A stretch of 64,000 nucleotides of DNA from NCBI GenBank assembly GCA_018675335.1, contig JABGYH010000001.1, forward strand, positions 186,908 through 250,907, given 5' to 3'. Below the pieces are notes generated by a model. That model was not told the DNA's origin, made no database searches, and saw only the letters and a program-made list of their open reading frames with translations. Shown here piece after piece: positions 1 through 64,000 of this stretch; within the stretch, counting starts at the first letter, position 1; each line of letters begins with the position of its first letter. Origin of the DNA: Candidatus Woesearchaeota archaeon (lineage in GTDB: Archaea > Nanobdellota > Nanobdellia > Woesearchaeales > UBA11576). A program made the position numbers and the translations under genes.

Positions 1-468
1 AACAATTTCTCCTGCAGAATTAGTCATTAAATTAGTACTACCTAAATGATCAGGATGATAAAAATACATTTCCCCATCAAAATCTTTTTTACCAACCTGT
101 TGAATAGAATTATAATAATAAACTTGATCAAACGTTCCAGAAGAATTAACAACCCGAATAAAATCACCAACATAATAAGTTGTTTGAATACCATCTAAAT
201 ATTCAATTTTTTTAATTCGACTTCCTGATTCATCATAAAAATATTCTTCAAGCAATACTCCAGTTGAAGAATAAACTTTTTCTAACTGATTTAAACTATT
301 ATATTCATAACTATTATCTTTTCCAACAATTAAATTACCTAAAGAATCATATTCTAAAGAAACATTTTGCATAGAAAAAACTAAATTGATATTAATAATG
401 CCAAATAAGATCACAACAATAAGCGCGATAAATTTTTTAATTGGAAAACTCAATTTTCCACCCCACAT
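1..468 (-). CDS. RHS-repeat core protein, copy A (3' part cut by the window edge)
   Basis: The reading frame starts with ATG at 468 and runs open to base 1, so only the first 156 codons are present. It begins MWGGKLSFPIKK followed by a hydrophobic stretch (signal peptide or membrane anchor), then YD-type repeats (LEYDSLGNL, YEYNSLNQL) and the RHS-core hallmark YHPDHLGSTN. It is a near-identical tandem copy of the gene at 577-1899: about ten residues differ over the shared 156, and the leader is also recognisably duplicated. RHS cores form a beta-cage that carries a variable C-terminal domain, often a toxin; copy A's C-terminus lies outside the window, so its cargo is unknown. Signal peptide and repeats are seen; surface or toxin role is inferred from the family. 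Confidence 0.85.
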   Translation of the reverse strand, partial: MWGGKLSFPIKKFIALIVVILFGIININLVFSMQNVSLEYDSLGNLIVGKDNSYEYNSLNQLEKVYSSTGVLLEEYFYDESGSRIKKIEYLDGIQTTYYVGDFIRVVNSSGTFDQVYYYNSIQQVGKKDFDGEMYFYHPDHLGSTNLMTNSAGEIV

Positions 469-576
469 TAAAACTTAAATATTTACGCAGTAGTTTAAAT
501 ACCCTGCAGAGATAATAAAACTTACCTAGCCTATGAACGATAAAGTTTCCAATGTTCCAACTTATTTTAAATATAT
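469..576 (-). promoter_or_regulatory. Leader of RHS copy A, diverged duplicate of 1900-2005
   Basis: This spacer between the two RHS genes resembles the leader of copy B: the pattern TTACGCA, a TCAAAT/TTAAAT-like block, an AATAAA-like block, CTTACCTAG and AACGATA recurs in the same order. The duplication therefore included the promoter. The TATA-like element of copy B (GATATATAATA on the plus strand) is degraded here to GAGATAATAAA. No open reading frame that could be an immunity gene fits in this spacer. Confidence 0.55.
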
Positions 577-1899
577 TCATTTTCCATTTAATAGCTTAAA
601 AATATCAACAAAGGTTTCAGCAACTTCAACAATATGTGAATTTTTATATGGCTCAATTTTACCTTTTACATTCTTAATTAATTTTCCAACTTCAGGATCT
701 AATTTATAATATTCATGATTATAATGAAATACATCATATCCTTGATGAGGAGTATCAAATCTGAATCTTTCAACAACATCATCACTTGTTTGTATAACTT
801 TTCCAGGCCCACCCAACCCAATTTTTGAAGGATCTTTAATGTGTTTAGGATATCCAGAGGTTAATAATTCATCAACTTGGGTTTTTGTTCCTTGCGACAG
901 TTCATCTATATACCTTGCTGCTTCATCCCACCCTTTACTAATTAATTCAGATCCATAATTTAGTACAGTTTTAGCTGTTTTTTTTGTTGTTTGAACTATC
1001 GCACTTGCAGCATCAGCAACTACTGGTGCCCCAACACGAACAGCAGGACCTGCCCCAGTAACCACAGGAGCAACAAGACCCGCACCATCAGCAATTAATG
1101 CCAACCAATTAATTGCATTGTATGGATCTTCAGATAATTGAGTTAAATCATATCCTATAAGACTCATATCAATAGCACTTTCAACATAATTCCCACTTGG
1201 ATCTATGTATTTGTAAGGATTGTTTTTTACGTATGAGTATTTGTTTAATGATTGAGGATCATAAACTGAAGGAATTACTGAATCTGGTTGAGTAAATTTT
1301 CTTAAAAAAGAATCATAATATCTTGCACCATAATAATAAAGTCCTGTTTTATCAAGTTCTTTTCCATTGTACAAAAATTTTTCATCCCCTCTAAAAATAA
1401 CTGCACCAAATGGCAAGTATCTTGTTTCTTCAACAATTTCTCCTGCAGAATTAGTCATTAAATTTGTACTACCTAAATGATCTGGATGATAAAAATACAT
1501 TTCCCCATCAAAATCTTTTTTTCCAACTTGTTGAATAGAATTATAATAATAAACTTGATCAAATTCCCCAGAAGAATTAACAACCCTAATAAAATCACCA
1601 ACATAATAAGTTGTTTGAACTTCATTCAAATATTCAATTTTTTTAATTCGACTTCCTGATTCATCATAAAAATATTCTTCAAGCAACACTCCAGTTGAAG
1701 AATAAACTTTTTCTAACTGATTTAAACTATCATATTCATAACTATTATCTTTTCCAACAATTAAATTACCTAACAAATCATATTCTAAAAAAACATTTTG
1801 CATAGAAAAAACTAAATTGATATTAATAATACCCAATAAAATCATAACAATAAGCGCTATAAATTTTTTAATTGGAAAACTCAAGTTTCCACCCCACAT
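577..1899 (-). CDS. Short secreted RHS-core protein with a variable C-terminal domain, copy B
   Basis: 440 residues from ATG 1899. The frame is open further upstream, but that extension overlaps the divergent promoter and start of the next gene, and the duplicated copy A begins at the same MWGG. Order: N-terminal hydrophobic export segment (about 1-35), YD repeats, YHPDHLGS, the RHS core signature GLYYYGARYYD near residue 190 and a KYIDPSG terminus near 235, then about 200 residues unrelated to the core. That tail has an Ala/Val-rich hydrophobic stretch (pretoxin-like) and a His-rich end (RFDTPHQGYDVFHYNHEYY). It is far smaller than bacterial Rhs proteins (over 1000 residues). A nuclease-like toxin tail fits the architecture, but I cannot assign a family. 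No obvious immunity gene follows. Confidence 0.8.
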   Translation of the reverse strand: MWGGNLSFPIKKFIALIVMILLGIININLVFSMQNVFLEYDLLGNLIVGKDNSYEYDSLNQLEKVYSSTGVLLEEYFYDESGSRIKKIEYLNEVQTTYYVGDFIRVVNSSGEFDQVYYYNSIQQVGKKDFDGEMYFYHPDHLGSTNLMTNSAGEIVEETRYLPFGAVIFRGDEKFLYNGKELDKTGLYYYGARYYDSFLRKFTQPDSVIPSVYDPQSLNKYSYVKNNPYKYIDPSGNYVESAIDMSLIGYDLTQLSEDPYNAINWLALIADGAGLVAPVVTGAGPAVRVGAPVVADAASAIVQTTKKTAKTVLNYGSELISKGWDEAARYIDELSQGTKTQVDELLTSGYPKHIKDPSKIGLGGPGKVIQTSDDVVERFRFDTPHQGYDVFHYNHEYYKLDPEVGKLIKNVKGKIEPYKNSHIVEVAETFVDIFKLLNGK

Positions 1900-1935
1900 T
1901 AAAATATATTTGTTACGCAATACTTCAAATGACCT

Positions 1936-2005
1936 AGATATATAATAAATCTTACCTAGTTCATAAACGATATTATTATAAATAAGAAACCCAAAACTAT
2001 ACCTT
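1936..2005. promoter_or_regulatory. Divergent promoters for RHS copy B and the HTH_10 gene
   Basis: On the plus strand a TATA-like ATTATAAAT at 1975-1983 is centred about 26 nt before the ATG at 2006, the archaeal spacing for a leaderless transcript. On the minus strand TATTATATAT (1938-1947) lies upstream of the RHS ATG at 1899. The two genes thus share a compact divergent control region. Confidence 0.5.
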
Positions 2006-2677
2006 ATGTGGGTTGCTAAAGTTAAAATAGTGCACAAAGAATGCATAACCAGTCAACTAACAAAAAAACATAATGTAACTAACCTAGTTTATGGTTTAAG
2101 AACTTATGAAGATAAAACACACATATATTTTAATGTAATTCATTTTCCACGCGGCGAAGATAAAAACGTTAAAGCGTTTATCAAAGAAGTTAAAAAAGAT
2201 AAACGAATGGTTAAATTTGAAGAAAGTGAAGGAATGTTTTTCACATTATTTAAAGAACCTAAAAAAAATAAACATCTTTCTGATTTTTTCAATCCAAAAA
2301 TATTCTATCTTAAACCAGATATTAACACACCAACAGGTCATGAGATTTTTGAGGTTGCTAGTTGGGATCGTAAAGAACTACAAAAATTTGTTGACATGAC
2401 AAAAAAACACATGCAAGGAGAAATTCTTAAACTTAAAGAAGAAAAAATTGTCGATTTCTTTTTTCCTCACTTAACTGCTAAATTAACAAATAAACAAAGA
2501 ACAGCAATTTCTTTAGCTAATCAATATGGCTATTATGATTACCCTAGAAAAATTGATCAAGATCAGTTAGCAAAACTTATGAAAACTTCAAAATCAACTT
2601 TCCAATATCACTTAAGAATTGCAGAAAAAAAAATAATGCCTTTTCTTTTAGGCAACTATCAAATGTTAAATGAATAA
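2006..2677 (+). CDS. HTH_10 (Bat-type) transcriptional regulator
   Basis: 223 residues. The C-terminal ~55 residues have the HTH_10/bacterio-opsin-activator pattern: TNKQRTAISLANQYGYYDYPRKI, then DQLAKLMKTSKSTFQYHLRIAEKKI, which is helix-turn-helix with the family's typical F-Y-x-x-P-R/K turn. The N-terminal ~150 residues are a probable sensor domain with no family I recognise. The gene is divergent from RHS copy B and predicted leaderless. Such regulators are archaeal; control of RHS is only suggested by position. Confidence 0.8.
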   Translation: MWVAKVKIVHKECITSQLTKKHNVTNLVYGLRTYEDKTHIYFNVIHFPRGEDKNVKAFIKEVKKDKRMVKFEESEGMFFTLFKEPKKNKHLSDFFNPKIFYLKPDINTPTGHEIFEVASWDRKELQKFVDMTKKHMQGEILKLKEEKIVDFFFPHLTAKLTNKQRTAISLANQYGYYDYPRKIDQDQLAKLMKTSKSTFQYHLRIAEKKIMPFLLGNYQMLNE

Positions 2678-2708
2678 GCAAATTATAAACTGACTAATTC
2701 AATATTAA

Positions 2709-2981
2709 CTACAAATACTTTAAACTCAAATAAACTGAATATGCTGTTCCAATAACTTTTTCCCAATTATCTAAAACAACATCCGAAATATCTTCAAAAT
2801 TATCTTTATCAGGAAGATGAGTTAACGCTACTGAAAAACTTCTAGCCAAGCTTAGATCCACATCTGTGTAGATAAAAGAAAGATCATCTAATTGTCTTAG
2901 CACAACTTGAAATCTATTTGGTTTAGGCCTGCACCGATACTTTTCTTTAAAGTATTCTTCATTTCTTTTTTCTAATTCCAT
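2709..2981 (-). CDS. Small protein of unknown function, last gene of the six-gene cluster
   Basis: 90 residues, charged N-terminus (MELEKRNEEYFKEKYRCRPKPN) and mixed alpha/beta character; no signal peptide, no membrane segment and no recognised motif. It has a good SD (GGAG about 8 nt before ATG) embedded in the end of the upstream gene, from which it is separated by only 2 nt, so it is co-transcribed and probably translationally coupled. Function unknown. Confidence 0.65.
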   Translation of the reverse strand: MELEKRNEEYFKEKYRCRPKPNRFQVVLRQLDDLSFIYTDVDLSLARSFSVALTHLPDKDNFEDISDVVLDNWEKVIGTAYSVYLSLKYL

Positions 2982-2983
2982 GT

Positions 2984-3811
2984 TTAATCTCCAACAGATT
3001 CTAAAAAAGTTTCAATAGTTAATTCAGGATCACAAACTTTTTTAAGAATTTCAACAAAAGAAGCTAAACTAGCAACTGCGTTGTAAACTGTTGCATCTAC
3101 GACAGGCTTTTGATTCTTACAAACACCTAAAGAATTTAACTGAGACTCTCTTAATTCATCCCAAACTGATTCAAATTGATAATAAAACATACTAGAACTG
3201 CTTTCTTTTACTTTCTGTTGACTTGCCAAAACACCCCACTCAACCAAATTACTAGAAATTCCACAAGACTTAGAATAATATGCCTCTTCGCGAACCATCC
3301 TAGGATCAGGTCCTCCTTCTTCAGGAATATATTTTGTTTCTAAATTTGAACAACCCTTACAATTAAAAGCAGGATCTGGGCCTAATATATTGTCAAATTC
3401 TTTTTTAAAAAAATGTCCTGCAATTTCAAAAAAGTTTTCAGAAAATAAATCTACAACTTCGCCATCCAATGAAGAAACGCTCAATAAAGATGAAAAATCA
3501 AATCTGGAGGAAATTTTATGCACTAAACCTGAAATGTCATAAATAACTCTCCCAGTTTCTATATTTAATCCACCAAATTTTGCACTGCCTTCTAAATGCA
3601 ATTGTGCAACCTCATCCTTCAAAAGAAAATACTTACAAAGAACCGCATCGACAGATTCTAATTCTTCCCCTTTAGAAGTTTTCATATGAAAATAAGTTAA
3701 TGCTTCAAATATATGATCTCTAAATACTAACAGATCATACAAAGTTTCAGTTCTAGGATCTTCAAACTCTCTTGATTCTCCAGTGTAAGTCATATTTATT
3801 GATGCTACCAT
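2984..3811 (-). CDS. Protein of unknown function with a four-cysteine segment, cluster gene 5
   Basis: 275 residues, soluble, mostly helical in the first half. Cysteines cluster in the second half (CKGCSN, then KSCG and a later VCK), which could be a metal site, though spacing is irregular. An SD (GGGAG) precedes the ATG. It lies in a minus-strand run of six unknown genes. I do not recognise the family. Confidence 0.65.
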   Translation of the reverse strand: MVASINMTYTGESREFEDPRTETLYDLLVFRDHIFEALTYFHMKTSKGEELESVDAVLCKYFLLKDEVAQLHLEGSAKFGGLNIETGRVIYDISGLVHKISSRFDFSSLLSVSSLDGEVVDLFSENFFEIAGHFFKKEFDNILGPDPAFNCKGCSNLETKYIPEEGGPDPRMVREEAYYSKSCGISSNLVEWGVLASQQKVKESSSSMFYYQFESVWDELRESQLNSLGVCKNQKPVVDATVYNAVASLASFVEILKKVCDPELTIETFLESVGD

Positions 3812-3865
3812 TTATTTAATCTCCCTATAAATTATTAACAAAATTCTCCTTTTTAATCATAATTA

Positions 3866-4357
3866 TTAATCAATAGGTTCTGTCAAATAATAATCACAAG
3901 AACCAAAGTATGAACAAAGACCATAATAAAAATCATAATTAAACCTATCTAAATTTAATGAAGATACATCAACAACTATTTTTTTGTCTTTATGAAACAT
4001 AGATAATTTTTCACAATAAATAGCAACTTCAGTTAATAAAAAATAGTTTGCCAAATTTTTTGCTAAACCTAAATCTCCACTCATTTTTTGATTTAAGTGC
4101 GTAACTAACTGTGTTCCCCCAACACAAACCGAACTGGATGAACTTGCTAAATAAGATTTTTCTTCACGTCCAAAAGATTCTATTGTGTGATTTTGAGTTA
4201 CCCCTAACGCGATTAAATCATCAAGAACATTTCCCACACAACAATCAGATTGAGATTTAAAACCAGCTCCAAGAACTCCCTGTAAACGTCTAAGATCCAT
4301 AGTATCTTCTGAAAAAAGTGCATATGCTTTTGACTGCCAATCTTGATTTTCGCTCAT
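3866..4357 (-). CDS. Cys-rich protein of unknown function, cluster gene 4
   Basis: 163 residues with an AGAGGT SD upstream of ATG. Cysteines occur in DCCVGN, SVCVGG, IYCEK and LCSYFGSCDYY, so metal binding or disulphides are possible. There is no export signal. Gaps to neighbours are about 40-55 nt, larger than elsewhere in the cluster, but all six genes lie on the same strand. Function unknown. Confidence 0.6.
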   Translation of the reverse strand: MSENQDWQSKAYALFSEDTMDLRRLQGVLGAGFKSQSDCCVGNVLDDLIALGVTQNHTIESFGREEKSYLASSSSSVCVGGTQLVTHLNQKMSGDLGLAKNLANYFLLTEVAIYCEKLSMFHKDKKIVVDVSSLNLDRFNYDFYYGLCSYFGSCDYYLTEPID

Positions 4358-4396
4358 TTTTTTTAAACCTCTAAATTTAATAAATGTATAAAATAG

Positions 4397-4774
4397 TTAT
4401 TCAGTTCTTAACGCAGATTCCAATGTAATATATCTACGAGCAATATGTCCCATATACTCCTCAGGATATAATGAAACAAATTTAACAGAAAATTTTTGAA
4501 AAGATTGTTTACTTGATAACATAAATCTCGGTTCATCAAAAGGAATTTTAGTTATTACCATATCCGAACCTGGACGATATACTTCTTTAGAATATCTTTC
4601 TTCAAAAGCCACAACTTCAGTTTTCTCATAAATTCTTTTTGATTCTGAAACTAGTTCGGCTAAATGATCTCCTTCACAAATATCAAAACTTCCAAAAGAA
4701 TCAATAATTTCATTTTGTTCATTTGTTACAAAAACATTATTATCTGTTTCATAAACTCTCAATAAATTTCCCAT
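4397..4774 (-). CDS. Protein of unknown function, cluster gene 3
   Basis: 125 residues, beginning MGNLLRVYETDNNVFV. The N-terminal half looks beta-rich (alternating hydrophobics), the C-terminal half ends in YMGHIARRYITLESALRTE. It starts 4 nt after the upstream gene stops, so it belongs to the same transcript. No known motif. The opposite-strand open frame over 4723-5088 is treated as a shadow. Confidence 0.6.
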   Translation of the reverse strand: MGNLLRVYETDNNVFVTNEQNEIIDSFGSFDICEGDHLAELVSESKRIYEKTEVVAFEERYSKEVYRPGSDMVITKIPFDEPRFMLSSKQSFQKFSVKFVSLYPEEYMGHIARRYITLESALRTE

Positions 4775-4778
4775 TTGT

Positions 4779-5711
4779 TTACACCAAACCGTTCAAATAT
4801 TCTTCTAAAGGCTTTAGAAATTTAGTCTCAACAACCATTAAGTCTCTTGGACCTTCAGCTCGAGTATCTGATCTATCAACCCAAAAATCTTCGCGCCCAC
4901 CTTGTTTTAATGACAAAAGTTCTACTAAATCATTTGCTTGCACTAAAGAACTGCTTTGCATAATTAACAACTCAGCCAATTCGTCAAGAGGTTGCGAACT
5001 TATTGGACCTTCACCGCGGATACAATTTTTAAACTCTTTAAAGAAAGGATCCATGGCAATATCAAAGACACCTGAAAATGAACAATAAGTAAAATAAATT
5101 TTAGGCATCAATTCAGGATGTTCAATAAAACACGTTGGTGCAATTTCGCTACTACGTTTTGAAGGCAAATTTTTAGGAAGCGACTTTGCTTTAGGAGTTT
5201 CTTTTTCAAACCTTGCACTAAAGCCATACTTTTCTAAAGTTTGCGCATATAATCTTTCTATATCCAATAATTCTCTTCCATGAGCATTAAATTCTCTTTG
5301 GATTTGTGAAGGTGCATCTCCATAAAGCAACTCCATTTGTCTAACTTGTTCACCTACAGTTTCCAAATCTTTGTAATGATAAACAGATTTACATGAAACA
5401 TAACGCGCCCAACCATTAACAGAAGTTAAATCTCCTTTTTCAAATAAAACTTGATCTGCTCGAACACCTAATTCGTTAAACACATCAATAATGTCTTGAG
5501 TTGTTTCTTGTTCTTTTGGATTTACCGCCAACAAAACAGTATACTCTTCATCCCCATTCAAACTTTTAGGAAACATAACTGAAATTCTAATTCCAGAATC
5601 ATAAGTTCTAGTAAACAAAACTTTTTTAGATGTTGCTGATTCTGGTTTTGCCCATTTATCTCCAAAATAACAACCATAAAATTCATTTATCATATTTTCA
5701 TTTAATTCCAT
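4779..5711 (-). CDS. Protein of unknown function, cluster gene 2
   Basis: 310 residues, soluble. The first ~120 residues look like an alpha/beta domain (ISVMFPKSL, YTVLLAVNPKE, VFNELGVRADQVLF); a Lys/Pro-rich linker (residues ~175-190) separates it from a largely helical C-terminal part. It lies between genes 1 and 3 with 4-5 nt gaps, indicating translational coupling. No family recognised. Confidence 0.65.
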   Translation of the reverse strand: MELNENMINEFYGCYFGDKWAKPESATSKKVLFTRTYDSGIRISVMFPKSLNGDEEYTVLLAVNPKEQETTQDIIDVFNELGVRADQVLFEKGDLTSVNGWARYVSCKSVYHYKDLETVGEQVRQMELLYGDAPSQIQREFNAHGRELLDIERLYAQTLEKYGFSARFEKETPKAKSLPKNLPSKRSSEIAPTCFIEHPELMPKIYFTYCSFSGVFDIAMDPFFKEFKNCIRGEGPISSQPLDELAELLIMQSSSLVQANDLVELLSLKQGGREDFWVDRSDTRAEGPRDLMVVETKFLKPLEEYLNGLV

Positions 5712-5716
5712 TTTTA

Positions 5717-6139
5717 TTACTCTCGCAATTTTTCTCTTGCTAAATTTTTCATAAATTCATAAACTGGATCTCCTTCACCAAATTCGTTTGTTTGTTCAAA
5801 AAAATCATCCACCCCAGTTCTTCGATGAAGTTCTCTCTCATAAGGACCTAAGTGAAAACAAACATAACCAAAATACTCCATGGCATTTCTTTTTTGAAGG
5901 TGTTCCAATATCAAAACAGGATAATCTCTCAGTTCATCTTTTTGCAAGCTTGAATCAACTAAAGTTGCTCTAGGCAAATTTTCATCAGAACAGGAATTCA
6001 AATATTCCATTGCAAATCTACCATGAGTAATACTTGATGCAGTTAAGCCAAATTGAACTTTCGCATCCAACTCATACGCTTCTGCAATTTCTTTATTATT
6101 CATCACAATCAAAAGATCTAATTGGTTTTCAATTTGCAT
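5717..6139 (-). CDS. Receiver-like protein of unknown function, first gene of the six-gene cluster
   Basis: 140 residues from ATG 6139, preferred over the upstream in-frame ATG at 6163 because AAGGAGTG sits just before it. The pattern (LDLLIVMNN, ATLVDSSL with a central Asp, YPVLILEHL, FGYVCFHLG, TGVDDFFE, then a helical end) resembles a degenerate response-regulator receiver fold. This is a weak, fold-level impression. It leads the operon facing the TrmB gene at 6279, so the intergenic inverted repeat could control both. Confidence 0.6.
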   Translation of the reverse strand: MQIENQLDLLIVMNNKEIAEAYELDAKVQFGLTASSITHGRFAMEYLNSCSDENLPRATLVDSSLQKDELRDYPVLILEHLQKRNAMEYFGYVCFHLGPYERELHRRTGVDDFFEQTNEFGEGDPVYEFMKNLAREKLRE

Positions 6140-6225
6140 TATCCCACTCCTTACATTTTTCATCTCAACAACAAATCATAAGTTATTACCCCCCAGTAAA
6201 TAATTAAAACTACTTAAAATCTTGC

Positions 6226-6253
6226 TGTCTTTACAGAGACAAAAACTTTAAAT
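6226..6253. promoter_or_regulatory. Inverted repeat TGTCT-n6-AGACA with adjacent TATA box of the TrmB gene
   Basis: A perfect 5-bp inverted repeat with a 6-nt spacer occupies 6226-6241, immediately before a TATA-like CTTTAAAT centred near 6250, which is 26-29 nt before the TrmB ATG at 6279. A site here would overlap or abut the BRE/TATA, a typical place for autoregulation by TrmB-type factors. The palindrome is seen; its role is inferred. Confidence 0.45.
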
Positions 6254-6278
6254 AGAACAATAACAAACCAACAATAAA

Positions 6279-7034
6279 ATGGACAATGAAGTGTTCAAAC
6301 AATTAGGATTTTTAGATGCAGAAGTAATAGTTTACAAAGCATTGCTTAAACTAGGACCTACACTAGTTAGCAAAATCCACCAAGAAACAGGCCTTCATAG
6401 AACCCACATATATGATCTTTTAGAAAAATTAAGAGAAAAGGGATTAGTTAGTACATTCACATCAGATCAGAAAAAACACTTTCAAGCAGCACCTCCAGAA
6501 AATATATTAGAATACATCGAAGAAAAAAAGACTCAAATTGAAGAAAAAATACTTCCCGAATTAATCGATTTATCAAACCTTCCAAAAGAAAATACTACAG
6601 TCGAATTATTCAAAGGACTAAAAGGAATAAAATCAGTATATAATGATATTATTAAAACAGGGAAAAACTATTATTGCATTGCCAAATCCAATAAACAAAA
6701 ACACCCTCAAATCCACATTCAGTTAGTCCAATTTCTTAAAAGAATAGAAAAAAATAATATTCAAGAAAAAATTGTATTCGACAAAAAAGGATATATTGTG
6801 AAAACAAAAAATGGATCATATAAATATTTAGATTCTAAAAAAGAAATACCTACAACTGCGTACATCTACGGATCAAAAGTTGCACTATTCATTTTACAAC
6901 CCCCCTTTCACGTCATACTCATAAAAAACAAAGATGTAGCTGATACTTACAAACAAAATTTTAATTTTCTCTGGTCTAAATCAAAAATAATCAAAAACAA
7001 AGATTTAATAAATATTAAAAAAATATTTAATTGA
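6279..7034 (+). CDS. TrmB-family transcriptional regulator
   Basis: 251 residues. The N-terminal winged helix has the TrmB pattern: FKQLGFLDAEVIVYKALLKLG, then HRTHIYDLLEKLREKGLVS, followed by a coiled-coil linker (ENILEYIEEKKTQIEEKIL). The C-terminal domain (about residues 110-250, VELFKGLKGIKSVYNDII) is the family's regulatory module, which in characterised members binds sugars or other small ligands; the ligand here is unknown. The TATA-ATG spacing predicts a leaderless mRNA. The cyclophilin gene starts 3 nt after its stop, so the two form an operon. Confidence 0.9.
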   Translation: MDNEVFKQLGFLDAEVIVYKALLKLGPTLVSKIHQETGLHRTHIYDLLEKLREKGLVSTFTSDQKKHFQAAPPENILEYIEEKKTQIEEKILPELIDLSNLPKENTTVELFKGLKGIKSVYNDIIKTGKNYYCIAKSNKQKHPQIHIQLVQFLKRIEKNNIQEKIVFDKKGYIVKTKNGSYKYLDSKKEIPTTAYIYGSKVALFILQPPFHVILIKNKDVADTYKQNFNFLWSKSKIIKNKDLINIKKIFN

Positions 7035-7037
7035 AAA

Positions 7038-7520
7038 ATGACACAAGCAATACTAACCACAAACCTTGGAACAATAAAAATAAAGATTTATACAGACTCA
7101 ATGCCAATCACAACAAAAAACTTCATCGACTTAGCCAAAAGAGGTTTTTACGACAATACTAAATTTCACAGAGTCATTCCTAAATTTATGATTCAAGGCG
7201 GAGATCCTCAAAGTAAAAATAATGCTAAACGACAACAATGGGGAACTGGCGGACCTGGATATAAAATTTCTGATGAATTCACAGATAATAATAAAAATTT
7301 TAAAGGATCTATTGCAATGGCAAATTCAGGACCAAATACAGGTGGAAGTCAATTTTTTATCAATGTCGCAGGCAACCATTTCCTAGATAACGCACATCCA
7401 GTATTTGGAGAAGTAATTGATGGATTAAACATAGTCATTGATATTTCTAAAACAAAACGAGATCATAATGATCAACCTGATGAAGATGTGGTTTTAGAAA
7501 AAGTCACAATAGAAGAATAA
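7038..7520 (+). CDS. ppiA: Cyclophilin-type peptidyl-prolyl cis-trans isomerase
   Basis: 160 residues, one complete cyclophilin domain. It interconverts cis and trans prolyl bonds during protein folding. Visible signatures: FHRVIPKFMIQGGDP (catalytic Arg in FHR), GSIAMANSGPNTGGSQFFI, and HPVFGEVIDG. No signal peptide, so cytoplasmic. Length matches short bacterial/archaeal single-domain cyclophilins. It follows the TrmB gene by 3 nt and is convergent with btpA. Confidence 0.93.
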   Translation: MTQAILTTNLGTIKIKIYTDSMPITTKNFIDLAKRGFYDNTKFHRVIPKFMIQGGDPQSKNNAKRQQWGTGGPGYKISDEFTDNNKNFKGSIAMANSGPNTGGSQFFINVAGNHFLDNAHPVFGEVIDGLNIVIDISKTKRDHNDQPDEDVVLEKVTIEE

Positions 7521-7537
7521 AAAAAATTATAAAAAAA

Positions 7538-8338
7538 TTAAATTATTTTTTTCTTTTCAAATTCTGTCATCAAAGATTCAATTCTATCTTCCTCAATTTC
7601 ATTTGACCATAAACCATTTTTCTTAAAGTAAGATCCCACAATAAAAATGTCTGCACTCATGAATTTATGAACATTCTCAGCAGTTATTCCTGAACCAATT
7701 ATTAACGGAACATTAACTTGTTCTTTGACTTTTTGTATCTCTTCAAGAGAAGCTTCTTTACCAGTACAACTACCAGTAATTATTACTCCATCTGACAAGA
7801 AAAATTCAGCAGTATGCGCAGTTTCCACAATATCAACATCGGACGTTAAAGCATGCGCGGAATGTTTCTTTTTAATGTCTGTAAAAATTAACACATCTTC
7901 CGCACCAATTTGTTTTTTGTATCTTAATAAATCACCCGCACAAGATTCTATGTATCCTTCATCGCCAATATGCGCATAAACAAATCCTTCTACACGAACA
8001 AAGTCAAGTCCTGCAGCTTTCGCTACTGCTAATGCTTCTTTATTGGCCGCAGCTAAGATTTGAATTCCACAATATAATCCTAATTTTTTTATTTCTTTAC
8101 CAATAATGCTCATTAAAGCAATTATTTCCGGACCAATATTTTTTGTGTATGGCAAATCATGCATATTTTCTATTGCGACAACATTTAGTCCATGTTTTTG
8201 ATAAATTTTTGCTTCTTCAACTGCTTTAAAAATAATTTCTTGTGAAGACAAACTATTTTTAGGCGTTCCAGCAAGTGCCCTCACATGAATCATACCTACA
8301 ATTAATTTTTTCCCTTGAATAAATTCTTTAAAATTCAT
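7538..8338 (-). CDS. btpA: BtpA/SgcQ-family TIM-barrel protein
   Basis: 266 residues. It starts MNFKEFIQGKKLIVGMIHVRALAGTP, the conserved opening of BtpA/SgcQ proteins, and continues with NVVAIENMHDLPY, GIQILAAANKEALAVA, DFVRVEGFVY, DVLIFTDIKKKHSAH, DGVIITGSCTGK and VPLIIGSGITAENV, all typical of the family's barrel with its phosphate-binding end. The cyanobacterial member is needed for photosystem I stability; archaeal members lack photosynthesis and probably act on a sugar phosphate or nucleoside, which is unproven. An SD (GAGGT) precedes the ATG. Confidence 0.88.
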   Translation of the reverse strand: MNFKEFIQGKKLIVGMIHVRALAGTPKNSLSSQEIIFKAVEEAKIYQKHGLNVVAIENMHDLPYTKNIGPEIIALMSIIGKEIKKLGLYCGIQILAAANKEALAVAKAAGLDFVRVEGFVYAHIGDEGYIESCAGDLLRYKKQIGAEDVLIFTDIKKKHSAHALTSDVDIVETAHTAEFFLSDGVIITGSCTGKEASLEEIQKVKEQVNVPLIIGSGITAENVHKFMSADIFIVGSYFKKNGLWSNEIEEDRIESLMTEFEKKKII

Positions 8339-8481
8339 TTTTTTACCTCAAAAAGAGTTACCCATTTGAATACCCCCCAAATATAATAATTCTTGTTGTA
8401 GAACTTAAAGCAACAAAAACCAAAAAAAACACATAAAAAACCAATAAAAAGACTTAATAAAAAAATGCATTTCTTAAACAT

Positions 8482-8982
8482 TTATTTAGTTCTATCAAAA
8501 TCCTCAAGCATCTGGTAATACAAATCTCTTTTATTTGAATCAACAATAATCATTTGATCGGAATAACTTAATCTGTGTAAATTATTAAGAAGAAGACGTG
8601 CAGTACGCCCATTACCATCTACAAAGGGATGAATCCAAAGAAATTGATTATGAACAAACCAAGGATCTTCGTCAAACCTTGTTTCTAGCTCTCGCATAAG
8701 AGAAGGAATATTTCTTGGATCAGGTGCAACATGATCAGCAACTCTTACTTTAACTTTACGATAAGTTCCTGGATTAGAAAGCTGATCTTCCATAAGAATT
8801 CTGTGAAGTTCTAAAATTGAAAAATTACCCTCAGATCCTTTTAGATAATCAAATGCTCTATAATGATTAATGAAAGTGACACTTTCAACATCATGAGGAA
8901 TATCTTCAATGTTATTAGAGTTCATAATAAAATAAAGAAGATTTTCAATATTATAAGGAACAACTCTTGCAAAAGGTTTCAT
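8482..8982 (-). CDS. Fic-domain protein (probable AMPylase/nucleotidyl transferase), class II-like
   Basis: 166 residues from ATG 8982. An earlier TTG at 9057 is possible, but a TATA element (TTTATATT at 9005-9012) is centred 26 nt before 8982, as for a leaderless mRNA. The Fic motif HPFVDGNGRTAR starts at His118 and is complete, so catalytic transfer of a nucleotide or phosphate group is expected. Upstream, SNNIED (residues 22-27) occupies the place of the class II inhibitory motif S/TxxxEG/N, with Asp replacing Gly/Asn. This is shorter than most class II Fic proteins and has no C-terminal winged helix. No antitoxin gene is adjacent. Targets unknown. Confidence 0.88.
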   Translation of the reverse strand: MKPFARVVPYNIENLLYFIMNSNNIEDIPHDVESVTFINHYRAFDYLKGSEGNFSILELHRILMEDQLSNPGTYRKVKVRVADHVAPDPRNIPSLMRELETRFDEDPWFVHNQFLWIHPFVDGNGRTARLLLNNLHRLSYSDQMIIVDSNKRDLYYQMLEDFDRTK

Positions 8983-9123
8983 ACCAAATAAAGTTAAAAA
9001 GAACAATATAAACTCTTCGGAATAAAAACAACACCTAGACCAAAAAAAATATAACAATATAACAAAACTTATTGTAGATAACCTAAAACAACAAAAAAAG
9101 AAGAATAAAAAAAATTAAAAAAT

Positions 9124-10524
9124 TTATTTCAACTTCGTAATTGATGGTGGTCTGTTCCTATTAATTACTTTCACATTAACTACTTGTGAATCTTCTTCTC
9201 CACTTAAGTCTTTTACAGTAACAGTTACAGTATATTCTCCTGCACCATCATAGTCAGTTTGTTTTGTAGCAGCACTCATAAAACCTTCAAATGATACAGA
9301 TAATTTATCACCATCTTCATCTGATGCTTTAGGAGTAATTTCTACAACTTCACCTTCGTATACAATAATATCTTTAATATCTGATAAAACTGGTGCAGAA
9401 TTAATTTTATTTACTACTACCTTTACATCCTTACTAACTTTTGCTTTTCCATCACTAGCTTCAACTGTAATTGTTTTAGTTCCAAAATCACCTTTAACAG
9501 TTACCCATTCGCCTTTTTCATCAAATGGCGATTCAAAAGTAACAGTTACAGAATCTCCGTCAGGATCAGCAACTTTTGCAGTAATTACTGCTTTTTGTTT
9601 TTCATCAACAACAACTGTATCAGGAGTTACTAATTGAGGAGGTCTATTTACATCTTCAACTGTTAATGTAATAGTTTTCTCATCTGTTTCTCCATCAGGA
9701 TCTTGGCACACAAATTTGATTGCATGAGTTCCAGCATCTTCAAAACTTAATTCTTTTTGTGCAGAAGTCATAAATCCTGAAATGTATAATTTTAATTTAT
9801 CCCCATCAGGATCAGAACAACTTACATCTAAGTTTACTGTTTCTCCTTCTTTTGCAAAAACATCTTCTGCTCCAACTAATTTTGGAGGGGAATTAGTTTT
9901 TAAAAGTTCAATACAAAATGTTCTTTCATCGTAAAATTCTCCATCTGAAAGTTTTACTTTAGACCAAATAATTCCTGCATCTCCTTTAACAGTTTGCCAT
10001 GCGCCTTGATTATTAAATGGTTCAAAAAATGTCCATAATAATTTTCCTGCAGGACCAATGTCTTTGTCAGGATCATATCCTTCAGGTCTTAAACTTACTA
10101 AACTACCTTCATCTTGCACAAATGTACAATCTCCCACGGAATCTTTTGATTCAGTACTAGTGGGTTTTGGAACTACTGAAGGAACTACGGTTGGTGCATT
10201 AAATACAACAGTTCCTTGTTCACAATAATCCGAATATGGTTCTAATTTCATAATGCTATAATCATATGAATTTTGATTACAATATTGATCGTCCACTATA
10301 CAACTTCCTTCAGGAAATAAATATCTACACTCATCTCTTGAGAAAAAGTATTTGGTATAGTGTTCTGCATCTTCTTGATTTAAGAATGTTTGTGGATCTT
10401 GTAAAGCACCATAAACAATTAATGATAAAGCAAATAATGCAATAACAAACGTTGTTAGCAAAAACGTCTTTTTCTTAGACGAAATTCCTTTTTTTAAAAA
10501 AACATGTTTTTTTCTTACAGTCAT
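9124..10524 (-). CDS. Membrane-anchored surface protein with cadherin/Ig-like repeats
   Basis: 466 residues with GAGGTG SD before ATG 10524. A basic N-terminus and one hydrophobic segment (about 20-40) serve as signal or anchor. A Cys-containing domain (residues ~45-90) and a short Pro/Thr linker follow, then four or more beta-sandwich repeats of ~80-90 residues. Each repeat contains an acidic DPDGD-type motif (SDPDGDKL, ADPDGDSV, SDEDGDKL) typical of calcium-binding cadherin-like domains, and an R/S-PP start (NRPPQL, NSAPVL). A surface or adhesion role is inferred. It lies 52 nt downstream of its paralogue and shares the block around DIGPAGKLLW and GAWQTVKGD with it. Confidence 0.75.
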   Translation of the reverse strand: MTVRKKHVFLKKGISSKKKTFLLTTFVIALFALSLIVYGALQDPQTFLNQEDAEHYTKYFFSRDECRYLFPEGSCIVDDQYCNQNSYDYSIMKLEPYSDYCEQGTVVFNAPTVVPSVVPKPTSTESKDSVGDCTFVQDEGSLVSLRPEGYDPDKDIGPAGKLLWTFFEPFNNQGAWQTVKGDAGIIWSKVKLSDGEFYDERTFCIELLKTNSPPKLVGAEDVFAKEGETVNLDVSCSDPDGDKLKLYISGFMTSAQKELSFEDAGTHAIKFVCQDPDGETDEKTITLTVEDVNRPPQLVTPDTVVVDEKQKAVITAKVADPDGDSVTVTFESPFDEKGEWVTVKGDFGTKTITVEASDGKAKVSKDVKVVVNKINSAPVLSDIKDIIVYEGEVVEITPKASDEDGDKLSVSFEGFMSAATKQTDYDGAGEYTVTVTVKDLSGEEDSQVVNVKVINRNRPPSITKLK

Positions 10525-10576
10525 TTAAACACCTCGAGTTTTAATTAATAAATTTATTTAATAATAACAATAACAA

Positions 10577-11461
10577 TTATTTACCATATTTTGCACAATA
10601 ACAAGTGCGAGTTAAATTATTTTTAGTTTTTGTTTCACAATCACTCGCGAGATCATTTTCAAAATTATTTTCAAGAATAATTGTTTTCGCAGTTTCATCA
10701 GATTCGATAGTATTCCAAAAAGCATCTTCAGAAATAATAACTTTAACTCCTGATTTTTCTAAAACCACTAAATCAATATCAGATTTGATTTCATTAATTT
10801 TAATTGATAAATTTTCTGATTCAACAGATGATTGATAAACAACAATTGACTGATCAACTGGCGAACTAATAGATTTTTTAATTTCTTGTTGTGATTTCAT
10901 TATTTCAGGCATTAAAACTTCAACTGTTGTTCTTGCAGTATCAACTCCTCCAAAGCCATCTTCACAAATTACATCAACATAATATAATCCAGGAGGTTCA
11001 TAATTTAATGAATTTATTTCACGACCATTAACTGCATATGAAACCGAAACAATATCCCCATCAGGATCATAACAATATGAATTCAAAGTTTTTGATTGAC
11101 CTCGAATCATTTTAACAGAATCAACATATTCTATAATCGGGTTTTGATTATTATTTAATACTTCAACACAAGCATTCCGAACATCCGTAAATTCACCATC
11201 AGTAACACTCACCCAAAAATCAAATATTCCTCTTTGACCTTTTTTTGTCTGCCATATTCCTGCTGAATCGAAGGGAGATCCAAATTCCCAAATTAATTCA
11301 CCTGCAGGCCCAATATCTGAATCAGGATCTTGTGCTTCAGGATCTAACTGAACTAAATCACCTTCATAAACAACAATCCCGCAATTAGATTCGCCATTTA
11401 TAGATGACACTAATAGAATAAATAGAAATCCAAAAATAACTAATAACTTATTTAATTTCAT
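10577..11461 (-). CDS. Secreted protein with cadherin/Ig-like repeats, paralogue of the next gene
   Basis: 294 residues from ATG 11461 (a GTG two codons earlier is also possible; a GTGGGTGG purine-rich site precedes both). A clear signal peptide (residues ~1-24, ending near NGES) is followed by two domains with DPDSDIGPAGELIWEFGSPFD, GIWQTKKGQRG and YDPDGDIVSV, matching the downstream neighbour block for block. The C-terminal ~100 residues (SSPVDQSIVVYQSS onward) lack repeats and end with a Cys pair (RTCYCAKYGK). Probably part of the same cell-surface system as 9124-10524. Confidence 0.72.
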   Translation of the reverse strand: MKLNKLLVIFGFLFILLVSSINGESNCGIVVYEGDLVQLDPEAQDPDSDIGPAGELIWEFGSPFDSAGIWQTKKGQRGIFDFWVSVTDGEFTDVRNACVEVLNNNQNPIIEYVDSVKMIRGQSKTLNSYCYDPDGDIVSVSYAVNGREINSLNYEPPGLYYVDVICEDGFGGVDTARTTVEVLMPEIMKSQQEIKKSISSPVDQSIVVYQSSVESENLSIKINEIKSDIDLVVLEKSGVKVIISEDAFWNTIESDETAKTIILENNFENDLASDCETKTKNNLTRTCYCAKYGK

Positions 11462-11680
11462 AACCACCCACTCTTTTTAAACAATCTTTAACAATATATT
11501 TTTGTAACTTCAAACATATTTATAGTTAACTACTCGTTTAAAAATAAAATTTAAAACTCTTAATTAAAATTAATTTGTTTAATAAATAAGTTAAAATCAA
11601 AAAATAGATCTAATTCATAAACAAATAAAATCGTCATCAAATAGTTAAAATTTATAAACCAACTCCCATTTTAAAAAAAC

Positions 11681-12349
11681 ATGTTAAAAAAAACAATAAG
11701 TAGTTTAAAAGAGGTAAACAAACAAAAAGACAACTTAAAAAACATAGAACAATTAATAATACAAATTTCTAATAAGTTAGACTTAACTAACGTAAATAAA
11801 TTCTACACAAATTACAAAAAAAGATTCAAAGGAATTCAAATTAAATCAAATTTGACAAAGCCAAATTTAAAAGAATCAAAAATCAATTTTTTTTCAATAA
11901 TAATAAATAATAAAAATCAAATTAATTCTTCAATTCTCAATTGCAAATCTAAAAATAATTTTGTCGAATTAATAATTCCCACAAACATTTTTGAAAAAAT
12001 TCACTTATCTCAAATAGAGAGAGTTAATAGAATTATTCTTAATATTAAATCTCCAACTGACTTAAAAAATATTAAAACCCATTTTGCAACACTCGTAGCA
12101 AATAGATTTTATCCTATTTTTAGAGGAGTTCCATTCTGCAATGAGACTAGTTTAATCCAACACAATTATGACTTATTCACCAATAAAATAGAACATAAAA
12201 ATAAAAATATTACTTGTCAAAAATGCATTTTCAAAAAATATTGCGAGCCAAATAATAAATTCCCACTCAAACCAATAAAAAATAAAATAAAATTTAAAGA
12301 AATACTAGAATTTTTAGAACAAAATGAAAATATTATTAACAGGATTTAA
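11681..12349 (+). CDS. Cys-containing partner of the downstream radical SAM protein, function unknown
   Basis: 222 residues, Lys/Asn-rich. The C-terminal third carries FRGVPFC and then ITCQKCIFKKYC (C-x2-C-x5-C), an arrangement suited to iron-sulphur or zinc binding. Its last 26 nt overlap the start of the radical SAM gene, so the two are translated together and probably act together. I do not recognise a named family; the cysteine ligands and the overlap are the evidence for a redox or substrate-presenting role. Confidence 0.7.
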   Translation: MLKKTISSLKEVNKQKDNLKNIEQLIIQISNKLDLTNVNKFYTNYKKRFKGIQIKSNLTKPNLKESKINFFSIIINNKNQINSSILNCKSKNNFVELIIPTNIFEKIHLSQIERVNRIILNIKSPTDLKNIKTHFATLVANRFYPIFRGVPFCNETSLIQHNYDLFTNKIEHKNKNITCQKCIFKKYCEPNNKFPLKPIKNKIKFKEILEFLEQNENIINRI

Positions 12350-13589
12350 TCTGCAAGAGGACAGTTTCCCCTTAGGCTTAACTTATCTAAAAAGTTTTGC
12401 GCAAAAAAACAATTCACTTAATCAATTTATAATTAAAGAATTTTCTTTTGGAAACAGATTTAGTTATGACATTAACAAAAATATTGAACTCCAAGCACTA
12501 ACCTACATTATTTTACAAAAACCAGATGTTGTCGCATTTAGTTGTTATATTTGGAGTATTGAAGTAATCAAAAATATGGCAAGAGCAATAAAAACTATCA
12601 ACCCAAAAATTAAAATTATTTTAGGAGGGGTTGAAGTTAATGAGTCTGCACTCACAAAGCATATTGAGTTTGTAATTCAGGGCGAAGGAGAACTTGCATT
12701 TTCAAATTTAATTACTCAATTAAACAAGAAATCCCCTAACCTAAATAGCGTTCCTAATTTAATATACAAAAAAAATAATAAAATCATTAAAACAAAAAAA
12801 ATAGCTCTTAAAAATTTAGATGATATTCCCTTTCCCTACAGACTTAAAGAAAAAGACACATATCATTCTATCAAAATAGAAACAACAAGAGGTTGTCCTT
12901 ACTCTTGCAAATATTGTTTTTATGCAGAATGTGAAAAACCAAGGGAATTTTCATTTAATTACTTAAAAAAAAATATTGCATACTTATTTAAAAACTACCA
13001 ATTCAAAAGTTTAACTATTCTTGACGCTAATTTAAATATTAATAAAACTCGACTTAAAAAAGTTTTAGAAATCATTCAAAAAAATTGTAAAAACAAAAAA
13101 CTTTCAGTAAACTTTGAATTAAAACCTGAATTAATAGACCAAGAATTAATAACACAACTTGAATCTTTTAATTTAAATATTAATGTCGAATTAGGACTTC
13201 AATCAACCGATCAAACAGTTTTAAAAAGCTCAGGAAGATCATATGACTTAAAAAAAGTAAAAACTGCTTTGCACCTACTTGATACTGCAAAATTTAAATC
13301 TAAAATTGATTTAATGTATGGGTTGCCTGGAGACACTTTTTTAAAATTTCTTAATTCTGCAAAATTTATTTTAAATAATTCAAGAAAACAAAACCAACTT
13401 AGAGCTCATCATTTCATGCTCCTTAATAATACTCAATTTTTTAGAGAACAAGAGAACCACAAATTACAAAGATTTAACCAAAATAATAGCAGTTTAATTA
13501 TTAAAACTAATTCTCAAGATGCAGTAGACTTAGAAATGATAAATTTATTCACTCATTCTTTAAATGAAGAACTCAAACTCACAAAATAA
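12324..13589 (+). CDS. B12-binding-domain radical SAM protein
   Basis: 421 residues. The first ~140 residues form a cobalamin-binding-type Rossmann domain (MKILLTGF, PLGLTYLKSF, DVVAFSCYIWS, IILGGVE, GEGELAFSNL); the canonical DxHxxG is not evident, so base-off B12 binding is uncertain. The radical SAM core begins near residue 190 with TTRGCPYSCKYC (CxxxCxxC, cluster ligands intact) and continues with VELGLQSTDQTVLKSSGR and DLMYGLPGDT, typical of the family. Substrate unknown: such enzymes include methylases, methylthiotransferases and tailoring enzymes. It overlaps the preceding Cys-rich gene. Confidence 0.87.
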   Translation: MKILLTGFNLQEDSFPLGLTYLKSFAQKNNSLNQFIIKEFSFGNRFSYDINKNIELQALTYIILQKPDVVAFSCYIWSIEVIKNMARAIKTINPKIKIILGGVEVNESALTKHIEFVIQGEGELAFSNLITQLNKKSPNLNSVPNLIYKKNNKIIKTKKIALKNLDDIPFPYRLKEKDTYHSIKIETTRGCPYSCKYCFYAECEKPREFSFNYLKKNIAYLFKNYQFKSLTILDANLNINKTRLKKVLEIIQKNCKNKKLSVNFELKPELIDQELITQLESFNLNINVELGLQSTDQTVLKSSGRSYDLKKVKTALHLLDTAKFKSKIDLMYGLPGDTFLKFLNSAKFILNNSRKQNQLRAHHFMLLNNTQFFREQENHKLQRFNQNNSSLIIKTNSQDAVDLEMINLFTHSLNEELKLTK

Positions 13590-13754
13590 AAACCCATAAA
13601 ATAAATACAACAAATATAGAAAATAAAAAACAAAACCTCAAATTTAATTATCATAACAAATCCAACATATATTTATCAGCACAATAATTCTTTTAATATT
13701 CTAATTTCAAAACTAAATCTATTAAAAAAATATTAACAATAAAAGGGTGATCAT

Positions 13755-15197
13755 TTGGCATACTATGCAGATAATTTAAGAATTGCAGTTACAGGAAACA
13801 TAGGCAGTGGAAAATCAACATTATGCGATTTCTTATCAAGTCCAAGAATGAAAGATACCCTTCTTAGAACTCTACCTCCAAATGGAATTTACGGAGTTCA
13901 TCAATTTTCAGAAATTTTTAATGATGCAGGACTTGCAGATTTTTATAAAGATCCTAAAGCACATGCATTCGAAGCCCAAATTGAATTCTTTAATGGCCGT
14001 CTTGAACGAGAACATCAAATTAGAAATTGCAGAGGAATCGTTCTTGAAGACAGAACTCTTAGAGAAGATTATTTTATTTTTGGTATGGCACAAAGAGAAT
14101 TAGGCCACATGTCTGAAGCGCAATTTGCAGTATATCAAAGAACATTTGATTTAATGACTCGTGAAATTGAGGAACCTGATTTAATGGTTTATTTAAGAGC
14201 TGATATTGACACATTAATGTCCAGAATTTCAACTCGCGGAAGAGATATGGAAAAACAAATTCCTCGAGAATATATTGAAAAACTCAACCAACTTTATGAA
14301 GCATTTGTCGCACAGCATATAACTTGTCCAGTTATTTTCGTTGATGCAAATGAAGATATTGAAGAAAGAAGTTATTTAGAAGATACTGCTCAAAAAATAG
14401 TGGACACAATAAACCGACTTGATTTAAGAATAAGAACTCCTGGATTAATTGATTGGATATCGCTCCCGGAAACACTTGCAACATCAAGAGCAATTCACGC
14501 AGAAAACATTTTAAGAGAGTATTTAGCAGCGCATCCTTCATTAATAACTATCGCAGGAAATGTCGCATTAGGTAAATCTTCTTTAACTGCAAACTTAGCC
14601 CAAGCATTAGATTTACAAGGATTATATGAAAATCCAGAAAAAAATCCGCTTTTATATCCATTCTTAGCAGACAAACCAACTCATTGTTTACAATTACAAA
14701 GAAATTTTTTAGAATTTCGTTCTGCACAAAGAATACAAGGCAAATCTGGTAATACAAGTTATATTAAAGATAGATCCCTCCCAGAAGATATTCTCGCATT
14801 TAGCAGAGCTTTCAAAGAACAAGGAATACTAAAACCCAGAGAATATGATGTTTTAATGGCTGAATTTAGACGAGCAAATGAACAACTACCACAAGCAGAT
14901 TTAATGATTCATCTAAAAGCACCAGGTGACTTTTCTTGGCAACGAATACTTCAAAGAGGGAGACCTGCAGAAATAGAAGGAGGTTGGACTCCTGAAGAAA
15001 TTAATGCATTAGCAAAAATTTATCAAACATTCACAACTGATGTTGTAACTTCAGGATTTCATAAAGGTCCAATAATTGAAATACCTGTTCAACATGTAGA
15101 TACTAATTTAAGAATTCATTTAGGTTATGTTTGTGAACAAATGTATCAAGCACTATCAGGAAAAAGAATTACTTATACCACTAATTCAAAACTATAA
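13755..15197 (+). CDS. Two fused deoxynucleoside-kinase domains
   Basis: 480 residues from TTG 13755; a strong SD (AGGGTGAT) lies 5 nt before the TTG and no ATG fits. Domain 1 (about 5-225) has P-loop TGNIGSGKST, EDRTLREDYFIF and lid RGRDMEKQIPREY. Domain 2 (about 255-470) has AGNVALGKSS, KDRSLPEDILAF and lid RGRPAEIEGG. Both match the deoxynucleoside kinase family (P-loop; E/DRS-x-x-x-D; Arg-rich lid), which phosphorylates deoxynucleosides for salvage, cytoplasmic. Both copies keep the phosphate-binding Lys, so both may be active, perhaps on different bases. The usual family protein is about 200-230 residues, so this is a duplicated, fused form. Confidence 0.85.
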   Translation: MAYYADNLRIAVTGNIGSGKSTLCDFLSSPRMKDTLLRTLPPNGIYGVHQFSEIFNDAGLADFYKDPKAHAFEAQIEFFNGRLEREHQIRNCRGIVLEDRTLREDYFIFGMAQRELGHMSEAQFAVYQRTFDLMTREIEEPDLMVYLRADIDTLMSRISTRGRDMEKQIPREYIEKLNQLYEAFVAQHITCPVIFVDANEDIEERSYLEDTAQKIVDTINRLDLRIRTPGLIDWISLPETLATSRAIHAENILREYLAAHPSLITIAGNVALGKSSLTANLAQALDLQGLYENPEKNPLLYPFLADKPTHCLQLQRNFLEFRSAQRIQGKSGNTSYIKDRSLPEDILAFSRAFKEQGILKPREYDVLMAEFRRANEQLPQADLMIHLKAPGDFSWQRILQRGRPAEIEGGWTPEEINALAKIYQTFTTDVVTSGFHKGPIIEIPVQHVDTNLRIHLGYVCEQMYQALSGKRITYTTNSKL

Positions 15198-15241
15198 AAT
15201 AAATTTAAAAAATATAGAAAATAAAAAAACAATAAAATTAT

Positions 15242-16867
15242 TTAATCAAACAAATTCATAACTGTTTGTGCTGCAGACTTATCTGCCCAAAAATAAGATC
15301 CTTCAGGAGTTTCATTGAAATGACCACTATCATCTAACCAAGAGTGAGTTGCTAAAACTCCAAATGAATTTCCTTTAGCTCCACCATTATGAACATTTGC
15401 AAAATAACTATGCAATTTCTCAATTGATCCTTGTCTTAAAACTGACTTAACACTTCCCGGACCGCCATTATAATATGCATATGTAAAAAATAAAACTTCT
15501 TCAGGTGTAACTTGAGAAGAATCAATACCATATTTTTCTAAATGTTTGTAAAATAACATTTGTCGACTACCCATTTCAGCAACAAATGCTTCAAATGCAA
15601 ATTCTTTATCGTTAAATCTTGCAGTTTGAACTGATTGTCCTTTTTCATTCGTTGCATACGCCAACCTAAAATTAGCTTTAAATTCTTTATCTAAAAAACC
15701 TCTCCTAACAATATGTTTAAAATTACTTCCGAAAGTATCTAGACCATAATTTTGAAAACCATGTAATGATCGATAACTAGAATGATCAACATTTAGACTG
15801 TGCCCTTCTGCAGAAAGTGCTGCAACTAAAAAAGTCATAGGTAAATGAGTATTATATTTTGTTCCAACTCTATCCAACACTCTTTGTTGTGCAGAATAAA
15901 GTGCAGCAATATGTTCTAAATCAGTAGAATCATCTGCAAACCCAAATAAAGTTGATACTTTAATAGTTGGAAATGATCCTTTAATTTTTCCTAACATTTC
16001 TCCTTTTAATTTTTGATTTTTTTCAGGATGCAGTTTTATTTTATGTCCATTTTCAATTACTTGACGAGCATAATCTATTGCAGAAGAATCATATTTAATT
16101 CCAAGTCTTTCCACCTCTCGATTGACTTGCGCTTCAAAAAGTTCTTCTCCTTGTAATTTTGTAGTCACAGGAGGTAGAGGTTCTTGAACTACTGGTTTAT
16201 CTAATTCAACAACCGGATCAGACCCGCCAAATATTACTCCGATTCCTTTCAAAAAAATATAAGCAGATAATCCTAGAGTTCCTAAATCTCGGCCAAATTG
16301 TCTTCGACATCTAGCATTTCTTTTTTTATCATAAGGTTCTACTCCTTCTGCACCAAAATATTGAGATATTTTACTTTTAGTTTGACGATATAATCTAGAA
16401 AATAAATTTGAACCTTTTTCTAACTTTGTTAATTCTGTTCCTTCTTCTGCTTCAAACACAGGGGATTCAGAATCAGTTCTCTCAAGAGAATTAATAACTT
16501 GTTTAACTCCTGATTTTTCCTTTTTATCAATTAATTTATATGGAATTTTCAAAATACCTTTTGCAAGTCTACCCGCAACTCGAACTGTTGATTCTGCAAC
16601 TCTTCCAAAAACTTCAGATCCAACATAAGTAGAATAAGTTAATAATCCTGATGTTAAATAAGCCAGTCCAAATCCAATTTTACCTAAATTAGTACTTCGT
16701 GAAGGCTTAGAGTTACGAATATAATCAGATCTTTTTCTTGCAATCCAATTATGAGGCGTAAAAACTATATTTTCTAAACTTTTATTTTCAAAAACATTAT
16801 TAGTGGCAATGTGCGATCTAATAATTGCATCACCCACTCTATTTCCAGATAATTTTTTCTCTAACAT
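15242..16867 (-). CDS. Lytic-transglycosylase-like (lysozyme-fold) protein with long N-terminal region
   Basis: 541 residues from ATG 16867; a TATA box (ATATTTAAAT, plus-strand 16888-16897) is centred 26 nt upstream, which decides against the earlier ATT. Residues ~1-190 are basic and low in similarity to anything I know; residues ~200-220 (LGLSAYIFLKGIGVIFGG) could span a membrane. The last ~220 residues look like a goose-lysozyme/SLT domain: AALSAEGHSLNVD supplies a candidate catalytic Glu and FFTYAYYNGGPGSV matches the A-x-YN-x-G-P-G block of lytic transglycosylases. Archaea lack peptidoglycan, so the substrate may be bacterial walls or another glycan. Domain call moderately sure, function inferred. 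Confidence 0.6.
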   Translation of the reverse strand: MLEKKLSGNRVGDAIIRSHIATNNVFENKSLENIVFTPHNWIARKRSDYIRNSKPSRSTNLGKIGFGLAYLTSGLLTYSTYVGSEVFGRVAESTVRVAGRLAKGILKIPYKLIDKKEKSGVKQVINSLERTDSESPVFEAEEGTELTKLEKGSNLFSRLYRQTKSKISQYFGAEGVEPYDKKRNARCRRQFGRDLGTLGLSAYIFLKGIGVIFGGSDPVVELDKPVVQEPLPPVTTKLQGEELFEAQVNREVERLGIKYDSSAIDYARQVIENGHKIKLHPEKNQKLKGEMLGKIKGSFPTIKVSTLFGFADDSTDLEHIAALYSAQQRVLDRVGTKYNTHLPMTFLVAALSAEGHSLNVDHSSYRSLHGFQNYGLDTFGSNFKHIVRRGFLDKEFKANFRLAYATNEKGQSVQTARFNDKEFAFEAFVAEMGSRQMLFYKHLEKYGIDSSQVTPEEVLFFTYAYYNGGPGSVKSVLRQGSIEKLHSYFANVHNGGAKGNSFGVLATHSWLDDSGHFNETPEGSYFWADKSAAQTVMNLFD

Positions 16868-17051
16868 ATCAATAATAAAAAAAAGCAATCATATTTAAAT
16901 CTTTCCATTAAACACTACTGCACAGTGAGAACAGGGCATAGAACGTCAAAACAAGTTATATAACTAACCGAGCCATTTAAAAAGGAATTATTTAAAAAGA
17001 AAAGAATAATAACTTTAAAAATACAAAATAAGCAAAAAGAGGTGTGTCAAA

Positions 17052-17759
17052 CTGCTTAATTTTAATAAAAGAATATTTGTCGGCGTAACTTGTACATCAA
17101 ACAAACGCAAAAAAGACCATTGGAAAGACCAAATTAAAGAGATCAATAAATTTAAAATCAATAAAATAGCATTATTTCCAACAACTCTAACTAAACAAGA
17201 AAGAAAACCCCTATATGCAGCATTAGAAAAATCCTGCGTTACTCAAATTAAATTAGTTCATATGAGAGTCGAAGATTTTACCCCTTCTGAAGTTAATTAT
17301 CTTCATAAAAGATTTAAAACATTTTATTTTAATTGTCATGAAAACAGTTTTGATTATTTTTATAAAAAATTTAAAGAATTTAGAAAAAACATAGTTCTTG
17401 AACTAAATTACAACAACATAATAGAAAATAAAACTGAACCAAACAAAGCAGGTGGTTTTTGTATTGACTTAGCGCATTTTACCGCGGCAAGAGATCTAAA
17501 AAAAATAGAATATGATTATGTCATGAACCATGCCAAAAATACAAAATTTCACGCAAACCACTTAAATGGATACAGTAAAAAAAGAAAAAGAGATCTTCAT
17601 TTTATAACTAACAAAAATCAATTTGATTTTCTAAAAAATCTTCCAAAACAAATTTTTAGTACTGACATTGCACTCGAACTCGAAAACAAAATAGAAACTC
17701 AACTAAAATTTAAAAAATACATTGCAACAATGCTAAATAAAAAATTCAATATCAAATAA
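17052..17759 (+). CDS. Sugar-isomerase/endonuclease-IV-like TIM-barrel protein with non-AUG start
   Basis: The first in-frame ATG is at 17262, but coding sequence clearly continues upstream (RIFVGVTCTSN, a first barrel strand). The only well-placed start is CTG 17052, 7 nt after a GAGGTG SD, giving 235 residues; there is no ATG, GTG or TTG in frame there. Barrel-like strands follow: NKIALFPTT, QIKLVHMRVEDF, TFYFNCHE, IVLELNY, GFCIDLAHF (D-x-x-H metal site), FHANHLNGYS and a later DLHFI. This matches the xylose-isomerase-like/AP endonuclease barrel superfamily; the exact reaction is unknown. Start is the uncertain part. Confidence 0.6.
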   Translation: MLNFNKRIFVGVTCTSNKRKKDHWKDQIKEINKFKINKIALFPTTLTKQERKPLYAALEKSCVTQIKLVHMRVEDFTPSEVNYLHKRFKTFYFNCHENSFDYFYKKFKEFRKNIVLELNYNNIIENKTEPNKAGGFCIDLAHFTAARDLKKIEYDYVMNHAKNTKFHANHLNGYSKKRKRDLHFITNKNQFDFLKNLPKQIFSTDIALELENKIETQLKFKKYIATMLNKKFNIK

Positions 17760-17776
17760 TAAATTTAAAAAAATAT

Positions 17777-18571
17777 TTATCCAATTTCCAAATATTGTCC
17801 TTCTTCTAATACTTTTATTTTAGAGTTAAATCTATCGAAGTGATCAGGACAGTGAATAAGATACATTTTTTTTCGTATAGTCTCAGGTAAACTCATTAGT
17901 TGTTCATAACCCGTATGAATTCCCGGCAAAGCCCCATTGCATTCATGAATTATTACATCACAATCTTGAAAAAATTCTATAAGTCCAGGATCAAATGTAG
18001 TGTCCGAACTATATCCCAAACTTTGATTGCAAACACTTGCTTTAAACCCAAATGAATTTAGCCCATGATGTTTTGTTTTATATATTTGGACAGTTAAATA
18101 TCCAATTTCCCGCTCTTTTTCTGGAACAAGCAAAATGAGATTAAAATAATCTTCAAGACTTTTACACTCTAATTGTTGCGTAAATGGATTGAGTAATTCA
18201 CCCATACTCCCACAAAGTCTACCCCAAATTGCATCAAAATCTAAACAATATAAATTAACTGGATTAAGTCTTCTTCCAAACCATTTTTCATTATAAAGTT
18301 GAAATCCCAAACTTTCCAGACCATTACAATGATCTCCGTGTGCATGAGTGATTATTACAGAATCAATTGATTCAGGTTTAATTTTTCGTTCTCGCGCCAT
18401 ATACCCCTCTTTAAACATTTTTTGTATGGGATCAGGACAATCAACCAAAACAGTTTCTCCTGCTGCGTGTAATAAAAAACTACTTCTATAATACAACTCA
18501 GAATGAGAGTTCCCAATTCCTAAAACAGTTACCCCAAAATTAAATTTAACATCACCATTTTTCAACGTCAT
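17777..18571 (-). CDS. Metallo-beta-lactamase-fold hydrolase
   Basis: 264 residues. The MBL motif THAHGDHCNG (HxHxDH) is intact, with upstream ETVLVDCPDPIQ, and downstream candidate ligands GYSSDTTFD and DCDVIIHECNG, then YLIHCPDHFD. This pattern resembles the RNase Z/phosphodiesterase-like branch more than class B lactamases. Cytoplasmic, two-metal hydrolase; substrate (RNA end, cyclic nucleotide or metabolite) cannot be told from sequence. It is convergent with the TIM-barrel gene. Confidence 0.85.
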   Translation of the reverse strand: MTLKNGDVKFNFGVTVLGIGNSHSELYYRSSFLLHAAGETVLVDCPDPIQKMFKEGYMARERKIKPESIDSVIITHAHGDHCNGLESLGFQLYNEKWFGRRLNPVNLYCLDFDAIWGRLCGSMGELLNPFTQQLECKSLEDYFNLILLVPEKEREIGYLTVQIYKTKHHGLNSFGFKASVCNQSLGYSSDTTFDPGLIEFFQDCDVIIHECNGALPGIHTGYEQLMSLPETIRKKMYLIHCPDHFDRFNSKIKVLEEGQYLEIG

Positions 18572-18650
18572 CTCACAATTAATACAGACAATTAATAGAA
18601 ATAAATCTAATCAATAAACTCTTTAAACTGGTTTAAAGAAAAAATAAAAT

Positions 18651-19226
18651 TTATGCAGTAGGTCCTTTTTTTGGATGGAAAGGTTTTCCTTGATATTCAT
18701 GTAAAAATGCTTTCAAATCAAGATATTGAGAAATTGCACTATGCAACCTATAAGCATCTTTGTAAAGTTCTTCTGCTTTTTTATCAAACTGGTCTTTATA
18801 TGCTTTATTTCTCCACCAATTTTTAACTAAACTATTGCTAAGAATAAAATGATCATCCCATTTTCCAGAAGGATCAAATTCAATAAATGTAAAAAATTCT
18901 AAATCTATTTCTCCACTATTGGATTTAAATTTTTTTCCCTCATACATTATTTCAGTAGTAGTTATTCCAAGAAAATGAAAATCCACATTAAAATAAAATT
19001 TAAACATAGAATCAGTAGATTTATCAGTTCGCCACCACATCCACATCTCTTTCATCCCATTATTACTCACACGTTCAACAAATAACTTTTCAATCCATTT
19101 ATCATTACTATCATTACAGTACCCATTTTCAACCAACCAGAAATGGACCATTTTGTAAAGCCCTTTAACACTAAAAACATCCTTATAATTAATTCTAAGA
19201 TTTATTACTGGCTTCTTATCTCCCAT
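18651..19226 (-). CDS. Conserved-looking protein of unknown function
   Basis: 191 residues from ATG 19226. An ATG four codons earlier is in frame, but a TATA element (TTTATAA near 19250-19257) is centred 26 nt before 19226, so that ATG would be leaderless. The protein is soluble and Trp/aromatic-rich (MWMWWR, FYFNVDFHFLG, VKNWWRNK) with an apparently beta-rich middle and helical C-terminus. The pattern suggests a conserved archaeal domain, but I cannot name it. Confidence 0.65.
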   Translation of the reverse strand: MGDKKPVINLRINYKDVFSVKGLYKMVHFWLVENGYCNDSNDKWIEKLFVERVSNNGMKEMWMWWRTDKSTDSMFKFYFNVDFHFLGITTTEIMYEGKKFKSNSGEIDLEFFTFIEFDPSGKWDDHFILSNSLVKNWWRNKAYKDQFDKKAEELYKDAYRLHSAISQYLDLKAFLHEYQGKPFHPKKGPTA

Positions 19227-19346
19227 ATGCTTATTCATATAAAAAATACTTTATAAACATTTCGCCTTAAATTAAAAATTTATGAGTAACCCCAAAATAA
19301 AAATTCAAACAATTCCAATAAGAATTAAAATACATCTACTAAAAAT

Positions 19347-19862
19347 TTATTTACTAAAATTTATATTTTTATTAATAATTAACCAAAACATCCACGCAGT
19401 TCCAATACCCATATCAAATATAGCCCATTTTAAATATCCCAATCTTGAACCAGAGTCTAACATTTGAAAACTATTCAAAGAATAATTAGAAATCCCTTGA
19501 ACTGAAAATAATAATTTACTTGGCCAAAAAAGCATAATTCCAGGTGCAAGTATAGAATCTAAAATTAAATGAATTAAAATTCCAAGTCCAAAAAACAGAG
19601 CATATTCTTTATTTTGTTTACTTATAATTTCCGAAAATACAAACACAAGAAAACTTGCAATAAGCAAAAATATCAAACTATGAGTAAACATTCTATGAAA
19701 TTCTATTTTAAATAGCCATTCAATCAAATAATCTGAATCAGGAAATACTGCGCCAAGAAGTAAAAAAAACCAAACAAGATTATGTAAACTTTTTTTATTC
19801 TTTTTTTCATATAATTTTCCAATAATCCAAGAGCCAACTAAGTGACCAAATGCATAAGGCAT
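19347..19862 (-). CDS. YdjM/DUF457-like integral membrane protein
   Basis: 171 residues from ATG 19862, which gives the family-like start MPYAFGHLVGSW. A TATA box (ATTTAAAT, 19884-19891) lies 26 nt upstream; in-frame ATGs at 19931 and 20000 would run into the divergent ychF promoter and gene. Four to five hydrophobic helices are visible. Conserved polar motifs at membrane edges, FPDSDYL and HRMFTHSL, and a later HLILDS are those of the YdjM-type metal-dependent hydrolase-like membrane family (DUF457). Proposed hydrolase activity in that family is unproven. Confidence 0.78.
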   Translation of the reverse strand: MPYAFGHLVGSWIIGKLYEKKNKKSLHNLVWFFLLLGAVFPDSDYLIEWLFKIEFHRMFTHSLIFLLIASFLVFVFSEIISKQNKEYALFFGLGILIHLILDSILAPGIMLFWPSKLLFSVQGISNYSLNSFQMLDSGSRLGYLKWAIFDMGIGTAWMFWLIINKNINFSK

Positions 19863-19883
19863 ATGAAACCAAACCAATAATTG

Positions 19884-19925
19884 ATTTAAATAATTATTGA
19901 TAAATTTGAGAAAAAGATTTATATA
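19884..19925. promoter_or_regulatory. Divergent TATA boxes of the YdjM-like gene and ychF
   Basis: TTTATATA at 19918-19925 is centred 26 nt before the ychF ATG (19948), and ATTTAAAT at 19884-19891 is centred 26 nt before the minus-strand ATG (19862). The two promoters are back to back, the plus one lying to the right. Confidence 0.5.
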
Positions 19926-19947
19926 ACTCATACTTATCCCAAAAGTT

Positions 19948-21147
19948 ATGTTTGTAGGAATAGTGGGAAAACCATCTTGTGGAAAAAGTACATTTTTCAA
20001 AGCAGCAACCTTAGCAGATGTAGATATTGCTAATTATCCTTTTACAACCATTAAACCAAATCATGCAGTCGGATTCATAAAAATAGAATGTGTCGATAAA
20101 GAATTTGACAGACAGTGCAATCCCAGAACTGGATTTTGCATTAATCACTGGAGATTTGTACCTATTGATTTGATGGATGTTGCAGGGCTAGTTCCAGGAG
20201 CTCATGAAGGGCTAGGAATGGGAAATCAATTCTTAGAAGATTTAAGACAAGCGGACGCATTAGTTCATGTTATTGATATCTCAGGAAGTGTTAATGAAAA
20301 AGGAGAACCAGTTCCGCAATTAAGTTATGATCCTGCAAATGATATTAAATTCTTAGAAAAAGAACTTGATTTTTGGTATTTAGGAATTCTTAAAAAAGGC
20401 TGGATTAAATTTGCCAGACAAGTAATGCAAGAAAAAACAGAAATTGCAAAATCACTAGGAAAACAACTCTCCGCTCTCAAAGTAACAGAAGACATGGTTG
20501 CCGCAGCAATACACAAACTTGAATTAAATCCCACAAAACCAAGCGAATGGACTGAAGAACATCTTCTTAATTTATCAACAGAATTAAGAAAAATCACAAA
20601 ACCAATGATCATTGCAGCAAATAAAATTGATGTTCCCGGAGCTGAGAAAAATTTTGAAAGATTAAAAAATGATTTTCCAGATTACACAATCATTCCTTGT
20701 AGTGCCGAAAGTGAACTCGCATTAAAAGAAGCAGATAAACACGGACTCATCAAATATCTCCCAGGAGAAAATTCATTCGAATTATTAAATGCAGAAAAAC
20801 TTAATGACAAACAAAAAGCTGCATTAAATTTTATCAAAACTACAATTCTTGAAAAATTTGGTACAACCGGAGTTCAAGATGCACTTAACAAATCAATTTT
20901 TGACATTCTAGATTATATTGCAATATTTCCAGGAGGAGTTAATAAATTAGAAGATCAAGACGGTAACGTTCTTCCAGATTGTTTCTTACTAAAGAATGGC
21001 TCAACTGCTCTTGATTTCGCATACAAAATCCATACTGATTTAGGAAAACATTTTATTCGCGCAATTGATGTTAAATCTAAAAGAACGGTAGGTAAAGAAC
21101 ATCTTCTTAAAAACCGCGATGTTGTTGAAATTATTAGTGATAAATAA
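19948..21147 (+). CDS. ychF: OBG-family GTPase/ATPase YchF (OLA1-like)
   Basis: 399 residues, full length. Walker A GKPSCGKST near residue 8, effector/G2 region NYPFTTIKPN, G3 DVAGLVPGAHEGLG, G4 AANKID and a C-terminal TGS domain (about 320-399) ending DVVEIISDK. YchF/OLA1 proteins are ribosome-associated P-loop NTPases with a helical insert, visible here as residues ~130-210. The G4 NKxD motif is kept; in OLA1/YchF relatives it is often altered in connection with ATP use, so nucleotide specificity is open. TGS suggests RNA or ribosome contact. Predicted leaderless mRNA. Confidence 0.93.
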   Translation: MFVGIVGKPSCGKSTFFKAATLADVDIANYPFTTIKPNHAVGFIKIECVDKEFDRQCNPRTGFCINHWRFVPIDLMDVAGLVPGAHEGLGMGNQFLEDLRQADALVHVIDISGSVNEKGEPVPQLSYDPANDIKFLEKELDFWYLGILKKGWIKFARQVMQEKTEIAKSLGKQLSALKVTEDMVAAAIHKLELNPTKPSEWTEEHLLNLSTELRKITKPMIIAANKIDVPGAEKNFERLKNDFPDYTIIPCSAESELALKEADKHGLIKYLPGENSFELLNAEKLNDKQKAALNFIKTTILEKFGTTGVQDALNKSIFDILDYIAIFPGGVNKLEDQDGNVLPDCFLLKNGSTALDFAYKIHTDLGKHFIRAIDVKSKRTVGKEHLLKNRDVVEIISDK

Positions 21148-21234
21148 TTCTAAACCCAATTAAATCTATAACCTTGTTTAAATCGAATTATCACAAATTA
21201 ACGTAAAATAGACCAATTCACACAAAAACTAAAC

Positions 21235-21325
21235 TATCTAAATAATAGATAATTAAATACTAAAAATTAGATTAAATCAATTAATAAAAATTTTTATTAT
21301 CTAAAAAAAAGATAAGTTTATAAAC
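21235..21325. promoter_or_regulatory. Two inverted repeats with TATCT/AGATA half-sites before the HTH-ArlJ operon
   Basis: The 229-nt gap 21148-21376 holds TATCTA-n5-TAGATA at 21235-21251 and TTATCT-n7-AGATAA at 21297-21315, followed directly by TATA-like GTTTATAAAC at 21316-21325. The repeats share the TATCT/AGATA core. One abuts the TATA box. The first gene of the operon encodes a helix-turn-helix protein, so autoregulation is the simplest reading; binding is untested. Confidence 0.5.
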
Positions 21326-21376
21326 AAAAGCCACTAATAGCAAATAAACATAATAAAAATATAATAATAACTAAAC

Positions 21377-21937
21377 GTGGCAGAAACTCTAAAATACAAA
21401 ATAATAGAATTATTAATGAATAATTTAAATGAAATTCTAACAATTACAGACATTTCTAAAAAATTAAAATCAGCATATAGTCACGCACATAAATTTACAA
21501 AAGAATTAGCTCAGGAAAATGTTATTCAAATTAAAAAAATTGGCAGATCAAGTGCAATTTTTCTTAATTTTTCTGAAAAAACAACACTTGCATACTTAAT
21601 TCTAACAGAATATAAAAAAAGAAATTTATGGCTTAAAAAAAACAAATGGGCATTAAGAGTTGTAAAAAAATGTGACGATTTAGAAAAAGAATATTTATGT
21701 GGAATTTATCTAAAAAGTAAAGTCATATTTATTCAAAAATCAATTACTCAAACACACAGTCAAAATTCTAATTTAATTAAATCAAAAAAACCTAAAAAAA
21801 GTTTTAAACATCAAGAAATAATTTTCTCAGATCAAATACATTTAAAACCTGAACTAAATGAAGGCATAATTTTATTTGGTGCCGAAAATTATTGGACCTA
21901 CAAAGGAGAAAAAACCATAACAAGAGGTAATTACTAA
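21377..21937 (+). CDS. Winged-helix DNA-binding protein, probable operon regulator
   Basis: 186 residues from GTG 21377. The N-terminal ~75 residues form a helix-turn-helix (IIELLMNNLNEILTITDISKKLKSAYSHAHKFTKELAQENVIQIKKIGRSS, a wHTH with the wing at IGRSSAIFLN). The C-terminal ~100 residues have no family I recognise and contain a basic stretch (KSKKPKKSFK). Its last base is shared with the start codon of the next gene (TAATG), so it is translationally coupled to the T2SSF protein. Likely control target: the inverted repeats upstream. Confidence 0.72.
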   Translation: MAETLKYKIIELLMNNLNEILTITDISKKLKSAYSHAHKFTKELAQENVIQIKKIGRSSAIFLNFSEKTTLAYLILTEYKKRNLWLKKNKWALRVVKKCDDLEKEYLCGIYLKSKVIFIQKSITQTHSQNSNLIKSKKPKKSFKHQEIIFSDQIHLKPELNEGIILFGAENYWTYKGEKTITRGNY

Positions 21938-24138
21938 TGCCAAAAGGAATACCTAAGGAAGAATTACAAAACTTACTTGCAAAATATAAAGGACAAATTT
22001 CAAATCAATTAGCGCCAGTAACAGAAGAAAATGCTCCGATTAAAGTAGTTCGAACAAAAGTATACCAAGAATTCAGAGATGAATATCTCCCAAAACACAT
22101 GAGTTGGTATGAAAAAGCATGCAATCAATTTGATAAAATATTCAAATTAAAACCCTCCCCTAAAAAAGAATTAGCACTAAAAGAATCAATTGATGTATGT
22201 CACCTAAATATTACGCCATCAGGAGTTTATAGTCTTGCAATGGTTGCTCCATTACTCATCGGATTTATGGGGTTTGCAATTTCATATTTAATAACTGGAG
22301 GAATGTTCTTCCCCTTATTTTTCTTAATACTTGCAGCAGCACTTCTAGGCCCACTTAACAAAGCACCTCACATGATGGCTAATAGTTGGAGAATGCAAGC
22401 ATCAAATCAAATGGTCTTAGCAGTTTTTTACATTGTAACATACATGAGACACACTTCAAACATAGAATTAGCAGTTGATTTTGCATCAGATTATCTTAAA
22501 CCCCCATTAAGTCTTGATCTTAAAAGAGTTGTTTGGAATGTTGAAACTGAAAAATATGAATCAGTTAGAGAAAGTTTGGATAATTATTTACAAACTTGGC
22601 GTAAATACAACATGGAATTTATTGAAGCACTACATTTAGTTGAAGGAAGTCTTCTTGAAAGTGATGATAATAACCGACTAATAATGCTTGACAAATCATT
22701 AACAGTAATTTTAGAAGAAACTTTTGAAAAAATGATGCATTATGCTCAAAATCTTAAAGGTCCAATCACAATGCTTCACATGTTAGGAATTATTCTCCCG
22801 ATTTTAGGATTAGTAATTTTACCTTTAGCAGTAAGTTTTATGGAAGGTGTTGGTTGGTATCACATAGCAACACTATACAATTTAATATTGCCTGCATCAG
22901 TCTTTTATTTAGGTAAAAATATTTTATCAACAAGACCTACCGGATATGGTGATGTAGACATATCAAAAAATCCCGCAATACAAAAATTTTCTAATGTTAA
23001 TTTTTTCGGGATGTCAATAACTCCACTTTATTTTTGTATAGCGATAGGCATATTTTTCTTGTTTATTGCGTTTCTCCCGTTAATCATACACCAACTAAAT
23101 CCAGGATGGGACATGATTTTTACTAGAGATGGAAGCGTGGAATTTCTTGATCCAGGAGTCTACGAACATGAACAAGCCAAATTTTATTTTTTAGGCTACA
23201 TTCCAGATGCAACCGACCCTGATAAAGTCAATGGACCTTATGGTCTTGGAAGTGCATTAATTAGCGTATTTCTCCCATTATCTTTAGGAGTGCCAATAGG
23301 ATTATTTTATCGTTTAAAAACTAAGAATGTTAAAAAAATCAGAGATCAAACAAAAAAACTTGAAAATGAATTTGCATCAGCATTATTCCAATTAGGTAAT
23401 AGACTTGGAGATGGAATACCAGTAGAGTTGGCATTTCAACGTGTTGCAGAATCAATGAGTGATACCCTTAGTGGACAATTTTTTGCAGCCACTGCAAATA
23501 ATATAACTAGACTCGGAATGAGTGTTGAACAAGCAATCTTTGATGAAAATAATGGCAGCGCTAACGAATATCCTTCAGACCTAATTGAAACTAGCATGAA
23601 AGTTTTAATTGAAAGTAGTCGTAAAGGTCCAATGATTGCAGCACAAGCAGTAATTAATGTTTCAAGATATATTAAAGAAATGCATCGTGTTGATGAAAGA
23701 CTAAAAGACTTAATGAGTGATACTGTAAGTAGTTTAAAATCACAAATTGGATTTTTAGCTCCTTGTATTTCAGGAATTGTTATTGGAATTACATCAATGG
23801 TTACAACAATTTTAACTAAACTCACCGGACAACTAACAAAAATTCAAGCAGACGGTGCAGCATCAGGTGCAGGTGCAAACTTAGGACTTAGTAGTTTATT
23901 TGGTCAAGGTATGCCCACATTCTATTTTCAAATAATTGTTGGATTTTATGTAGTTCAATTAGTATACATCATGACAATTATGGTTAATGGTATCGAAAAT
24001 GGTTCTGATAAACTTAATGAAAAATATTTGATTGGTGCAAATCTTATGAGAGCAACAATTCTTTATAGTGTTATTGCACTAGGAGTTATGTTTGCATTCA
24101 ATATGATTGCAGGAAACGTTGTAGGTAATGGAATATAA
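21937..24138 (+). CDS. ArlJ/TadC-like type II secretion F-domain membrane protein
   Basis: 733 residues. Two T2SSF-type domains are seen: one around residues 150-310 with flanking helices (~88-145, ~285-345) and one around 465-620 (ENEFASALFQLGNRLGDGIPVELAFQRVAESM; the L-x-x-G-x-x-x-x-A pattern repeats), followed by helices near 605-640 and 665-730. This is the size and layout of archaellum platform proteins ArlJ/FlaJ and archaeal pilus TadC homologues, which sit in the membrane and work with a secretion ATPase (ArlI/TadA). No ATPase, pilin or prepilin peptidase gene lies in the window, so it must work with parts coded elsewhere. Highly expressed-like codons are not apparent. Confidence 0.85.
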   Translation: MPKGIPKEELQNLLAKYKGQISNQLAPVTEENAPIKVVRTKVYQEFRDEYLPKHMSWYEKACNQFDKIFKLKPSPKKELALKESIDVCHLNITPSGVYSLAMVAPLLIGFMGFAISYLITGGMFFPLFFLILAAALLGPLNKAPHMMANSWRMQASNQMVLAVFYIVTYMRHTSNIELAVDFASDYLKPPLSLDLKRVVWNVETEKYESVRESLDNYLQTWRKYNMEFIEALHLVEGSLLESDDNNRLIMLDKSLTVILEETFEKMMHYAQNLKGPITMLHMLGIILPILGLVILPLAVSFMEGVGWYHIATLYNLILPASVFYLGKNILSTRPTGYGDVDISKNPAIQKFSNVNFFGMSITPLYFCIAIGIFFLFIAFLPLIIHQLNPGWDMIFTRDGSVEFLDPGVYEHEQAKFYFLGYIPDATDPDKVNGPYGLGSALISVFLPLSLGVPIGLFYRLKTKNVKKIRDQTKKLENEFASALFQLGNRLGDGIPVELAFQRVAESMSDTLSGQFFAATANNITRLGMSVEQAIFDENNGSANEYPSDLIETSMKVLIESSRKGPMIAAQAVINVSRYIKEMHRVDERLKDLMSDTVSSLKSQIGFLAPCISGIVIGITSMVTTILTKLTGQLTKIQADGAASGAGANLGLSSLFGQGMPTFYFQIIVGFYVVQLVYIMTIMVNGIENGSDKLNEKYLIGANLMRATILYSVIALGVMFAFNMIAGNVVGNGI

Positions 24139-24140
24139 AT

Positions 24141-25643
24141 ATGACAATCCCCCTAAGAAAATTACATCTAAAACCTGTAAAAAAAAGAAAAAATGATCTT
24201 AAACATTTAGTTAGGCTTTGTCATAAAATTATTACTGCTGAAGATAAAATTGCCAAACATGCAAAAAAAGAAAAACAAGATATGCGCGACGGAAAAATTG
24301 ATCGGTTATTTAAAGATCTAAAAAGAAAACTTCAAACTGACAGACGAGAACTTTCTAAATGTAAAAAAACTGCACTCGCTGCAGGAACAAGCGCGCAAGA
24401 TTTAACAATAGTAATGAGAGAAACTAAAACAAGCGAAGAAAGCACACACTTACAACAAATTCTAGCTAATGAAGTAAAACTCACTCATTTTCTTTATCAT
24501 TTAGTTCATGGAAAAATAATTCCTCTCGTAGAACAAAGAATTCAAGTAGAGAGTGATGAAATTAAAGATGTAAAAGAACATGACGCAAATGCGCTCAAAC
24601 AAGCAATGCAAAAAGATGCCGAGCTTAGTCAAGAATTAAGAAAATACAAACCAATTATCGAAAAAATAATTCTTCACTTAAAACAATTAGAAAAAGCAGA
24701 TCAACAAACACCTAATCCAATCGCACCAGGATCACACCATTCAAAACACATCCACCAAATAGCACTCGCAGCAATTCTAATACTAATAATTGGAGTTGTA
24801 GTAATCACTCCAGGAAAACTTTTTGCAAAACAAATATTTAATTCAGATACAAAAATTTCAATTATTCAAGACAATGCTCAAATGAAACTAGAAAATAATC
24901 AAACAATTCTTAACAAACTAAAAAAAGAAAGCAATACAAATTTACACAACTCAGTTAAACTTTTAGAAAGTTATTATCCTAATTTAAAATGTTTTTACGG
25001 ATCTGAAAATAATCAAAAAAATGCAATAAATAATGCATACGCAAAAGTGGGAAGGGATATTGAAACCCAGATATTCGCAATCACTCAATCAATTGAATCA
25101 GTAACACCAATTCAGAAAGAATCAGAAATGCAAACTAAATCAAACTCAAAAAGTGCAAGATTAATAATTTCTGCAGATAAATATGAAGGAGAAAATATTA
25201 GAAAAAAACTTAAAACTAAAACAACAGAGATAATATTTCCACCCACAAAAATAATTAATAAAAAAATCAAACAAATTACTAAAAAAGTTAGTGCGATAAT
25301 TTGTTTAGATCAAAATGAACTTGATCGATTTGAAAAAGCAATCAAAGAAGAAAAAATTGATGAAGAAAATGCCAAAGTAAGAATAAGTTGGGAAAGTTAT
25401 ACTAAAACACAAAAACAAGAAAAGGAAGAAGTTGTAACATCAAAAAAATATAAAATATTTAAACGAAAAAATTATCAGCAAATTAGTGATTATATATTAA
25501 TGCAATTAGTAGAATATGATTTTCAATTAGATGAAAATAGAATTCAGGTTTTTATTGAAAAAGTCATAAAACCAAATACGATTTCTTCTGAATTGGAATT
25601 AGCCGAACTAAAATTAAATATCCAAAAAAAATATCTTACTTAA
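24141..25643 (+). CDS. Single-pass membrane protein with helical N-terminal domain, paralogue 1
   Basis: 500 residues, starting 2 nt after the T2SSF gene. Residues ~15-190 are highly charged and helical (KKRKNDLKHLVRLCHKIIT, many Lys/Glu heptads) and predicted cytoplasmic; a hydrophobic segment lies near 207-225 (IALAAILILIIGVVVI); the C-terminal ~275 residues should be extracellular and include a LIISADK block. It is paralogous to the next gene. Not a recognised family. Position after an ArlJ-like platform suggests a structural or accessory component of the same pilus-like machine. Confidence 0.68.
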   Translation: MTIPLRKLHLKPVKKRKNDLKHLVRLCHKIITAEDKIAKHAKKEKQDMRDGKIDRLFKDLKRKLQTDRRELSKCKKTALAAGTSAQDLTIVMRETKTSEESTHLQQILANEVKLTHFLYHLVHGKIIPLVEQRIQVESDEIKDVKEHDANALKQAMQKDAELSQELRKYKPIIEKIILHLKQLEKADQQTPNPIAPGSHHSKHIHQIALAAILILIIGVVVITPGKLFAKQIFNSDTKISIIQDNAQMKLENNQTILNKLKKESNTNLHNSVKLLESYYPNLKCFYGSENNQKNAINNAYAKVGRDIETQIFAITQSIESVTPIQKESEMQTKSNSKSARLIISADKYEGENIRKKLKTKTTEIIFPPTKIINKKIKQITKKVSAIICLDQNELDRFEKAIKEEKIDEENAKVRISWESYTKTQKQEKEEVVTSKKYKIFKRKNYQQISDYILMQLVEYDFQLDENRIQVFIEKVIKPNTISSELELAELKLNIQKKYLT

Positions 25644-25676
25644 TTGATAAAAAATTCAATCAAAAAAGGAACAAAT

Positions 25677-27221
25677 ATGACAAATCCACTAAACCCTCAT
25701 AAACCTGTAAAAAAAAGAAAAAATGATCTTAAACATTTAGTTAGGCTGTGTCATAAAATTATTACTACCGAAGATAAAATTGCCAAACTTGCAAAAAAAG
25801 AAAAACAAGATATGCGCGATGGAAAAATTAATCAGTTATTTAAAGATCTAAAAAGAGAACTTCAAACTGACAGACGAGAACTTTCCAAATGTAAAAAAAC
25901 AGCACTCGCGGCAGGAACAAGCGCACAAGATTTAACGATTGCATTACGTGAAACAAAAAATAGTACTGAAAGCACACATCTCGAACAATTATTAACTAAT
26001 GAAGCAAAGCTAACTCATTTTCTTTATCATTTAATTCATGGAAAAATAATTCCACTTATTATAAAAAGAATTCAAGCAGAGAGTGATGAAATTAAAAATG
26101 TAAAAAACCATGACGCAAATGCACTCAAACAAGCAATGCAAAAAGATGTACAACTATCTCAAGAGTTAAAAAAATACAAACCAATTATCGAAAAAATAAT
26201 TCTTCACCTACAACAATTAGAAAAAGCAGATCAAGAACCCAATCACCCAATCACACCAGGATCACACCACTCAAAACAAACTCACCAAATAGCACTTGTC
26301 GCAATATTTATTCTAATAATTGGAGTGGTCTTATTAAAAACAAATACTGGTTTTGCTCAAGGTTTATTCGACTTTGGAGAAGAAGATGAACTTATAGTAG
26401 AAGTTTACCAAGATAATGCTTTAGGTGATTTGAAAGATCGCGAAGATATTTTAAGAATCTATCAAGAAAATCCTGAATCGTGGGGAACAGTTATTGATTA
26501 TATTCAAAAAAATAAAAAAAAGTATGCATATTATCATGGATATGGATATTCTAAATCTGAAGCAGTTAATTCTGCATTTAAATCTGCGGCAAGTTCAGGA
26601 AATTCATTTGTTTACCAAAATGTTGAAATAGCAACATTAAGTGAAACTGCAATATACACAAATTTCACAAAACACAATTCCAATAACATATTATTAACAT
26701 TATTTATATCCGCAGATAAAAACTCTCCAGAAAAAATAAAAAACTTTTTTAATAAAAAAACATCTTCAATAATTTTAAATGTGTATGATCACCCTCGCAT
26801 GAAAGAATGGGTTAAACTAATAACTCAAAACTACCCTGACGAATATGAAGCCATTCGAAAAAATTATTATCCTGATTATCAAGCATTAATATTTTTTGAA
26901 TTGGACTTATGGGCAAAATATGATAAATTAAATACAAAAGTTGATCCCAACGCAGATATGTACGCAAGCATTGAACTTGTTTTAGAAACAAACACTAATG
27001 GAATAATAAATAAAAAAATTATTTATTTAAAAGAAAAAACGACAAAACGACAAAATTATGCTGAACTAATATCATTCATTGTTAAAAGCCACGAGGAAAT
27101 GGGAATCCCTTTAGATCAAAAAGAACTTAATTATATAAAACAAGAATTAAAAAAAAACCTACCAGAATATACTGATGAAATTGATAAAACATATGGCAAA
27201 CTCTCACAAATACTAGCTTAA
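25677..27221 (+). CDS. Single-pass membrane protein, paralogue 2
   Basis: 514 residues from ATG 25677 (AAGGA SD); an in-frame TTG at 25644 is less likely. The first ~200 residues are nearly identical to paralogue 1 at both protein and DNA level, with a matching membrane segment (IALVAIFILIIGVVLL). The extracellular part is clearly homologous but far more diverged (YQDNA, LFISADK shared). Same operon as the HTH and T2SSF genes. Function unknown; the contrast between conserved inside and diverged outside halves is the notable trait. Confidence 0.68.
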   Translation: MTNPLNPHKPVKKRKNDLKHLVRLCHKIITTEDKIAKLAKKEKQDMRDGKINQLFKDLKRELQTDRRELSKCKKTALAAGTSAQDLTIALRETKNSTESTHLEQLLTNEAKLTHFLYHLIHGKIIPLIIKRIQAESDEIKNVKNHDANALKQAMQKDVQLSQELKKYKPIIEKIILHLQQLEKADQEPNHPITPGSHHSKQTHQIALVAIFILIIGVVLLKTNTGFAQGLFDFGEEDELIVEVYQDNALGDLKDREDILRIYQENPESWGTVIDYIQKNKKKYAYYHGYGYSKSEAVNSAFKSAASSGNSFVYQNVEIATLSETAIYTNFTKHNSNNILLTLFISADKNSPEKIKNFFNKKTSSIILNVYDHPRMKEWVKLITQNYPDEYEAIRKNYYPDYQALIFFELDLWAKYDKLNTKVDPNADMYASIELVLETNTNGIINKKIIYLKEKTTKRQNYAELISFIVKSHEEMGIPLDQKELNYIKQELKKNLPEYTDEIDKTYGKLSQILA

Positions 27222-27547
27222 TCTTTCTTTTTGTTCTCAAAGTATTTTTTAACAATTAAAATACCTCGAGCTTCGGCCAAACTTCCTAAACAATAATATG
27301 TTTTTTCAGTTACAGGACCCCAACTATAATCCCCTGTTTCTTGTTTAACTTCTTCAATCTTAAATTCATTAGTTGTTAAACCTTTATGTAAATGATAATA
27401 AATAGAACGCATAGTAACTTTTGGAAATATATCTAAATAAATTTGATAAATTTCATAAGCATAACCAGTCCCAACAATATGCAATATCTCAACTATATTT
27501 TGTCGAATTATACTCCCTCTGGGTCTTCCTCTTCCAATCAAACTCAC
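27218..27547 (-). CDS. PadR-like winged-helix protein with AT-hook-like N-terminus
   Basis: 109 residues from GTG 27547, with GAGGTAA about 7 nt upstream of it. It begins with an RGRPRGS motif, as in AT-hook minor-groove binders, followed by a winged-helix region (IRQNIVEILHIVGTGYAYEIYQIYLDIFPKVTMRSIYYHLHKGLTTNEF) reminiscent of PadR-type regulators, and a short C-terminal helix. DNA binding is likely; target unknown. Its 3' end overlaps the operon above by 4 nt on the other strand. Confidence 0.72.
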   Translation of the reverse strand: MSLIGRGRPRGSIIRQNIVEILHIVGTGYAYEIYQIYLDIFPKVTMRSIYYHLHKGLTTNEFKIEEVKQETGDYSWGPVTEKTYYCLGSLAEARGILIVKKYFENKKKD

Positions 27548-27716
27548 AATTAATTACCTCAATACTAAACATAGCGAATTACTATTTATAAGTTTCTCAC
27601 AATTTAAGTAAAAACAAATCCTCTAGAAAAATCAAATTAACAAAACACAATCGTTTTTAAACAAAATAGAGCTAGTTTCTTAAAATTTATATAGTTCATT
27701 AACTTATCAATTCATA

Positions 27717-28688
27717 ATGAAAAAAGTCTTTCTTTTGTCTGGTGAGAATTTAGAGTTAGCTCAAGCAGAAATTCTTGCTTTGACCAAACGCAAACCCAAG
27801 AATTGGGAACTTATTGATAATGTAATTATTTCTAATGCTAATTTTAAATTAGCCCGTCTTGCACTAACAAAAAAAGTTTATGAATATTTATTTCAATCTA
27901 CTTCAAAAAACATCAATAAAAAAATGGAGAAATATAATTGGAATAAAGCATATAAGAAAAATTTCTCTTTACGAATTAGTAACGTAGGCCATATCAAATT
28001 TTATGAAAAAGAAGCTCAACTTGCAAAACATATTTGGAATCAAATAAAAGAGCCCCGAGTTGATTTAAAACAAGCAGTTACTAAATTTGAATTAGTAATA
28101 ACTGAAAAAAAAATCCTTGGAGGAAAAATTCTTCATGAACCAAAAAATGATTATAAACTTAGAAGACCGCATCTAAGGCCTGCACCTTGTCCAACTTCAT
28201 TAAGTCCAAAACTAGCACGCGCATGTATTAATCTTACAGGAATTCAAACTGGAAAAACTTTGTGTGATCCCTTCTGCGGTAGTGGAGGAATTCTTTTAGA
28301 AGCAGGATTAATGAGATTTAAAACAATAGGATATGATGTTGACAAAAATTTATTAAAAAGTGCTAAAAAGAATTTAGATTATTATAAAATTAAAGGTTAT
28401 TCTTTAGATGAAAGAGATTCGACAAAATTATGTGAAAGTGTTGATTATGTCGTAACAGATTTACCTTATGGAAAAAGTAGTAAAATAACTGATTCCCTAA
28501 AAAGATTATATTTTGATTTTTTAACTAGTTTATCTGAAAACTTAAAGTATAAAGCAGTAGTTATTTTTCCCGATTTTATTGATCACAAAAAAATTATCAA
28601 AAAAACTAGTTTAGTTATTGAAAAAGAATTTAGTTGGTATGTTCACAGATCTTTAACAAGAAATATTGTTTTATTGAACACAACTTAA
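27717..28688 (+). CDS. THUMP-domain tRNA guanosine-N2 methyltransferase (Trm11/TrmG10-like)
   Basis: 323 residues. N-terminal ~150 residues fit an N-terminal ferredoxin-like plus THUMP domain (KKVYEYLFQS, FSLRISNVGH, FELVITEKKILGGKIL). The Rossmann methyltransferase follows, with HLRPAPCPTSLSPKLARACINL, SAM-binding DPFCGSGGILLEAG and IGYDVD, and catalytic motif IV TDLPYG, as in enzymes that methylate the exocyclic amine of G10 of tRNA. A TATA box (TTTATATA at 27686-27693) sits about 26 nt upstream. The 3' end overlaps the convergent gene by 18 nt. Confidence 0.87.
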   Translation: MKKVFLLSGENLELAQAEILALTKRKPKNWELIDNVIISNANFKLARLALTKKVYEYLFQSTSKNINKKMEKYNWNKAYKKNFSLRISNVGHIKFYEKEAQLAKHIWNQIKEPRVDLKQAVTKFELVITEKKILGGKILHEPKNDYKLRRPHLRPAPCPTSLSPKLARACINLTGIQTGKTLCDPFCGSGGILLEAGLMRFKTIGYDVDKNLLKSAKKNLDYYKIKGYSLDERDSTKLCESVDYVVTDLPYGKSSKITDSLKRLYFDFLTSLSENLKYKAVVIFPDFIDHKKIIKKTSLVIEKEFSWYVHRSLTRNIVLLNTT

Positions 28689-30332
28689 TTTAAGTTCATT
28701 AGAATTTAAAGTTACTATACTAGAATCAACCAAAGAACAATTACTCGCATCAATAATCATACTTGGTTTTTGTTGTTCTACTAAATATTGTTCAAGTTCA
28801 GAATTATTAAACCCATTCAAAACTACTGCTCGAGATCTCTTAACAACTCCAAACATATCTTTTTTATAATTATTAAACAAAACTATGTCCCCTTCTAAAA
28901 CATTACTCAAATCCGCTACGTCATTAACTATTGTTAATTTTCCAACAGCAATTCCTGGAAAAATAACTTTTTGAATAGAATCACCAATAGGTTCAAACAG
29001 GGAGGGAGATGAAATGTCTTCAGAAACTTCGCAATTATCATATTCAATTTCTTTTTTTTCTAAAAATTCTATTTTTTCTGACACCGGTTCAGTTTCAATT
29101 AGTGTGGGTTCAAAATACTCAATTTCTTCTTTTATCTCTACAGACCCTAACATGACTGGTTCAACGGGCTGATCCTCAATCAATACTGGCTCAACAGAGT
29201 CGGATTCAATTAATATTGGTTCAACTGGTTCATCCTCAATTAATATTGGCTCAATATGTTCAGATTCAATTAATACTGGTTCAACCAAATTATCATTTTC
29301 GAGCATAATAGATTCAACTGGTTCCGTCACTTCCACGGGTTTTTCACTTAGATTTATGGGTCTTGATTGTAAAATATAAATTTCATCATTTTCTATTGCC
29401 CACTCAATATCTTGAGAAGTTCCAAAAAAACTTTCTATTTTTTTTGCAGTTTGAGTTAATGATTGCGCAGTTATGTGATCTAAAACTGGAGCTTGTTGCT
29501 TATCAGGAAGTAACTTTCTTTTTTCAACTCCCCCTCCAATTGCAAGTTGTAATTCAAACGGTTTTAATCCAACTTTATTTTCTTTGACCAAAAGAGTTTC
29601 TTTATCAAGTAAATAATAATCAAAATTGACCTCCTCGCGAACTAAAGATTCACCTAATCCAAATACTGCTTCAATTATTAATTCATTATCTCCATCGGAA
29701 ACATTAACATTTTTTGTCAATATTACTCCACTTTTATCACTATTAACCATTGTTTGAACAATAATTGCAAGACCCATATTTTCTAATGATTCATTATTTA
29801 AATTTCGATGGACTAATGATTTAGCTAAAAATAATGAAGCCCAACAAGATTTCACAGCTTTAATTATGGTTCCTCCACCTTTAACATTCAAATAAGTTGC
29901 ATGTTGACCTGCAATACTACCTTCTTTTGAATCTTCTTTTGGGGCACTACTCCTTACAGAAACAAATGATTCTTTGGGATTTAGTAAATCATCAGGATTA
30001 ATTCCTCCTGAACTAAGAACATGATATGCTGCAAGAATATCTTCTTTTATTTCATCAGGCATTGGAAGAGTTACAATTAATTTCTGAATCTCATTTGCTT
30101 TTTGTTGAACTAAAGAAAGATTAGAAAAGTCAGTAATTTCATTTAATAAATGTTTAATTTTAAGATCTAATTGAGTTTTTATTAAAAATTCGGAATAAAC
30201 ATCAGTAGTTATTACAAAACCATTAGGTACTTTAAAGTTCTGATACAATTTTCCAAGATTAAGCGCTTTCCCACCAACTAAATTAATAGTATACTGACCT
30301 AATTCTTTAAACATAATTGTTCGTCTTGCCAT
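28671..30332 (-). CDS. Degenerate PEP-synthase-like protein: ATP-binding domain plus altered swivel domain
   Basis: 553 residues from ATG 30332 (GAGGTG close upstream; MFKELG at 30311 is an alternative). Residues ~1-335 match the PEP/pyruvate-binding, ATP-grasp-like domain of PpsA/PpdK: LVGGKALNLGKL, VPNGFVITTDVY, FVSVRSSAPKEDS, AGQHATYLNV, DIEWAIENDEIYILQSRPI. An acidic EPVLIE-type repeat linker (~345-425) joins a swivel-like domain (FPGIAVGKLTIV, GDIVLFNNYKKDMF). In this domain the phosphohistidine motif GGxTSH/A is replaced by LNGFNNSE, so the catalytic His is missing. The C-terminal PEP TIM barrel is also absent. It is unlikely to make PEP; maybe regulatory or a phosphotransferase of another kind. 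Confidence 0.75.
   Translation of the reverse strand: MARRTIMFKELGQYTINLVGGKALNLGKLYQNFKVPNGFVITTDVYSEFLIKTQLDLKIKHLLNEITDFSNLSLVQQKANEIQKLIVTLPMPDEIKEDILAAYHVLSSGGINPDDLLNPKESFVSVRSSAPKEDSKEGSIAGQHATYLNVKGGGTIIKAVKSCWASLFLAKSLVHRNLNNESLENMGLAIIVQTMVNSDKSGVILTKNVNVSDGDNELIIEAVFGLGESLVREEVNFDYYLLDKETLLVKENKVGLKPFELQLAIGGGVEKRKLLPDKQQAPVLDHITAQSLTQTAKKIESFFGTSQDIEWAIENDEIYILQSRPINLSEKPVEVTEPVESIMLENDNLVEPVLIESEHIEPILIEDEPVEPILIESDSVEPVLIEDQPVEPVMLGSVEIKEEIEYFEPTLIETEPVSEKIEFLEKKEIEYDNCEVSEDISSPSLFEPIGDSIQKVIFPGIAVGKLTIVNDVADLSNVLEGDIVLFNNYKKDMFGVVKRSRAVVLNGFNNSELEQYLVEQQKPSMIIDASNCSLVDSSIVTLNSNELKLSCVQ
29136..29305 (-). repeat. Degenerate tandem repeat coding for EPVLIE(D/S) units
   Basis: Imperfect repeats of roughly 33-36 bp, with recurring blocks such as TCAATTAATACTGG and TCAATTAATATTGG, encode successive EPVLIES, EPILIED, EPILIES, EPVLIED and EPVMLG units in the PEP-synthase-like gene. 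They form an acidic linker between its two domains. Such coding repeats change number readily by slippage. Confidence 0.7.
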
Positions 30333-30488
30333 AAACACCTCATTTTGTTGTGTAAATCAACAATAATCATTTACAATCAATAATAAAATAAGAAAAAGAA
30401 TTATTATTTAAATAATTATACTATTTTTTTCAATACAACTTTAAAAAAAAATTAAAAAAAACAAATAAAACATACTCTTAAAACATAA

Positions 30489-31649
30489 TTATTCTTGTTT
30501 GAGTAAATCAACTTTATCAGTTTTTTCCCAAGTAAAATCAGAATCATTCCTTCCAAAATGACCATATGCGGCGGTTTTCTCATATATTGGCCTTAACAAA
30601 TCAAGTTGGGATATAATATCAGTTGGTTTTAATTCAAAATTATCTCTAACTAATTCACCAATTTTTTCTTCAGGAATTTTATTAGTGCCAAAACAATGAA
30701 CTAATACTGAAACTGGATCAGAAACGCCAATAGCATATGCTAATTGAACTTCACATTTATCTGCTAAATTTGCGGCAACAACATTTTTCGCAATATATCT
30801 TGCAACATATGCAGCACTCCTATCAACTTTAGACGGATCTTTACCACTAAATGCGCCTCCGCCATGACTTCCATGCCCGCCATAAGTATCTACAATAATT
30901 TTTCTTCCAGTAAGTCCACAATCCGCAACAGGTCCACCAACAACAAATGCACCAGTAGGATTCACATAAAACTTTGTTTCAGAATCAATCCAAGTTCCAC
31001 AAACAGGTTTGATAACATTTTCAATCACGTCTTGTTTTATTGTTTCATGAGAAACATCTGAAGAATGCTGTGTTGAAACAACCACTGCATCAATTCGTTT
31101 TGGTTTTCCAGCTAAATATTCTACAGTTACTTGACTCTTACTATCCGGTCTTAAATAACTAACTTGATTACCCCGTCTAAACTCTGCAAGCTTAAGAAGT
31201 AATTTATTTGCAATAGACATTGATAATGGCATAAGTTCAGAAGTTTCATTTGATGCATAACCAAACATAAGTCCCTGATCTCCAGCGCCTTGTTCTTCAA
31301 ATAATCCTTGTCCTTGTGTTACTCCTTGACAAATATCTGGACTTTGTTTTGTTATATGAACAAAGATTTCACAAGTCTCAGGATCAAATCCCGTATCTTT
31401 TGTGTACCCAATTCGGTTTATTACTCTTCGAACTATCGAGTCATAATCAAGGTCTGCATTAGTAGTTATTTCTCCGGCAAGTATTACTTTATTGCCTTTT
31501 ACCATGGTCTCACATGCGACTCTCGAATGAGGATCTGATTTAATACATGCATCAAGAACCGCATCACTAATTTGATCACAAACTTTATCAGGATGTCCTT
31601 CTGAAACTGCTTCACTAGTAAATAAGAATTTTTGTTTATTAACATTCAT
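30489..31649 (-). CDS. metK: S-adenosylmethionine synthetase, bacterial type
   Basis: 386 residues from ATG 31649, with AGGTGAT upstream. It makes SAM from ATP and methionine. Motifs: [62 protein letters not shown], and a typical C-terminal half ([11 protein letters not shown]). These are signatures of bacterial/eukaryotic MetK, not of the separate archaeal SAM synthetase family, so transfer from bacteria into the lineage is likely. It is divergent from an XRE-CBS regulator gene. Confidence 0.94.
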
Positions 31650-31719
31650 ATGTATCACCTGAACAATCTAAAAAAAATACTCTTTTTTAATATATCTTGA
31701 CAATTTTATTCCAATACGA

Positions 31720-31745
31720 CTTATTCTAATAAGAATATTTATAAA
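31720..31745. promoter_or_regulatory. Palindrome CTTATT-CT-AATAAG and TATA box between metK and the XRE-CBS gene
   Basis: A perfect 6-bp inverted repeat with a 2-nt spacer (31720-31733) lies next to TTTATAAA (31738-31745), the likely TATA box of the rightward XRE-CBS gene. A minus-strand TATA-like TATATT (about 31690-31696) could serve metK. The palindrome sits between the two promoters, a position from which one bound regulator could act on both. Confidence 0.45.
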
Positions 31746-31795
31746 CCCTAAAATATTCCTAACTATTAACAAAAAAAACAGATCAACTAAAAAAA

Positions 31796-32341
31796 ATGTT
31801 TGAAATAAAAGATATTAAAAAAATTCGTAAACAATTAGGGATAACTCAGTCACAACTAGCAAAAACTTCAGGAGTATCACAATCATTAATTGCAAAAATT
31901 GAATCAGGCAAATTAGATCCAACTTATTCTAAAACTCAATTAATTTTTGGAGCACTAAAAGAAAAATCTCAAAATGAAGAATTAAAAGCAAAAGACATTA
32001 TGATAAAAAACATTTCAACAACGTCACCTTCAACAAAAGTTATTGATATAATTAAATTAATGAAAAAAAAGAACATATCTCAAATCCCCATTTTAAAAAA
32101 TAATAGAATTTTAGGAGTAATCACTGAAAAAAGCATTCTTGAAAAAACAATTACTCAAAACATAGCACTTTTAACTGCAGAAGATTGTATGTTTCCCCCA
32201 CCACCCATATTATCTGAAGATACATCAATAAATATTGTCCAATCACTTCTTCAACATTTCCAAATAGTACTTATTCAAACAAATAAAAGTTATGGATTGA
32301 TCTCTAAAGTAGATATATTGACAAAAGCAATCAGAAAATAA
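31796..32341 (+). CDS. XRE-type HTH and CBS-pair transcriptional regulator
   Basis: 181 residues. An N-terminal Cro/C1-type helix-turn-helix (IRKQLGITQSQLAKTSGVSQSLIAKIESGKLDP) is followed by two CBS motifs (residues ~65-180: AKDIMIKNISTTSPSTKVIDIIKLMKKKNISQIPIL, then ILGVITEKSIL and the second half ending KVDILTKAIRK). CBS pairs bind adenosyl ligands such as AMP, ATP, SAM or MTA. Being divergent from metK, it may sense SAM or a related compound and control metK; this is inference from position and family. Confidence 0.85.
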   Translation: MFEIKDIKKIRKQLGITQSQLAKTSGVSQSLIAKIESGKLDPTYSKTQLIFGALKEKSQNEELKAKDIMIKNISTTSPSTKVIDIIKLMKKKNISQIPILKNNRILGVITEKSILEKTITQNIALLTAEDCMFPPPPILSEDTSINIVQSLLQHFQIVLIQTNKSYGLISKVDILTKAIRK

Positions 32342-32468
32342 AAATCAGTTTACCTAAATTTCTTAAATATTTCTTAATTAATAAGTTAAAACATATGCAA
32401 AAATAATAGTTTGTTTAAAAACTAAATCCGAAAATATAAATAAAAGTTAATTTTGAACACTAAACATC

Positions 32469-33206
32469 ATGGAATCATATATCTCATTTATCGAAATGGC
32501 GCTAAACAGAAGTGAGACCATTGTTTTAAGTTGTAATTGTGAAATTGAATATTCTGGCAGAGCAGAAGCGTTCTTAGCTAAGGGAGACAGAGTAATCATA
32601 ATTAAAAATGATAAAGCACTACTAGTCCATCAACCAGAAGGAACTGCTCCAGTTAATTATATGAAACCCGGAACCAATCACCAAATACAATTTGATAAAG
32701 ATGAAAAAATCTTTTTTCTCAAAAGCCAAAATCTTAGTTTAAAAGAATATCTTAACATAAAATTATTTGAAATTCATTTTGTTAATTCTCACCCATTAAA
32801 AGATGGACAAAAAATTCAATTATCTGGCAGCGAAAAAGATATGGCCGAAATGATTTATAAAACTCCTGAACTTATTGAATCAGGATTCAAACCATTAAGT
32901 ATGGAAGAACACACAAAATATGGATTTATTGATGTATTTGGAACAGATGCGAAAGAAAATTTAGTAGTTGTTGAATGTAAACGTTACGTAGCGGATTTAT
33001 CTGCAGTAACTCAATTAAGAAGATATGTTGAACGAATTAAAAAAATAAAAGGTATTGATTGCGTTAGAGGAATTATTGCCGCTCCAAAAATAACACCTAA
33101 TGCTAAAAAAATGTTAACTGACTGGAAATTTAGTTTTGTAGCAGTAATCCCCCCAAATTATAGAGAAAAATTTAATAAATCTCAAACAAATTTAGAAAAC
33201 TATTAA
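32469..33206 (+). CDS. nucS: Mismatch-specific endonuclease NucS/EndoMS
   Basis: 245 residues. N-terminal beta-rich DNA-binding/dimerisation domain (about 1-120: CNCEIEYSGRAEAFLAKGDRVIIIKND, VHQPEGTAPVNYMKPG) and C-terminal RecB-like nuclease domain with GFIDVFGTD (catalytic Asp), VVVECKR (Glu and Lys) and AVTQLRRYVE (Gln). This is the full NucS/EndoMS architecture; the enzyme cuts both strands at mismatched bases in organisms lacking MutS-MutL. TATA-like ATATAAATAA (about 32433-32442) is 26-30 nt before the ATG. Cytoplasmic. Confidence 0.93.
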   Translation: MESYISFIEMALNRSETIVLSCNCEIEYSGRAEAFLAKGDRVIIIKNDKALLVHQPEGTAPVNYMKPGTNHQIQFDKDEKIFFLKSQNLSLKEYLNIKLFEIHFVNSHPLKDGQKIQLSGSEKDMAEMIYKTPELIESGFKPLSMEEHTKYGFIDVFGTDAKENLVVVECKRYVADLSAVTQLRRYVERIKKIKGIDCVRGIIAAPKITPNAKKMLTDWKFSFVAVIPPNYREKFNKSQTNLENY

Positions 33207-33238
33207 TCACACGATTTATCAAAAACCTAAAAAAAATA

Positions 33239-34117
33239 TTAATTCTTTTTTACAAGTTTTATACTTAACCCATAATGATCAGAAGGAGTTACTTTTAAAA
33301 ATTTCTTTGCATGAACTACCGCTTCATTAAAAACAACATTAGATTTAATATGATCAACAAATTGTTTAAACTGTTTTGGAACAAATATATGATCAATTCT
33401 TTGAGGGGGCGACCAAGGAGAATATCCTTTAAGATTCAAATAATTTTTTGGATCCCAAGTAAATTTAAATTTTTTTTCTTTTTTTGCTAAATTAAATAAA
33501 TCTATAAATCCTTTTTGAATAATTGTTTTATAATTTTGAATAGAAACTTGCGGACCTGCATTAAAATCACCAATAATAAAAGTATTATCTTTTTCTTGTT
33601 CTGCTACAGTTAACACTTGTTCAATTTGTTCTTGACGTATTCGCTCCATTAATTTTGATTCTGGATGCCTAAACAATCCACCTGCAGCCAAATGCACATT
33701 CAAAAAATTTAACTCTCCAAATTGAGGATTATCAACAGTAACTGTAAGCATTCCTTGATTTGCAAATAATTTTTCTTCAAAAGTTGTTGATTTAAACGGA
33801 ATAAATTTAGAATCAATTATTTTATTTTTCGAAAACATAACAAGTCCATTATCCAACCCAAATAAATTTGGTTTTTTTCGAGCAACATACGGATATAAGG
33901 GTTTAAGTTTTTCTACTAAAAATTTTTTATGTTTTTCATAAAATACTTCTTGTAATGCAACAATATCGTTACATTTTTCAGAAATTATTTTAGGAATTAC
34001 TTGTAATCTTTTTTTTGCAAATGGAACTGAATCAAGTAAATTTAATCTAAAAAATCTCAACGAAAATAAACCTGTGTTAAAGGTTAATAGAGACAATGAT
34101 TTCGAATTAGCCATCAT
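33239..34117 (-). CDS. Endonuclease/exonuclease/phosphatase family protein
   Basis: 292 residues (MM at the start; TATA spacing favours the second Met at 34114). EEP-fold motifs are seen: SLLTFNTGLF, DIVALQEVF (metal-binding Glu), FLNVHLAAGG, FIIGDFNAGP (D-x-N catalytic pair), RIDHIFV and a final PSDHYGL (catalytic His). No signal peptide. The family hydrolyses phosphodiester or phosphomonoester bonds in nucleic acids or lipids; the exact substrate is unknown. Confidence 0.87.
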   Translation of the reverse strand: MMANSKSLSLLTFNTGLFSLRFFRLNLLDSVPFAKKRLQVIPKIISEKCNDIVALQEVFYEKHKKFLVEKLKPLYPYVARKKPNLFGLDNGLVMFSKNKIIDSKFIPFKSTTFEEKLFANQGMLTVTVDNPQFGELNFLNVHLAAGGLFRHPESKLMERIRQEQIEQVLTVAEQEKDNTFIIGDFNAGPQVSIQNYKTIIQKGFIDLFNLAKKEKKFKFTWDPKNYLNLKGYSPWSPPQRIDHIFVPKQFKQFVDHIKSNVVFNEAVVHAKKFLKVTPSDHYGLSIKLVKKN

Positions 34118-34244
34118 ACTAATTTAACTAATAACATTTATAAATTTAACTAATATTAATTAAATGAAATAATAGAACAAAATAAAAAAAACCCAGATAC
34201 CCATCAAATAAAAAAGAAATAAAAAAATTCAAAAAATCAAATTT

Positions 34245-35159
34245 CTAATGTAGATACTCTTCAACCCCTTCACGCGCAACACTAACTTGCAAAAACTTAT
34301 CCACACCTAATTGTTGCAAATACTGACGAGCATCTCGCTCCATTACCGCTAAAAATACATCATCATGTGATGGATCGTGATGTGCCAAAACTAAATTTTT
34401 AACTCCCGCAGCAATTGCTCTTTGAATATTTGATTCATAGGTTGCATGCCCCCAACCTTTTTTTGTCATCGTACTCAAACCAAATCTTGCAGGATCATGT
34501 TCTTGAGGAGTGTATGCACTATCAATTAAAACATAATCTGCCCCAGTCATAAACTTAATTATTCGTTTATCTTCAACTCCAAAACTGTTTTTTGAAGGAT
34601 CCCCATCATGTTCATTGTCAAGAACATAACAAAAAGTTACAATTCCAGATTCAGTTTCTTCTTGAATTTTAAATGCATAACAAAGATCCGGATGTTTTGA
34701 TAAACAATGACTTATCGCAACACCATTTTCTAAACTTTCTCCCTCTCTTAATTGATAAAAGGAAAAATCTGCACTCATTTGATCAATACTTATTGGAAAT
34801 TTGGGTTTTTCATATTTCCCTCTAAGTATTTCTTCTAGTGGTTTTTCAAGTTCTCCACTCACAATATTTATTTTAGTTCCCGCAATAAAAGCAGGTGCAA
34901 AAAAAGATAGTCCTTCCACATGATCTGGATGTACATGACCCACCAATAATTTAACAGATCGATCAGAATCTAAAAAACCATTGGCCATTAAGTTTTGTCC
35001 TAAAAGTCGAAGTCCACTACCCGCATCCAAAACTATTAATTCTCCATTTGCAGTTTCTATCTCAACGCAAGACGTATTACCCCCATATTTTAATGTAGAA
35101 AAATCCCCAGTTGATGGTGTTGCTACACTTCCACGCGTCCCCCAATACTTAATTTTCAT
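34245..35159 (-). CDS. Metallo-beta-lactamase-fold hydrolase (beta-CASP-lacking, PhnP-like opening)
   Basis: 304 residues from ATG 35159, preceded by GGAGGG; the GTG at 35180 lies ahead of that SD. It opens MKIKYWGTRGSVATPS and GGNTSCVEI, the signature of the cyclic-phosphodiesterase/PhnP-like MBL branch, then VLDAGSGLR, GHVHPDHVEGL (HxHxDH with Val-His: H, H, D, H all present), CYVLDNEHDGD, DYVLIDSAYT and a terminal LAHHDPSHDD. Two-metal hydrolase, cytoplasmic; substrate not determinable here. Confidence 0.85.
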   Translation of the reverse strand: MKIKYWGTRGSVATPSTGDFSTLKYGGNTSCVEIETANGELIVLDAGSGLRLLGQNLMANGFLDSDRSVKLLVGHVHPDHVEGLSFFAPAFIAGTKINIVSGELEKPLEEILRGKYEKPKFPISIDQMSADFSFYQLREGESLENGVAISHCLSKHPDLCYAFKIQEETESGIVTFCYVLDNEHDGDPSKNSFGVEDKRIIKFMTGADYVLIDSAYTPQEHDPARFGLSTMTKKGWGHATYESNIQRAIAAGVKNLVLAHHDPSHDDVFLAVMERDARQYLQQLGVDKFLQVSVAREGVEEYLH

Positions 35160-35189
35160 TTGTGTACCCTCCAAAGCCACAATAAAATA

Positions 35190-35275
35190 AGCTGACCTTA
35201 CTATGAGTATATGACCAAACTTATCTATTAATTTATAGCGTTAAATGAGAAATAAAGAAATTTGAGCTGACCTCA
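35190..35275. repeat. Two AGCTGACCTYA direct repeats in the gap before the toroid-wHTH gene
   Basis: AGCTGACCTTA at 35190-35200 and AGCTGACCTCA at 35265-35275 are 75 bp apart in the same orientation, in a 226-nt intergenic region (35160-35385). They are GC-richer than their surroundings. They could be protein-binding sites for one of the flanking genes. A TATA box TTTTTATATT at 35351-35360 serves the rightward gene. Confidence 0.35.
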
Positions 35276-35385
35276 TAAGATTTCAGACCCATTTAAAAGA
35301 TTTCTACTGCTGAAACTATTTTCTTCAATAGATAAAATTTTTTAGCAAAGTTTTTATATTAGTTAATGCACTAAAGAATAGTAGA

Positions 35386-36684
35386 ATGAATAAACTTCAA
35401 ATACAATCCAAACTAAGTTTATCTAAAGAAATAAAAAAAGCATTATCTAATGCTCAAAATCACATATTAAACGAACAATCTGAAAATGGATCTTGGAACC
35501 TTAAACAAGGTAGCAAAATTAATGGACCTGAATTCTATTTTTCACCAATTATTGTAACCGCACTTGCAATTAAAAGTTTAGTATTATTAAAAATAAGAAC
35601 TCCTGAACAAATAAATAAAGGAATTTATTTTTTGTATTCACAAAAATTAGATAATACCACCCTTGTTGATTTATTTGCATATCAATTAGCAGGATTACAA
35701 TATTCTAATTGCCCAATTATTGAAAAAAAGAAAAATAAAATATTAAATATTATTTTAAACAAACAAGATTCAAAAGGTTTTTGGCCTTCATTTCCAAAAA
35801 CATCTAATCTAACTAATTTTTGCGTGGTATCAACATTAAAAAAATTTATTTGTGATGGTGCACTTACCAAAATGAAACAATGGCTTTTGAAAAATAAAGC
35901 AAAAGACAATATCGGCTGGGGCTTTAATGAAAATTCCACTCAATCTCAAGTTTCATTTACTGCAGGAGCAATAAGAGTTTTATTATATTGTGGAGAAAAA
36001 CATTCTTCAAACGAAATAATTATTGCAAAAAAATTCATTTTAGAAAATCAATTACCTTGCGGAGGCTGGCATTCTTCAGATCTAACTCATTCAGATTCTG
36101 CAACTAGTTATGGCACTGCATCAACTCTAGTCGCATTAATGCTTTGCATGAATAATCCAATTAATGAAAAAATAGAAAAAGGTATCAAGTGTTTATTAAA
36201 TATGCAAAATAAAGATGGAGGTTGGCCACTTACTCACGGAGAAGAAAGTCAAATGTATACTACATTCTATGCAATTCAAGCACTCACCTATTTTGTTTAT
36301 TTACAAGACGAACTTAAAAAGAAAGAACTTAAAAATATTTTAGAAACAGATCTCTGTCCTGAATTCACCCATTATTTATTAGCTAGATTTTCAGAAGATC
36401 TAAAAACACGTTACAAAAACTCATACAAAAATTTATTAGTTGAAAAATCAATTGCAACAACTAAACAAGCAGCAAAAAGAAGATTTCAAATTCTTAAAAT
36501 TCTAGAAGAAAAAGGTGCTCTAGATACCGCAGAAATTATTGATGAACTAAAACAAGACGCAGAATATAGACATTTACATAAAAGATCCCACATTGCCCAA
36601 ATAAAAAATGATGTCGTTGCAATGATGAATTTAGGATTAATTTATGAAGAAAGAAGAAAATATTATGCAGTTATAAAAATATAA
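35386..36684 (+). CDS. Prenyltransferase/squalene-cyclase-type alpha/alpha-toroid fused to a winged helix
   Basis: 432 residues. Residues ~15-315 contain repeats of the terpene-cyclase/prenyltransferase alpha/alpha toroid: ILNEQSENGSWN, ILNKQDSKGFWPS, FILENQLPCGGWHSSD, LLNMQNKDGGWPLTHGEESQ (QxxDGGW-type QW motifs). The catalytic Asp-rich DxDD of squalene-hopene cyclase is not evident; HSDSATSYGTA is present instead. Residues ~365-432 look like a winged helix (KRRFQILKILEEKGALDTAEIIDEL, IKNDVVAMMNLGLIYEERRKYYAV). The fusion suggests a DNA-binding sensor using the toroid as a ligand- or protein-binding domain. TATA and spacing predict a leaderless start. Confidence 0.75.
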   Translation: MNKLQIQSKLSLSKEIKKALSNAQNHILNEQSENGSWNLKQGSKINGPEFYFSPIIVTALAIKSLVLLKIRTPEQINKGIYFLYSQKLDNTTLVDLFAYQLAGLQYSNCPIIEKKKNKILNIILNKQDSKGFWPSFPKTSNLTNFCVVSTLKKFICDGALTKMKQWLLKNKAKDNIGWGFNENSTQSQVSFTAGAIRVLLYCGEKHSSNEIIIAKKFILENQLPCGGWHSSDLTHSDSATSYGTASTLVALMLCMNNPINEKIEKGIKCLLNMQNKDGGWPLTHGEESQMYTTFYAIQALTYFVYLQDELKKKELKNILETDLCPEFTHYLLARFSEDLKTRYKNSYKNLLVEKSIATTKQAAKRRFQILKILEEKGALDTAEIIDELKQDAEYRHLHKRSHIAQIKNDVVAMMNLGLIYEERRKYYAVIKI

Positions 36685-36765
36685 CATACTTGCTGACTTC
36701 AAATAAAAAATAGAAAAAAAATTGATAAAAAATTGATAAAAAATTTAATAATAAAATTTCTTTTA

Positions 36766-37110
36766 TTATTTTTCTGCTAATTCTTTGACAGACTTTAATG
36801 CAACAACAATTGCTGCAGGTGCAACAAACACTTTAATGAATGTTAACATACTGCTTAAAGTCGTACCTAATGGATCAAATATCGTATTTAATACAATTAA
36901 ATTTGCAGATCCTGCTGCGATTAATGCAATTACTGCAATTAAAAATGCAGTTGTTTCTTTAGCATTTACATTTAAAAAACCAACAATTAAACCTAAAGCT
37001 ACTAGTACAAGTACAACCCAAGAACTAGTTGTTTGGAATAATGCGGCGATAATTGCTAATAGAATTCCTGCAATAAACGCATAGTGTCCATGTTTATGAT
37101 GTATTGCCAT
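36766..37110 (-). CDS. Small membrane protein of unknown function
   Basis: 114 residues after a GAGGTG SD. His-rich N-terminus (MAIHHKHGHY) then four hydrophobic segments (about 10-28, 31-48, 55-73 and 90-105), so an integral membrane protein. No family recognised. It is 79 nt downstream of another small membrane protein gene on the same strand, and the two may form an operon. Confidence 0.7.
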   Translation of the reverse strand: MAIHHKHGHYAFIAGILLAIIAALFQTTSSWVVLVLVALGLIVGFLNVNAKETTAFLIAVIALIAAGSANLIVLNTIFDPLGTTLSSMLTFIKVFVAPAAIVVALKSVKELAEK

Positions 37111-37189
37111 AAATTCACCTCTTTTTTAAATATTTAATAAAAAAAACAATTATGAAAATAAAATCTATTAATTATAATCAAACAAATAA

Positions 37190-37534
37190 TTATTCAGTTT
37201 TTATTCTTTGTTCAATTTCTTGTAATTGCTGATCAATTGAATCAATATGACTGTTTATATGACCAATATTTTTTACTTGTTTGACAGGTCTCATTTTAAC
37301 GAGTTTTACTACGTTTGCAATTAACACTGCAGCCAAAACAAATACCATAAGCGCAATAGTAATTCCAGCAGCAGATTGTGGTCCCTTAAGTGTATCTTGT
37401 TCAGTACTAGTCATTCCACTAATAGAAGAACTCATATCTGTTTGTGGCGACGCAACAATTAATGCTCCAGCCATTGCTAACAAGAATAATCCGGTAACTA
37501 CAAATGCACGTAATAATTCTGCTTTTTTATTCAA
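37190..37534 (-). CDS. Small two-helix membrane protein with coiled-coil tail
   Basis: 114 residues from TTG 37534, which has a strong GAGGGG SD 6 nt upstream; no ATG fits. Two hydrophobic helices (about 8-28 and 55-76) flank a polar Ser/Thr/Gln loop (SPQTDMSSSISGMTSTEQD). The C-terminus is basic, then a short coiled coil (HIDSIDQQLQEIEQRIKTE). Not recognised. Proximity to the downstream four-helix protein suggests a common membrane complex, which is inference only. Confidence 0.68.
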   Translation of the reverse strand: MNKKAELLRAFVVTGLFLLAMAGALIVASPQTDMSSSISGMTSTEQDTLKGPQSAAGITIALMVFVLAAVLIANVVKLVKMRPVKQVKNIGHINSHIDSIDQQLQEIEQRIKTE

Positions 37535-37730
37535 TTTAAACCCCTCAATAACTCAATTCAATCAAATCGAGTATTTAAATCTTATGTTTTTTATAAAGAT
37601 ATTTGAATAATATGAGAGGAGATAATCAAACACAATTCAAAAAAATAACATATTTAACCAGAATAGAATAATAAACATAATTTAAACTTAAAATTAAACT
37701 CACAAGTAAACTAAAAAAAATTAAGGTAAC

Positions 37731-38816
37731 CTAACTAATATTATCTAAAATACTGTGTGCATTAAATGCATTGAGTCCAGTAACTAATTCTTTATCAGAA
37801 CTTAATCTAGAAATAAGAATTGTTTTCAAACTAGAAACTTCTGTTTCACTTACTCTTGCAAAACGATCTACTTCAATTAAACCATAGGGGTATCCTAAAA
37901 AAACTGGATCACAACTATTTTCTTTAAGTAACCAAATAACTTTTTCGATTTTCTCAAGAGGTATTTGTTCAACAAGACTTGTTTTCCCTAGTTCAAATCT
38001 AAATACATAATTAGCATGTAAATTTAATTTTACAAACATAATCTCTGCTAAATGATTTTCACAATTAATTTGAACTAAATTTTTACAATACCAAATATCT
38101 GATTGAGCTTTTGAATTTAAAAAAGAAACTGCAGGCTCTGCTTTATCAGTAAATAAATTAGATGATTTTGCAAGCGAACACACCCTAAAATTTTTTGAAT
38201 TTGCAACAAATACTAATTCATCCATCAAATCTTTTTCAATAGGGTATTTTGTTTCTAAAACTCCATCAAGAATAACAAATCCTAAATCAACATTTAAGTT
38301 CTCAACTACTTGTTTTGCAAAATTTATTTCCGCAAGACGTCTACAAACATCAACAACTGATCGTATATCTGCTCTTTTACCCGCAGCAACTATGCTCTCA
38401 TGCGTTGAATTAATCAAATACCCATCTAAAAATTTAAAATGAATTTTGCTTTCTTTTTCTTGAGAAAATATATGAACTTTATAATTAATTTTATCCCCAA
38501 CAGATTCTGAATTTATAAGACAAAAAAATTCAAATCTTTGAGTCGATATTCGCTCATTATTTTTATACAAATTAGCACATAGTCTGATTAATTGAATTGA
38601 AAAATTAGGACTACTTATCAATTCAAAATTTCCCCCATCAACAAATAATAAAGCGTCTTGATTAATTTTATCAGGTATTTTTTTAAAATTTGTTGAAGTA
38701 ATTGGTAAAGAAACATAATTTTTACTTCCAAAAAGTATTTTATTTGAATTTTTATCTACTAACTTAATTTTTTTAATTTCTTTACATATTTGATTTAATA
38801 ATTCGTTTGTATTCAT
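37731..38816 (-). CDS. nurA: NurA-domain 5'-3' nuclease
   Basis: 361 residues from ATG 38816 (an earlier TTG is possible). NurA is a ring-shaped dimeric nuclease that works with the HerA translocase in DNA-end resection. Visible motifs: LLFVDGGNFEL (first catalytic Asp), VILDGVLETKYP (second Asp), FRFELGKTSL and the C-terminal GYPYGLIEVDRFARVS, matching the family's GYPy-L-x-x-A-D/H. herA is not in this window although the two are usually adjacent in archaea. A TATA-like GTTTAAAT lies upstream. Confidence 0.83.
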   Translation of the reverse strand: MNTNELLNQICKEIKKIKLVDKNSNKILFGSKNYVSLPITSTNFKKIPDKINQDALLFVDGGNFELISSPNFSIQLIRLCANLYKNNERISTQRFEFFCLINSESVGDKINYKVHIFSQEKESKIHFKFLDGYLINSTHESIVAAGKRADIRSVVDVCRRLAEINFAKQVVENLNVDLGFVILDGVLETKYPIEKDLMDELVFVANSKNFRVCSLAKSSNLFTDKAEPAVSFLNSKAQSDIWYCKNLVQINCENHLAEIMFVKLNLHANYVFRFELGKTSLVEQIPLEKIEKVIWLLKENSCDPVFLGYPYGLIEVDRFARVSETEVSSLKTILISRLSSDKELVTGLNAFNAHSILDNIS

Positions 38817-38958
38817 CCACAATTCACGTTAAAACTAAAACAAAGAATAGAATTTAAACATTGTGATTAGTTTATAAAAACTAAACTTAAAAACCACAAA
38901 TAATCAAATTTAGAGAAACAAAACAATAAAAACAAAATCAAAGAAATAAACTAATTAC

Positions 38959-39444
38959 TTAATTAACAGAGCATCGCCCTTTAACACAAATATCTTCAAT
39001 AGAATTATCATATGAATTTAATGAATTCAATTCAACTTGTTCTAAATCAACATATATCCCTTGTTTAAATTGTTCAATGTTACAATCCTTTAAAGTCACA
39101 TTATTAACTCCAATCGCATAAATTCCAACACCAACATTATTTCCTCTAATAATTGAGCCCCTACAATCCAAAACCAAATTATCAGATTTTATTGCAATTG
39201 CAATCCCATTTTCTTTTGAAAAAGTAAAATCATAAACTCCTGGAGTAAGCATTACACTTTCAGTTACAACCCAGGTTTTAGTTATAATATTTGATTCAGC
39301 GCCTGAATTTGTAACATCCATACTCGCACTACCAGTAATTCCTGGCTCAGTAGTCACTCCAAACAGAAAACTAAGTAATAAAATAAAGAATCCTGCGAGT
39401 ATAACTGTGTTTTGAATGTATTTTCTGCGCTTATGAGATTTCAT
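38959..39444 (-). CDS. Secreted protein with a beta-helix-like (NosD/CASH-type) segment
   Basis: 161 residues. One N-terminal hydrophobic segment (about 12-30) anchors or exports it. Residues ~85-150 show parallel-beta-helix features seen at the start of NosD-like proteins: SDNLVLDCRGSIIRGN, VGIYAIGVNNVTLKDCNIEQF, GIYVDLEQVEL. Only about three coils, so it is much shorter than known NosD proteins; a truncated or minimal version is possible. TATA (ATTTAAAT, near 39470) is 26 nt before the ATG. Confidence 0.68.
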   Translation of the reverse strand: MKSHKRRKYIQNTVILAGFFILLLSFLFGVTTEPGITGSASMDVTNSGAESNIITKTWVVTESVMLTPGVYDFTFSKENGIAIAIKSDNLVLDCRGSIIRGNNVGVGIYAIGVNNVTLKDCNIEQFKQGIYVDLEQVELNSLNSYDNSIEDICVKGRCSVN

Positions 39445-39531
39445 TTTTTGATTTAAACATCGAGGAGTATTTAAATGTTACTCTGTTTTTTTCCATAACA
39501 TTTTTAAAAGGCTGCCGGTTTTTAACGCTAA

Positions 39532-41901
39532 ATGAGTGCAAAATATGAATTAATCATTTGTGAAAAGCCAACCGCAGCTAAAAAGATTGCAGAGGCGCTA
39601 GCAGATGGAAAAGCAATTAGAGAGAATGCAAATGGCGTTCCTTATTTTCTTGTAACTCATGGTTCTCAAGACATTGTTGTTTGTTCAGCATTAGGTCATT
39701 TGTATGGTTTAGCTGAAAAAAATAAAGGTAAATGGGATTATCCTGTTTTTGATATTGAATGGAAACCTGCATCTGAAACTCAAAAAGGTAGTTCTCCTTC
39801 AAAAAAATTCATAACATTACTGCGAAAGCTTGGAAAAAATGCAGATAAATTTACAGTTGCAACAGATTATGATATTGAAGGAGAAGTTATTGGACATAAT
39901 GTAATTAAATATGCATTAAAACAAGATGATGCTAATCGAATGAAATTCTCCACATTAACAAAAAAAGCACTTATTGATTCATATGAAAATAAAAATAAAA
40001 CAATTAATTGGGGTCAAGCAAACGCAGGTGAAACTCGTCACTTTCTTGATTGGATGTATGGTATAAATGTCAGTCGAGCACTAACATTATCAATAAAAGC
40101 AGCATCCGGAATGTATAAAATTTTATCTTCAGGTCGTGTTCAAGGTCCAGCACTAAAAATCATTGTTGATCGTGAATTAGATATTAAAGCATTTATTCCA
40201 GTCCCATATTGGCAAATTGAATTAAATGGAAATACTAAATTAAAAGAACCATTAATTTCTTGGCATAAAGAAGATAAATTTTGGGAAAAACCAAAAGCAG
40301 ACGAAGCTATGGCAAAAACTCAAAATCAAAAAGAAGCAATTGTAGATTCAATTGATACAAAAGAGTTCAACCAACAACCACCAACACCATTTGATTTAAC
40401 TTCACTTCAAATCGAAGCTTATCGTACATTAAAAATTCCACCTAAAAGAACACTTGAATTAGCTCAAAGTTTATACATAGCAGGTTTGATTTCTTATCCA
40501 AGAACATCATCCCAAAAACTTCCAAAAGAACTTAATTTAAAATCAATTATTCAAAGTTTAAAAAGTCAACCAAATTACACTGAATTATGTATGCAACTTC
40601 TAAAAACTGATTTAAAACCAAATGAAGGTACAAAATCAGATCCAGCCCATCCAGCAATTCATCCAACAGGAGAAGTTGGAAACCTAACTGGTAAAGATTT
40701 TGATTTATACGATTTAATTGTTCGACGATTCCTCGCATGTTTTGCAGAACCTGCAATTAGACAAACAATTAAAGCAATTTTAAATGTTAATACTGAATTA
40801 TTTGTAACTAAAGGAACAACAACAATAAAAAAAGGATGGCACGTATTTTATGGAAAATATGCTAATTTTAAAGAAGAAGAACTTCCTAAATTTACAAAAG
40901 GAGACATTATTGACATATCCAAAATTGAACTGCATTCTAAAGAAACTACTCCCCCTAAACGTTACACTCAAGCGTCAATAATTAAAGAACTTGAGAAAAA
41001 TGGACTTGGTACAAAATCTACCAGAGCAACTATTGTTGATAACTTATTTCAAAGAGGATATGTGAAAAGCAAATCTATTGAAGCAACAGATTTAGGAATT
41101 AAAACTATTGCAACTTTGAAAAAATTCTGTCCAGATATTATTAATGTAGATCTTACAAGAAATTTTGAACTTGAAATGGAACAAATTCGTGAAGAAAAAA
41201 AACGAAAAGAAGATGTTTTAGATGATGCAAAAAAAATTCTTACTAAAATACTCGAACAATTCAGAAAAAATGAAAAAGATATTGGTAAAGAATTAAGTGA
41301 TGCAACCAAACAAACATCAAAAGCAATGGCGCGCGTTGGCGAATGTCCAGTTTGTAATGAAGGAACTCTTGAAATTAGACGAGGTAAATTTGGTAACTTT
41401 GTTGCATGCGATTCATATCCTGAATGTAAAACTACATTTTCCTTGCCTGCAGGAGCATTATTCAAAGGCGCAGACAAAGATTGCGAAAGTTGTAAATACC
41501 CATTAATTCAAGTTATTAGAAAAGCAAAAAGACCTCAAGAATTATGTATTAATCCTGATTGCCCTTCAAAAGCATTAAGTAAAGAAGAAGAGCAAAGTAA
41601 AGGAGAACTAGAAAATACTCCTTGTCCAAAATGCAAAGAAGGAAAATTACTTTTAAGAAAATCTATTTATGGTGCATTTTATGGTTGTGATAAATATCCT
41701 AAATGTAAGTTCCTTCAAGGAATTGGAGAAGATCAAGAAACTGCACTCAAAAAAGCTATTGCACGCGAAGCTAATCAAGCAAAGTTTGCAAAGAAAAAAA
41801 CTACTAAAAAGAAAACTACCAAGAAAAAAACTGTGAAAAAGAAGACAGTTAAAAAAACAACTAAAAAGAAAACTGTTACAAAAAAAACAATAAAAAAATA
41901 A
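39532..41901 (+). CDS. topA: DNA topoisomerase I (type IA, archaeal)
   Basis: 789 residues. Toprim domain at the start (LIICEKPTAAKKIAEAL; acidic DYDIEGEVIG), type IA core with catalytic Tyr in GLISYPRTSSQ (near residue 321), and three C-terminal zinc ribbons: CPVCNEG with CDSYPEC, CESCKYP with CINPDC, and CPKCKEG with CDKYPKC. The last ~35 residues are a Lys/Thr-rich tail (KKTTKKKT-type repeats), which probably binds DNA or RNA nonspecifically. Relaxes negative supercoils. A TATA-like TTTTTAAAAG lies at 39501-39510. Convergent with the Tat cluster's last gene. Confidence 0.95.
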   Translation: MSAKYELIICEKPTAAKKIAEALADGKAIRENANGVPYFLVTHGSQDIVVCSALGHLYGLAEKNKGKWDYPVFDIEWKPASETQKGSSPSKKFITLLRKLGKNADKFTVATDYDIEGEVIGHNVIKYALKQDDANRMKFSTLTKKALIDSYENKNKTINWGQANAGETRHFLDWMYGINVSRALTLSIKAASGMYKILSSGRVQGPALKIIVDRELDIKAFIPVPYWQIELNGNTKLKEPLISWHKEDKFWEKPKADEAMAKTQNQKEAIVDSIDTKEFNQQPPTPFDLTSLQIEAYRTLKIPPKRTLELAQSLYIAGLISYPRTSSQKLPKELNLKSIIQSLKSQPNYTELCMQLLKTDLKPNEGTKSDPAHPAIHPTGEVGNLTGKDFDLYDLIVRRFLACFAEPAIRQTIKAILNVNTELFVTKGTTTIKKGWHVFYGKYANFKEEELPKFTKGDIIDISKIELHSKETTPPKRYTQASIIKELEKNGLGTKSTRATIVDNLFQRGYVKSKSIEATDLGIKTIATLKKFCPDIINVDLTRNFELEMEQIREEKKRKEDVLDDAKKILTKILEQFRKNEKDIGKELSDATKQTSKAMARVGECPVCNEGTLEIRRGKFGNFVACDSYPECKTTFSLPAGALFKGADKDCESCKYPLIQVIRKAKRPQELCINPDCPSKALSKEEEQSKGELENTPCPKCKEGKLLLRKSIYGAFYGCDKYPKCKFLQGIGEDQETALKKAIAREANQAKFAKKKTTKKKTTKKKTVKKKTVKKTTKKKTVTKKTIKK

Positions 41902-41912
41902 ATTAAAAAATT

Positions 41913-42098
41913 CTAAAAATCTTTAAGCTCCTCGCTTACAAAATTATACGGCCTAAATCTACCAAGTTTATGATCAAGCATTCTTACCTTCGGTGCAGGA
42001 GAGATAGTGGTTTCAAACGTTAAAAATCCAGAGTGGCCCACATAATTTAAAGCAGTAATTGCAGGTAGTGTTCGAGATATAACTGATTTTTCTATATC
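41913..42098 (-). other. In-frame coding continuation beyond an amber codon of the 42099-42476 gene
   Basis: Directly after the TAG at 42099-42101 the same frame stays open for 61 codons to a second TAG at 41913-41915. The conceptual product (DIEKSVISRTLPAITALNYVGHSG, then FLTFETTISPAP and HKLGRFRPYNFVSEELKDF) looks like ordinary protein rather than noise, with no start codon of its own near the amber. So either the gene carries a nonsense mutation or the codon is read through. Confidence 0.55.
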
Positions 42099-42476
42099 CT
42101 AATTAAAAACAATACCTTGAGATTTATCAATCACTAATAAATTATAATCAAACTTGACCCAACTTCTCAAAGAACGATTACGACAAACATTTGAGGCATA
42201 AAGAACATAAGTATAATTAGAATCTTTAAGAGAATTTGAAACAACGGGAAAACCATTTATGTTTCCAACTGCAGTTACTGATTTTGCTTCAACAAACGCA
42301 ACTCTATTTTCACTTGTTTCAACTAAAGAACCATTTTCAGTAAATAAAGTAAAACGAGGATCTTCATAACGTTGTTTTACCCTGCTCAAAATAAATTGTT
42401 GGGTAAACCAATCATTACTACCTCGAACTATATCAGATAATTCTATGTCTGGTTTTATTCTAAACAAATTTTTCAT
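42099..42476 (-). CDS. Unknown protein, last gene of the ten-gene cluster, possibly amber-interrupted
   Basis: 125 residues from ATG 42476 (a TTG three codons earlier is also open). Soluble; contains FILSRVKQRYEDPRFTLFTENG, SYVLYASN-like strand and WVKFDYNLLVIDKSQGIVFN before the TAG. No recognised family. It follows the 43331-42504 gene by 27 nt. If the amber is read through, the product would be 187 residues. TAG is used as a normal stop elsewhere in the window (for example in the 44607-45257 gene and the Lon-like gene), so a reassigned code is not supported generally. Confidence 0.55.
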   Translation of the reverse strand: MKNLFRIKPDIELSDIVRGSNDWFTQQFILSRVKQRYEDPRFTLFTENGSLVETSENRVAFVEAKSVTAVGNINGFPVVSNSLKDSNYTYVLYASNVCRNRSLRSWVKFDYNLLVIDKSQGIVFN

Positions 42477-42503
42477 TTCAAACAAACTCGTATTTTCTAA
42501 AAA

Positions 42504-43331
42504 TCACAAATACATATCTCCCCTAACACCTGATTTGATACTGAGAGATCGATCATATGCTTGATGAAGTATCCCCCCATAAGAATCCCCAAGATTTTCT
42601 TTGATAATTATTTGTCTTGCAGACTCAAACCAACCAGGATTTTTACTTCCAGCTTCAATTAATTTCATAATCAACGTTCCAACATATTTTTGTCGAACAG
42701 ATTCTAAGCTTTGAGTGCCAGGAGTTCCTTCGACATCATATCGTTTAGTTCCAAAATTTGACCAATGCATAAGTTTTCCTTCAGTTAAAAGAGAATATGT
42801 CAAAAAATCTCGGCCTTGTAGTGGAGGTTTTCCTTCTGTTGCAACTGCAATCTCTGATTCAATAATTAAATCTCTTTGTTCTGGACTTAAAAATATTCTA
42901 CTGCCTAACAAAAATTCTAATTTCGCAGCACCAGATTCATACTGAGGTGGCGTACCAGATATTGCAAAAAAAGACTGAGCATATTGTTCAAAAACCGCAT
43001 CAAATAATTTAAATGCAACTCCTTTATTTACATCAGATACTTTTTCAAATGCTTTTTTCATTCGAGACCCAGGCGCAGCCATTAAATTAAATGCGCCTAA
43101 TTCACTAAATTGATCTGCAAAAAAATCTAACAAATATGCATCTTGATATAATTGAGGAATAAATTTGAATTCATCACTTTCTAAAAAAGAAGGCAACCTA
43201 CCAAATTCAGCAGTTGAACCTACGCTAACTCGCGTATTAATCATGCCGCTCAAATATTCGACATATAATAAATTTGCAATATCTTGCATTGCTTCTTTTC
43301 CAACAATTAATTCTAACGCTTTATTTTTCAT
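42504..43331 (-). CDS. Unknown protein of the ten-gene cluster (gene 9)
   Basis: 275 residues, soluble and mostly helical, with no signal peptide. The ATG at 43331 has an AGGAG SD and overlaps the end of the upstream Tat-signal gene by 11 nt, so translation is coupled. I see no motif (Phe/Tyr-rich helices, a GKPPLQGRDFLTYSLLTEGKL segment). Function unknown; it is the cytoplasmic partner of exported neighbours only by position. Confidence 0.65.
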   Translation of the reverse strand: MKNKALELIVGKEAMQDIANLLYVEYLSGMINTRVSVGSTAEFGRLPSFLESDEFKFIPQLYQDAYLLDFFADQFSELGAFNLMAAPGSRMKKAFEKVSDVNKGVAFKLFDAVFEQYAQSFFAISGTPPQYESGAAKLEFLLGSRIFLSPEQRDLIIESEIAVATEGKPPLQGRDFLTYSLLTEGKLMHWSNFGTKRYDVEGTPGTQSLESVRQKYVGTLIMKLIEAGSKNPGWFESARQIIIKENLGDSYGGILHQAYDRSLSIKSGVRGDMYL

Positions 43332-44172
43332 TTTTTTCTCCTAATTGTTCTTCAACATAAAATTGACGAATATCCCTATAAACTTCCGCTTGCACAAATG
43401 CAAATTCAGGTTTTCTCAAATCAATTTTCACATAAGATAACTCAGACTCCCCATCCAAACCAGAATTGGCAGCATAGTCTCCTCGATAAAATTTCATAGT
43501 AACTGGAACTAAATTATGAGAATCAACTGTTACCTCAACTAATTGTATATCCACAGAAGGTTCAATCGATTTAGAAGAAAATTGAAAATAATGATTAAAA
43601 TTACCTAACAAATCCATAGCTTGAGATAATTTAACTTGCACTTTTTTTCTATCCTCAAATTTAGTTGGTATTTTTTGACTTTGAGTTCCCACAACATCAA
43701 TCCCATAATTAGGAGAATACTTTAAACAAGTTTCAAATACTACCCGAGCAGAACTTAATTTTGATTGTCCAGAGGAATGTCTATGCGGTGCTAAACTTTT
43801 AAGCATTTTAAAATATTTAGCCACATTTTGAACAGAAACATCCCCAGTCATAAAATAAATTAAAGGATCTGCTAAAAAAACTAACGGATCTCTTCTTTGA
43901 TTTTGTGGTTCTCTTGAACTAATTATTCGTTTAGGAACTCCAAATTCACGAGGCACAAATTCAGACTCAGTTAAATGACGCATCAGACCCATTTCTAAAT
44001 AACATTGAACTGACGAATCAATCTTTGGAACTAATCTAACAGAAGGTTTGGGCTGCCCACACATGTTTTGAACTAAATCGCCTAAATCGGTTAAATTCCC
44101 TGCAGCAAATCCTAAAACCGCAGCACCCACAAAACCCAACAATCCTCTTCTTGAAATTTTATTATTGCTCAT
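43321..44172 (-). CDS. Tat-signal exported protein of unknown function, paralogue of 45272-46069
   Basis: 283 residues. The N-terminus has a twin-arginine signal, SRRGLLGF followed by a hydrophobic stretch (AAVLGFAAGNL), so export in folded form is expected. The body shares PLIYFMTGDV and a KFYRGDYAANSG block with the other Tat protein of this cluster (PALLYFLTGDV, LYKDDFSLNS), so they are paralogues. Mature region appears beta-rich. No known domain; no cofactor-binding motif seen. Confidence 0.7.
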   Translation of the reverse strand: MSNNKISRRGLLGFVGAAVLGFAAGNLTDLGDLVQNMCGQPKPSVRLVPKIDSSVQCYLEMGLMRHLTESEFVPREFGVPKRIISSREPQNQRRDPLVFLADPLIYFMTGDVSVQNVAKYFKMLKSLAPHRHSSGQSKLSSARVVFETCLKYSPNYGIDVVGTQSQKIPTKFEDRKKVQVKLSQAMDLLGNFNHYFQFSSKSIEPSVDIQLVEVTVDSHNLVPVTMKFYRGDYAANSGLDGESELSYVKIDLRKPEFAFVQAEVYRDIRQFYVEEQLGEKNEK

Positions 44173-44187
44173 TTTTTATCAACTCAA

Positions 44188-44613
44188 TTATTTTTTAATT
44201 TCATATTTTTCTGCAACTCGATACAAAGGATCTGGATTAAATCTCAACTCTGTATTTGGATTAATAATCATATTAACCGAATCTAAATCAAGTCCAACAT
44301 CGATATGACTTACAAATACACCAATAGTCGAATATGGACTCGTATAACGATCACACGCAACTCTTAACGTAGAACCACGTAACAAATCCTCATCAAAACT
44401 TTGACTATCCCAGTATGATTTCGCACTTTTACCACCTGGATAAAAACACATTAATTTGGCAGGAGAATAATGTTCCTCGCAAGGATGATCTAATTGATCT
44501 CTCCTCAACCCATTGCCCAATTCTATTTCATGAGCTAACTCATCTAAAAAGAAAATTAAACGATCAGAATCAATTGAGTATTTTTCAGGATAAGATCTAA
44601 ATGTTTCTAACAT
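44188..44613 (-). CDS. Unknown small protein, family A member (gene 7)
   Basis: 141 residues with a GGAGGG SD. It starts MLETFRSYPEKYSIDSDRLIFFLDEL and ends NPDPLYRVAEKYEIKK. The gene at 47079-47513 starts MFEKFRSFKAEYDIAPDNLRLFVDEL and ends NPEPVYRVAEKYAI, so the two are paralogues with conserved ends and diverged middles. The ATG overlaps the end of the preceding gene by 7 nt. No other family known; two Cys in the middle. Confidence 0.68.
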   Translation of the reverse strand: MLETFRSYPEKYSIDSDRLIFFLDELAHEIELGNGLRRDQLDHPCEEHYSPAKLMCFYPGGKSAKSYWDSQSFDEDLLRGSTLRVACDRYTSPYSTIGVFVSHIDVGLDLDSVNMIINPNTELRFNPDPLYRVAEKYEIKK

Positions 44614-45257
44614 TTTTTTCCCTCCATCGCACGATACAATTTCAAAAATGGATGTTCTCCCTCTAAAAAATCATATTTTGCATTTGTTAATTGAAATCGT
44701 AAATCTAAATTATCAACTCCCCCTCCATTTAGTAAAATATCTAAATCAACTCTCATTTCAGGATTGGCAGTAGGATCATAATTAACACCAGAAGAAACAT
44801 ATCTTGCTGCAACACACAAAGAACTGCACCGATATCCGCGAGGAATCATAATTGGCTCCAATTTTTTCTCAACCAATGCAGGCAAAGATAAATCATCTGA
44901 AAACTCAACTAATAAATCAGAAGATTTAGGTTCAAATCTAATAATATTATTAACAGTATCAGAAACAACTAAACCTGAAACAGGATTTGGCAAAATAATT
45001 GAACCATAACTTTCAACTGCGCCTTTTAGTCCAACTTTTAATCGAGGACCTAACGAATAATTAGTGGCATAAGTTAATTCAAAAAAACTATTTTTCGCAG
45101 CTTCCAAAAATTCTTGTTCAACTGCTTGAGTTACAACTACTCGTTCCAAATCTTTTTTTGGAGTTCGTTTTTTCACCTCAGGCACTCTCATTTCAGCAAA
45201 TGCATCAATAGAAAAACCTGCAGCACCTAACACTTGTTTAATTACTTGAAATACCAT
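44607..45257 (-). CDS. Unknown protein of the ten-gene cluster (gene 6), distantly related to family A
   Basis: 216 residues, no signal peptide (a short hydrophobic start, QVIKQVLGAAGFSIDAF, is too weak to call). The C-terminal end GEHPFLKLYRAMEGKKC recalls the YRVAE ending of family A, and the preceding VDLDILLNGGGVDNLDLRFQL resembles the VGLDLDSVNMIINPNTEL region. It ends with TAG inside the next gene's start, showing that amber works as a stop here. Function unknown. Confidence 0.65.
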   Translation of the reverse strand: MVFQVIKQVLGAAGFSIDAFAEMRVPEVKKRTPKKDLERVVVTQAVEQEFLEAAKNSFFELTYATNYSLGPRLKVGLKGAVESYGSIILPNPVSGLVVSDTVNNIIRFEPKSSDLLVEFSDDLSLPALVEKKLEPIMIPRGYRCSSLCVAARYVSSGVNYDPTANPEMRVDLDILLNGGGVDNLDLRFQLTNAKYDFLEGEHPFLKLYRAMEGKKC

Positions 45258-45271
45258 TTTAAATTACCAAC

Positions 45272-46069
45272 TTAACTATATTTTACAGGAACTTTGAATT
45301 GTTCAAGTTCTTTGTCAACTCTATACATCCCTTCAAATGCCCTGCATCTCTTAAATCTCCTCTGAATTTCGCGGTTTGGCGAAAATATATCTGCATCTTC
45401 AACATGTTTGTAAACCATTGCAGAGTTCAAAGAAAAATCATCTTTATACAAAAAAAATCCAACTTGACAACAATCTTGTGCACTAGAAGTATCATCTAAT
45501 TCTTCAACTGAATTTAACGGCTTTGATTTAAACATTATTAAATAACAATCATTCAATTCACTCCAACGCGAATCTCCTAAAAAACCAGGTATGCCAACTG
45601 AAGCAGTTATAATTCTATTTTGAACTGGCACTCCTAAACTAGTTTTTCCACTCAAAGATTTTGCTTGTGCTTGAGCCCTCTTTGTTTGAGCATTCAAAAT
45701 ACCCTCATCAAGCCACCGACCCTTAACACCAAACTTTTCTAAAGGTACATCTCCAGTCAAAAAATAAAGTAACGCAGGAGTTGTCATCGAAACAATTGCT
45801 GAATCGGATTGATCAATTGTTCCAACTAATTTAGTTGGTTTTGCATACGTTCTTGAAAATTCAACTTCTGGACGAGTAACATCTACAAGCTCATACTCTA
45901 ACTTAAATTTCATTCTTGGATTGACCGCCAGAGTTAAATCATTTGATTGTTCGAGCTCACCTAAATCACCCAAAACTTTTTCTAAACAACCAGTTTGGCC
46001 AAGCGCAAGTCCTCCTAAAACTGCCCCTGCAACTTTTAACAAATCTCTTCTTGAAATTCCATCATTCAT
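45272..46069 (-). CDS. Tat-signal exported (possibly lipo-)protein of unknown function
   Basis: 265 residues from ATG 46069, which has AGGTG 6 nt upstream; a GTG three codons earlier overlaps that SD and is rejected. Twin-arginine motif SRRDLLK then AGAVLGGLALG and QTGC, where the Cys could be a lipid-attachment residue although the lipobox is poor. The body has PALLYFLTGDV and LYKDDFSLNS shared with the second Tat protein. C-terminal MYRVDKELEQF echoes the YRVAE ending of family A. Unknown role; probably outside the cell. Confidence 0.7.
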   Translation of the reverse strand: MNDGISRRDLLKVAGAVLGGLALGQTGCLEKVLGDLGELEQSNDLTLAVNPRMKFKLEYELVDVTRPEVEFSRTYAKPTKLVGTIDQSDSAIVSMTTPALLYFLTGDVPLEKFGVKGRWLDEGILNAQTKRAQAQAKSLSGKTSLGVPVQNRIITASVGIPGFLGDSRWSELNDCYLIMFKSKPLNSVEELDDTSSAQDCCQVGFFLYKDDFSLNSAMVYKHVEDADIFSPNREIQRRFKRCRAFEGMYRVDKELEQFKVPVKYS

Positions 46070-46099
46070 TTTTTTCACCTAAATTATAAATATCATATT

Positions 46100-46561
46100 T
46101 TAATCAACAAGCCAAAAACTAGGTTTTAACGAAACTTGCACTACTGCTTTCATTGCTTGTTTTTTTGCAGCTTTATCCGCAAACGAATAAGTGTCAGTTG
46201 AAAGATCATGATTTAATCTTTGAGAATCATATACTGCAAACATCCCAGTCAAACCATAATCTGATTTTAATTCCATTAATCGAACCAAATTAATACCTGC
46301 TTCAGCACTAGTTTGAAGTTGCCCAAACATAGGCTCAGCAGATGCATCAAAATGACAACAATCATCCGGAGCTAACCCCTCCCTTCCATCAAGAGGAATT
46401 CCCTCTACTTTGACCCGTTCAACTAACGAAGGATCAAACGCAACATAAATAAACTTAGGATCAAATAATCCTTTTGCCACTAATTCTTTTTCTAATAATT
46501 CTGGTTCTGTTGGCATATAACCATTAACACCAGATATATCAATTGAATATTCAGATACCAT
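46100..46561 (-). CDS. Unknown small protein, family B member 1
   Basis: 153 residues from ATG 46561 (GAGGAG SD about 10 nt upstream; the in-frame ATG at 46594 lies before that SD). Family features shared with 46637-47077: MVSEYSIDISG/MVYECTINLAN start, FIYVAFDPSLV/FVYVAFHPLLL, a CC pair (DDCCHF/PNCCYVF), and MFAVYDSQRL/AFAIYDKRKL with a later TYSF/SYSF. The Y-V-A-F, hydrophobic core and FA-x-YD-x-x-L order faintly recalls ADP-ribosyltransferase-like folds, but I cannot support that as an assignment. Confidence 0.67.
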   Translation of the reverse strand: MVSEYSIDISGVNGYMPTEPELLEKELVAKGLFDPKFIYVAFDPSLVERVKVEGIPLDGREGLAPDDCCHFDASAEPMFGQLQTSAEAGINLVRLMELKSDYGLTGMFAVYDSQRLNHDLSTDTYSFADKAAKKQAMKAVVQVSLKPSFWLVD

Positions 46562-46636
46562 TTTTCTTATACTCCTCGAAATTCTCAACATCACTTATTT
46601 AAAATAAAATACAGCTTAAACTGTTTACAAATTAAT

Positions 46637-47077
46637 TCAAAATAATGGCCTAACCACTTCAACAACACCTTGAATTGCGTTCAATTTTCCCGCATTATTC
46701 TTAAAAGAATAAGAATCTCGACGAAAATCATAAACTAATTTACGTTTATCATAAATTGCAAACGCACCTTGTGCATCCGAGTTTGACTTTGAAGTCATAA
46801 CATCAACCAAATTAACATCTTCAGATTCACTTGTTCTAATTGTGCCATCAAAAGATTCAGATTCATCAAATACATAACAACAATTAGGAATTTCTAAATC
46901 AGCATTTCTAGGCGAACCTTCTCTTGCTACAACTCCCAACAATAAAGGATGAAAAGCAACATATACAAAATCAGGAGTTAGAAAGCCTCGTTCACTAAGT
47001 TTTTGTTCTAACAAACCTTGTTCACTAAGCAGACCCAAATCTTCATTTGCTAAATTAATTGTACATTCATATACCAT
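46637..47077 (-). CDS. Unknown small protein, family B member 2
   Basis: 146 residues from ATG 47077: GGTGGTG precedes it, and the longer frame from 47122 would overlap the upstream gene. Paralogous to 46100-46561 along its whole length, as described there (start, Y-V-A-F, the CC pair, the FAIYDKRKL block). The adjacent upstream family A gene ends at 47079, one base before this start, so the two are coupled. Function unknown. Confidence 0.67.
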   Translation of the reverse strand: MVYECTINLANEDLGLLSEQGLLEQKLSERGFLTPDFVYVAFHPLLLGVVAREGSPRNADLEIPNCCYVFDESESFDGTIRTSESEDVNLVDVMTSKSNSDAQGAFAIYDKRKLVYDFRRDSYSFKNNAGKLNAIQGVVEVVRPLF

Positions 47078-47078
47078 T

Positions 47079-47513
47079 TCAATCACCACCTTTAACATTA
47101 GCAATAGCATATTTTTCAGCAACTCGATAAACAGGTTCAGGATTAACCGCTAAATTATTCACTCCTTCAACTGACAACCGTACTGGCTCAGTTTTAGAAC
47201 CAACAGTTACTTGTCCAAAACAAATATCATCTAATAATGTATCATGATCGCCTTGAACTTGTTTTGCAACTAACTCAATAGTTAAACCCGCAACATTCAC
47301 GTCCCTAAATTCAGAAACATTTACTGACCCTGCAGAATATAGTAGTTCTCCACCAGAACCATAAAAATCCATTTTACTTGCGAGTTGCAATGAACCAAAT
47401 TTCCTAAATACTGCACTATGATTTAATTCAGCCCACAATTCATCCACGAATAATCTTAAATTATCAGGCGCAATATCATACTCCGCTTTGAACGATCTAA
47501 ATTTTTCAAACAT
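47079..47513 (-). CDS. Unknown small protein, family A member 2
   Basis: 144 residues from ATG 47513, chosen because the paralogue at 44188-44613 starts at the equivalent MLETFRS and an upstream GTG/TTG start would add unrelated residues. N-terminal FRSFKAEYDIAPDNLRLFVDELWAEL is helical; the middle looks beta-rich; the C-terminus has NPEPVYRVAEKYAIA. Cytoplasmic by sequence. Role unknown. Confidence 0.67.
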   Translation of the reverse strand: MFEKFRSFKAEYDIAPDNLRLFVDELWAELNHSAVFRKFGSLQLASKMDFYGSGGELLYSAGSVNVSEFRDVNVAGLTIELVAKQVQGDHDTLLDDICFGQVTVGSKTEPVRLSVEGVNNLAVNPEPVYRVAEKYAIANVKGGD

Positions 47514-47557
47514 TTTTCTCAACACCCATTATTTAATCATAAATTTTCTAAACTAAT

Positions 47558-48055
47558 CTATTCTTCTTCAACTCTATCCACTAATTTTAATTCAGAACTT
47601 GGCCTATACTCACGATCTAAATTGTAAAATTCATTAAAAGAAAATTCATTCAGCGGTTTAAACCCAAGCTCTAACAATCCAGGTTCCAATATCTTAAAAT
47701 AATTATTTGACTTCTCAAAATCACCCAAATCAATAATCAACGGATTTTGTTCATCACCAATGGAATTCGCAAAATCAAAATAATTTTTTTCAAATTTGAC
47801 CCCATATTGAGATTTCAATCTTTTTGCATGACTAGTTAAACCTGCTTCAGTTAATTTTTCAACAACATAATCAACAAGTACTTCACCCATAAGTCCATAA
47901 TGAGATTGATCTTCAACTGCTCGCCGATAAGGTCCATTTGTTTGTCTTCCTTTATGACTTACTGCAAGTTGTTTGTATACTCCCAATAACTCTCGTTTAC
48001 TTTCACGAGGTCCTAATTTATCTAATCTTTTTTCTAAAGTTTGAATCACATTCAT
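47558..48055 (-). CDS. Unknown helical protein, first gene of the ten-gene cluster
   Basis: 165 residues with a GAGGAG SD before ATG 48055. Charged and helical (MNVIQTLEKRLDKLGPRESKRELLGVYKQL), with a central YGLMGEVLVDYVVEKL segment; no signal peptide or known motif. As the promoter-proximal gene it may be the regulator or chaperone of the cluster, but nothing in the sequence proves this. Confidence 0.65.
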   Translation of the reverse strand: MNVIQTLEKRLDKLGPRESKRELLGVYKQLAVSHKGRQTNGPYRRAVEDQSHYGLMGEVLVDYVVEKLTEAGLTSHAKRLKSQYGVKFEKNYFDFANSIGDEQNPLIIDLGDFEKSNNYFKILEPGLLELGFKPLNEFSFNEFYNLDREYRPSSELKLVDRVEEE

Positions 48056-48137
48056 TTTTTTCTCCTCAACATAAATTTAATAACTATTAATGAGTAATGA
48101 ATTAAGCCAATATTTAGGAATATAGTTCACACAAGGT

Positions 48138-48283
48138 AAACAATGTAAACAAAAAAATAGAAAAAACCCATTTTCTACCCGAAAAATCAATCTCAACACA
48201 CCAATAACCCCTCACAAATCAAAACATAGCCGAATAAAGAACCTCTGCGCAAACAATGTAAACATTTTAGAAAAGTTTAAATA
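48138..48283. promoter_or_regulatory. Two identical 14-bp repeats and TATA box between the Tat cluster and the AbrB-PhoU gene
   Basis: AAACAATGTAAACA occurs exactly at 48138-48151 and 48251-48264, in the same orientation within the 250-nt intergenic region. The right copy lies just upstream of AGTTTAAATAAA (about 48274-48283), the TATA of the gene starting at 48306. The left copy lies just upstream of a minus-strand TATA-like AAATATT near 48108-48115, which would drive the cluster. The arrangement suggests one regulator for both directions. Confidence 0.5.
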
Positions 48284-48305
48284 AACCCGAGTAATTCCAA
48301 ACATT

Positions 48306-49178
48306 ATGAATAGGAAACTAGTCAAACACGGCGATGTAACTTTAATGGTAAGTTTACCTGCTAAATGGATTAAAAGCAAGAAATTAAAGCAAGGAGATGA
48401 AATAGAACTCCTAGAAGAAGATGGCAGTTTAAAAATAAATTCAACCTCAAAAAATACTCAAAAAAAAGTAATACAATTAAATATCCCCAATGTTAGTCAA
48501 AGATCAACAAGAATCCACATAATAAATGCATACCGCGCAGGATTTGACACAATAAACGTGCATTTTGATGGCAATGAAAAAACAATACAAGAAATAACTG
48601 AAAAGTACTTAATAGGTTTTGAAGTATTTAAAAAAGGAGACTCAGACTACATTCTTGATACCATCAGCGAATCAACAAATGAAAACTTTGAAAACATAAT
48701 TCAAAGACAACTTCATATCATAAGTGAACTCCTAACTGATTTATCATCACCAGACGTTCCAAATTATGCTCAAAAAGTAATTCGCTACAATAATTTTCTT
48801 AATCGAGCACTATCAAAAGGAATATTTTCAACACTTTCAACAAGTCCCCTACACCATTTCCTAAATAGAACATATTTCATATCAAGAGAATGTCACTATT
48901 TTTACAAAGATATCAAAAAAGAAAAATTAAAACTAACTAAAACCAATTTAGAATTAATTCAAAACCTCCAACAAATGTTCGAATTACTCAAAAAATCATA
49001 CCTAAAAAAAGATGTTAAACTTATTTCAAAAATTCACGAAATTGAAGAAAAAATAATCATAGAAAAAGGGAAAAAATCACTTCAAAAATCCCCTTTATCA
49101 ACACACCACATTTTACAAATTGGCAGAACGATTTATCTTGCAGCAAGCCCACTAATAGCATTGTTTGAAAATAAATAA
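48306..49178 (+). CDS. AbrB/SpoVT-PhoU-type regulator
   Basis: 290 residues. N-terminal ~45 residues are a SpoVT/AbrB-like DNA-binding domain (MNRKLVKHGDVTLMVSLPAKWIKSKKLKQGDEIELLEEDG, swapped-hairpin type). Then ~60 residues of beta/alpha linker (VIQLNIPN, IHIINAYRAGFD) and a helical PhoU-like C-terminal region (ENFENIIQRQLHIISELL, and KKDVKLISKIHEIEEKIIIEKG) typical of the archaeal PhoU-AbrB regulators annotated as phosphate-uptake regulators. Whether it senses phosphate here is unknown: no Pst transporter is nearby. It is divergent from the Tat cluster. TATA spacing predicts a leaderless mRNA. Confidence 0.82.
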   Translation: MNRKLVKHGDVTLMVSLPAKWIKSKKLKQGDEIELLEEDGSLKINSTSKNTQKKVIQLNIPNVSQRSTRIHIINAYRAGFDTINVHFDGNEKTIQEITEKYLIGFEVFKKGDSDYILDTISESTNENFENIIQRQLHIISELLTDLSSPDVPNYAQKVIRYNNFLNRALSKGIFSTLSTSPLHHFLNRTYFISRECHYFYKDIKKEKLKLTKTNLELIQNLQQMFELLKKSYLKKDVKLISKIHEIEEKIIIEKGKKSLQKSPLSTHHILQIGRTIYLAASPLIALFENK

Positions 49179-49298
49179 CTAATTCTTTCAAAGTTATATA
49201 AATCAGAAATTAGTCACATAGTTATGACAAAGAAACTTTTTATAGGTCCTCCCATAAAATAATCAAATAAGTTAATATAAATATAAAGGTGGACCATC

Positions 49299-51299
49299 AT
49301 GATGTTAAAAAAAAGCATATCAAAAAACATTTCAATATTATTTCTTCTAATTATCAGCTTACTATTACTACTATCTCAATCATTATTTGTAGTAGCAGAA
49401 CATCAAGAAAAGCAAGGGTCTCTAAAAATACTTGCAGTAAGCACAACTGATTCAGGATTCAAAGGTGCAAGTGCAACACTTTCTCTAAAAATAACTCCTG
49501 GAAACGGAGAAGTATTTATTCAAACATTCCCCTTAACAAAAATTGATACTCAAATATCCACAAGATATGCAAAAGACACTGCCTGCAAATTAAGTAGTGT
49601 TGATTGCAGCAAATTAGATTTTTTTTATACAGTTAAATCAAACTCAGCAATAATTGGCGGACCAAGTGCTAGTGCAAGTTTTGCAATTTTAACAATAGCA
49701 CTACTAGAAGACTTACCCCTAGATCCAACCGTTGCTCTTAGCGGAACTCTCAATTCAGGTCAAACAATAGGCCCAGTTGGAATGCTAAAACAAAAAATTG
49801 CAGCAGCCAATTCAGAAGGATTAACTACAGTTCTAATTCCTTTTGGCCAAGCAGACTTTGAAGAAAATATAATTCCTAAATCAAACCAATCAAATGAAAA
49901 TATAACTACTAACAAAACAACAACACAAATTAATTTAATAGAATATGGAAAAGAACTAGGAATAACAGTTAAAGAAGTATCATACTTAAATGATGCATTA
50001 AAAGAATTTACAGGATACCAATTTGAAGAAATTGAAGGTGACGTAATAATTAATCCACAATATGCAAATGTGATGAAAGGTGTCGCAGTGGATTTATGTG
50101 GAAGAAGTAAAACATTAAAAACTAAATTTGAAAGTATCAAATATAATGTTGAAATGACTGAGCCAAATAAAACCGCACCCCAAATAATTATTAATTCAGA
50201 AGAAAAAGCAAATAGTCTTCTATCAAAAGGAGATTTTGCGTTTGAAAATAATAATTTTTACACCGCAGCGTCTTTTTGTTTTGGTTCAAATGTGCAATTT
50301 CAAAATTTAATTCACGAATTAATCAACAAAAACGATGAACAAAATAAAATTGAAATTGAAAAAATCAATGCTTCTTTAGATTTATTTGAAAAAAATCTTG
50401 ATTCTACTAAAATAAAAACAATTGCAGATCTTCAAGCATACATGATTGTTAAAGAAAGAGTTTTAGAATCAAAAAATCTAGTTAAAGAATCATCAAACAA
50501 TAAAGGATATACAGGATATCTTATTGAAAGATTTAATAGTGCGCAAAGTTGGAGTTCATTTTTAGGCCAACCTGGAAAAGAATTCAAATTAGATAACGAC
50601 GCATTGAAAAAAAGTTGTTCTGATAAATTAAATGAAGTTGATGAACGTCTCCAATATCTTAATTTAATGTTCCCAAAACCAGCAGAAGAATTAAAAAATA
50701 ATTTTAAAGATGCATTTAGTTATGTTGAAGATAATAAATATGCATTATGTTTGTTCAAAGCATCTAAAACCAATGCAGAAGTTAATATGTTTTGGAGTTT
50801 ATTAGGAGTTCAAGAATCAGATTTTGAAATTGTGTTATCAAAAAAATTAGAAGCAGCAGAAAAATCAATAGTAAAACAAATCAATAATGGAATTTTCCCA
50901 ATTCTAGCTTATTCCTATTATGAATATGCAGATTCATTAAAAGACTCAGATAATAAAGGTGCTGCATTTATTTATGCAGAATATGCACTAGAATTATCAG
51001 ACATCGATAGCTATTTTGAAACAACTCAAGTATTTTCTGAAACCAAAAACACCCCTGCATTAAAACTTGTTAATCCAAATAACCGAGTAGTCATTGGTGG
51101 CGCAACAGGAATCACCGGAGACTCAATTAAAAATCCCCCATTACAAAGTATTACCACAACACAATTTACATCATGTTTTTTTGTATTACTTATTGGATTT
51201 TTTACAGGGTACCTTATTTGTTTACTAACTAAAAAAAGAGTTTTTAGTCCAGTTAATTCAGATTCTTGGAGAAAAACAACCCTCAAATTAAGAAAATAG
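49299..51299 (+). CDS. Membrane-anchored Lon-type (S16) protease without an ATPase domain
   Basis: 666 residues with AGGTGGA SD. A signal peptide (~10-32) precedes a Lon-proteolytic domain (about 40-240) with IIGGPSASAS (nucleophile Ser near 122) and GPVGMLKQKIAAA (catalytic Lys near 164); both catalytic residues are kept. A long helical region (~250-600) follows, then one C-terminal transmembrane helix (~633-652, CFFVLLIGFFTGYLICLL) and a short basic tail. This is like the archaeal S16 homologues that face outward and lack AAA+ modules. It would cut exported proteins. Ends in TAG. Confidence 0.87.
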   Translation: MMLKKSISKNISILFLLIISLLLLLSQSLFVVAEHQEKQGSLKILAVSTTDSGFKGASATLSLKITPGNGEVFIQTFPLTKIDTQISTRYAKDTACKLSSVDCSKLDFFYTVKSNSAIIGGPSASASFAILTIALLEDLPLDPTVALSGTLNSGQTIGPVGMLKQKIAAANSEGLTTVLIPFGQADFEENIIPKSNQSNENITTNKTTTQINLIEYGKELGITVKEVSYLNDALKEFTGYQFEEIEGDVIINPQYANVMKGVAVDLCGRSKTLKTKFESIKYNVEMTEPNKTAPQIIINSEEKANSLLSKGDFAFENNNFYTAASFCFGSNVQFQNLIHELINKNDEQNKIEIEKINASLDLFEKNLDSTKIKTIADLQAYMIVKERVLESKNLVKESSNNKGYTGYLIERFNSAQSWSSFLGQPGKEFKLDNDALKKSCSDKLNEVDERLQYLNLMFPKPAEELKNNFKDAFSYVEDNKYALCLFKASKTNAEVNMFWSLLGVQESDFEIVLSKKLEAAEKSIVKQINNGIFPILAYSYYEYADSLKDSDNKGAAFIYAEYALELSDIDSYFETTQVFSETKNTPALKLVNPNNRVVIGGATGITGDSIKNPPLQSITTTQFTSCFFVLLIGFFTGYLICLLTKKRVFSPVNSDSWRKTTLKLRK

Positions 51300-51390
51300 C
51301 CCTGCAATTCAAAAAAGTCTTAAATTTTTTATTTTTATTAAATATAAATCTAGTTCTATTAGTTTTAGTATCAAATTTATTAGAAGTTAA

Positions 51391-51524
51391 AAAACCCTGG
51401 CAGAACCCTCCGAAGAAGGTTCCGCTGGGGAAAAAGAGGTGAATATGAAAATTCAGAATTTAAAACCCTGGCAGAACCCTCCGAAGAAGGTTCCGCTGGG
51501 GAAAAAGAGGTGAATATGAAAATT
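51391..51524 (+). repeat. Two 63-bp GC-rich hairpin/SD/ATG modules in tandem (71-bp period)
   Basis: The units 51391-51453 and 51462-51524 match over 63 bp and are separated by 8 nt. Each has a 13-bp stem (51395-51407 with 51418-51430; 51466-51478 with 51489-51501) with one mismatch and two G-T pairs, a 10-nt loop CTCCGAAGAA, then GAGGTG and ATGAAAATT. Loop CTC and stem-adjacent bases CCTC could pair with the GAGG of the SD. The stems are far GC-richer than the surrounding DNA. A TATA-like AAATATAAAT (51339-51348) is 40-50 nt upstream, so the transcript would start just before the first hairpin. Confidence 0.7.
51445..51513 (+). CDS. Possible 22-residue leader peptide between the two hairpin modules
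   Basis: ATG 51445 follows a GAGGTG SD at optimal spacing and runs 22 codons to TGA at 51511-51513. The product is rich in Lys and Pro (MKIQNLKPWQNPPKKVPL then GKKR). Almost the whole peptide after residue 6 is encoded by the second hairpin, so translating it would melt that hairpin and affect access to the second SD at 51507-51512, which the stop codon overlaps. It could equally be a by-product of the repeat. Low confidence as a protein, higher as a control element. Confidence 0.4.
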   Translation: MKIQNLKPWQNPPKKVPLGKKR

Positions 51525-51551
51525 AAAAGTAGTATGCGCTCTTTTTTATTT

Positions 51552-51585
51552 CTACTACATAGTAGCTATAACTCATATTTAAATG
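51552..51585. promoter_or_regulatory. Palindrome CTACTA-CA-TAGTAG before a TATA-like element
   Basis: A perfect 6-bp inverted repeat (51552-51565) with a 2-nt spacer is followed by ATATTTAAAT (about 51575-51584). These lie inside the frame that links the second module's ATG (51516) to the downstream gene, so they could be a second promoter with an operator for the ATG at 51654, or be coincidental coding sequence. Confidence 0.35.
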
Positions 51586-51653
51586 TTTCGGTTTTTTACC
51601 CATTTCGAAGTAGTAACACACCCTTAAAAACATTTGACCCCACAACAAAACAC

Positions 51654-52259
51654 ATGTCCACAAAAGAAAAAAGCACCGAAAAATGCAGCATTTGTGAAAA
51701 AAAGCCATTTCAACAATTAGATGATAAAAATCTCTGCAAAAAATGCTTTGTTTCCATTTTAGAACGAAAAATAAAGAAAAGTACCCGTAACAGCAACAAA
51801 CTCCAAAAAGAAACAAAAGTGTTACTATTTGATTCAATTTCAGAACACATAATTAAAGATGTCATTAAATTACCACTCAATATAACAATTAAAAAATTAT
51901 CTTTCTTCAAAATTAAATCACTCAAAGAAATTAATAAAAATACACAACTAAAAGAATTCATAAAAAAAAATGAGATTCAAAAAGTAATTATTCCTTGGAC
52001 TCAAGACGATGAAGTAGAATTATTTCTGTCAAATTGGTTTGAAGATAAAAAAAATGAACTCCCACAAAAATTTGTTAAATTATTTCTCCCAATTTCAGAT
52101 GTTGCACTAAACACATATTGTAAACTCAAAGAAATTCAGTTCACACCAACAAAAAGAAAAGAACTTTCAAAAAGAATTGATTTATTTGAAAAAAAATATC
52201 CTGGAACCAAAAACAGCATTACTAAAAGTTCAATTATATTCTCAGACATCATCAACTAA
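51654..52259 (+). CDS. Degenerate TtuA/Ncs6-like (CTU2-like) protein with N-terminal zinc knuckle
   Basis: 201 residues from ATG 51654; the frame is open back to the SD-preceded ATG at 51516 (46 more residues, MKIKSSMRSFLFL) so a longer form is possible. Residues ~10-31 have CSICEKK and LCKKCF, the paired CxxC opening of TtuA/Ncs6 tRNA-thiolation enzymes. Further on QDDEVELFLSNWF sits where TtuA has DDEAQT-like ligands, and PGTKNSI ends as there. The SGGKDS ATP-binding P-loop is missing (KVLLFDSISEH in its place). In eukaryotes an inactive partner, Ctu2, pairs with active Ctu1; this could be an archaeal equivalent. Inference, moderate support. Confidence 0.6.
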   Translation: MSTKEKSTEKCSICEKKPFQQLDDKNLCKKCFVSILERKIKKSTRNSNKLQKETKVLLFDSISEHIIKDVIKLPLNITIKKLSFFKIKSLKEINKNTQLKEFIKKNEIQKVIIPWTQDDEVELFLSNWFEDKKNELPQKFVKLFLPISDVALNTYCKLKEIQFTPTKRKELSKRIDLFEKKYPGTKNSITKSSIIFSDIIN

Positions 52260-52392
52260 TATACTTTTTAAAACAAATTCTAGAACAACTCTAAAAATAT
52301 AATGCATATAAATAAAAACCCAAAAGTATGTAAATTCTAAAATTATCTTATATTATTATAAGAGTTATAAGCATTCAAAAAATAGAGGCATA

Positions 52393-53457
52393 ATGAAACT
52401 AAAAACAAAAATATTAATTTTATTATTCGTAATCATCGCTTTAGCCTATAAATTTCAACCAAGTCTACTAGACACGTGGCAATCAAATATTATAACAGGC
52501 AGCACAATAATAGAAGATAAAGTGTCAACTATAATAACTGAAACTACTCAAAATTCAAAAGATCCTCTCCAAATATATTTTTGTCCCAGACAAAACTGTG
52601 CAGATAAAGCATTAGAAACACTCAAAAAAGCAAACTCAAGTATTCATTGTGCTTTATTTGACTTAAATATTCCCGAAATAATTACTTTTTTAGATCAAGC
52701 GGACCAATATGTTGATGTTAAATTAGTCGTAGATGATCACAATTTTGAAGATGTTAAACATTTAAGTTTTGCCAAAAAAGATTCGTCATCACAATTATCC
52801 CATAATAAATTTTGCATAATAGACCAAGAGTGGATATTTACAGGCTCTTTTAATCCAACTATGAATGGCTATTTAAAAAATAATAATAATTTCATTGTTT
52901 TAAATTCTAAAAGTCTTGCTAAAAATTATGAAGCAGAATTTCAAGAATTATGGAATGGCCAATTCGGCAAAGGCCCAACAACAATTAATACGCAAGTTAA
53001 GTTTAATGATATTTTAATTGAAAATTATTTTTGCCCAGAAGACTGGTGTGCAAACCAAGTACTCAACCAAATTGAAAACGCAAATCAATCAGTATATTTT
53101 ATGACATTCTCATTCACACACGACCTCATAGGCGATCTTTTATTAACAAAACATGCAGAAGGATTAGATATTAAAGGAGTGTTTGAAAAGCGCCAACAAA
53201 GCAAATATAGTGAATTTGAAAAACTTAACTCAACAATAAATAAAGGACTTTCATCAGATAAATTAAAAATCAAATTTGATAAAAATTCTGCAACAATGCA
53301 CCACAAAGTATTCATTATTGATAATAAAACAGTTATCACGGGCTCTTTTAATCCAACCCAAAATGGAGATACAAATAATGATGAAAACATGTTAATAATA
53401 CACGACACAGAAGTTGCACAGATGTTTTTAGATGAATTTGAACTTGTTTTTAAGTAA
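52393..53457 (+). CDS. Exported phospholipase-D-superfamily nuclease-like protein with two HKD motifs
   Basis: 354 residues. Residues ~6-22 form a hydrophobic signal/anchor. Two PLD repeats of ~170 residues each open with a YFCPRQNCADKALETLKK/YFCPEDWCANQVLNQIEN block and contain SHNKFCIIDQEWIFTGSFN and HHKVFIIDNKTVITGSFN (HxKx4Dx6GSxN, complete in both). That is a two-site PLD enzyme or Nuc-like endonuclease/phospholipase outside the membrane. Repeated halves suggest internal duplication. Possible roles: DNA or lipid degradation for scavenging. SD GAGGC precedes the ATG. Confidence 0.88.
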   Translation: MKLKTKILILLFVIIALAYKFQPSLLDTWQSNIITGSTIIEDKVSTIITETTQNSKDPLQIYFCPRQNCADKALETLKKANSSIHCALFDLNIPEIITFLDQADQYVDVKLVVDDHNFEDVKHLSFAKKDSSSQLSHNKFCIIDQEWIFTGSFNPTMNGYLKNNNNFIVLNSKSLAKNYEAEFQELWNGQFGKGPTTINTQVKFNDILIENYFCPEDWCANQVLNQIENANQSVYFMTFSFTHDLIGDLLLTKHAEGLDIKGVFEKRQQSKYSEFEKLNSTINKGLSSDKLKIKFDKNSATMHHKVFIIDNKTVITGSFNPTQNGDTNNDENMLIIHDTEVAQMFLDEFELVFK

Positions 53458-53496
53458 ATAGTCAAATATTTAAAGTTTAATTTGTTTCTTTTTTTT

Positions 53497-54384
53497 ATGA
53501 TTAGAAAACCCTATGTTGCAGAACAATTTTATTCTGATGATTTTGCAGAATTAAATGATCAGGTAAAGAATTGTTTTATTAAAAAAAATGGTCCGGGAGA
53601 ATTTTCATTAAATACTCGATCTAAAAATATCAAAGCAGTTATTGTCCCTCATGCGGGTTATGCATATTCTGGCCCTTGCGCTGCATGGGCATTTAAAGAA
53701 CTAGGTGAAACAAAATTTCCAGATACAATAATTATTTTAGGAGTTAATCACAGCAATAACTTAACTTGTTGTTCTGATCTTGATTGGGAAACTCCTTTTG
53801 GAATGGTCAAACCAGATTCAGAGTTTATTCAAAAATTATCAGAAGAGAATATACCAATAGAAAATCAAGATCATGAATTCGAACACTCAATTGAGGTTCA
53901 ACTTCCATTTCTCCAATTTATTTCTAAAGATTATCTTAAAAAATTAAGAATTGCGCCAATTCTTATTGGAGATTCAAATGTTTCAGAAATCGCAAGCAAA
54001 ATATTTGCAGCAATAACTAGTCTTAATTCTAACCTTAAAGAAAACCGAAATTTTCTAATTATAGTTTCTTCTGATTTCACTCATTATGGAAGAAATTATA
54101 GATATATCCCATTTGAAACGGGAATAAAAGAAAGAGTTAAAGAATTCGATATGAATTATATTGAAGCAATTAAAAAAATGGATTCTAATTTATTTTTATC
54201 TGAAGTCAATAAAAAAATGGGAACTGTATGTGGTCAATTTGCGATTGCTACAATGATGGAATTATTACAAAAACTAAATCCCAATCAAAAAATTAATGTA
54301 TCTTTACTCCAATATTATTCTAGCGGAGATATTATAGGGGATTTTAAGAATTCTGTAAGCTATGCAGCATTAAAATTTGAATAA
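53497..54384 (+). CDS. MEMO1-family protein (AmmeMemoRadiSam system protein B)
   Basis: 295 residues from ATG 53497 (family start MIRKPYVAEQFY; a TTG 15 nt earlier is ignored). Typical blocks: VPHAGYAYSGPCAAWAF, ILGVNHSNN, HEFEHSIEVQLPFLQF, SSDFTHYG and a terminal CGQFAIATMMELL. These carry the conserved His/Asp/Cys cluster that resembles dioxygenase metal sites, though MEMO's reaction is unclear. The associated AMMECR1 and radical SAM genes are not in this window. A TATA box AATATTTAAAG (about 53464-53474) predicts leaderless mRNA. Confidence 0.9.
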   Translation: MIRKPYVAEQFYSDDFAELNDQVKNCFIKKNGPGEFSLNTRSKNIKAVIVPHAGYAYSGPCAAWAFKELGETKFPDTIIILGVNHSNNLTCCSDLDWETPFGMVKPDSEFIQKLSEENIPIENQDHEFEHSIEVQLPFLQFISKDYLKKLRIAPILIGDSNVSEIASKIFAAITSLNSNLKENRNFLIIVSSDFTHYGRNYRYIPFETGIKERVKEFDMNYIEAIKKMDSNLFLSEVNKKMGTVCGQFAIATMMELLQKLNPNQKINVSLLQYYSSGDIIGDFKNSVSYAALKFE

Positions 54385-54405
54385 AACCAAAATTTAAGAA
54401 AATAA

Positions 54406-57400
54406 TTAATAATTCAGATTCAAAGAAGGTTTTAATTGTACCGTAGAAGAATTAGTTTGAAAATTAGACTGAGTAGATGCACTCGATAATAATTTATTCT
54501 TAAATTCACTTACTTCTTCAGAGGATACGGGTTCATGATGAATACTTGATGTTTCATTATGCTCATGTAATTCTCTAAATAAAGAATTTATTTTATTATC
54601 TTCTTTTGCAGTATTTATATTTACTAATTTAACAGCAGAACTAGATTGTGCTATTTCGGAATAATCATCATAACCAGAATCAACATTACCAACAGAACTT
54701 GTGGATTTTGTTGCATCATAAATATTTTGAGTTTGAATATAATCTCCAGATAACGGTTCAGAAGATAAAGAATTAACCATTTTTTCGGATTTAACAGGAG
54801 GTATTGGTTCAACAATATTTACTTTTTGTTTAAACCAACTATTTTTTAAAGTTTTTTGTGGATTTTTATCTTTTTTAGACATCCCAGGATTTGTTTCAAA
54901 TGATTCCAATGTTGATTGATGTTTATCTGAACTAGTCCACTTAAATCGTCTTAAAAAATTTGTAAGTTTACTTTGATTACTAATCTCAGGTTCAATTACT
55001 ACTGAATGTTCAGTTTCAGAACCCAATAAAGAACTAGAAGCATCACCTTCAGATTTTTGTTTTTCAGAAATGGGTAACCCTTCAACACCAGAATCTAAAG
55101 CAACTGTTGAAACATTAGAGTTGGAATTAGCAGAACTAGCTACTGACCCAGATACTGTAGAAAATTTAAATGAGGAATAAAGATTTTTTAATTTTTCAGT
55201 CATAGGTGAAAAACTTTTTTTAAATCCAGTTTTGCCCTGCCCATTTAAACTAACACCCATTGGCCTAACACTATTAGAAGGATTAGAATTTACAGCAGAA
55301 ATATTATTTGGAGATTTAGTTACAGATACAGAAGAAACCTTACTTCGTCGAGAACTATTGCCACTCTTACCTGGACCTTTAGGCTTCTTTGGCCCTGATA
55401 ATGCGAATAAATCAATAGCAACAACAAATACTATTAACATAAACCCAATTAAAAAATACCAAATATTTTTACCCGCAAAAATGCCCATAATATCTTTTTT
55501 AGGTTTTTCTTCTTTTTTCTCAGTTTCGTTTTTTTCTTTTGAATTTAAATCTTCTTTCTCATCTTTTACTGCATTGCCTGAGATCTCATCTGGTTTAAAA
55601 TGATTAACTTGTTTTCCTTTCGTTGTAGGAGTTGCAGATTTAGATTCTCCAGATGCACTTAACGCAGGAGATCCATCTTTATTAGTAGTTGAACTTGAAG
55701 CTTGAGTGGTTGAACTTGAATTACTCGAATTAGATTCGGTTTGACTGCTTAAAGAATTAATTGTTGCATCGCCTAATTTGGTTTTAATTGTTGCCTGGCC
55801 ACTTGCAAGAGCAGTTAAAATAAAAGTAATATCATTTTGCCCATCAGTTCCAACATCAAATCCAATTGGAGTATTCAAATATAATACTACAACTTTATTT
55901 TTAGATACTGATTTCAAATATGCTTTTGTTGCACTAACAGATATTACTGTAAACGAATATGTCCCATCAGACAATACTAAATTTAAAACTTTATCTTTTA
56001 CAACAGTTACAGTGGCACCACCAGGAGTAGGAACAATGTTTATTGTATCACTAGTTGTATCTGCAGATCCTGTCCCCGCACCACCTGCCCCCGCAGAAGA
56101 ATCATCGTCAGAATCATCTGAATCATCATCTTCACTAGCACCAAGAGTAAAAACAGAAAAATGAGTGACATTTGCCCAAGCATAATTTTCAGTTGTATTA
56201 ACTCCACTATTTTCTTCTAATTGCCATTCCCCACTAGTTTCATTTGCATAATAAATTTTAATTGAACTTTCATTTATGTCATCATCAAGGTCTGAATTAG
56301 AATATTCAATTTCAAAATAAGCCCAATCGATATTTTCATCAACTGTTGAACTTGACTCAATTCGTACAAATTTATCAATATCAACTGCAGGAAATTCATT
56401 AGCAGAAGATGTTGCAACACTAGTGGGATTCACATCAAAAAAGGAAGTATTAATATCGCCTAAAATAGTATCTTTTAAACGAACAGTTAAAGTTAAATCA
56501 TCTACTGCAGGTATGGTTCTAGGAATATCTTCAACAAATATGAGTCCAGGTTGAGTTTCAAATGATTCTGGAACATATAATTTACTTGATTTTCCTCCAG
56601 AATTTCCTTGAATATCTTCACAAGTTACATTCCAAGTTATGAGTCCATCAGAGTCAATTTCGACATCTTCAAAAGTAGTATTAGTATTATTTAATACACT
56701 AGCATTTGTTACTTCCTTCGTCGTTCCAACATATAAGCTACAATTAGCAGTAGCAGAAGAATCAGTAAATTTAAAAGTGATATCAGTAGTATCAGAAGAT
56801 AACCTAGTTAAATTAGCAGGACTAATTAATGTTACAACTGGAGCTGTTCGATCTACATTAATAATATTATCAGAACTAATTCCTGAATTTATTCCATCAC
56901 TGCAATTTATTGCCCAATTATAATTTCCAGTTGCTAGAGTATTATTTATTTGATTATATCCGGTAGTTGTTGCAATAACACTTTGTCCTGAATTAGAATC
57001 ATTCACAAACAAACTACAATTTAAACTTGAAGCGTAATTATCACTTACTGAAAAATTAAATGTAATTGGTACTGCAGAACTATTAGAATTATTAATTGGA
57101 CTAAACAAATTTACAACGGGAGCAGTGCCATCTAACAAAGTTAACACAACTAAGTTTGAACCTGTTTGTTGTCCTTTATTATCTTGTGCATAAAATATTA
57201 CTTCGCGAGCACCAATAAATTCTGAGTCAGGGTTAAGAGTTGCAATTCCAGTATCATCATTTATTGCAATAGTTATATTAGATACTGCAGAACTACTATA
57301 ACTCACAATTCCGCCATCAACATCAGTAAAGTATAATGATAAATTAAGTGTTAAGTTTTCATTTTGAGACCAACTTTGATTAGGTATGAGTGTTGCTACA

Positions 57401-60207
57401 GGAGGAGTATTATTATCAGTTACATTAATTGTTACAACATTACTTTGAGTTATTATTTCTCCGTCAGTTACATTAAATTGTATTGTATTTATTCCTGAAA
57501 AATTTGCTTGCGGAGTAAATGAAACTAATTTATTTGTTTGATTAATAACTACAGTAACATTCGCAGGAGTGGATGAACTAATAACCATTGAGTCTTCATC
57601 TAAATCACTTACTGCACCACTTAAATTTAATTCATATATTGAATCATCTGAAAAAATAATATCACTTAATGTTGCTATTTGCGGAGCAGCATTTTCAATT
57701 GTAATTGTTGCATTTTGCCATTCACTCCAAAAATCTCCATCAAATAATTTTAAACTTAATGTCCAAACATCCGCTTTGGTGGTATTTCCAAATAAAATAG
57801 ATGAACTGTTTTCTAAACTAACTTGTTCAGAATTATTTAAATACCATTTTGCATAAGAATCAGTTATCGAATCAGTTTCATTATCTAAATATTCATAATC
57901 AAATATTAAAGATCCATTTGTTCTATTAAGCAAATCTGAAGAATCAATATTTAATTCGAGAAATATCGGTTTAGTATTAACTTTAATTGTTGAAATATTT
58001 GATGCAAGCCATGCTCCAGTTAAATCTTGTGCATGATATCTCCACCCAATAGTTCCATCTTCCAAGCTAATTGTTTTTGTTGAGAATAAAGTAGTTTCAC
58101 TCCCACTAATTATTTGTTCACTATCATTAACCCACTCACCTGATTCATTCCAAGAAAAAACATATTTTTGCAAGTTTAAATCATGAACTGTAATTGTAAA
58201 ATTAACTTCTTCACCAATAACTGGAGAATCATCTGTTGTTTGTGGATCAATAAATAACGGAGGGACATTATCTAACGAAAGTAATGCAGTTAAAACATTT
58301 ATTCTTGATTTATTAAGTCCATTTCGGGAATCAACAATTCCAGCCCCAGTAGAATTAAAAGTATCTTTAATAACCGTAGGCGTCATGTTTATTGTTCCTT
58401 GTAATCTGCCAAATTGTTTCATAAGAGCTGCAGCTCCTGCAACGTGAGGTGTTGCCATACTAGTACCACTTAAAGTTGAAAATCCCCCATTTAAGTATGT
58501 TGACCTTATTGAAGTTCCAGGCGCAAGTAAATCTAAAATATTTGCGCTGTTAGATCCACCACCACCAGTATGTACTTCATCATCTTTGTTAGTATTTCCA
58601 ATTGAAATTACATCAGATAAACATGCAGGATAAGAAATTCCATCATCATAATTATCATTTCCAGATGCTGCAAAAACAGTTATCCCTGCAGCTTTTGCTA
58701 AACTTACTACTTGAACTGTAGATGCAAATGCAAGTTCAGAGTCACAAGAATTAGCATATTTTAAACCACCCAGACTCATAGTAATTACTGAAATATTATA
58801 TTCTGCAGCATTATTAACACACCATTCAATTGCAGAGTCTAAATCTCCAACAGTCCCACCATTCCCACTTGAAGGAAGAACTTTTAATGCAACTAAATTT
58901 GCATCTGGCGCAACACCCATATATGTTTCATCTTCTGAGGCTACAATTCCTGCACAATGAGTTCCATGGCCATTATCATCCATAGGATTTTCATCTTTAT
59001 TTCTAAAATCATACCCTGCTAAAACTTTACAACCACTCCAATTATAATCAATTGCAACCGTTCCATCACGAACTAAATTAATCACAAATCCATCAGCATT
59101 TACTGCTTCATCAGATGTTAATTCTACAAACAGAGTATCTCCCTCAACATGAGGAGTCCAAACATCTTCATGCTCCCCAGTATATGATTTTACAAGAGTT
59201 CCCTCTCCATCATATATTTTTACATAATCATATCCCGGCTCCAAATCAAGATAAGTAAAATGTACAGAAATATTAGTAAAACCAGATTTATTAATTTGCC
59301 ACATTAAATTTGATTGATGAGAATAAGGATGATCTGATTCGAGTGAATGAACTTCTTGACTTCCAGTTAAAGTAACAGTTTCGATATCACACCCACCTAA
59401 CGCGTCATGAGTATAATCTATTCCAGTATCAATAACACAAACTGTTTCACCACTTCCTTTTATTTGAGTTTGTTCAAGTGCTAAATCCCAAACTGGAGTT
59501 GCATTAATCAAATCAACACTATCTGTTAATTGAGTTGATAAAAACGCTTTATTGTATATTACTTTTTCAACTAAATTATGATTTTTTAATTTTTCAAGTC
59601 CTGCTTTAGTTACTTTTCCAGAAAATGAATTTACCAGTTCATTTTTTTGATCTACAACAACATTGGATTTTTTTGAATCATCTTCTTGGCTTAACTCAAC
59701 TGGTGCGTTTAATTCAATCTTCTCAGTTAATGTTCCTTTAGTAAGTTTTAATGCAAAATTATCATCTTGATTAGTTTTTTCTTTAAATTCAATAATCTTT
59801 TCTTCGCCATCATACTTTTCAGGGATAACTTCAACAGATTCATCTTTAGCATCGAGATCCTTAAGAACTTCTTTTTGTATTGCTTTTACTTCTTGACTTC
59901 TTTTATCTAATTCTAAATCCAGATCTTTTCGCATCAATTGTAATTCTTGATCGATTTGATCTTGAGATTTATCTGAAAAATCATTAATTCCTTTATCAGA
60001 TATTTTTTGAACAATCTCCTCAATAGATTCCGTCCCTGCTAAACCCTCATCAGTTAAAACTACAATGACTTCAACTTCATCTTTAAGATCTAATTGGGTT
60101 ATGACTTCCGAATCAACATCAACAGAATAAACAACAGAAGACAATAAAATAGAAAATAAAACTAAGACTAGTAGTAACGTACCTAATCGTTCTCCTCTTT
60201 TCACCAT
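54406..60207 (-). CDS. Giant membrane-anchored subtilisin-like (S8) protease with CUB-like insert, Ig-like repeats and long cytosolic tail
   Basis: 1933 residues from ATG 60207 (purine-rich site upstream; earlier TTG at 60237 rejected). Order: signal peptide; I9-like prodomain (~30-235); S8 domain with CVIDTGIDYTHD (Asp ~260), NGHGTHCAGIVA (His ~415) and SGTSMATPHVAGAA (Ser ~585), triad complete. A CUB-like beta segment (~285-375, GYDYVKIYDGEG) is inserted between Asp and His. Then several Ig/cadherin-like domains, a PGF-pre-PGF-type domain (~1230-1350), an Asp/Ser linker, a beta domain, one transmembrane helix (~1570-1592) and a ~340-residue Ser/Asn-rich tail. Such a long inside tail is unusual for a PGF-type surface protease. 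Confidence 0.88.
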   Translation of the reverse strand: MVKRGERLGTLLLVLVLFSILLSSVVYSVDVDSEVITQLDLKDEVEVIVVLTDEGLAGTESIEEIVQKISDKGINDFSDKSQDQIDQELQLMRKDLDLELDKRSQEVKAIQKEVLKDLDAKDESVEVIPEKYDGEEKIIEFKEKTNQDDNFALKLTKGTLTEKIELNAPVELSQEDDSKKSNVVVDQKNELVNSFSGKVTKAGLEKLKNHNLVEKVIYNKAFLSTQLTDSVDLINATPVWDLALEQTQIKGSGETVCVIDTGIDYTHDALGGCDIETVTLTGSQEVHSLESDHPYSHQSNLMWQINKSGFTNISVHFTYLDLEPGYDYVKIYDGEGTLVKSYTGEHEDVWTPHVEGDTLFVELTSDEAVNADGFVINLVRDGTVAIDYNWSGCKVLAGYDFRNKDENPMDDNGHGTHCAGIVASEDETYMGVAPDANLVALKVLPSSGNGGTVGDLDSAIEWCVNNAAEYNISVITMSLGGLKYANSCDSELAFASTVQVVSLAKAAGITVFAASGNDNYDDGISYPACLSDVISIGNTNKDDEVHTGGGGSNSANILDLLAPGTSIRSTYLNGGFSTLSGTSMATPHVAGAAALMKQFGRLQGTINMTPTVIKDTFNSTGAGIVDSRNGLNKSRINVLTALLSLDNVPPLFIDPQTTDDSPVIGEEVNFTITVHDLNLQKYVFSWNESGEWVNDSEQIISGSETTLFSTKTISLEDGTIGWRYHAQDLTGAWLASNISTIKVNTKPIFLELNIDSSDLLNRTNGSLIFDYEYLDNETDSITDSYAKWYLNNSEQVSLENSSSILFGNTTKADVWTLSLKLFDGDFWSEWQNATITIENAAPQIATLSDIIFSDDSIYELNLSGAVSDLDEDSMVISSSTPANVTVVINQTNKLVSFTPQANFSGINTIQFNVTDGEIITQSNVVTINVTDNNTPPVATLIPNQSWSQNENLTLNLSLYFTDVDGGIVSYSSSAVSNITIAINDDTGIATLNPDSEFIGAREVIFYAQDNKGQQTGSNLVVLTLLDGTAPVVNLFSPINNSNSSAVPITFNFSVSDNYASSLNCSLFVNDSNSGQSVIATTTGYNQINNTLATGNYNWAINCSDGINSGISSDNIINVDRTAPVVTLISPANLTRLSSDTTDITFKFTDSSATANCSLYVGTTKEVTNASVLNNTNTTFEDVEIDSDGLITWNVTCEDIQGNSGGKSSKLYVPESFETQPGLIFVEDIPRTIPAVDDLTLTVRLKDTILGDINTSFFDVNPTSVATSSANEFPAVDIDKFVRIESSSTVDENIDWAYFEIEYSNSDLDDDINESSIKIYYANETSGEWQLEENSGVNTTENYAWANVTHFSVFTLGASEDDDSDDSDDDSSAGAGGAGTGSADTTSDTINIVPTPGGATVTVVKDKVLNLVLSDGTYSFTVISVSATKAYLKSVSKNKVVVLYLNTPIGFDVGTDGQNDITFILTALASGQATIKTKLGDATINSLSSQTESNSSNSSSTTQASSSTTNKDGSPALSASGESKSATPTTKGKQVNHFKPDEISGNAVKDEKEDLNSKEKNETEKKEEKPKKDIMGIFAGKNIWYFLIGFMLIVFVVAIDLFALSGPKKPKGPGKSGNSSRRSKVSSVSVTKSPNNISAVNSNPSNSVRPMGVSLNGQGKTGFKKSFSPMTEKLKNLYSSFKFSTVSGSVASSANSNSNVSTVALDSGVEGLPISEKQKSEGDASSSLLGSETEHSVVIEPEISNQSKLTNFLRRFKWTSSDKHQSTLESFETNPGMSKKDKNPQKTLKNSWFKQKVNIVEPIPPVKSEKMVNSLSSEPLSGDYIQTQNIYDATKSTSSVGNVDSGYDDYSEIAQSSSAVKLVNINTAKEDNKINSLFRELHEHNETSSIHHEPVSSEEVSEFKNKLLSSASTQSNFQTNSSTVQLKPSLNLNY

Positions 60208-60478
60208 ATTTAACCCACTTATAGAGTTTAAAAACAATTTAATATAAAAATATTTCGTAATATTTATATAAAAAGTATGTTTTTAAATGATTTATAAACT
60301 TTTCTTAAAAATAAAACTAAAAAAATAAAATAAAAATAAAAACAAAATAGACAAATAATTAACAAAAAAATAAACAAATAAAAAACACATATCAAAAATA
60401 ATAACAATAAATTTAACCAAATATAATTAAAAAATAACTTAAATAAAAAATAACTTAAATTAATAGAGTGGTGATCCG

Positions 60479-61057
60479 ATGTTAGATAAAAAAGATTTGT
60501 CAAAAATTAAAGCTCAAATTGAAAAATTTGAAAAGAACAGAGATATCGCAATTTCTCAAGGAAGAGATATTGTTAAAATGTCAAAAAAAGTAATTTATTC
60601 AGTTCATAGAAATAATCTTTCAATTGCAAAAAAAGATATCGCAGTCATGACTAAAAAATTGAAAAATTTAAACAATGCAATAAAACTTCCCCAACTAAAG
60701 TATGCGGGATCATATAAAGTTGCAATTCAAGAATATGTTGAAGCAGTTTGTTTTTATGAATATGTAAAAAACAAAAGAATTCCCACAAATTCTGAATTAA
60801 AATTTGAACCAGATCATTATTTATTAGGTTTAATTGACTTAACAGGCGAGCTTGTTAGACGAGCTTTTAATTGCGCAATAAAAGAAGATTATGCAGAGTC
60901 TGTTGAAATTAAAGATTTTGTTTCTGAATTATATGATGAACTTATGCAGTTTGACTTTTCAGGTGGAGAACTTAGAAAAAAGTTTGATTCTGTTAAATAT
61001 GATCTTAAAAAACTTGAAGATTTAGTTTTGAATTTAAAAATGACAGATAAAATCTAA
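60479..61057 (+). CDS. Translin-family nucleic-acid-binding protein
   Basis: 192 residues after a GTGGTGAT SD. Helical throughout; the signature block YLLGLIDLTGELVRRAFNCAIKEDYAESVEIKDFVSELYDELMQFDFSGGELRKKFDSVKYDLKKLEDLVLNLK matches translin/TRAX (G-L-x-D-L-T-G-E-L-x-R and R-x-K-x-D-x-V-K), which form octameric rings binding single-stranded RNA or DNA. Residues for TRAX-type nuclease activity were not verified. The 241-nt A/T-rich gap upstream (60238-60478) holds simple A-rich repeats and no clear gene. Confidence 0.88.
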   Translation: MLDKKDLSKIKAQIEKFEKNRDIAISQGRDIVKMSKKVIYSVHRNNLSIAKKDIAVMTKKLKNLNNAIKLPQLKYAGSYKVAIQEYVEAVCFYEYVKNKRIPTNSELKFEPDHYLLGLIDLTGELVRRAFNCAIKEDYAESVEIKDFVSELYDELMQFDFSGGELRKKFDSVKYDLKKLEDLVLNLKMTDKI

Positions 61058-61167
61058 AACACATTAAATTTAAAATAAAAACAAGAAAATAAACAATAAT
61101 TAAAAAATTTAACAAATTACTAAATTCAGTAATAAAAAAACAATAATAATTCAAAAGAGGATAGTAA

Positions 61168-62229
61168 ATGAATTTTGATTGGGGTAGATTCCTACAAGAT
61201 ATTGCCAACCTAGAATTAATTGGTTCTTTAATGCACGTACTAGTTTTAGCAATAATTGCATTAATTATTTTTGAAGTAATCAAACGTAAATATCACAAAC
61301 ATGCAATAAAACCCGAAGAAGAAAAAATAAATTCAGATTTTCAAACACTCACTCACACATTTCTAAACAAAATATATGATTCATTTGATAAAAAAGGAAT
61401 AAAACTTCCAAGATCTTACCCATCACATGATCAAGTCGTAATAACTGATAGACCAATTTATTTGTTTAGCGTATATTACATCAAACCTAATTCTCGAAAT
61501 AAAATTCTAACAGGGGATGTTGGAGAAATTTTAGTTAATCGCGGCGCAATTTGGAAACATGAAGATCGAATAAAAACTGCCGCAATGAGTGCTGCATGGT
61601 GGTTTAATCTTTATTTTTGTTCTCGCCAAGGAAATGAAGATGTAATTAAAATATTTCATTACAAAGGAAATATATTAAAAACAGGTAAAATGAGACGAAT
61701 TTTTACTGATACTCTTAAAATTGCAGGTTTGAGTAAATTTCTTGAGTTGCAATCAAAAGAAACTGTTGATTTAGTTCATGTCTTCCATAAAAAAGAAAGA
61801 ATTGAAGAAAAACATAGAACGCTAATGCATATCGAAACTGAGGAAATTGAACAAATTGAACGTGAATTACTAAGAGAAGAAAGATTAAATGGAACTCCTC
61901 AAAAAATACATAAACTATCTCTTGCAAGACAACACCATATAGAACACTTAATTAAAAAAGGAACTGAATTAATTAAATTATTAGAAACCGATGAAGAATT
62001 AATTTTAAAAGTTGGGAAACAATCAGCACATAGAGAAAGTGAATTATTACAAACAAATATTAATCAATTACGCGAATTGTTTAAGTCATTAAACCAACAT
62101 AATGACCAACACACAAATAATACTGACTCAAATAATATACTTAAAGAAAAATTAGATAGTACAAAAGAATTATTAACAACTATTGCACATCAAATTCATA
62201 GAATCAATATACTTATTGAATTCAAATAA
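61168..62229 (+). CDS. Membrane-anchored coiled-coil protein of unknown function
   Basis: 353 residues with AGAGGA SD. One N-terminal transmembrane helix (~22-42, MHVLVLAIIALIIFEVI), a globular domain (~55-205, containing SAAWWFNLYFC and FRIFTDTLK-like stretches), and a long C-terminal coiled coil (~210-353, heptads rich in Glu/Leu/Ile). No family recognised. The cytoplasmic orientation is inferred from the positively charged KRKYHKH after the helix. Confidence 0.68.
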   Translation: MNFDWGRFLQDIANLELIGSLMHVLVLAIIALIIFEVIKRKYHKHAIKPEEEKINSDFQTLTHTFLNKIYDSFDKKGIKLPRSYPSHDQVVITDRPIYLFSVYYIKPNSRNKILTGDVGEILVNRGAIWKHEDRIKTAAMSAAWWFNLYFCSRQGNEDVIKIFHYKGNILKTGKMRRIFTDTLKIAGLSKFLELQSKETVDLVHVFHKKERIEEKHRTLMHIETEEIEQIERELLREERLNGTPQKIHKLSLARQHHIEHLIKKGTELIKLLETDEELILKVGKQSAHRESELLQTNINQLRELFKSLNQHNDQHTNNTDSNNILKEKLDSTKELLTTIAHQIHRINILIEFK

Positions 62230-62288
62230 ATAAAACCAATAACAATTCAAAAAAAAAACATAAAAAAAAGCTCCAGGACCAAACCAAA

Positions 62289-63521
62289 ATGAAAAATAAA
62301 ATTAAAAAATTCACAAATAACTCCAAAAAAGAAAGCATAACTATTCTAAGTAAACTAATTGCTGCAAAAACAGACAATCCTCCTGGTAATGAAATTTTAG
62401 CAGTCAATATAATTAAAGAATTTTTTCAAAAAAACAAAATAAAATACCAAATAATTTGCAATCCTAAAACTAAAAATAGACCAAATATTATTGGATACCT
62501 CGGTCCAGATCCAAAACAAGGTAACAAATCAAATATTCCAAAAAAAAGTAAAGAAAAAATTAAAAAAATTCTTCTTGTTCTTCATACAGATGTTGTTCCT
62601 GCAGGAGATAATTGGAATACTCCCCCATTTAAAGCTACAATTAAAAATGGAAAAATTTATGGAAGGGGAACATCTGACAATAAAGGGCCTCTCGGAGCAG
62701 CTCTTATGACTTTAAAATTTTTAAAGCAATATGAGTCAAAACTTAAACATCAAATTTTACTTGCATGCGTGTCTGATGAAGAAACTGGTGGCACAAGTAA
62801 TGCAGGTATTGAATATTTATTAGAAAAAAAATTAATTACTGCAGATTTCACAATTGTTCCAGATATTGCAGGAAATATGAAAATTTTAGATATTGCAGAA
62901 AAAGGAATTATCAATCTTAAAATTACTGCACTTGGTAAATCAGCTCATGGATCAACGCCGGATGAAGGAATCAATGCAATCATATTATTAACTGAACTAA
63001 TCCAAAAACTAAAAAATTATACTCTTAAACACAAATCTCACAAATATTTGTCAAAACCAACAATTAATTTTGGTACAATTTTAGGGGGAGACGCAGCAAA
63101 TATGGTGGCAGCTCATTGCGAAACTATTCTAAATATCAGATATATTCCTTCTCAAACAAAAAATAAAATAATTGCTGAAATTAAAAAAATATCTTTACCG
63201 CTTGAACAAAAAGGAAAAAATGGAAAATTTAAATTTGAAGTTCTTGCCGACGCAAAACCTCATGAAATTAATCCAAAAAGTAAAGAAGTTCAAATCATGC
63301 TTAATCTGTTAAATAAAGAATTAAACATAAAAGCTAGTCTTAATGGAATTAGTGGTGCAACATTTGCTAAATGGCTAAATATCTCAGGAATTCCTGCAAT
63401 TGGTTGGGGATTTGGAAATAACAATCAAGCGCATATTGCAAATGAACATATTAAAGAAAAAGAGTATCATAAATTTATTGAAGCATTAACTCTTATTTGT
63501 TGGAAATTAAGTTCAGAGTAA
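62289..63521 (+). CDS. M20-family metallopeptidase (ArgE/DapE/ACY1/CPG2-like)
   Basis: 410 residues. Zinc-peptidase motifs: LVLHTDVVPAGDNW (His and catalytic Asp), YGRGTSDNKGPLGAALM (metal-bridging Asp), SDEETGGTS (general-base Glu plus ligand Glu), DIAGNMK, SAHGSTPDEG (dimerisation-domain His), and a C-terminal NNQAHIANEHI (ligand His). The dimerisation lid spans about 200-310. It hydrolyses peptides or N-acyl amino acids in the cytoplasm; its exact substrate cannot be told from sequence. The next gene on the right is convergent. Confidence 0.9.
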   Translation: MKNKIKKFTNNSKKESITILSKLIAAKTDNPPGNEILAVNIIKEFFQKNKIKYQIICNPKTKNRPNIIGYLGPDPKQGNKSNIPKKSKEKIKKILLVLHTDVVPAGDNWNTPPFKATIKNGKIYGRGTSDNKGPLGAALMTLKFLKQYESKLKHQILLACVSDEETGGTSNAGIEYLLEKKLITADFTIVPDIAGNMKILDIAEKGIINLKITALGKSAHGSTPDEGINAIILLTELIQKLKNYTLKHKSHKYLSKPTINFGTILGGDAANMVAAHCETILNIRYIPSQTKNKIIAEIKKISLPLEQKGKNGKFKFEVLADAKPHEINPKSKEVQIMLNLLNKELNIKASLNGISGATFAKWLNISGIPAIGWGFGNNNQAHIANEHIKEKEYHKFIEALTLICWKLSSE

Positions 63522-63571
63522 AAAGTTAAGAAGGTCCAAAATTAAATAATTCACACATTTAAGCAAATTAT

Positions 63572-64000
63572 TTAATCAGAATACGCATTGGCCGCAGTTT
63601 TTAAAAAAGATGCAAACACATTAGCACTACCATCTTCAACGGCTTTATCCGCATTTTTTTCTAACGCAGTTGTCTCATTAAGTCTTCGAGATTCTCGTCG
63701 TTGTTCAATCAATCTACCTAACCAGTTTTTACTTTGTTTAAAACAAATTTCTCCAAGGGTTCTTTGAAATTTATAAATAAAAAATCCAGCACCAAGCATA
63801 AATTTTATTGCAACAAATGCTTTTTCAACTCTCCCCGCTTGCTCAGTATTTTTTTTCCATTCATCACCTACATGTTGATTAAAACCCACAAAAATATTTC
63901 GTATATGGAGTGTAGCACGATTAAATCCTTTATTATATTTTTTAAGACTTTCATCTGAAAAGGGAATATTTCTAACAAATTCTTCAAACAACTTTACTTC
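63572..64000 (-). CDS. Unknown protein, 5' end beyond the window
   Basis: The frame is open from 64000 to the stop at 63572 (142 codons); the only candidate start inside the window is a TTG at 63991, so the gene probably begins beyond the edge. The visible part has a hydrophobic segment (~VAIKFMLGAGFFIYKF), then a basic helix (RLIEQRRESRRLNETTALEK). No family recognised. Confidence 0.55.
   Translation of the reverse strand, partial: EVKLFEEFVRNIPFSDESLKKYNKGFNRATLHIRNIFVGFNQHVGDEWKKNTEQAGRVEKAFVAIKFMLGAGFFIYKFQRTLGEICFKQSKNWLGRLIEQRRESRRLNETTALEKNADKAVEDGSANVFASFLKTAANAYSD

Follow-up and report, generated by a model that had tools for sequence, protein, structure and literature searches.

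Small RNAs of the RoxS/RsaE type in bacteria combine C-rich seeds directed against the Shine-Dalgarno (SD) sequence with terminator hairpins. For two intergenic sRNAs of the archaeon Methanosarcina mazei, sRNA41 and sRNA154 (the latter by way of its loop 2), masking of ribosome binding sites and repression of translation have been reported (PMC5867862). The locus described here lies in a stretch of 64,000 nucleotides from a Candidatus Woesearchaeota archaeon, analysed as a whole and referred to as the window. Like the M. mazei sRNAs it comprises an intergenic RNA gene for which masking of ribosome binding sites is proposed, in this case from sequence alone; unlike them, the RNA is found across a different class of archaea, is far more widespread and has at its free 5' end a short seed that complements the SD consensus itself. 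We treat it as separate and claim no sequence relationship. With the RoxS/RsaE type, compared by description only, it shares an unpaired anti-SD seed and a 3' hairpin with U-tail, but its promoter is archaeal and no relation was detected. A third likeness is to the 3' tail of the 16S rRNA, the anti-SD proper: the AUCACCUC of the RNA is identical to the 3' end of the organism's own 16S rRNA (GGATCACCTCC), whereas the next base is U in the RNA and C in 16S, at a position where mRNA SDs carry A. The RNA further differs from the tail in the hairpin that follows and in having its own gene and promoter.

The locus had drawn attention through two 63-bp copies of a repeat, and these are indeed 100% identical (51391-51453 and 51462-51524, start-to-start spacing 71 nt). 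Exact matches to the core GGAAAAAGAGGTGA within the window are confined to the two repeat sites, and the pair at 51391-51524 is the only locus of the element in the 1.7 Mb of the organism's own genome. The features are as follows.

37115-37128, minus strand: candidate target, SD AAAAAAGAGGTGAA preceding the ATG of a membrane protein of 114 aa; this SD complements the entire seed (predicted pairing)
49299-51299, plus strand: convergent neighbour, membrane protein with a Lon-type (S16) protease domain (PF05362, E 3.8e-7; TIGR00764, 4e-11)
51389-51557, minus strand: predicted small RNA gene, from BRE-TATA spacing, hairpin and U-tract; ~165 nt with both modules, ~95 nt if ending after the first hairpin
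51389-51394, minus strand: U-tract past hairpin 2 (GGGUUUUUU), predicted 3' end, from sequence
51395-51430, minus strand: module 2 hairpin with UUCG loop, from folding
51431-51443, minus strand: module 2 seed UUCACCUCUUUUU, from sequence
51462-51465, minus strand: U-tract past hairpin 1, terminator-like GGGUUUU, from sequence
51466-51501, minus strand: module 1 hairpin with UUCG loop, from folding and covariation
51502-51514, minus strand: module 1 seed UUCACCUCUUUUU, anti-SD, resembling the 16S 3' tail
51549-51568, minus strand: palindrome TAGCTACTATGTAGTAGAAA at the predicted start, which may be an operator or a 5' hairpin; pattern found in 37 of 89 promoters
51576-51591, minus strand: BRE CCGAAAC (51585-51591) and TATA box TTTAAATA (51576-51583), arranged CCGAAAC-A-TTTAAATA
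51609-51618, minus strand: upstream promoter element TGTTACTACT, conserved, one half of a palindrome of the type TTACTACTN4AGTAGTAA
51657-52259, plus strand: divergent neighbour, TtuA/Ncs6-like with an N-terminal zinc finger (NF049949, E 5e-4; 6scy, weak)

When reverse-complemented, each copy reads 5'-AUCACCUCUUUUU-CCC-n(1-2)-stem-loop-stem-n(1-2)-GGG-UUUA-3' with a UUCG or GCAA tetraloop. The sequence-only reading had instead taken the plus strand for the RNA and proposed a leader-peptide or ligand-sensing switch. The letters it pointed to are all present, namely a plus-strand hairpin, GAGGTG, an ATG and a 22-codon ORF (51445-51513, plus strand, translated as MKIQNLKPWQNPPKKVPLGKKR up to the stop), and the plus-strand fold beats its shuffles (z -3.3); the minus strand is still better. 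Among 140 distinct hairpins, the minus-strand form is the more stable in 116 and the plus-strand form in 22 (Wilcoxon P 3e-18), with mean energies of -21.7 and -16.6 kcal/mol, respectively, and G-U positions number 291 on the minus against 93 on the plus strand. Minus-strand loops in this set are CUUCGG in 49 and CGCAAG/AGCAAT in 21 cases. UUCG and GCAA are the two classic stable tetraloops; the plus-strand loops CGAA and UUGC are their reverse complements. Because tetraloops, folding energy and G-U pairs all favour it, we assign the RNA to the minus strand, and by these signatures the earlier reading was made on the wrong one. The RNAs predicted for the window fold better than every shuffle, both at 165 nt (z -6.4) and as the 95-nt single-module form (z -3.8).

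Both in the window, with respect to the flanking genes, and elsewhere, with respect to Lon-like and TtuA-like genes, the RNA lies on the opposite strand. The RNA gene converges with its upstream neighbour and diverges from the downstream one; it is therefore not a leader of the latter, nor its ligand switch, and there is no 5' UTR placement on the strand of a controlled gene. The proposed 22-residue peptide proves to be a chance ORF. Of 127 distinct host modules, no more than 32 have an ATG at offsets 2-9 after GGTG, and in a sister genome (G002) the hairpin is read in a different frame, so that neither frame nor start codon is conserved. The plus-strand ORF and its "SD-ATG" are antisense artefacts: the SD exists as letters, but these are the complement of the minus-strand anti-SD seed. 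An ATG at offset 3 is nonetheless seen 20 times where column frequencies lead one to expect 6.9, about a threefold excess, which may reflect seeds that reach across a start codon. This excess, together with the SD-like GAGGTG and ATG at module 1, is what a plus-strand leader peptide or ligand switch governing the downstream gene has in its favour. Structure, loops, G-U bias and promoter all indicate the minus strand, however, most modules lack an ATG or ORF, and the downstream genes vary, with several hundred bases to the next gene at many loci. On the strand, ATG and context tests we reject this alternative, which is hardly credible.

The stem shows strong covariation in homologous modules, a check that the sequence-only reading had itself put forward. 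When 30 modules are aligned without gaps, 97.4% of cells are paired, double changes occur at 11 of 13 pairs, and covariation is 0.781 as compared to 0.248 after shuffling and at most 0.20 for slid registers. Two further alignments (A2 and A4, the latter with covariation 0.81 vs 0.25) agree with this result, with the qualification that both were fitted to the model and are therefore biased in its favour, and that A2 takes in bacterial chance matches. The 13-nt leading sequence is almost invariant, columns 2-10 nearly so, among 42 matches in loci chosen by the neighbouring protein.

Searching ten genomes from the family at the DNA level recovers the tandem in relatives with diverged stems. Thirty loci were picked solely because they encode a relative of the downstream protein, and a covariance model locates the element in 28 of them. 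The model also detects it in 248 of the 285 genomes examined from the order (Woesearchaeota-type) and in 30 of about 40-44 genomes sampled from sister orders, with 1-3 and occasionally 4 copies per genome. In a pattern scan of 84,980 species, 61 of the 80 matches listed are records named Woesearchaeota, Nanoarchaeota or Pacearchaeota. The bacterial matches (19 of the 80 listed) are dismissed as chance, since they score 24-32 bits where nearly all archaeal matches reach ~40-68; two matches to coding sequences of Rhodobacterales/alphaproteobacteria, scoring 39-44 bits, are also counted as chance.

The element is not tied to a fixed neighbour gene. At least three neighbourhoods occur: the first consists of Lon-like, TtuA-like and PLD genes, the second of RIO1, a toprim (DnaG-like) gene and a KRR1/PNO1 KH protein, and the third of ScpA, accompanied in a few loci by what looks like SMC. 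As the neighbours vary between lineages, we take the element to be a trans-acting RNA gene and not a leader. Repeats elsewhere in unrelated contexts had been named beforehand as an outcome that would speak against the proposal of a switch; the element does recur in this manner, which refutes cis-regulation but not function. We note that Pacearchaeota-type loci (L053, L119, L130, L159 and others) have the RNA beside ScpA, and that L054, L111 and L164 have in common a large gene that appears SMC-like by eye. The arrangement at 49299-53457, consisting of the S16 Lon-like membrane protease, the RNA gene, the TtuA-like protein and a secreted PLD-family protein, shows order-wide synteny. Relatives of the TtuA/Ncs6-like protein, which likely starts at ATG 51657 and not at GTG 51510, occur in 49 of 98 genomes. 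The protein keeps its zinc finger, its PP-loop region seems degenerate by eye, and it is possibly a pseudo-enzyme relative of tRNA thiolases.

Upstream on the RNA strand, a BRE-TATA signature is found in 89 of 105 distinct host loci; the other strand shows it in 3 of 105, and random windows in 1.5% of cases. As a sequence signature, the RNA gene thus has its own promoter. The predicted transcription start in the window is at ~51553-51557 (minus strand). In 14 loci the TATA box lies exactly 31 nt ahead of CACCUC. If the start is taken 26 nt past the TATA box, predicted RNA lengths range from 55 to 231 nt (median 89), and the shortest RNAs (~55 nt) start at (n)AUCACCUC. The conserved upstream element, searched as a loose pattern, occurs in 48 of the 89 promoters as compared to 2.4% of random 45-nt windows, and a palindromic element of the TTACTACTnnnnAGTAGTAA type flanks many promoters, which suggests regulated expression. 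A search for a regulon of the promoter palindrome gave no excess elsewhere in the organism's own genome (17 places vs 40 in the control). The likeness of CTACT..AGTAG to Cas12a repeats was dismissed as chance. From these signals we infer transcription, with a 3' end by termination at GGGUUUU, and an independent minus-strand RNA gene is almost certain as judged from strand, structure, conservation and promoter signature. A palindrome acting at the level of DNA, be it a mobile REP/PATE-like element, a protein-binding site or a mere transcription terminator, would fit the perfect tandem repeat in the window, the GGGUUUU tail and the intergenic position of viral copies. Against it stand the 1-3 copies per genome, the synteny common across the order, the promoter and the invariant 13-nt seed upstream of the hairpin; the many dispersed copies characteristic of mobile palindromic elements (REP/PATE/MITE) were not seen in the 248 genomes. 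We consider such a palindrome highly improbable.

A single base, the 9th, distinguishes the seed from the 16S 3' tail; it is U almost without exception and fits the A preferred in mRNA SDs of the order. In 20 genomes, AAAGAGGTG-N3-9-ATG occurs 272 times (a few of these sites being the RNA loci themselves) as compared to 19 for the reversed-pattern control, a 14-fold excess, whereas the 16S-perfect AAGGAGGTG-N3-9-ATG reaches 57 vs 22 (2.6-fold). Judged by these counts at the deviating base, the seed therefore complements the SD consensus in actual use. Its predicted unpaired probability is 0.74, compared to 0.45 for the whole RNA. The organism's own genome has GAGGTGAT/TT/AA SDs ahead of ATGs, and the minority seed variant AAACACCUC matches GAGGTGTT SDs, which are also common there. 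A second class of seeds, (U)CUAAACACCUCUUUUCCC, often in the promoter-proximal module, is seen in L005, L007, L020, L070, L096, L120 and L148; it complements GAGGTGTT SDs, and several such loci adjoin RIO1 and the KRR1/PNO1 KH gene.

The best explanation as a whole, to which we give a slightly better than even chance, is a trans-acting sRNA that pairs with SDs and represses SD-led mRNAs. The minus-strand gene, with a BRE-TATA promoter of its own, would encode a small non-coding RNA kept across most of the class (Nanobdellia-type DPANN: Woesearchaeota, Pacearchaeota), in which an unpaired 13-nt seed, (A/U)UCACCUCUUUUU, precedes a covarying stem with a UUCG or GCAA loop. The stem, ending in a U-tract, would act like a terminator and stabiliser. 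The seed would pair in vivo with AAAAAGAGGUGAU-type SD sites on the minority of mRNAs having one, and this pairing would bar the 30S subunit, so that SD-led genes are repressed relative to leaderless ones; tandem modules would supply two seeds. The RNA thus probably switches off translation of mRNAs with complementary ribosome-binding sites. That SD masking is its main action is an even call. Several points weigh against the explanation: SD usage is similar in 20 genomes without a match to the RNA and 20 with it, SD sites would seem complementary to any mimic of the 16S tail, and the 12-mer complements in the organism's own genome total 52, barely above the 43 of the reversed control, only those before an ATG standing out.

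The likeness to the 16S tail also allows the RNA to be read as a decoy, which binds GAUCACCUCC-recognising proteins (PNO1/Dim2-type KH, with RIO1/Nob1) and thereby tunes 30S maturation or titrates factors. This main rival would account for the identity of AUCACCUC with the 16S 3' end and for the RNA gene adjoining the RIO1 kinase and the KRR1/PNO1-type KH protein in one lineage group; in work of Jia et al. 2010 (cited in PMC3024409), an archaeal Dim2-like protein reportedly bound a 16S 3'-end fragment. We hold it to be unlikely, as the U at the 9th seed base in place of the C of 16S agrees with the SDs typical of mRNAs but not with the rRNA, and as neighbours in other lineages are unrelated. 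Less likely still, the conserved U5 tract and hairpin would recruit an Sm-like (SmAP) or other RNA-binding protein, with a different function to which the anti-SD match is secondary. Sm sites in general consist of an unpaired CUCUUUUU next to a stem, a form that the RNA has, and its near universality suggests a housekeeping role, but AUCACCUC is conserved as much as the U-tract.

The pattern scan also matched 22 viral contigs, head-tail virus contigs among them, whose hosts are presumably DPANN archaea. These copies are on the coding strand, and several contigs have the element between the large terminase and portal genes (terminase adjoins it in L168, L169 and L172, portal in L165, L169, L170 and L175). 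Their scores range from 28 to 71 bits, and the lowest of them hardly exceed chance level. A canonical BRE-TATA is present in just 1 of 13 viral copies, a point that tells against the explanation as a whole.

Neither strand of the locus reaches a gathering score in Rfam 15, where three chance-level matches, also in an E-value search, concern irrelevant families. The RNA is not reported in the open papers searched, and a term search in the RNA-seq paper on Nanoarchaeum equitans recognised no such RNA. Of the "new control element" once proposed, a conserved, structured and undescribed RNA of control type remains, on the other strand and with another mechanism. Tentatively, and with considerable doubt, it may be a class-wide global regulator in DPANN: a seed copying the 16S tail, with one base fitted to the mRNA consensus, would set the balance between SD-led and leaderless translation under a palindrome-flanked promoter, and head-tail viruses, whose packaging and head operons hold the same module, might use it to seize host translation.

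Hardly anything is known of RNA regulation in uncultivated DPANN archaea. An RNA that is found in most sampled genomes of the class, is absent from Rfam, and has an invariant anti-SD seed as well as viral copies offers a testable handle on translation control in reduced cells and their viruses. It also bears on the persistence of SD use in a minority of genes in organisms that seem to be largely leaderless.
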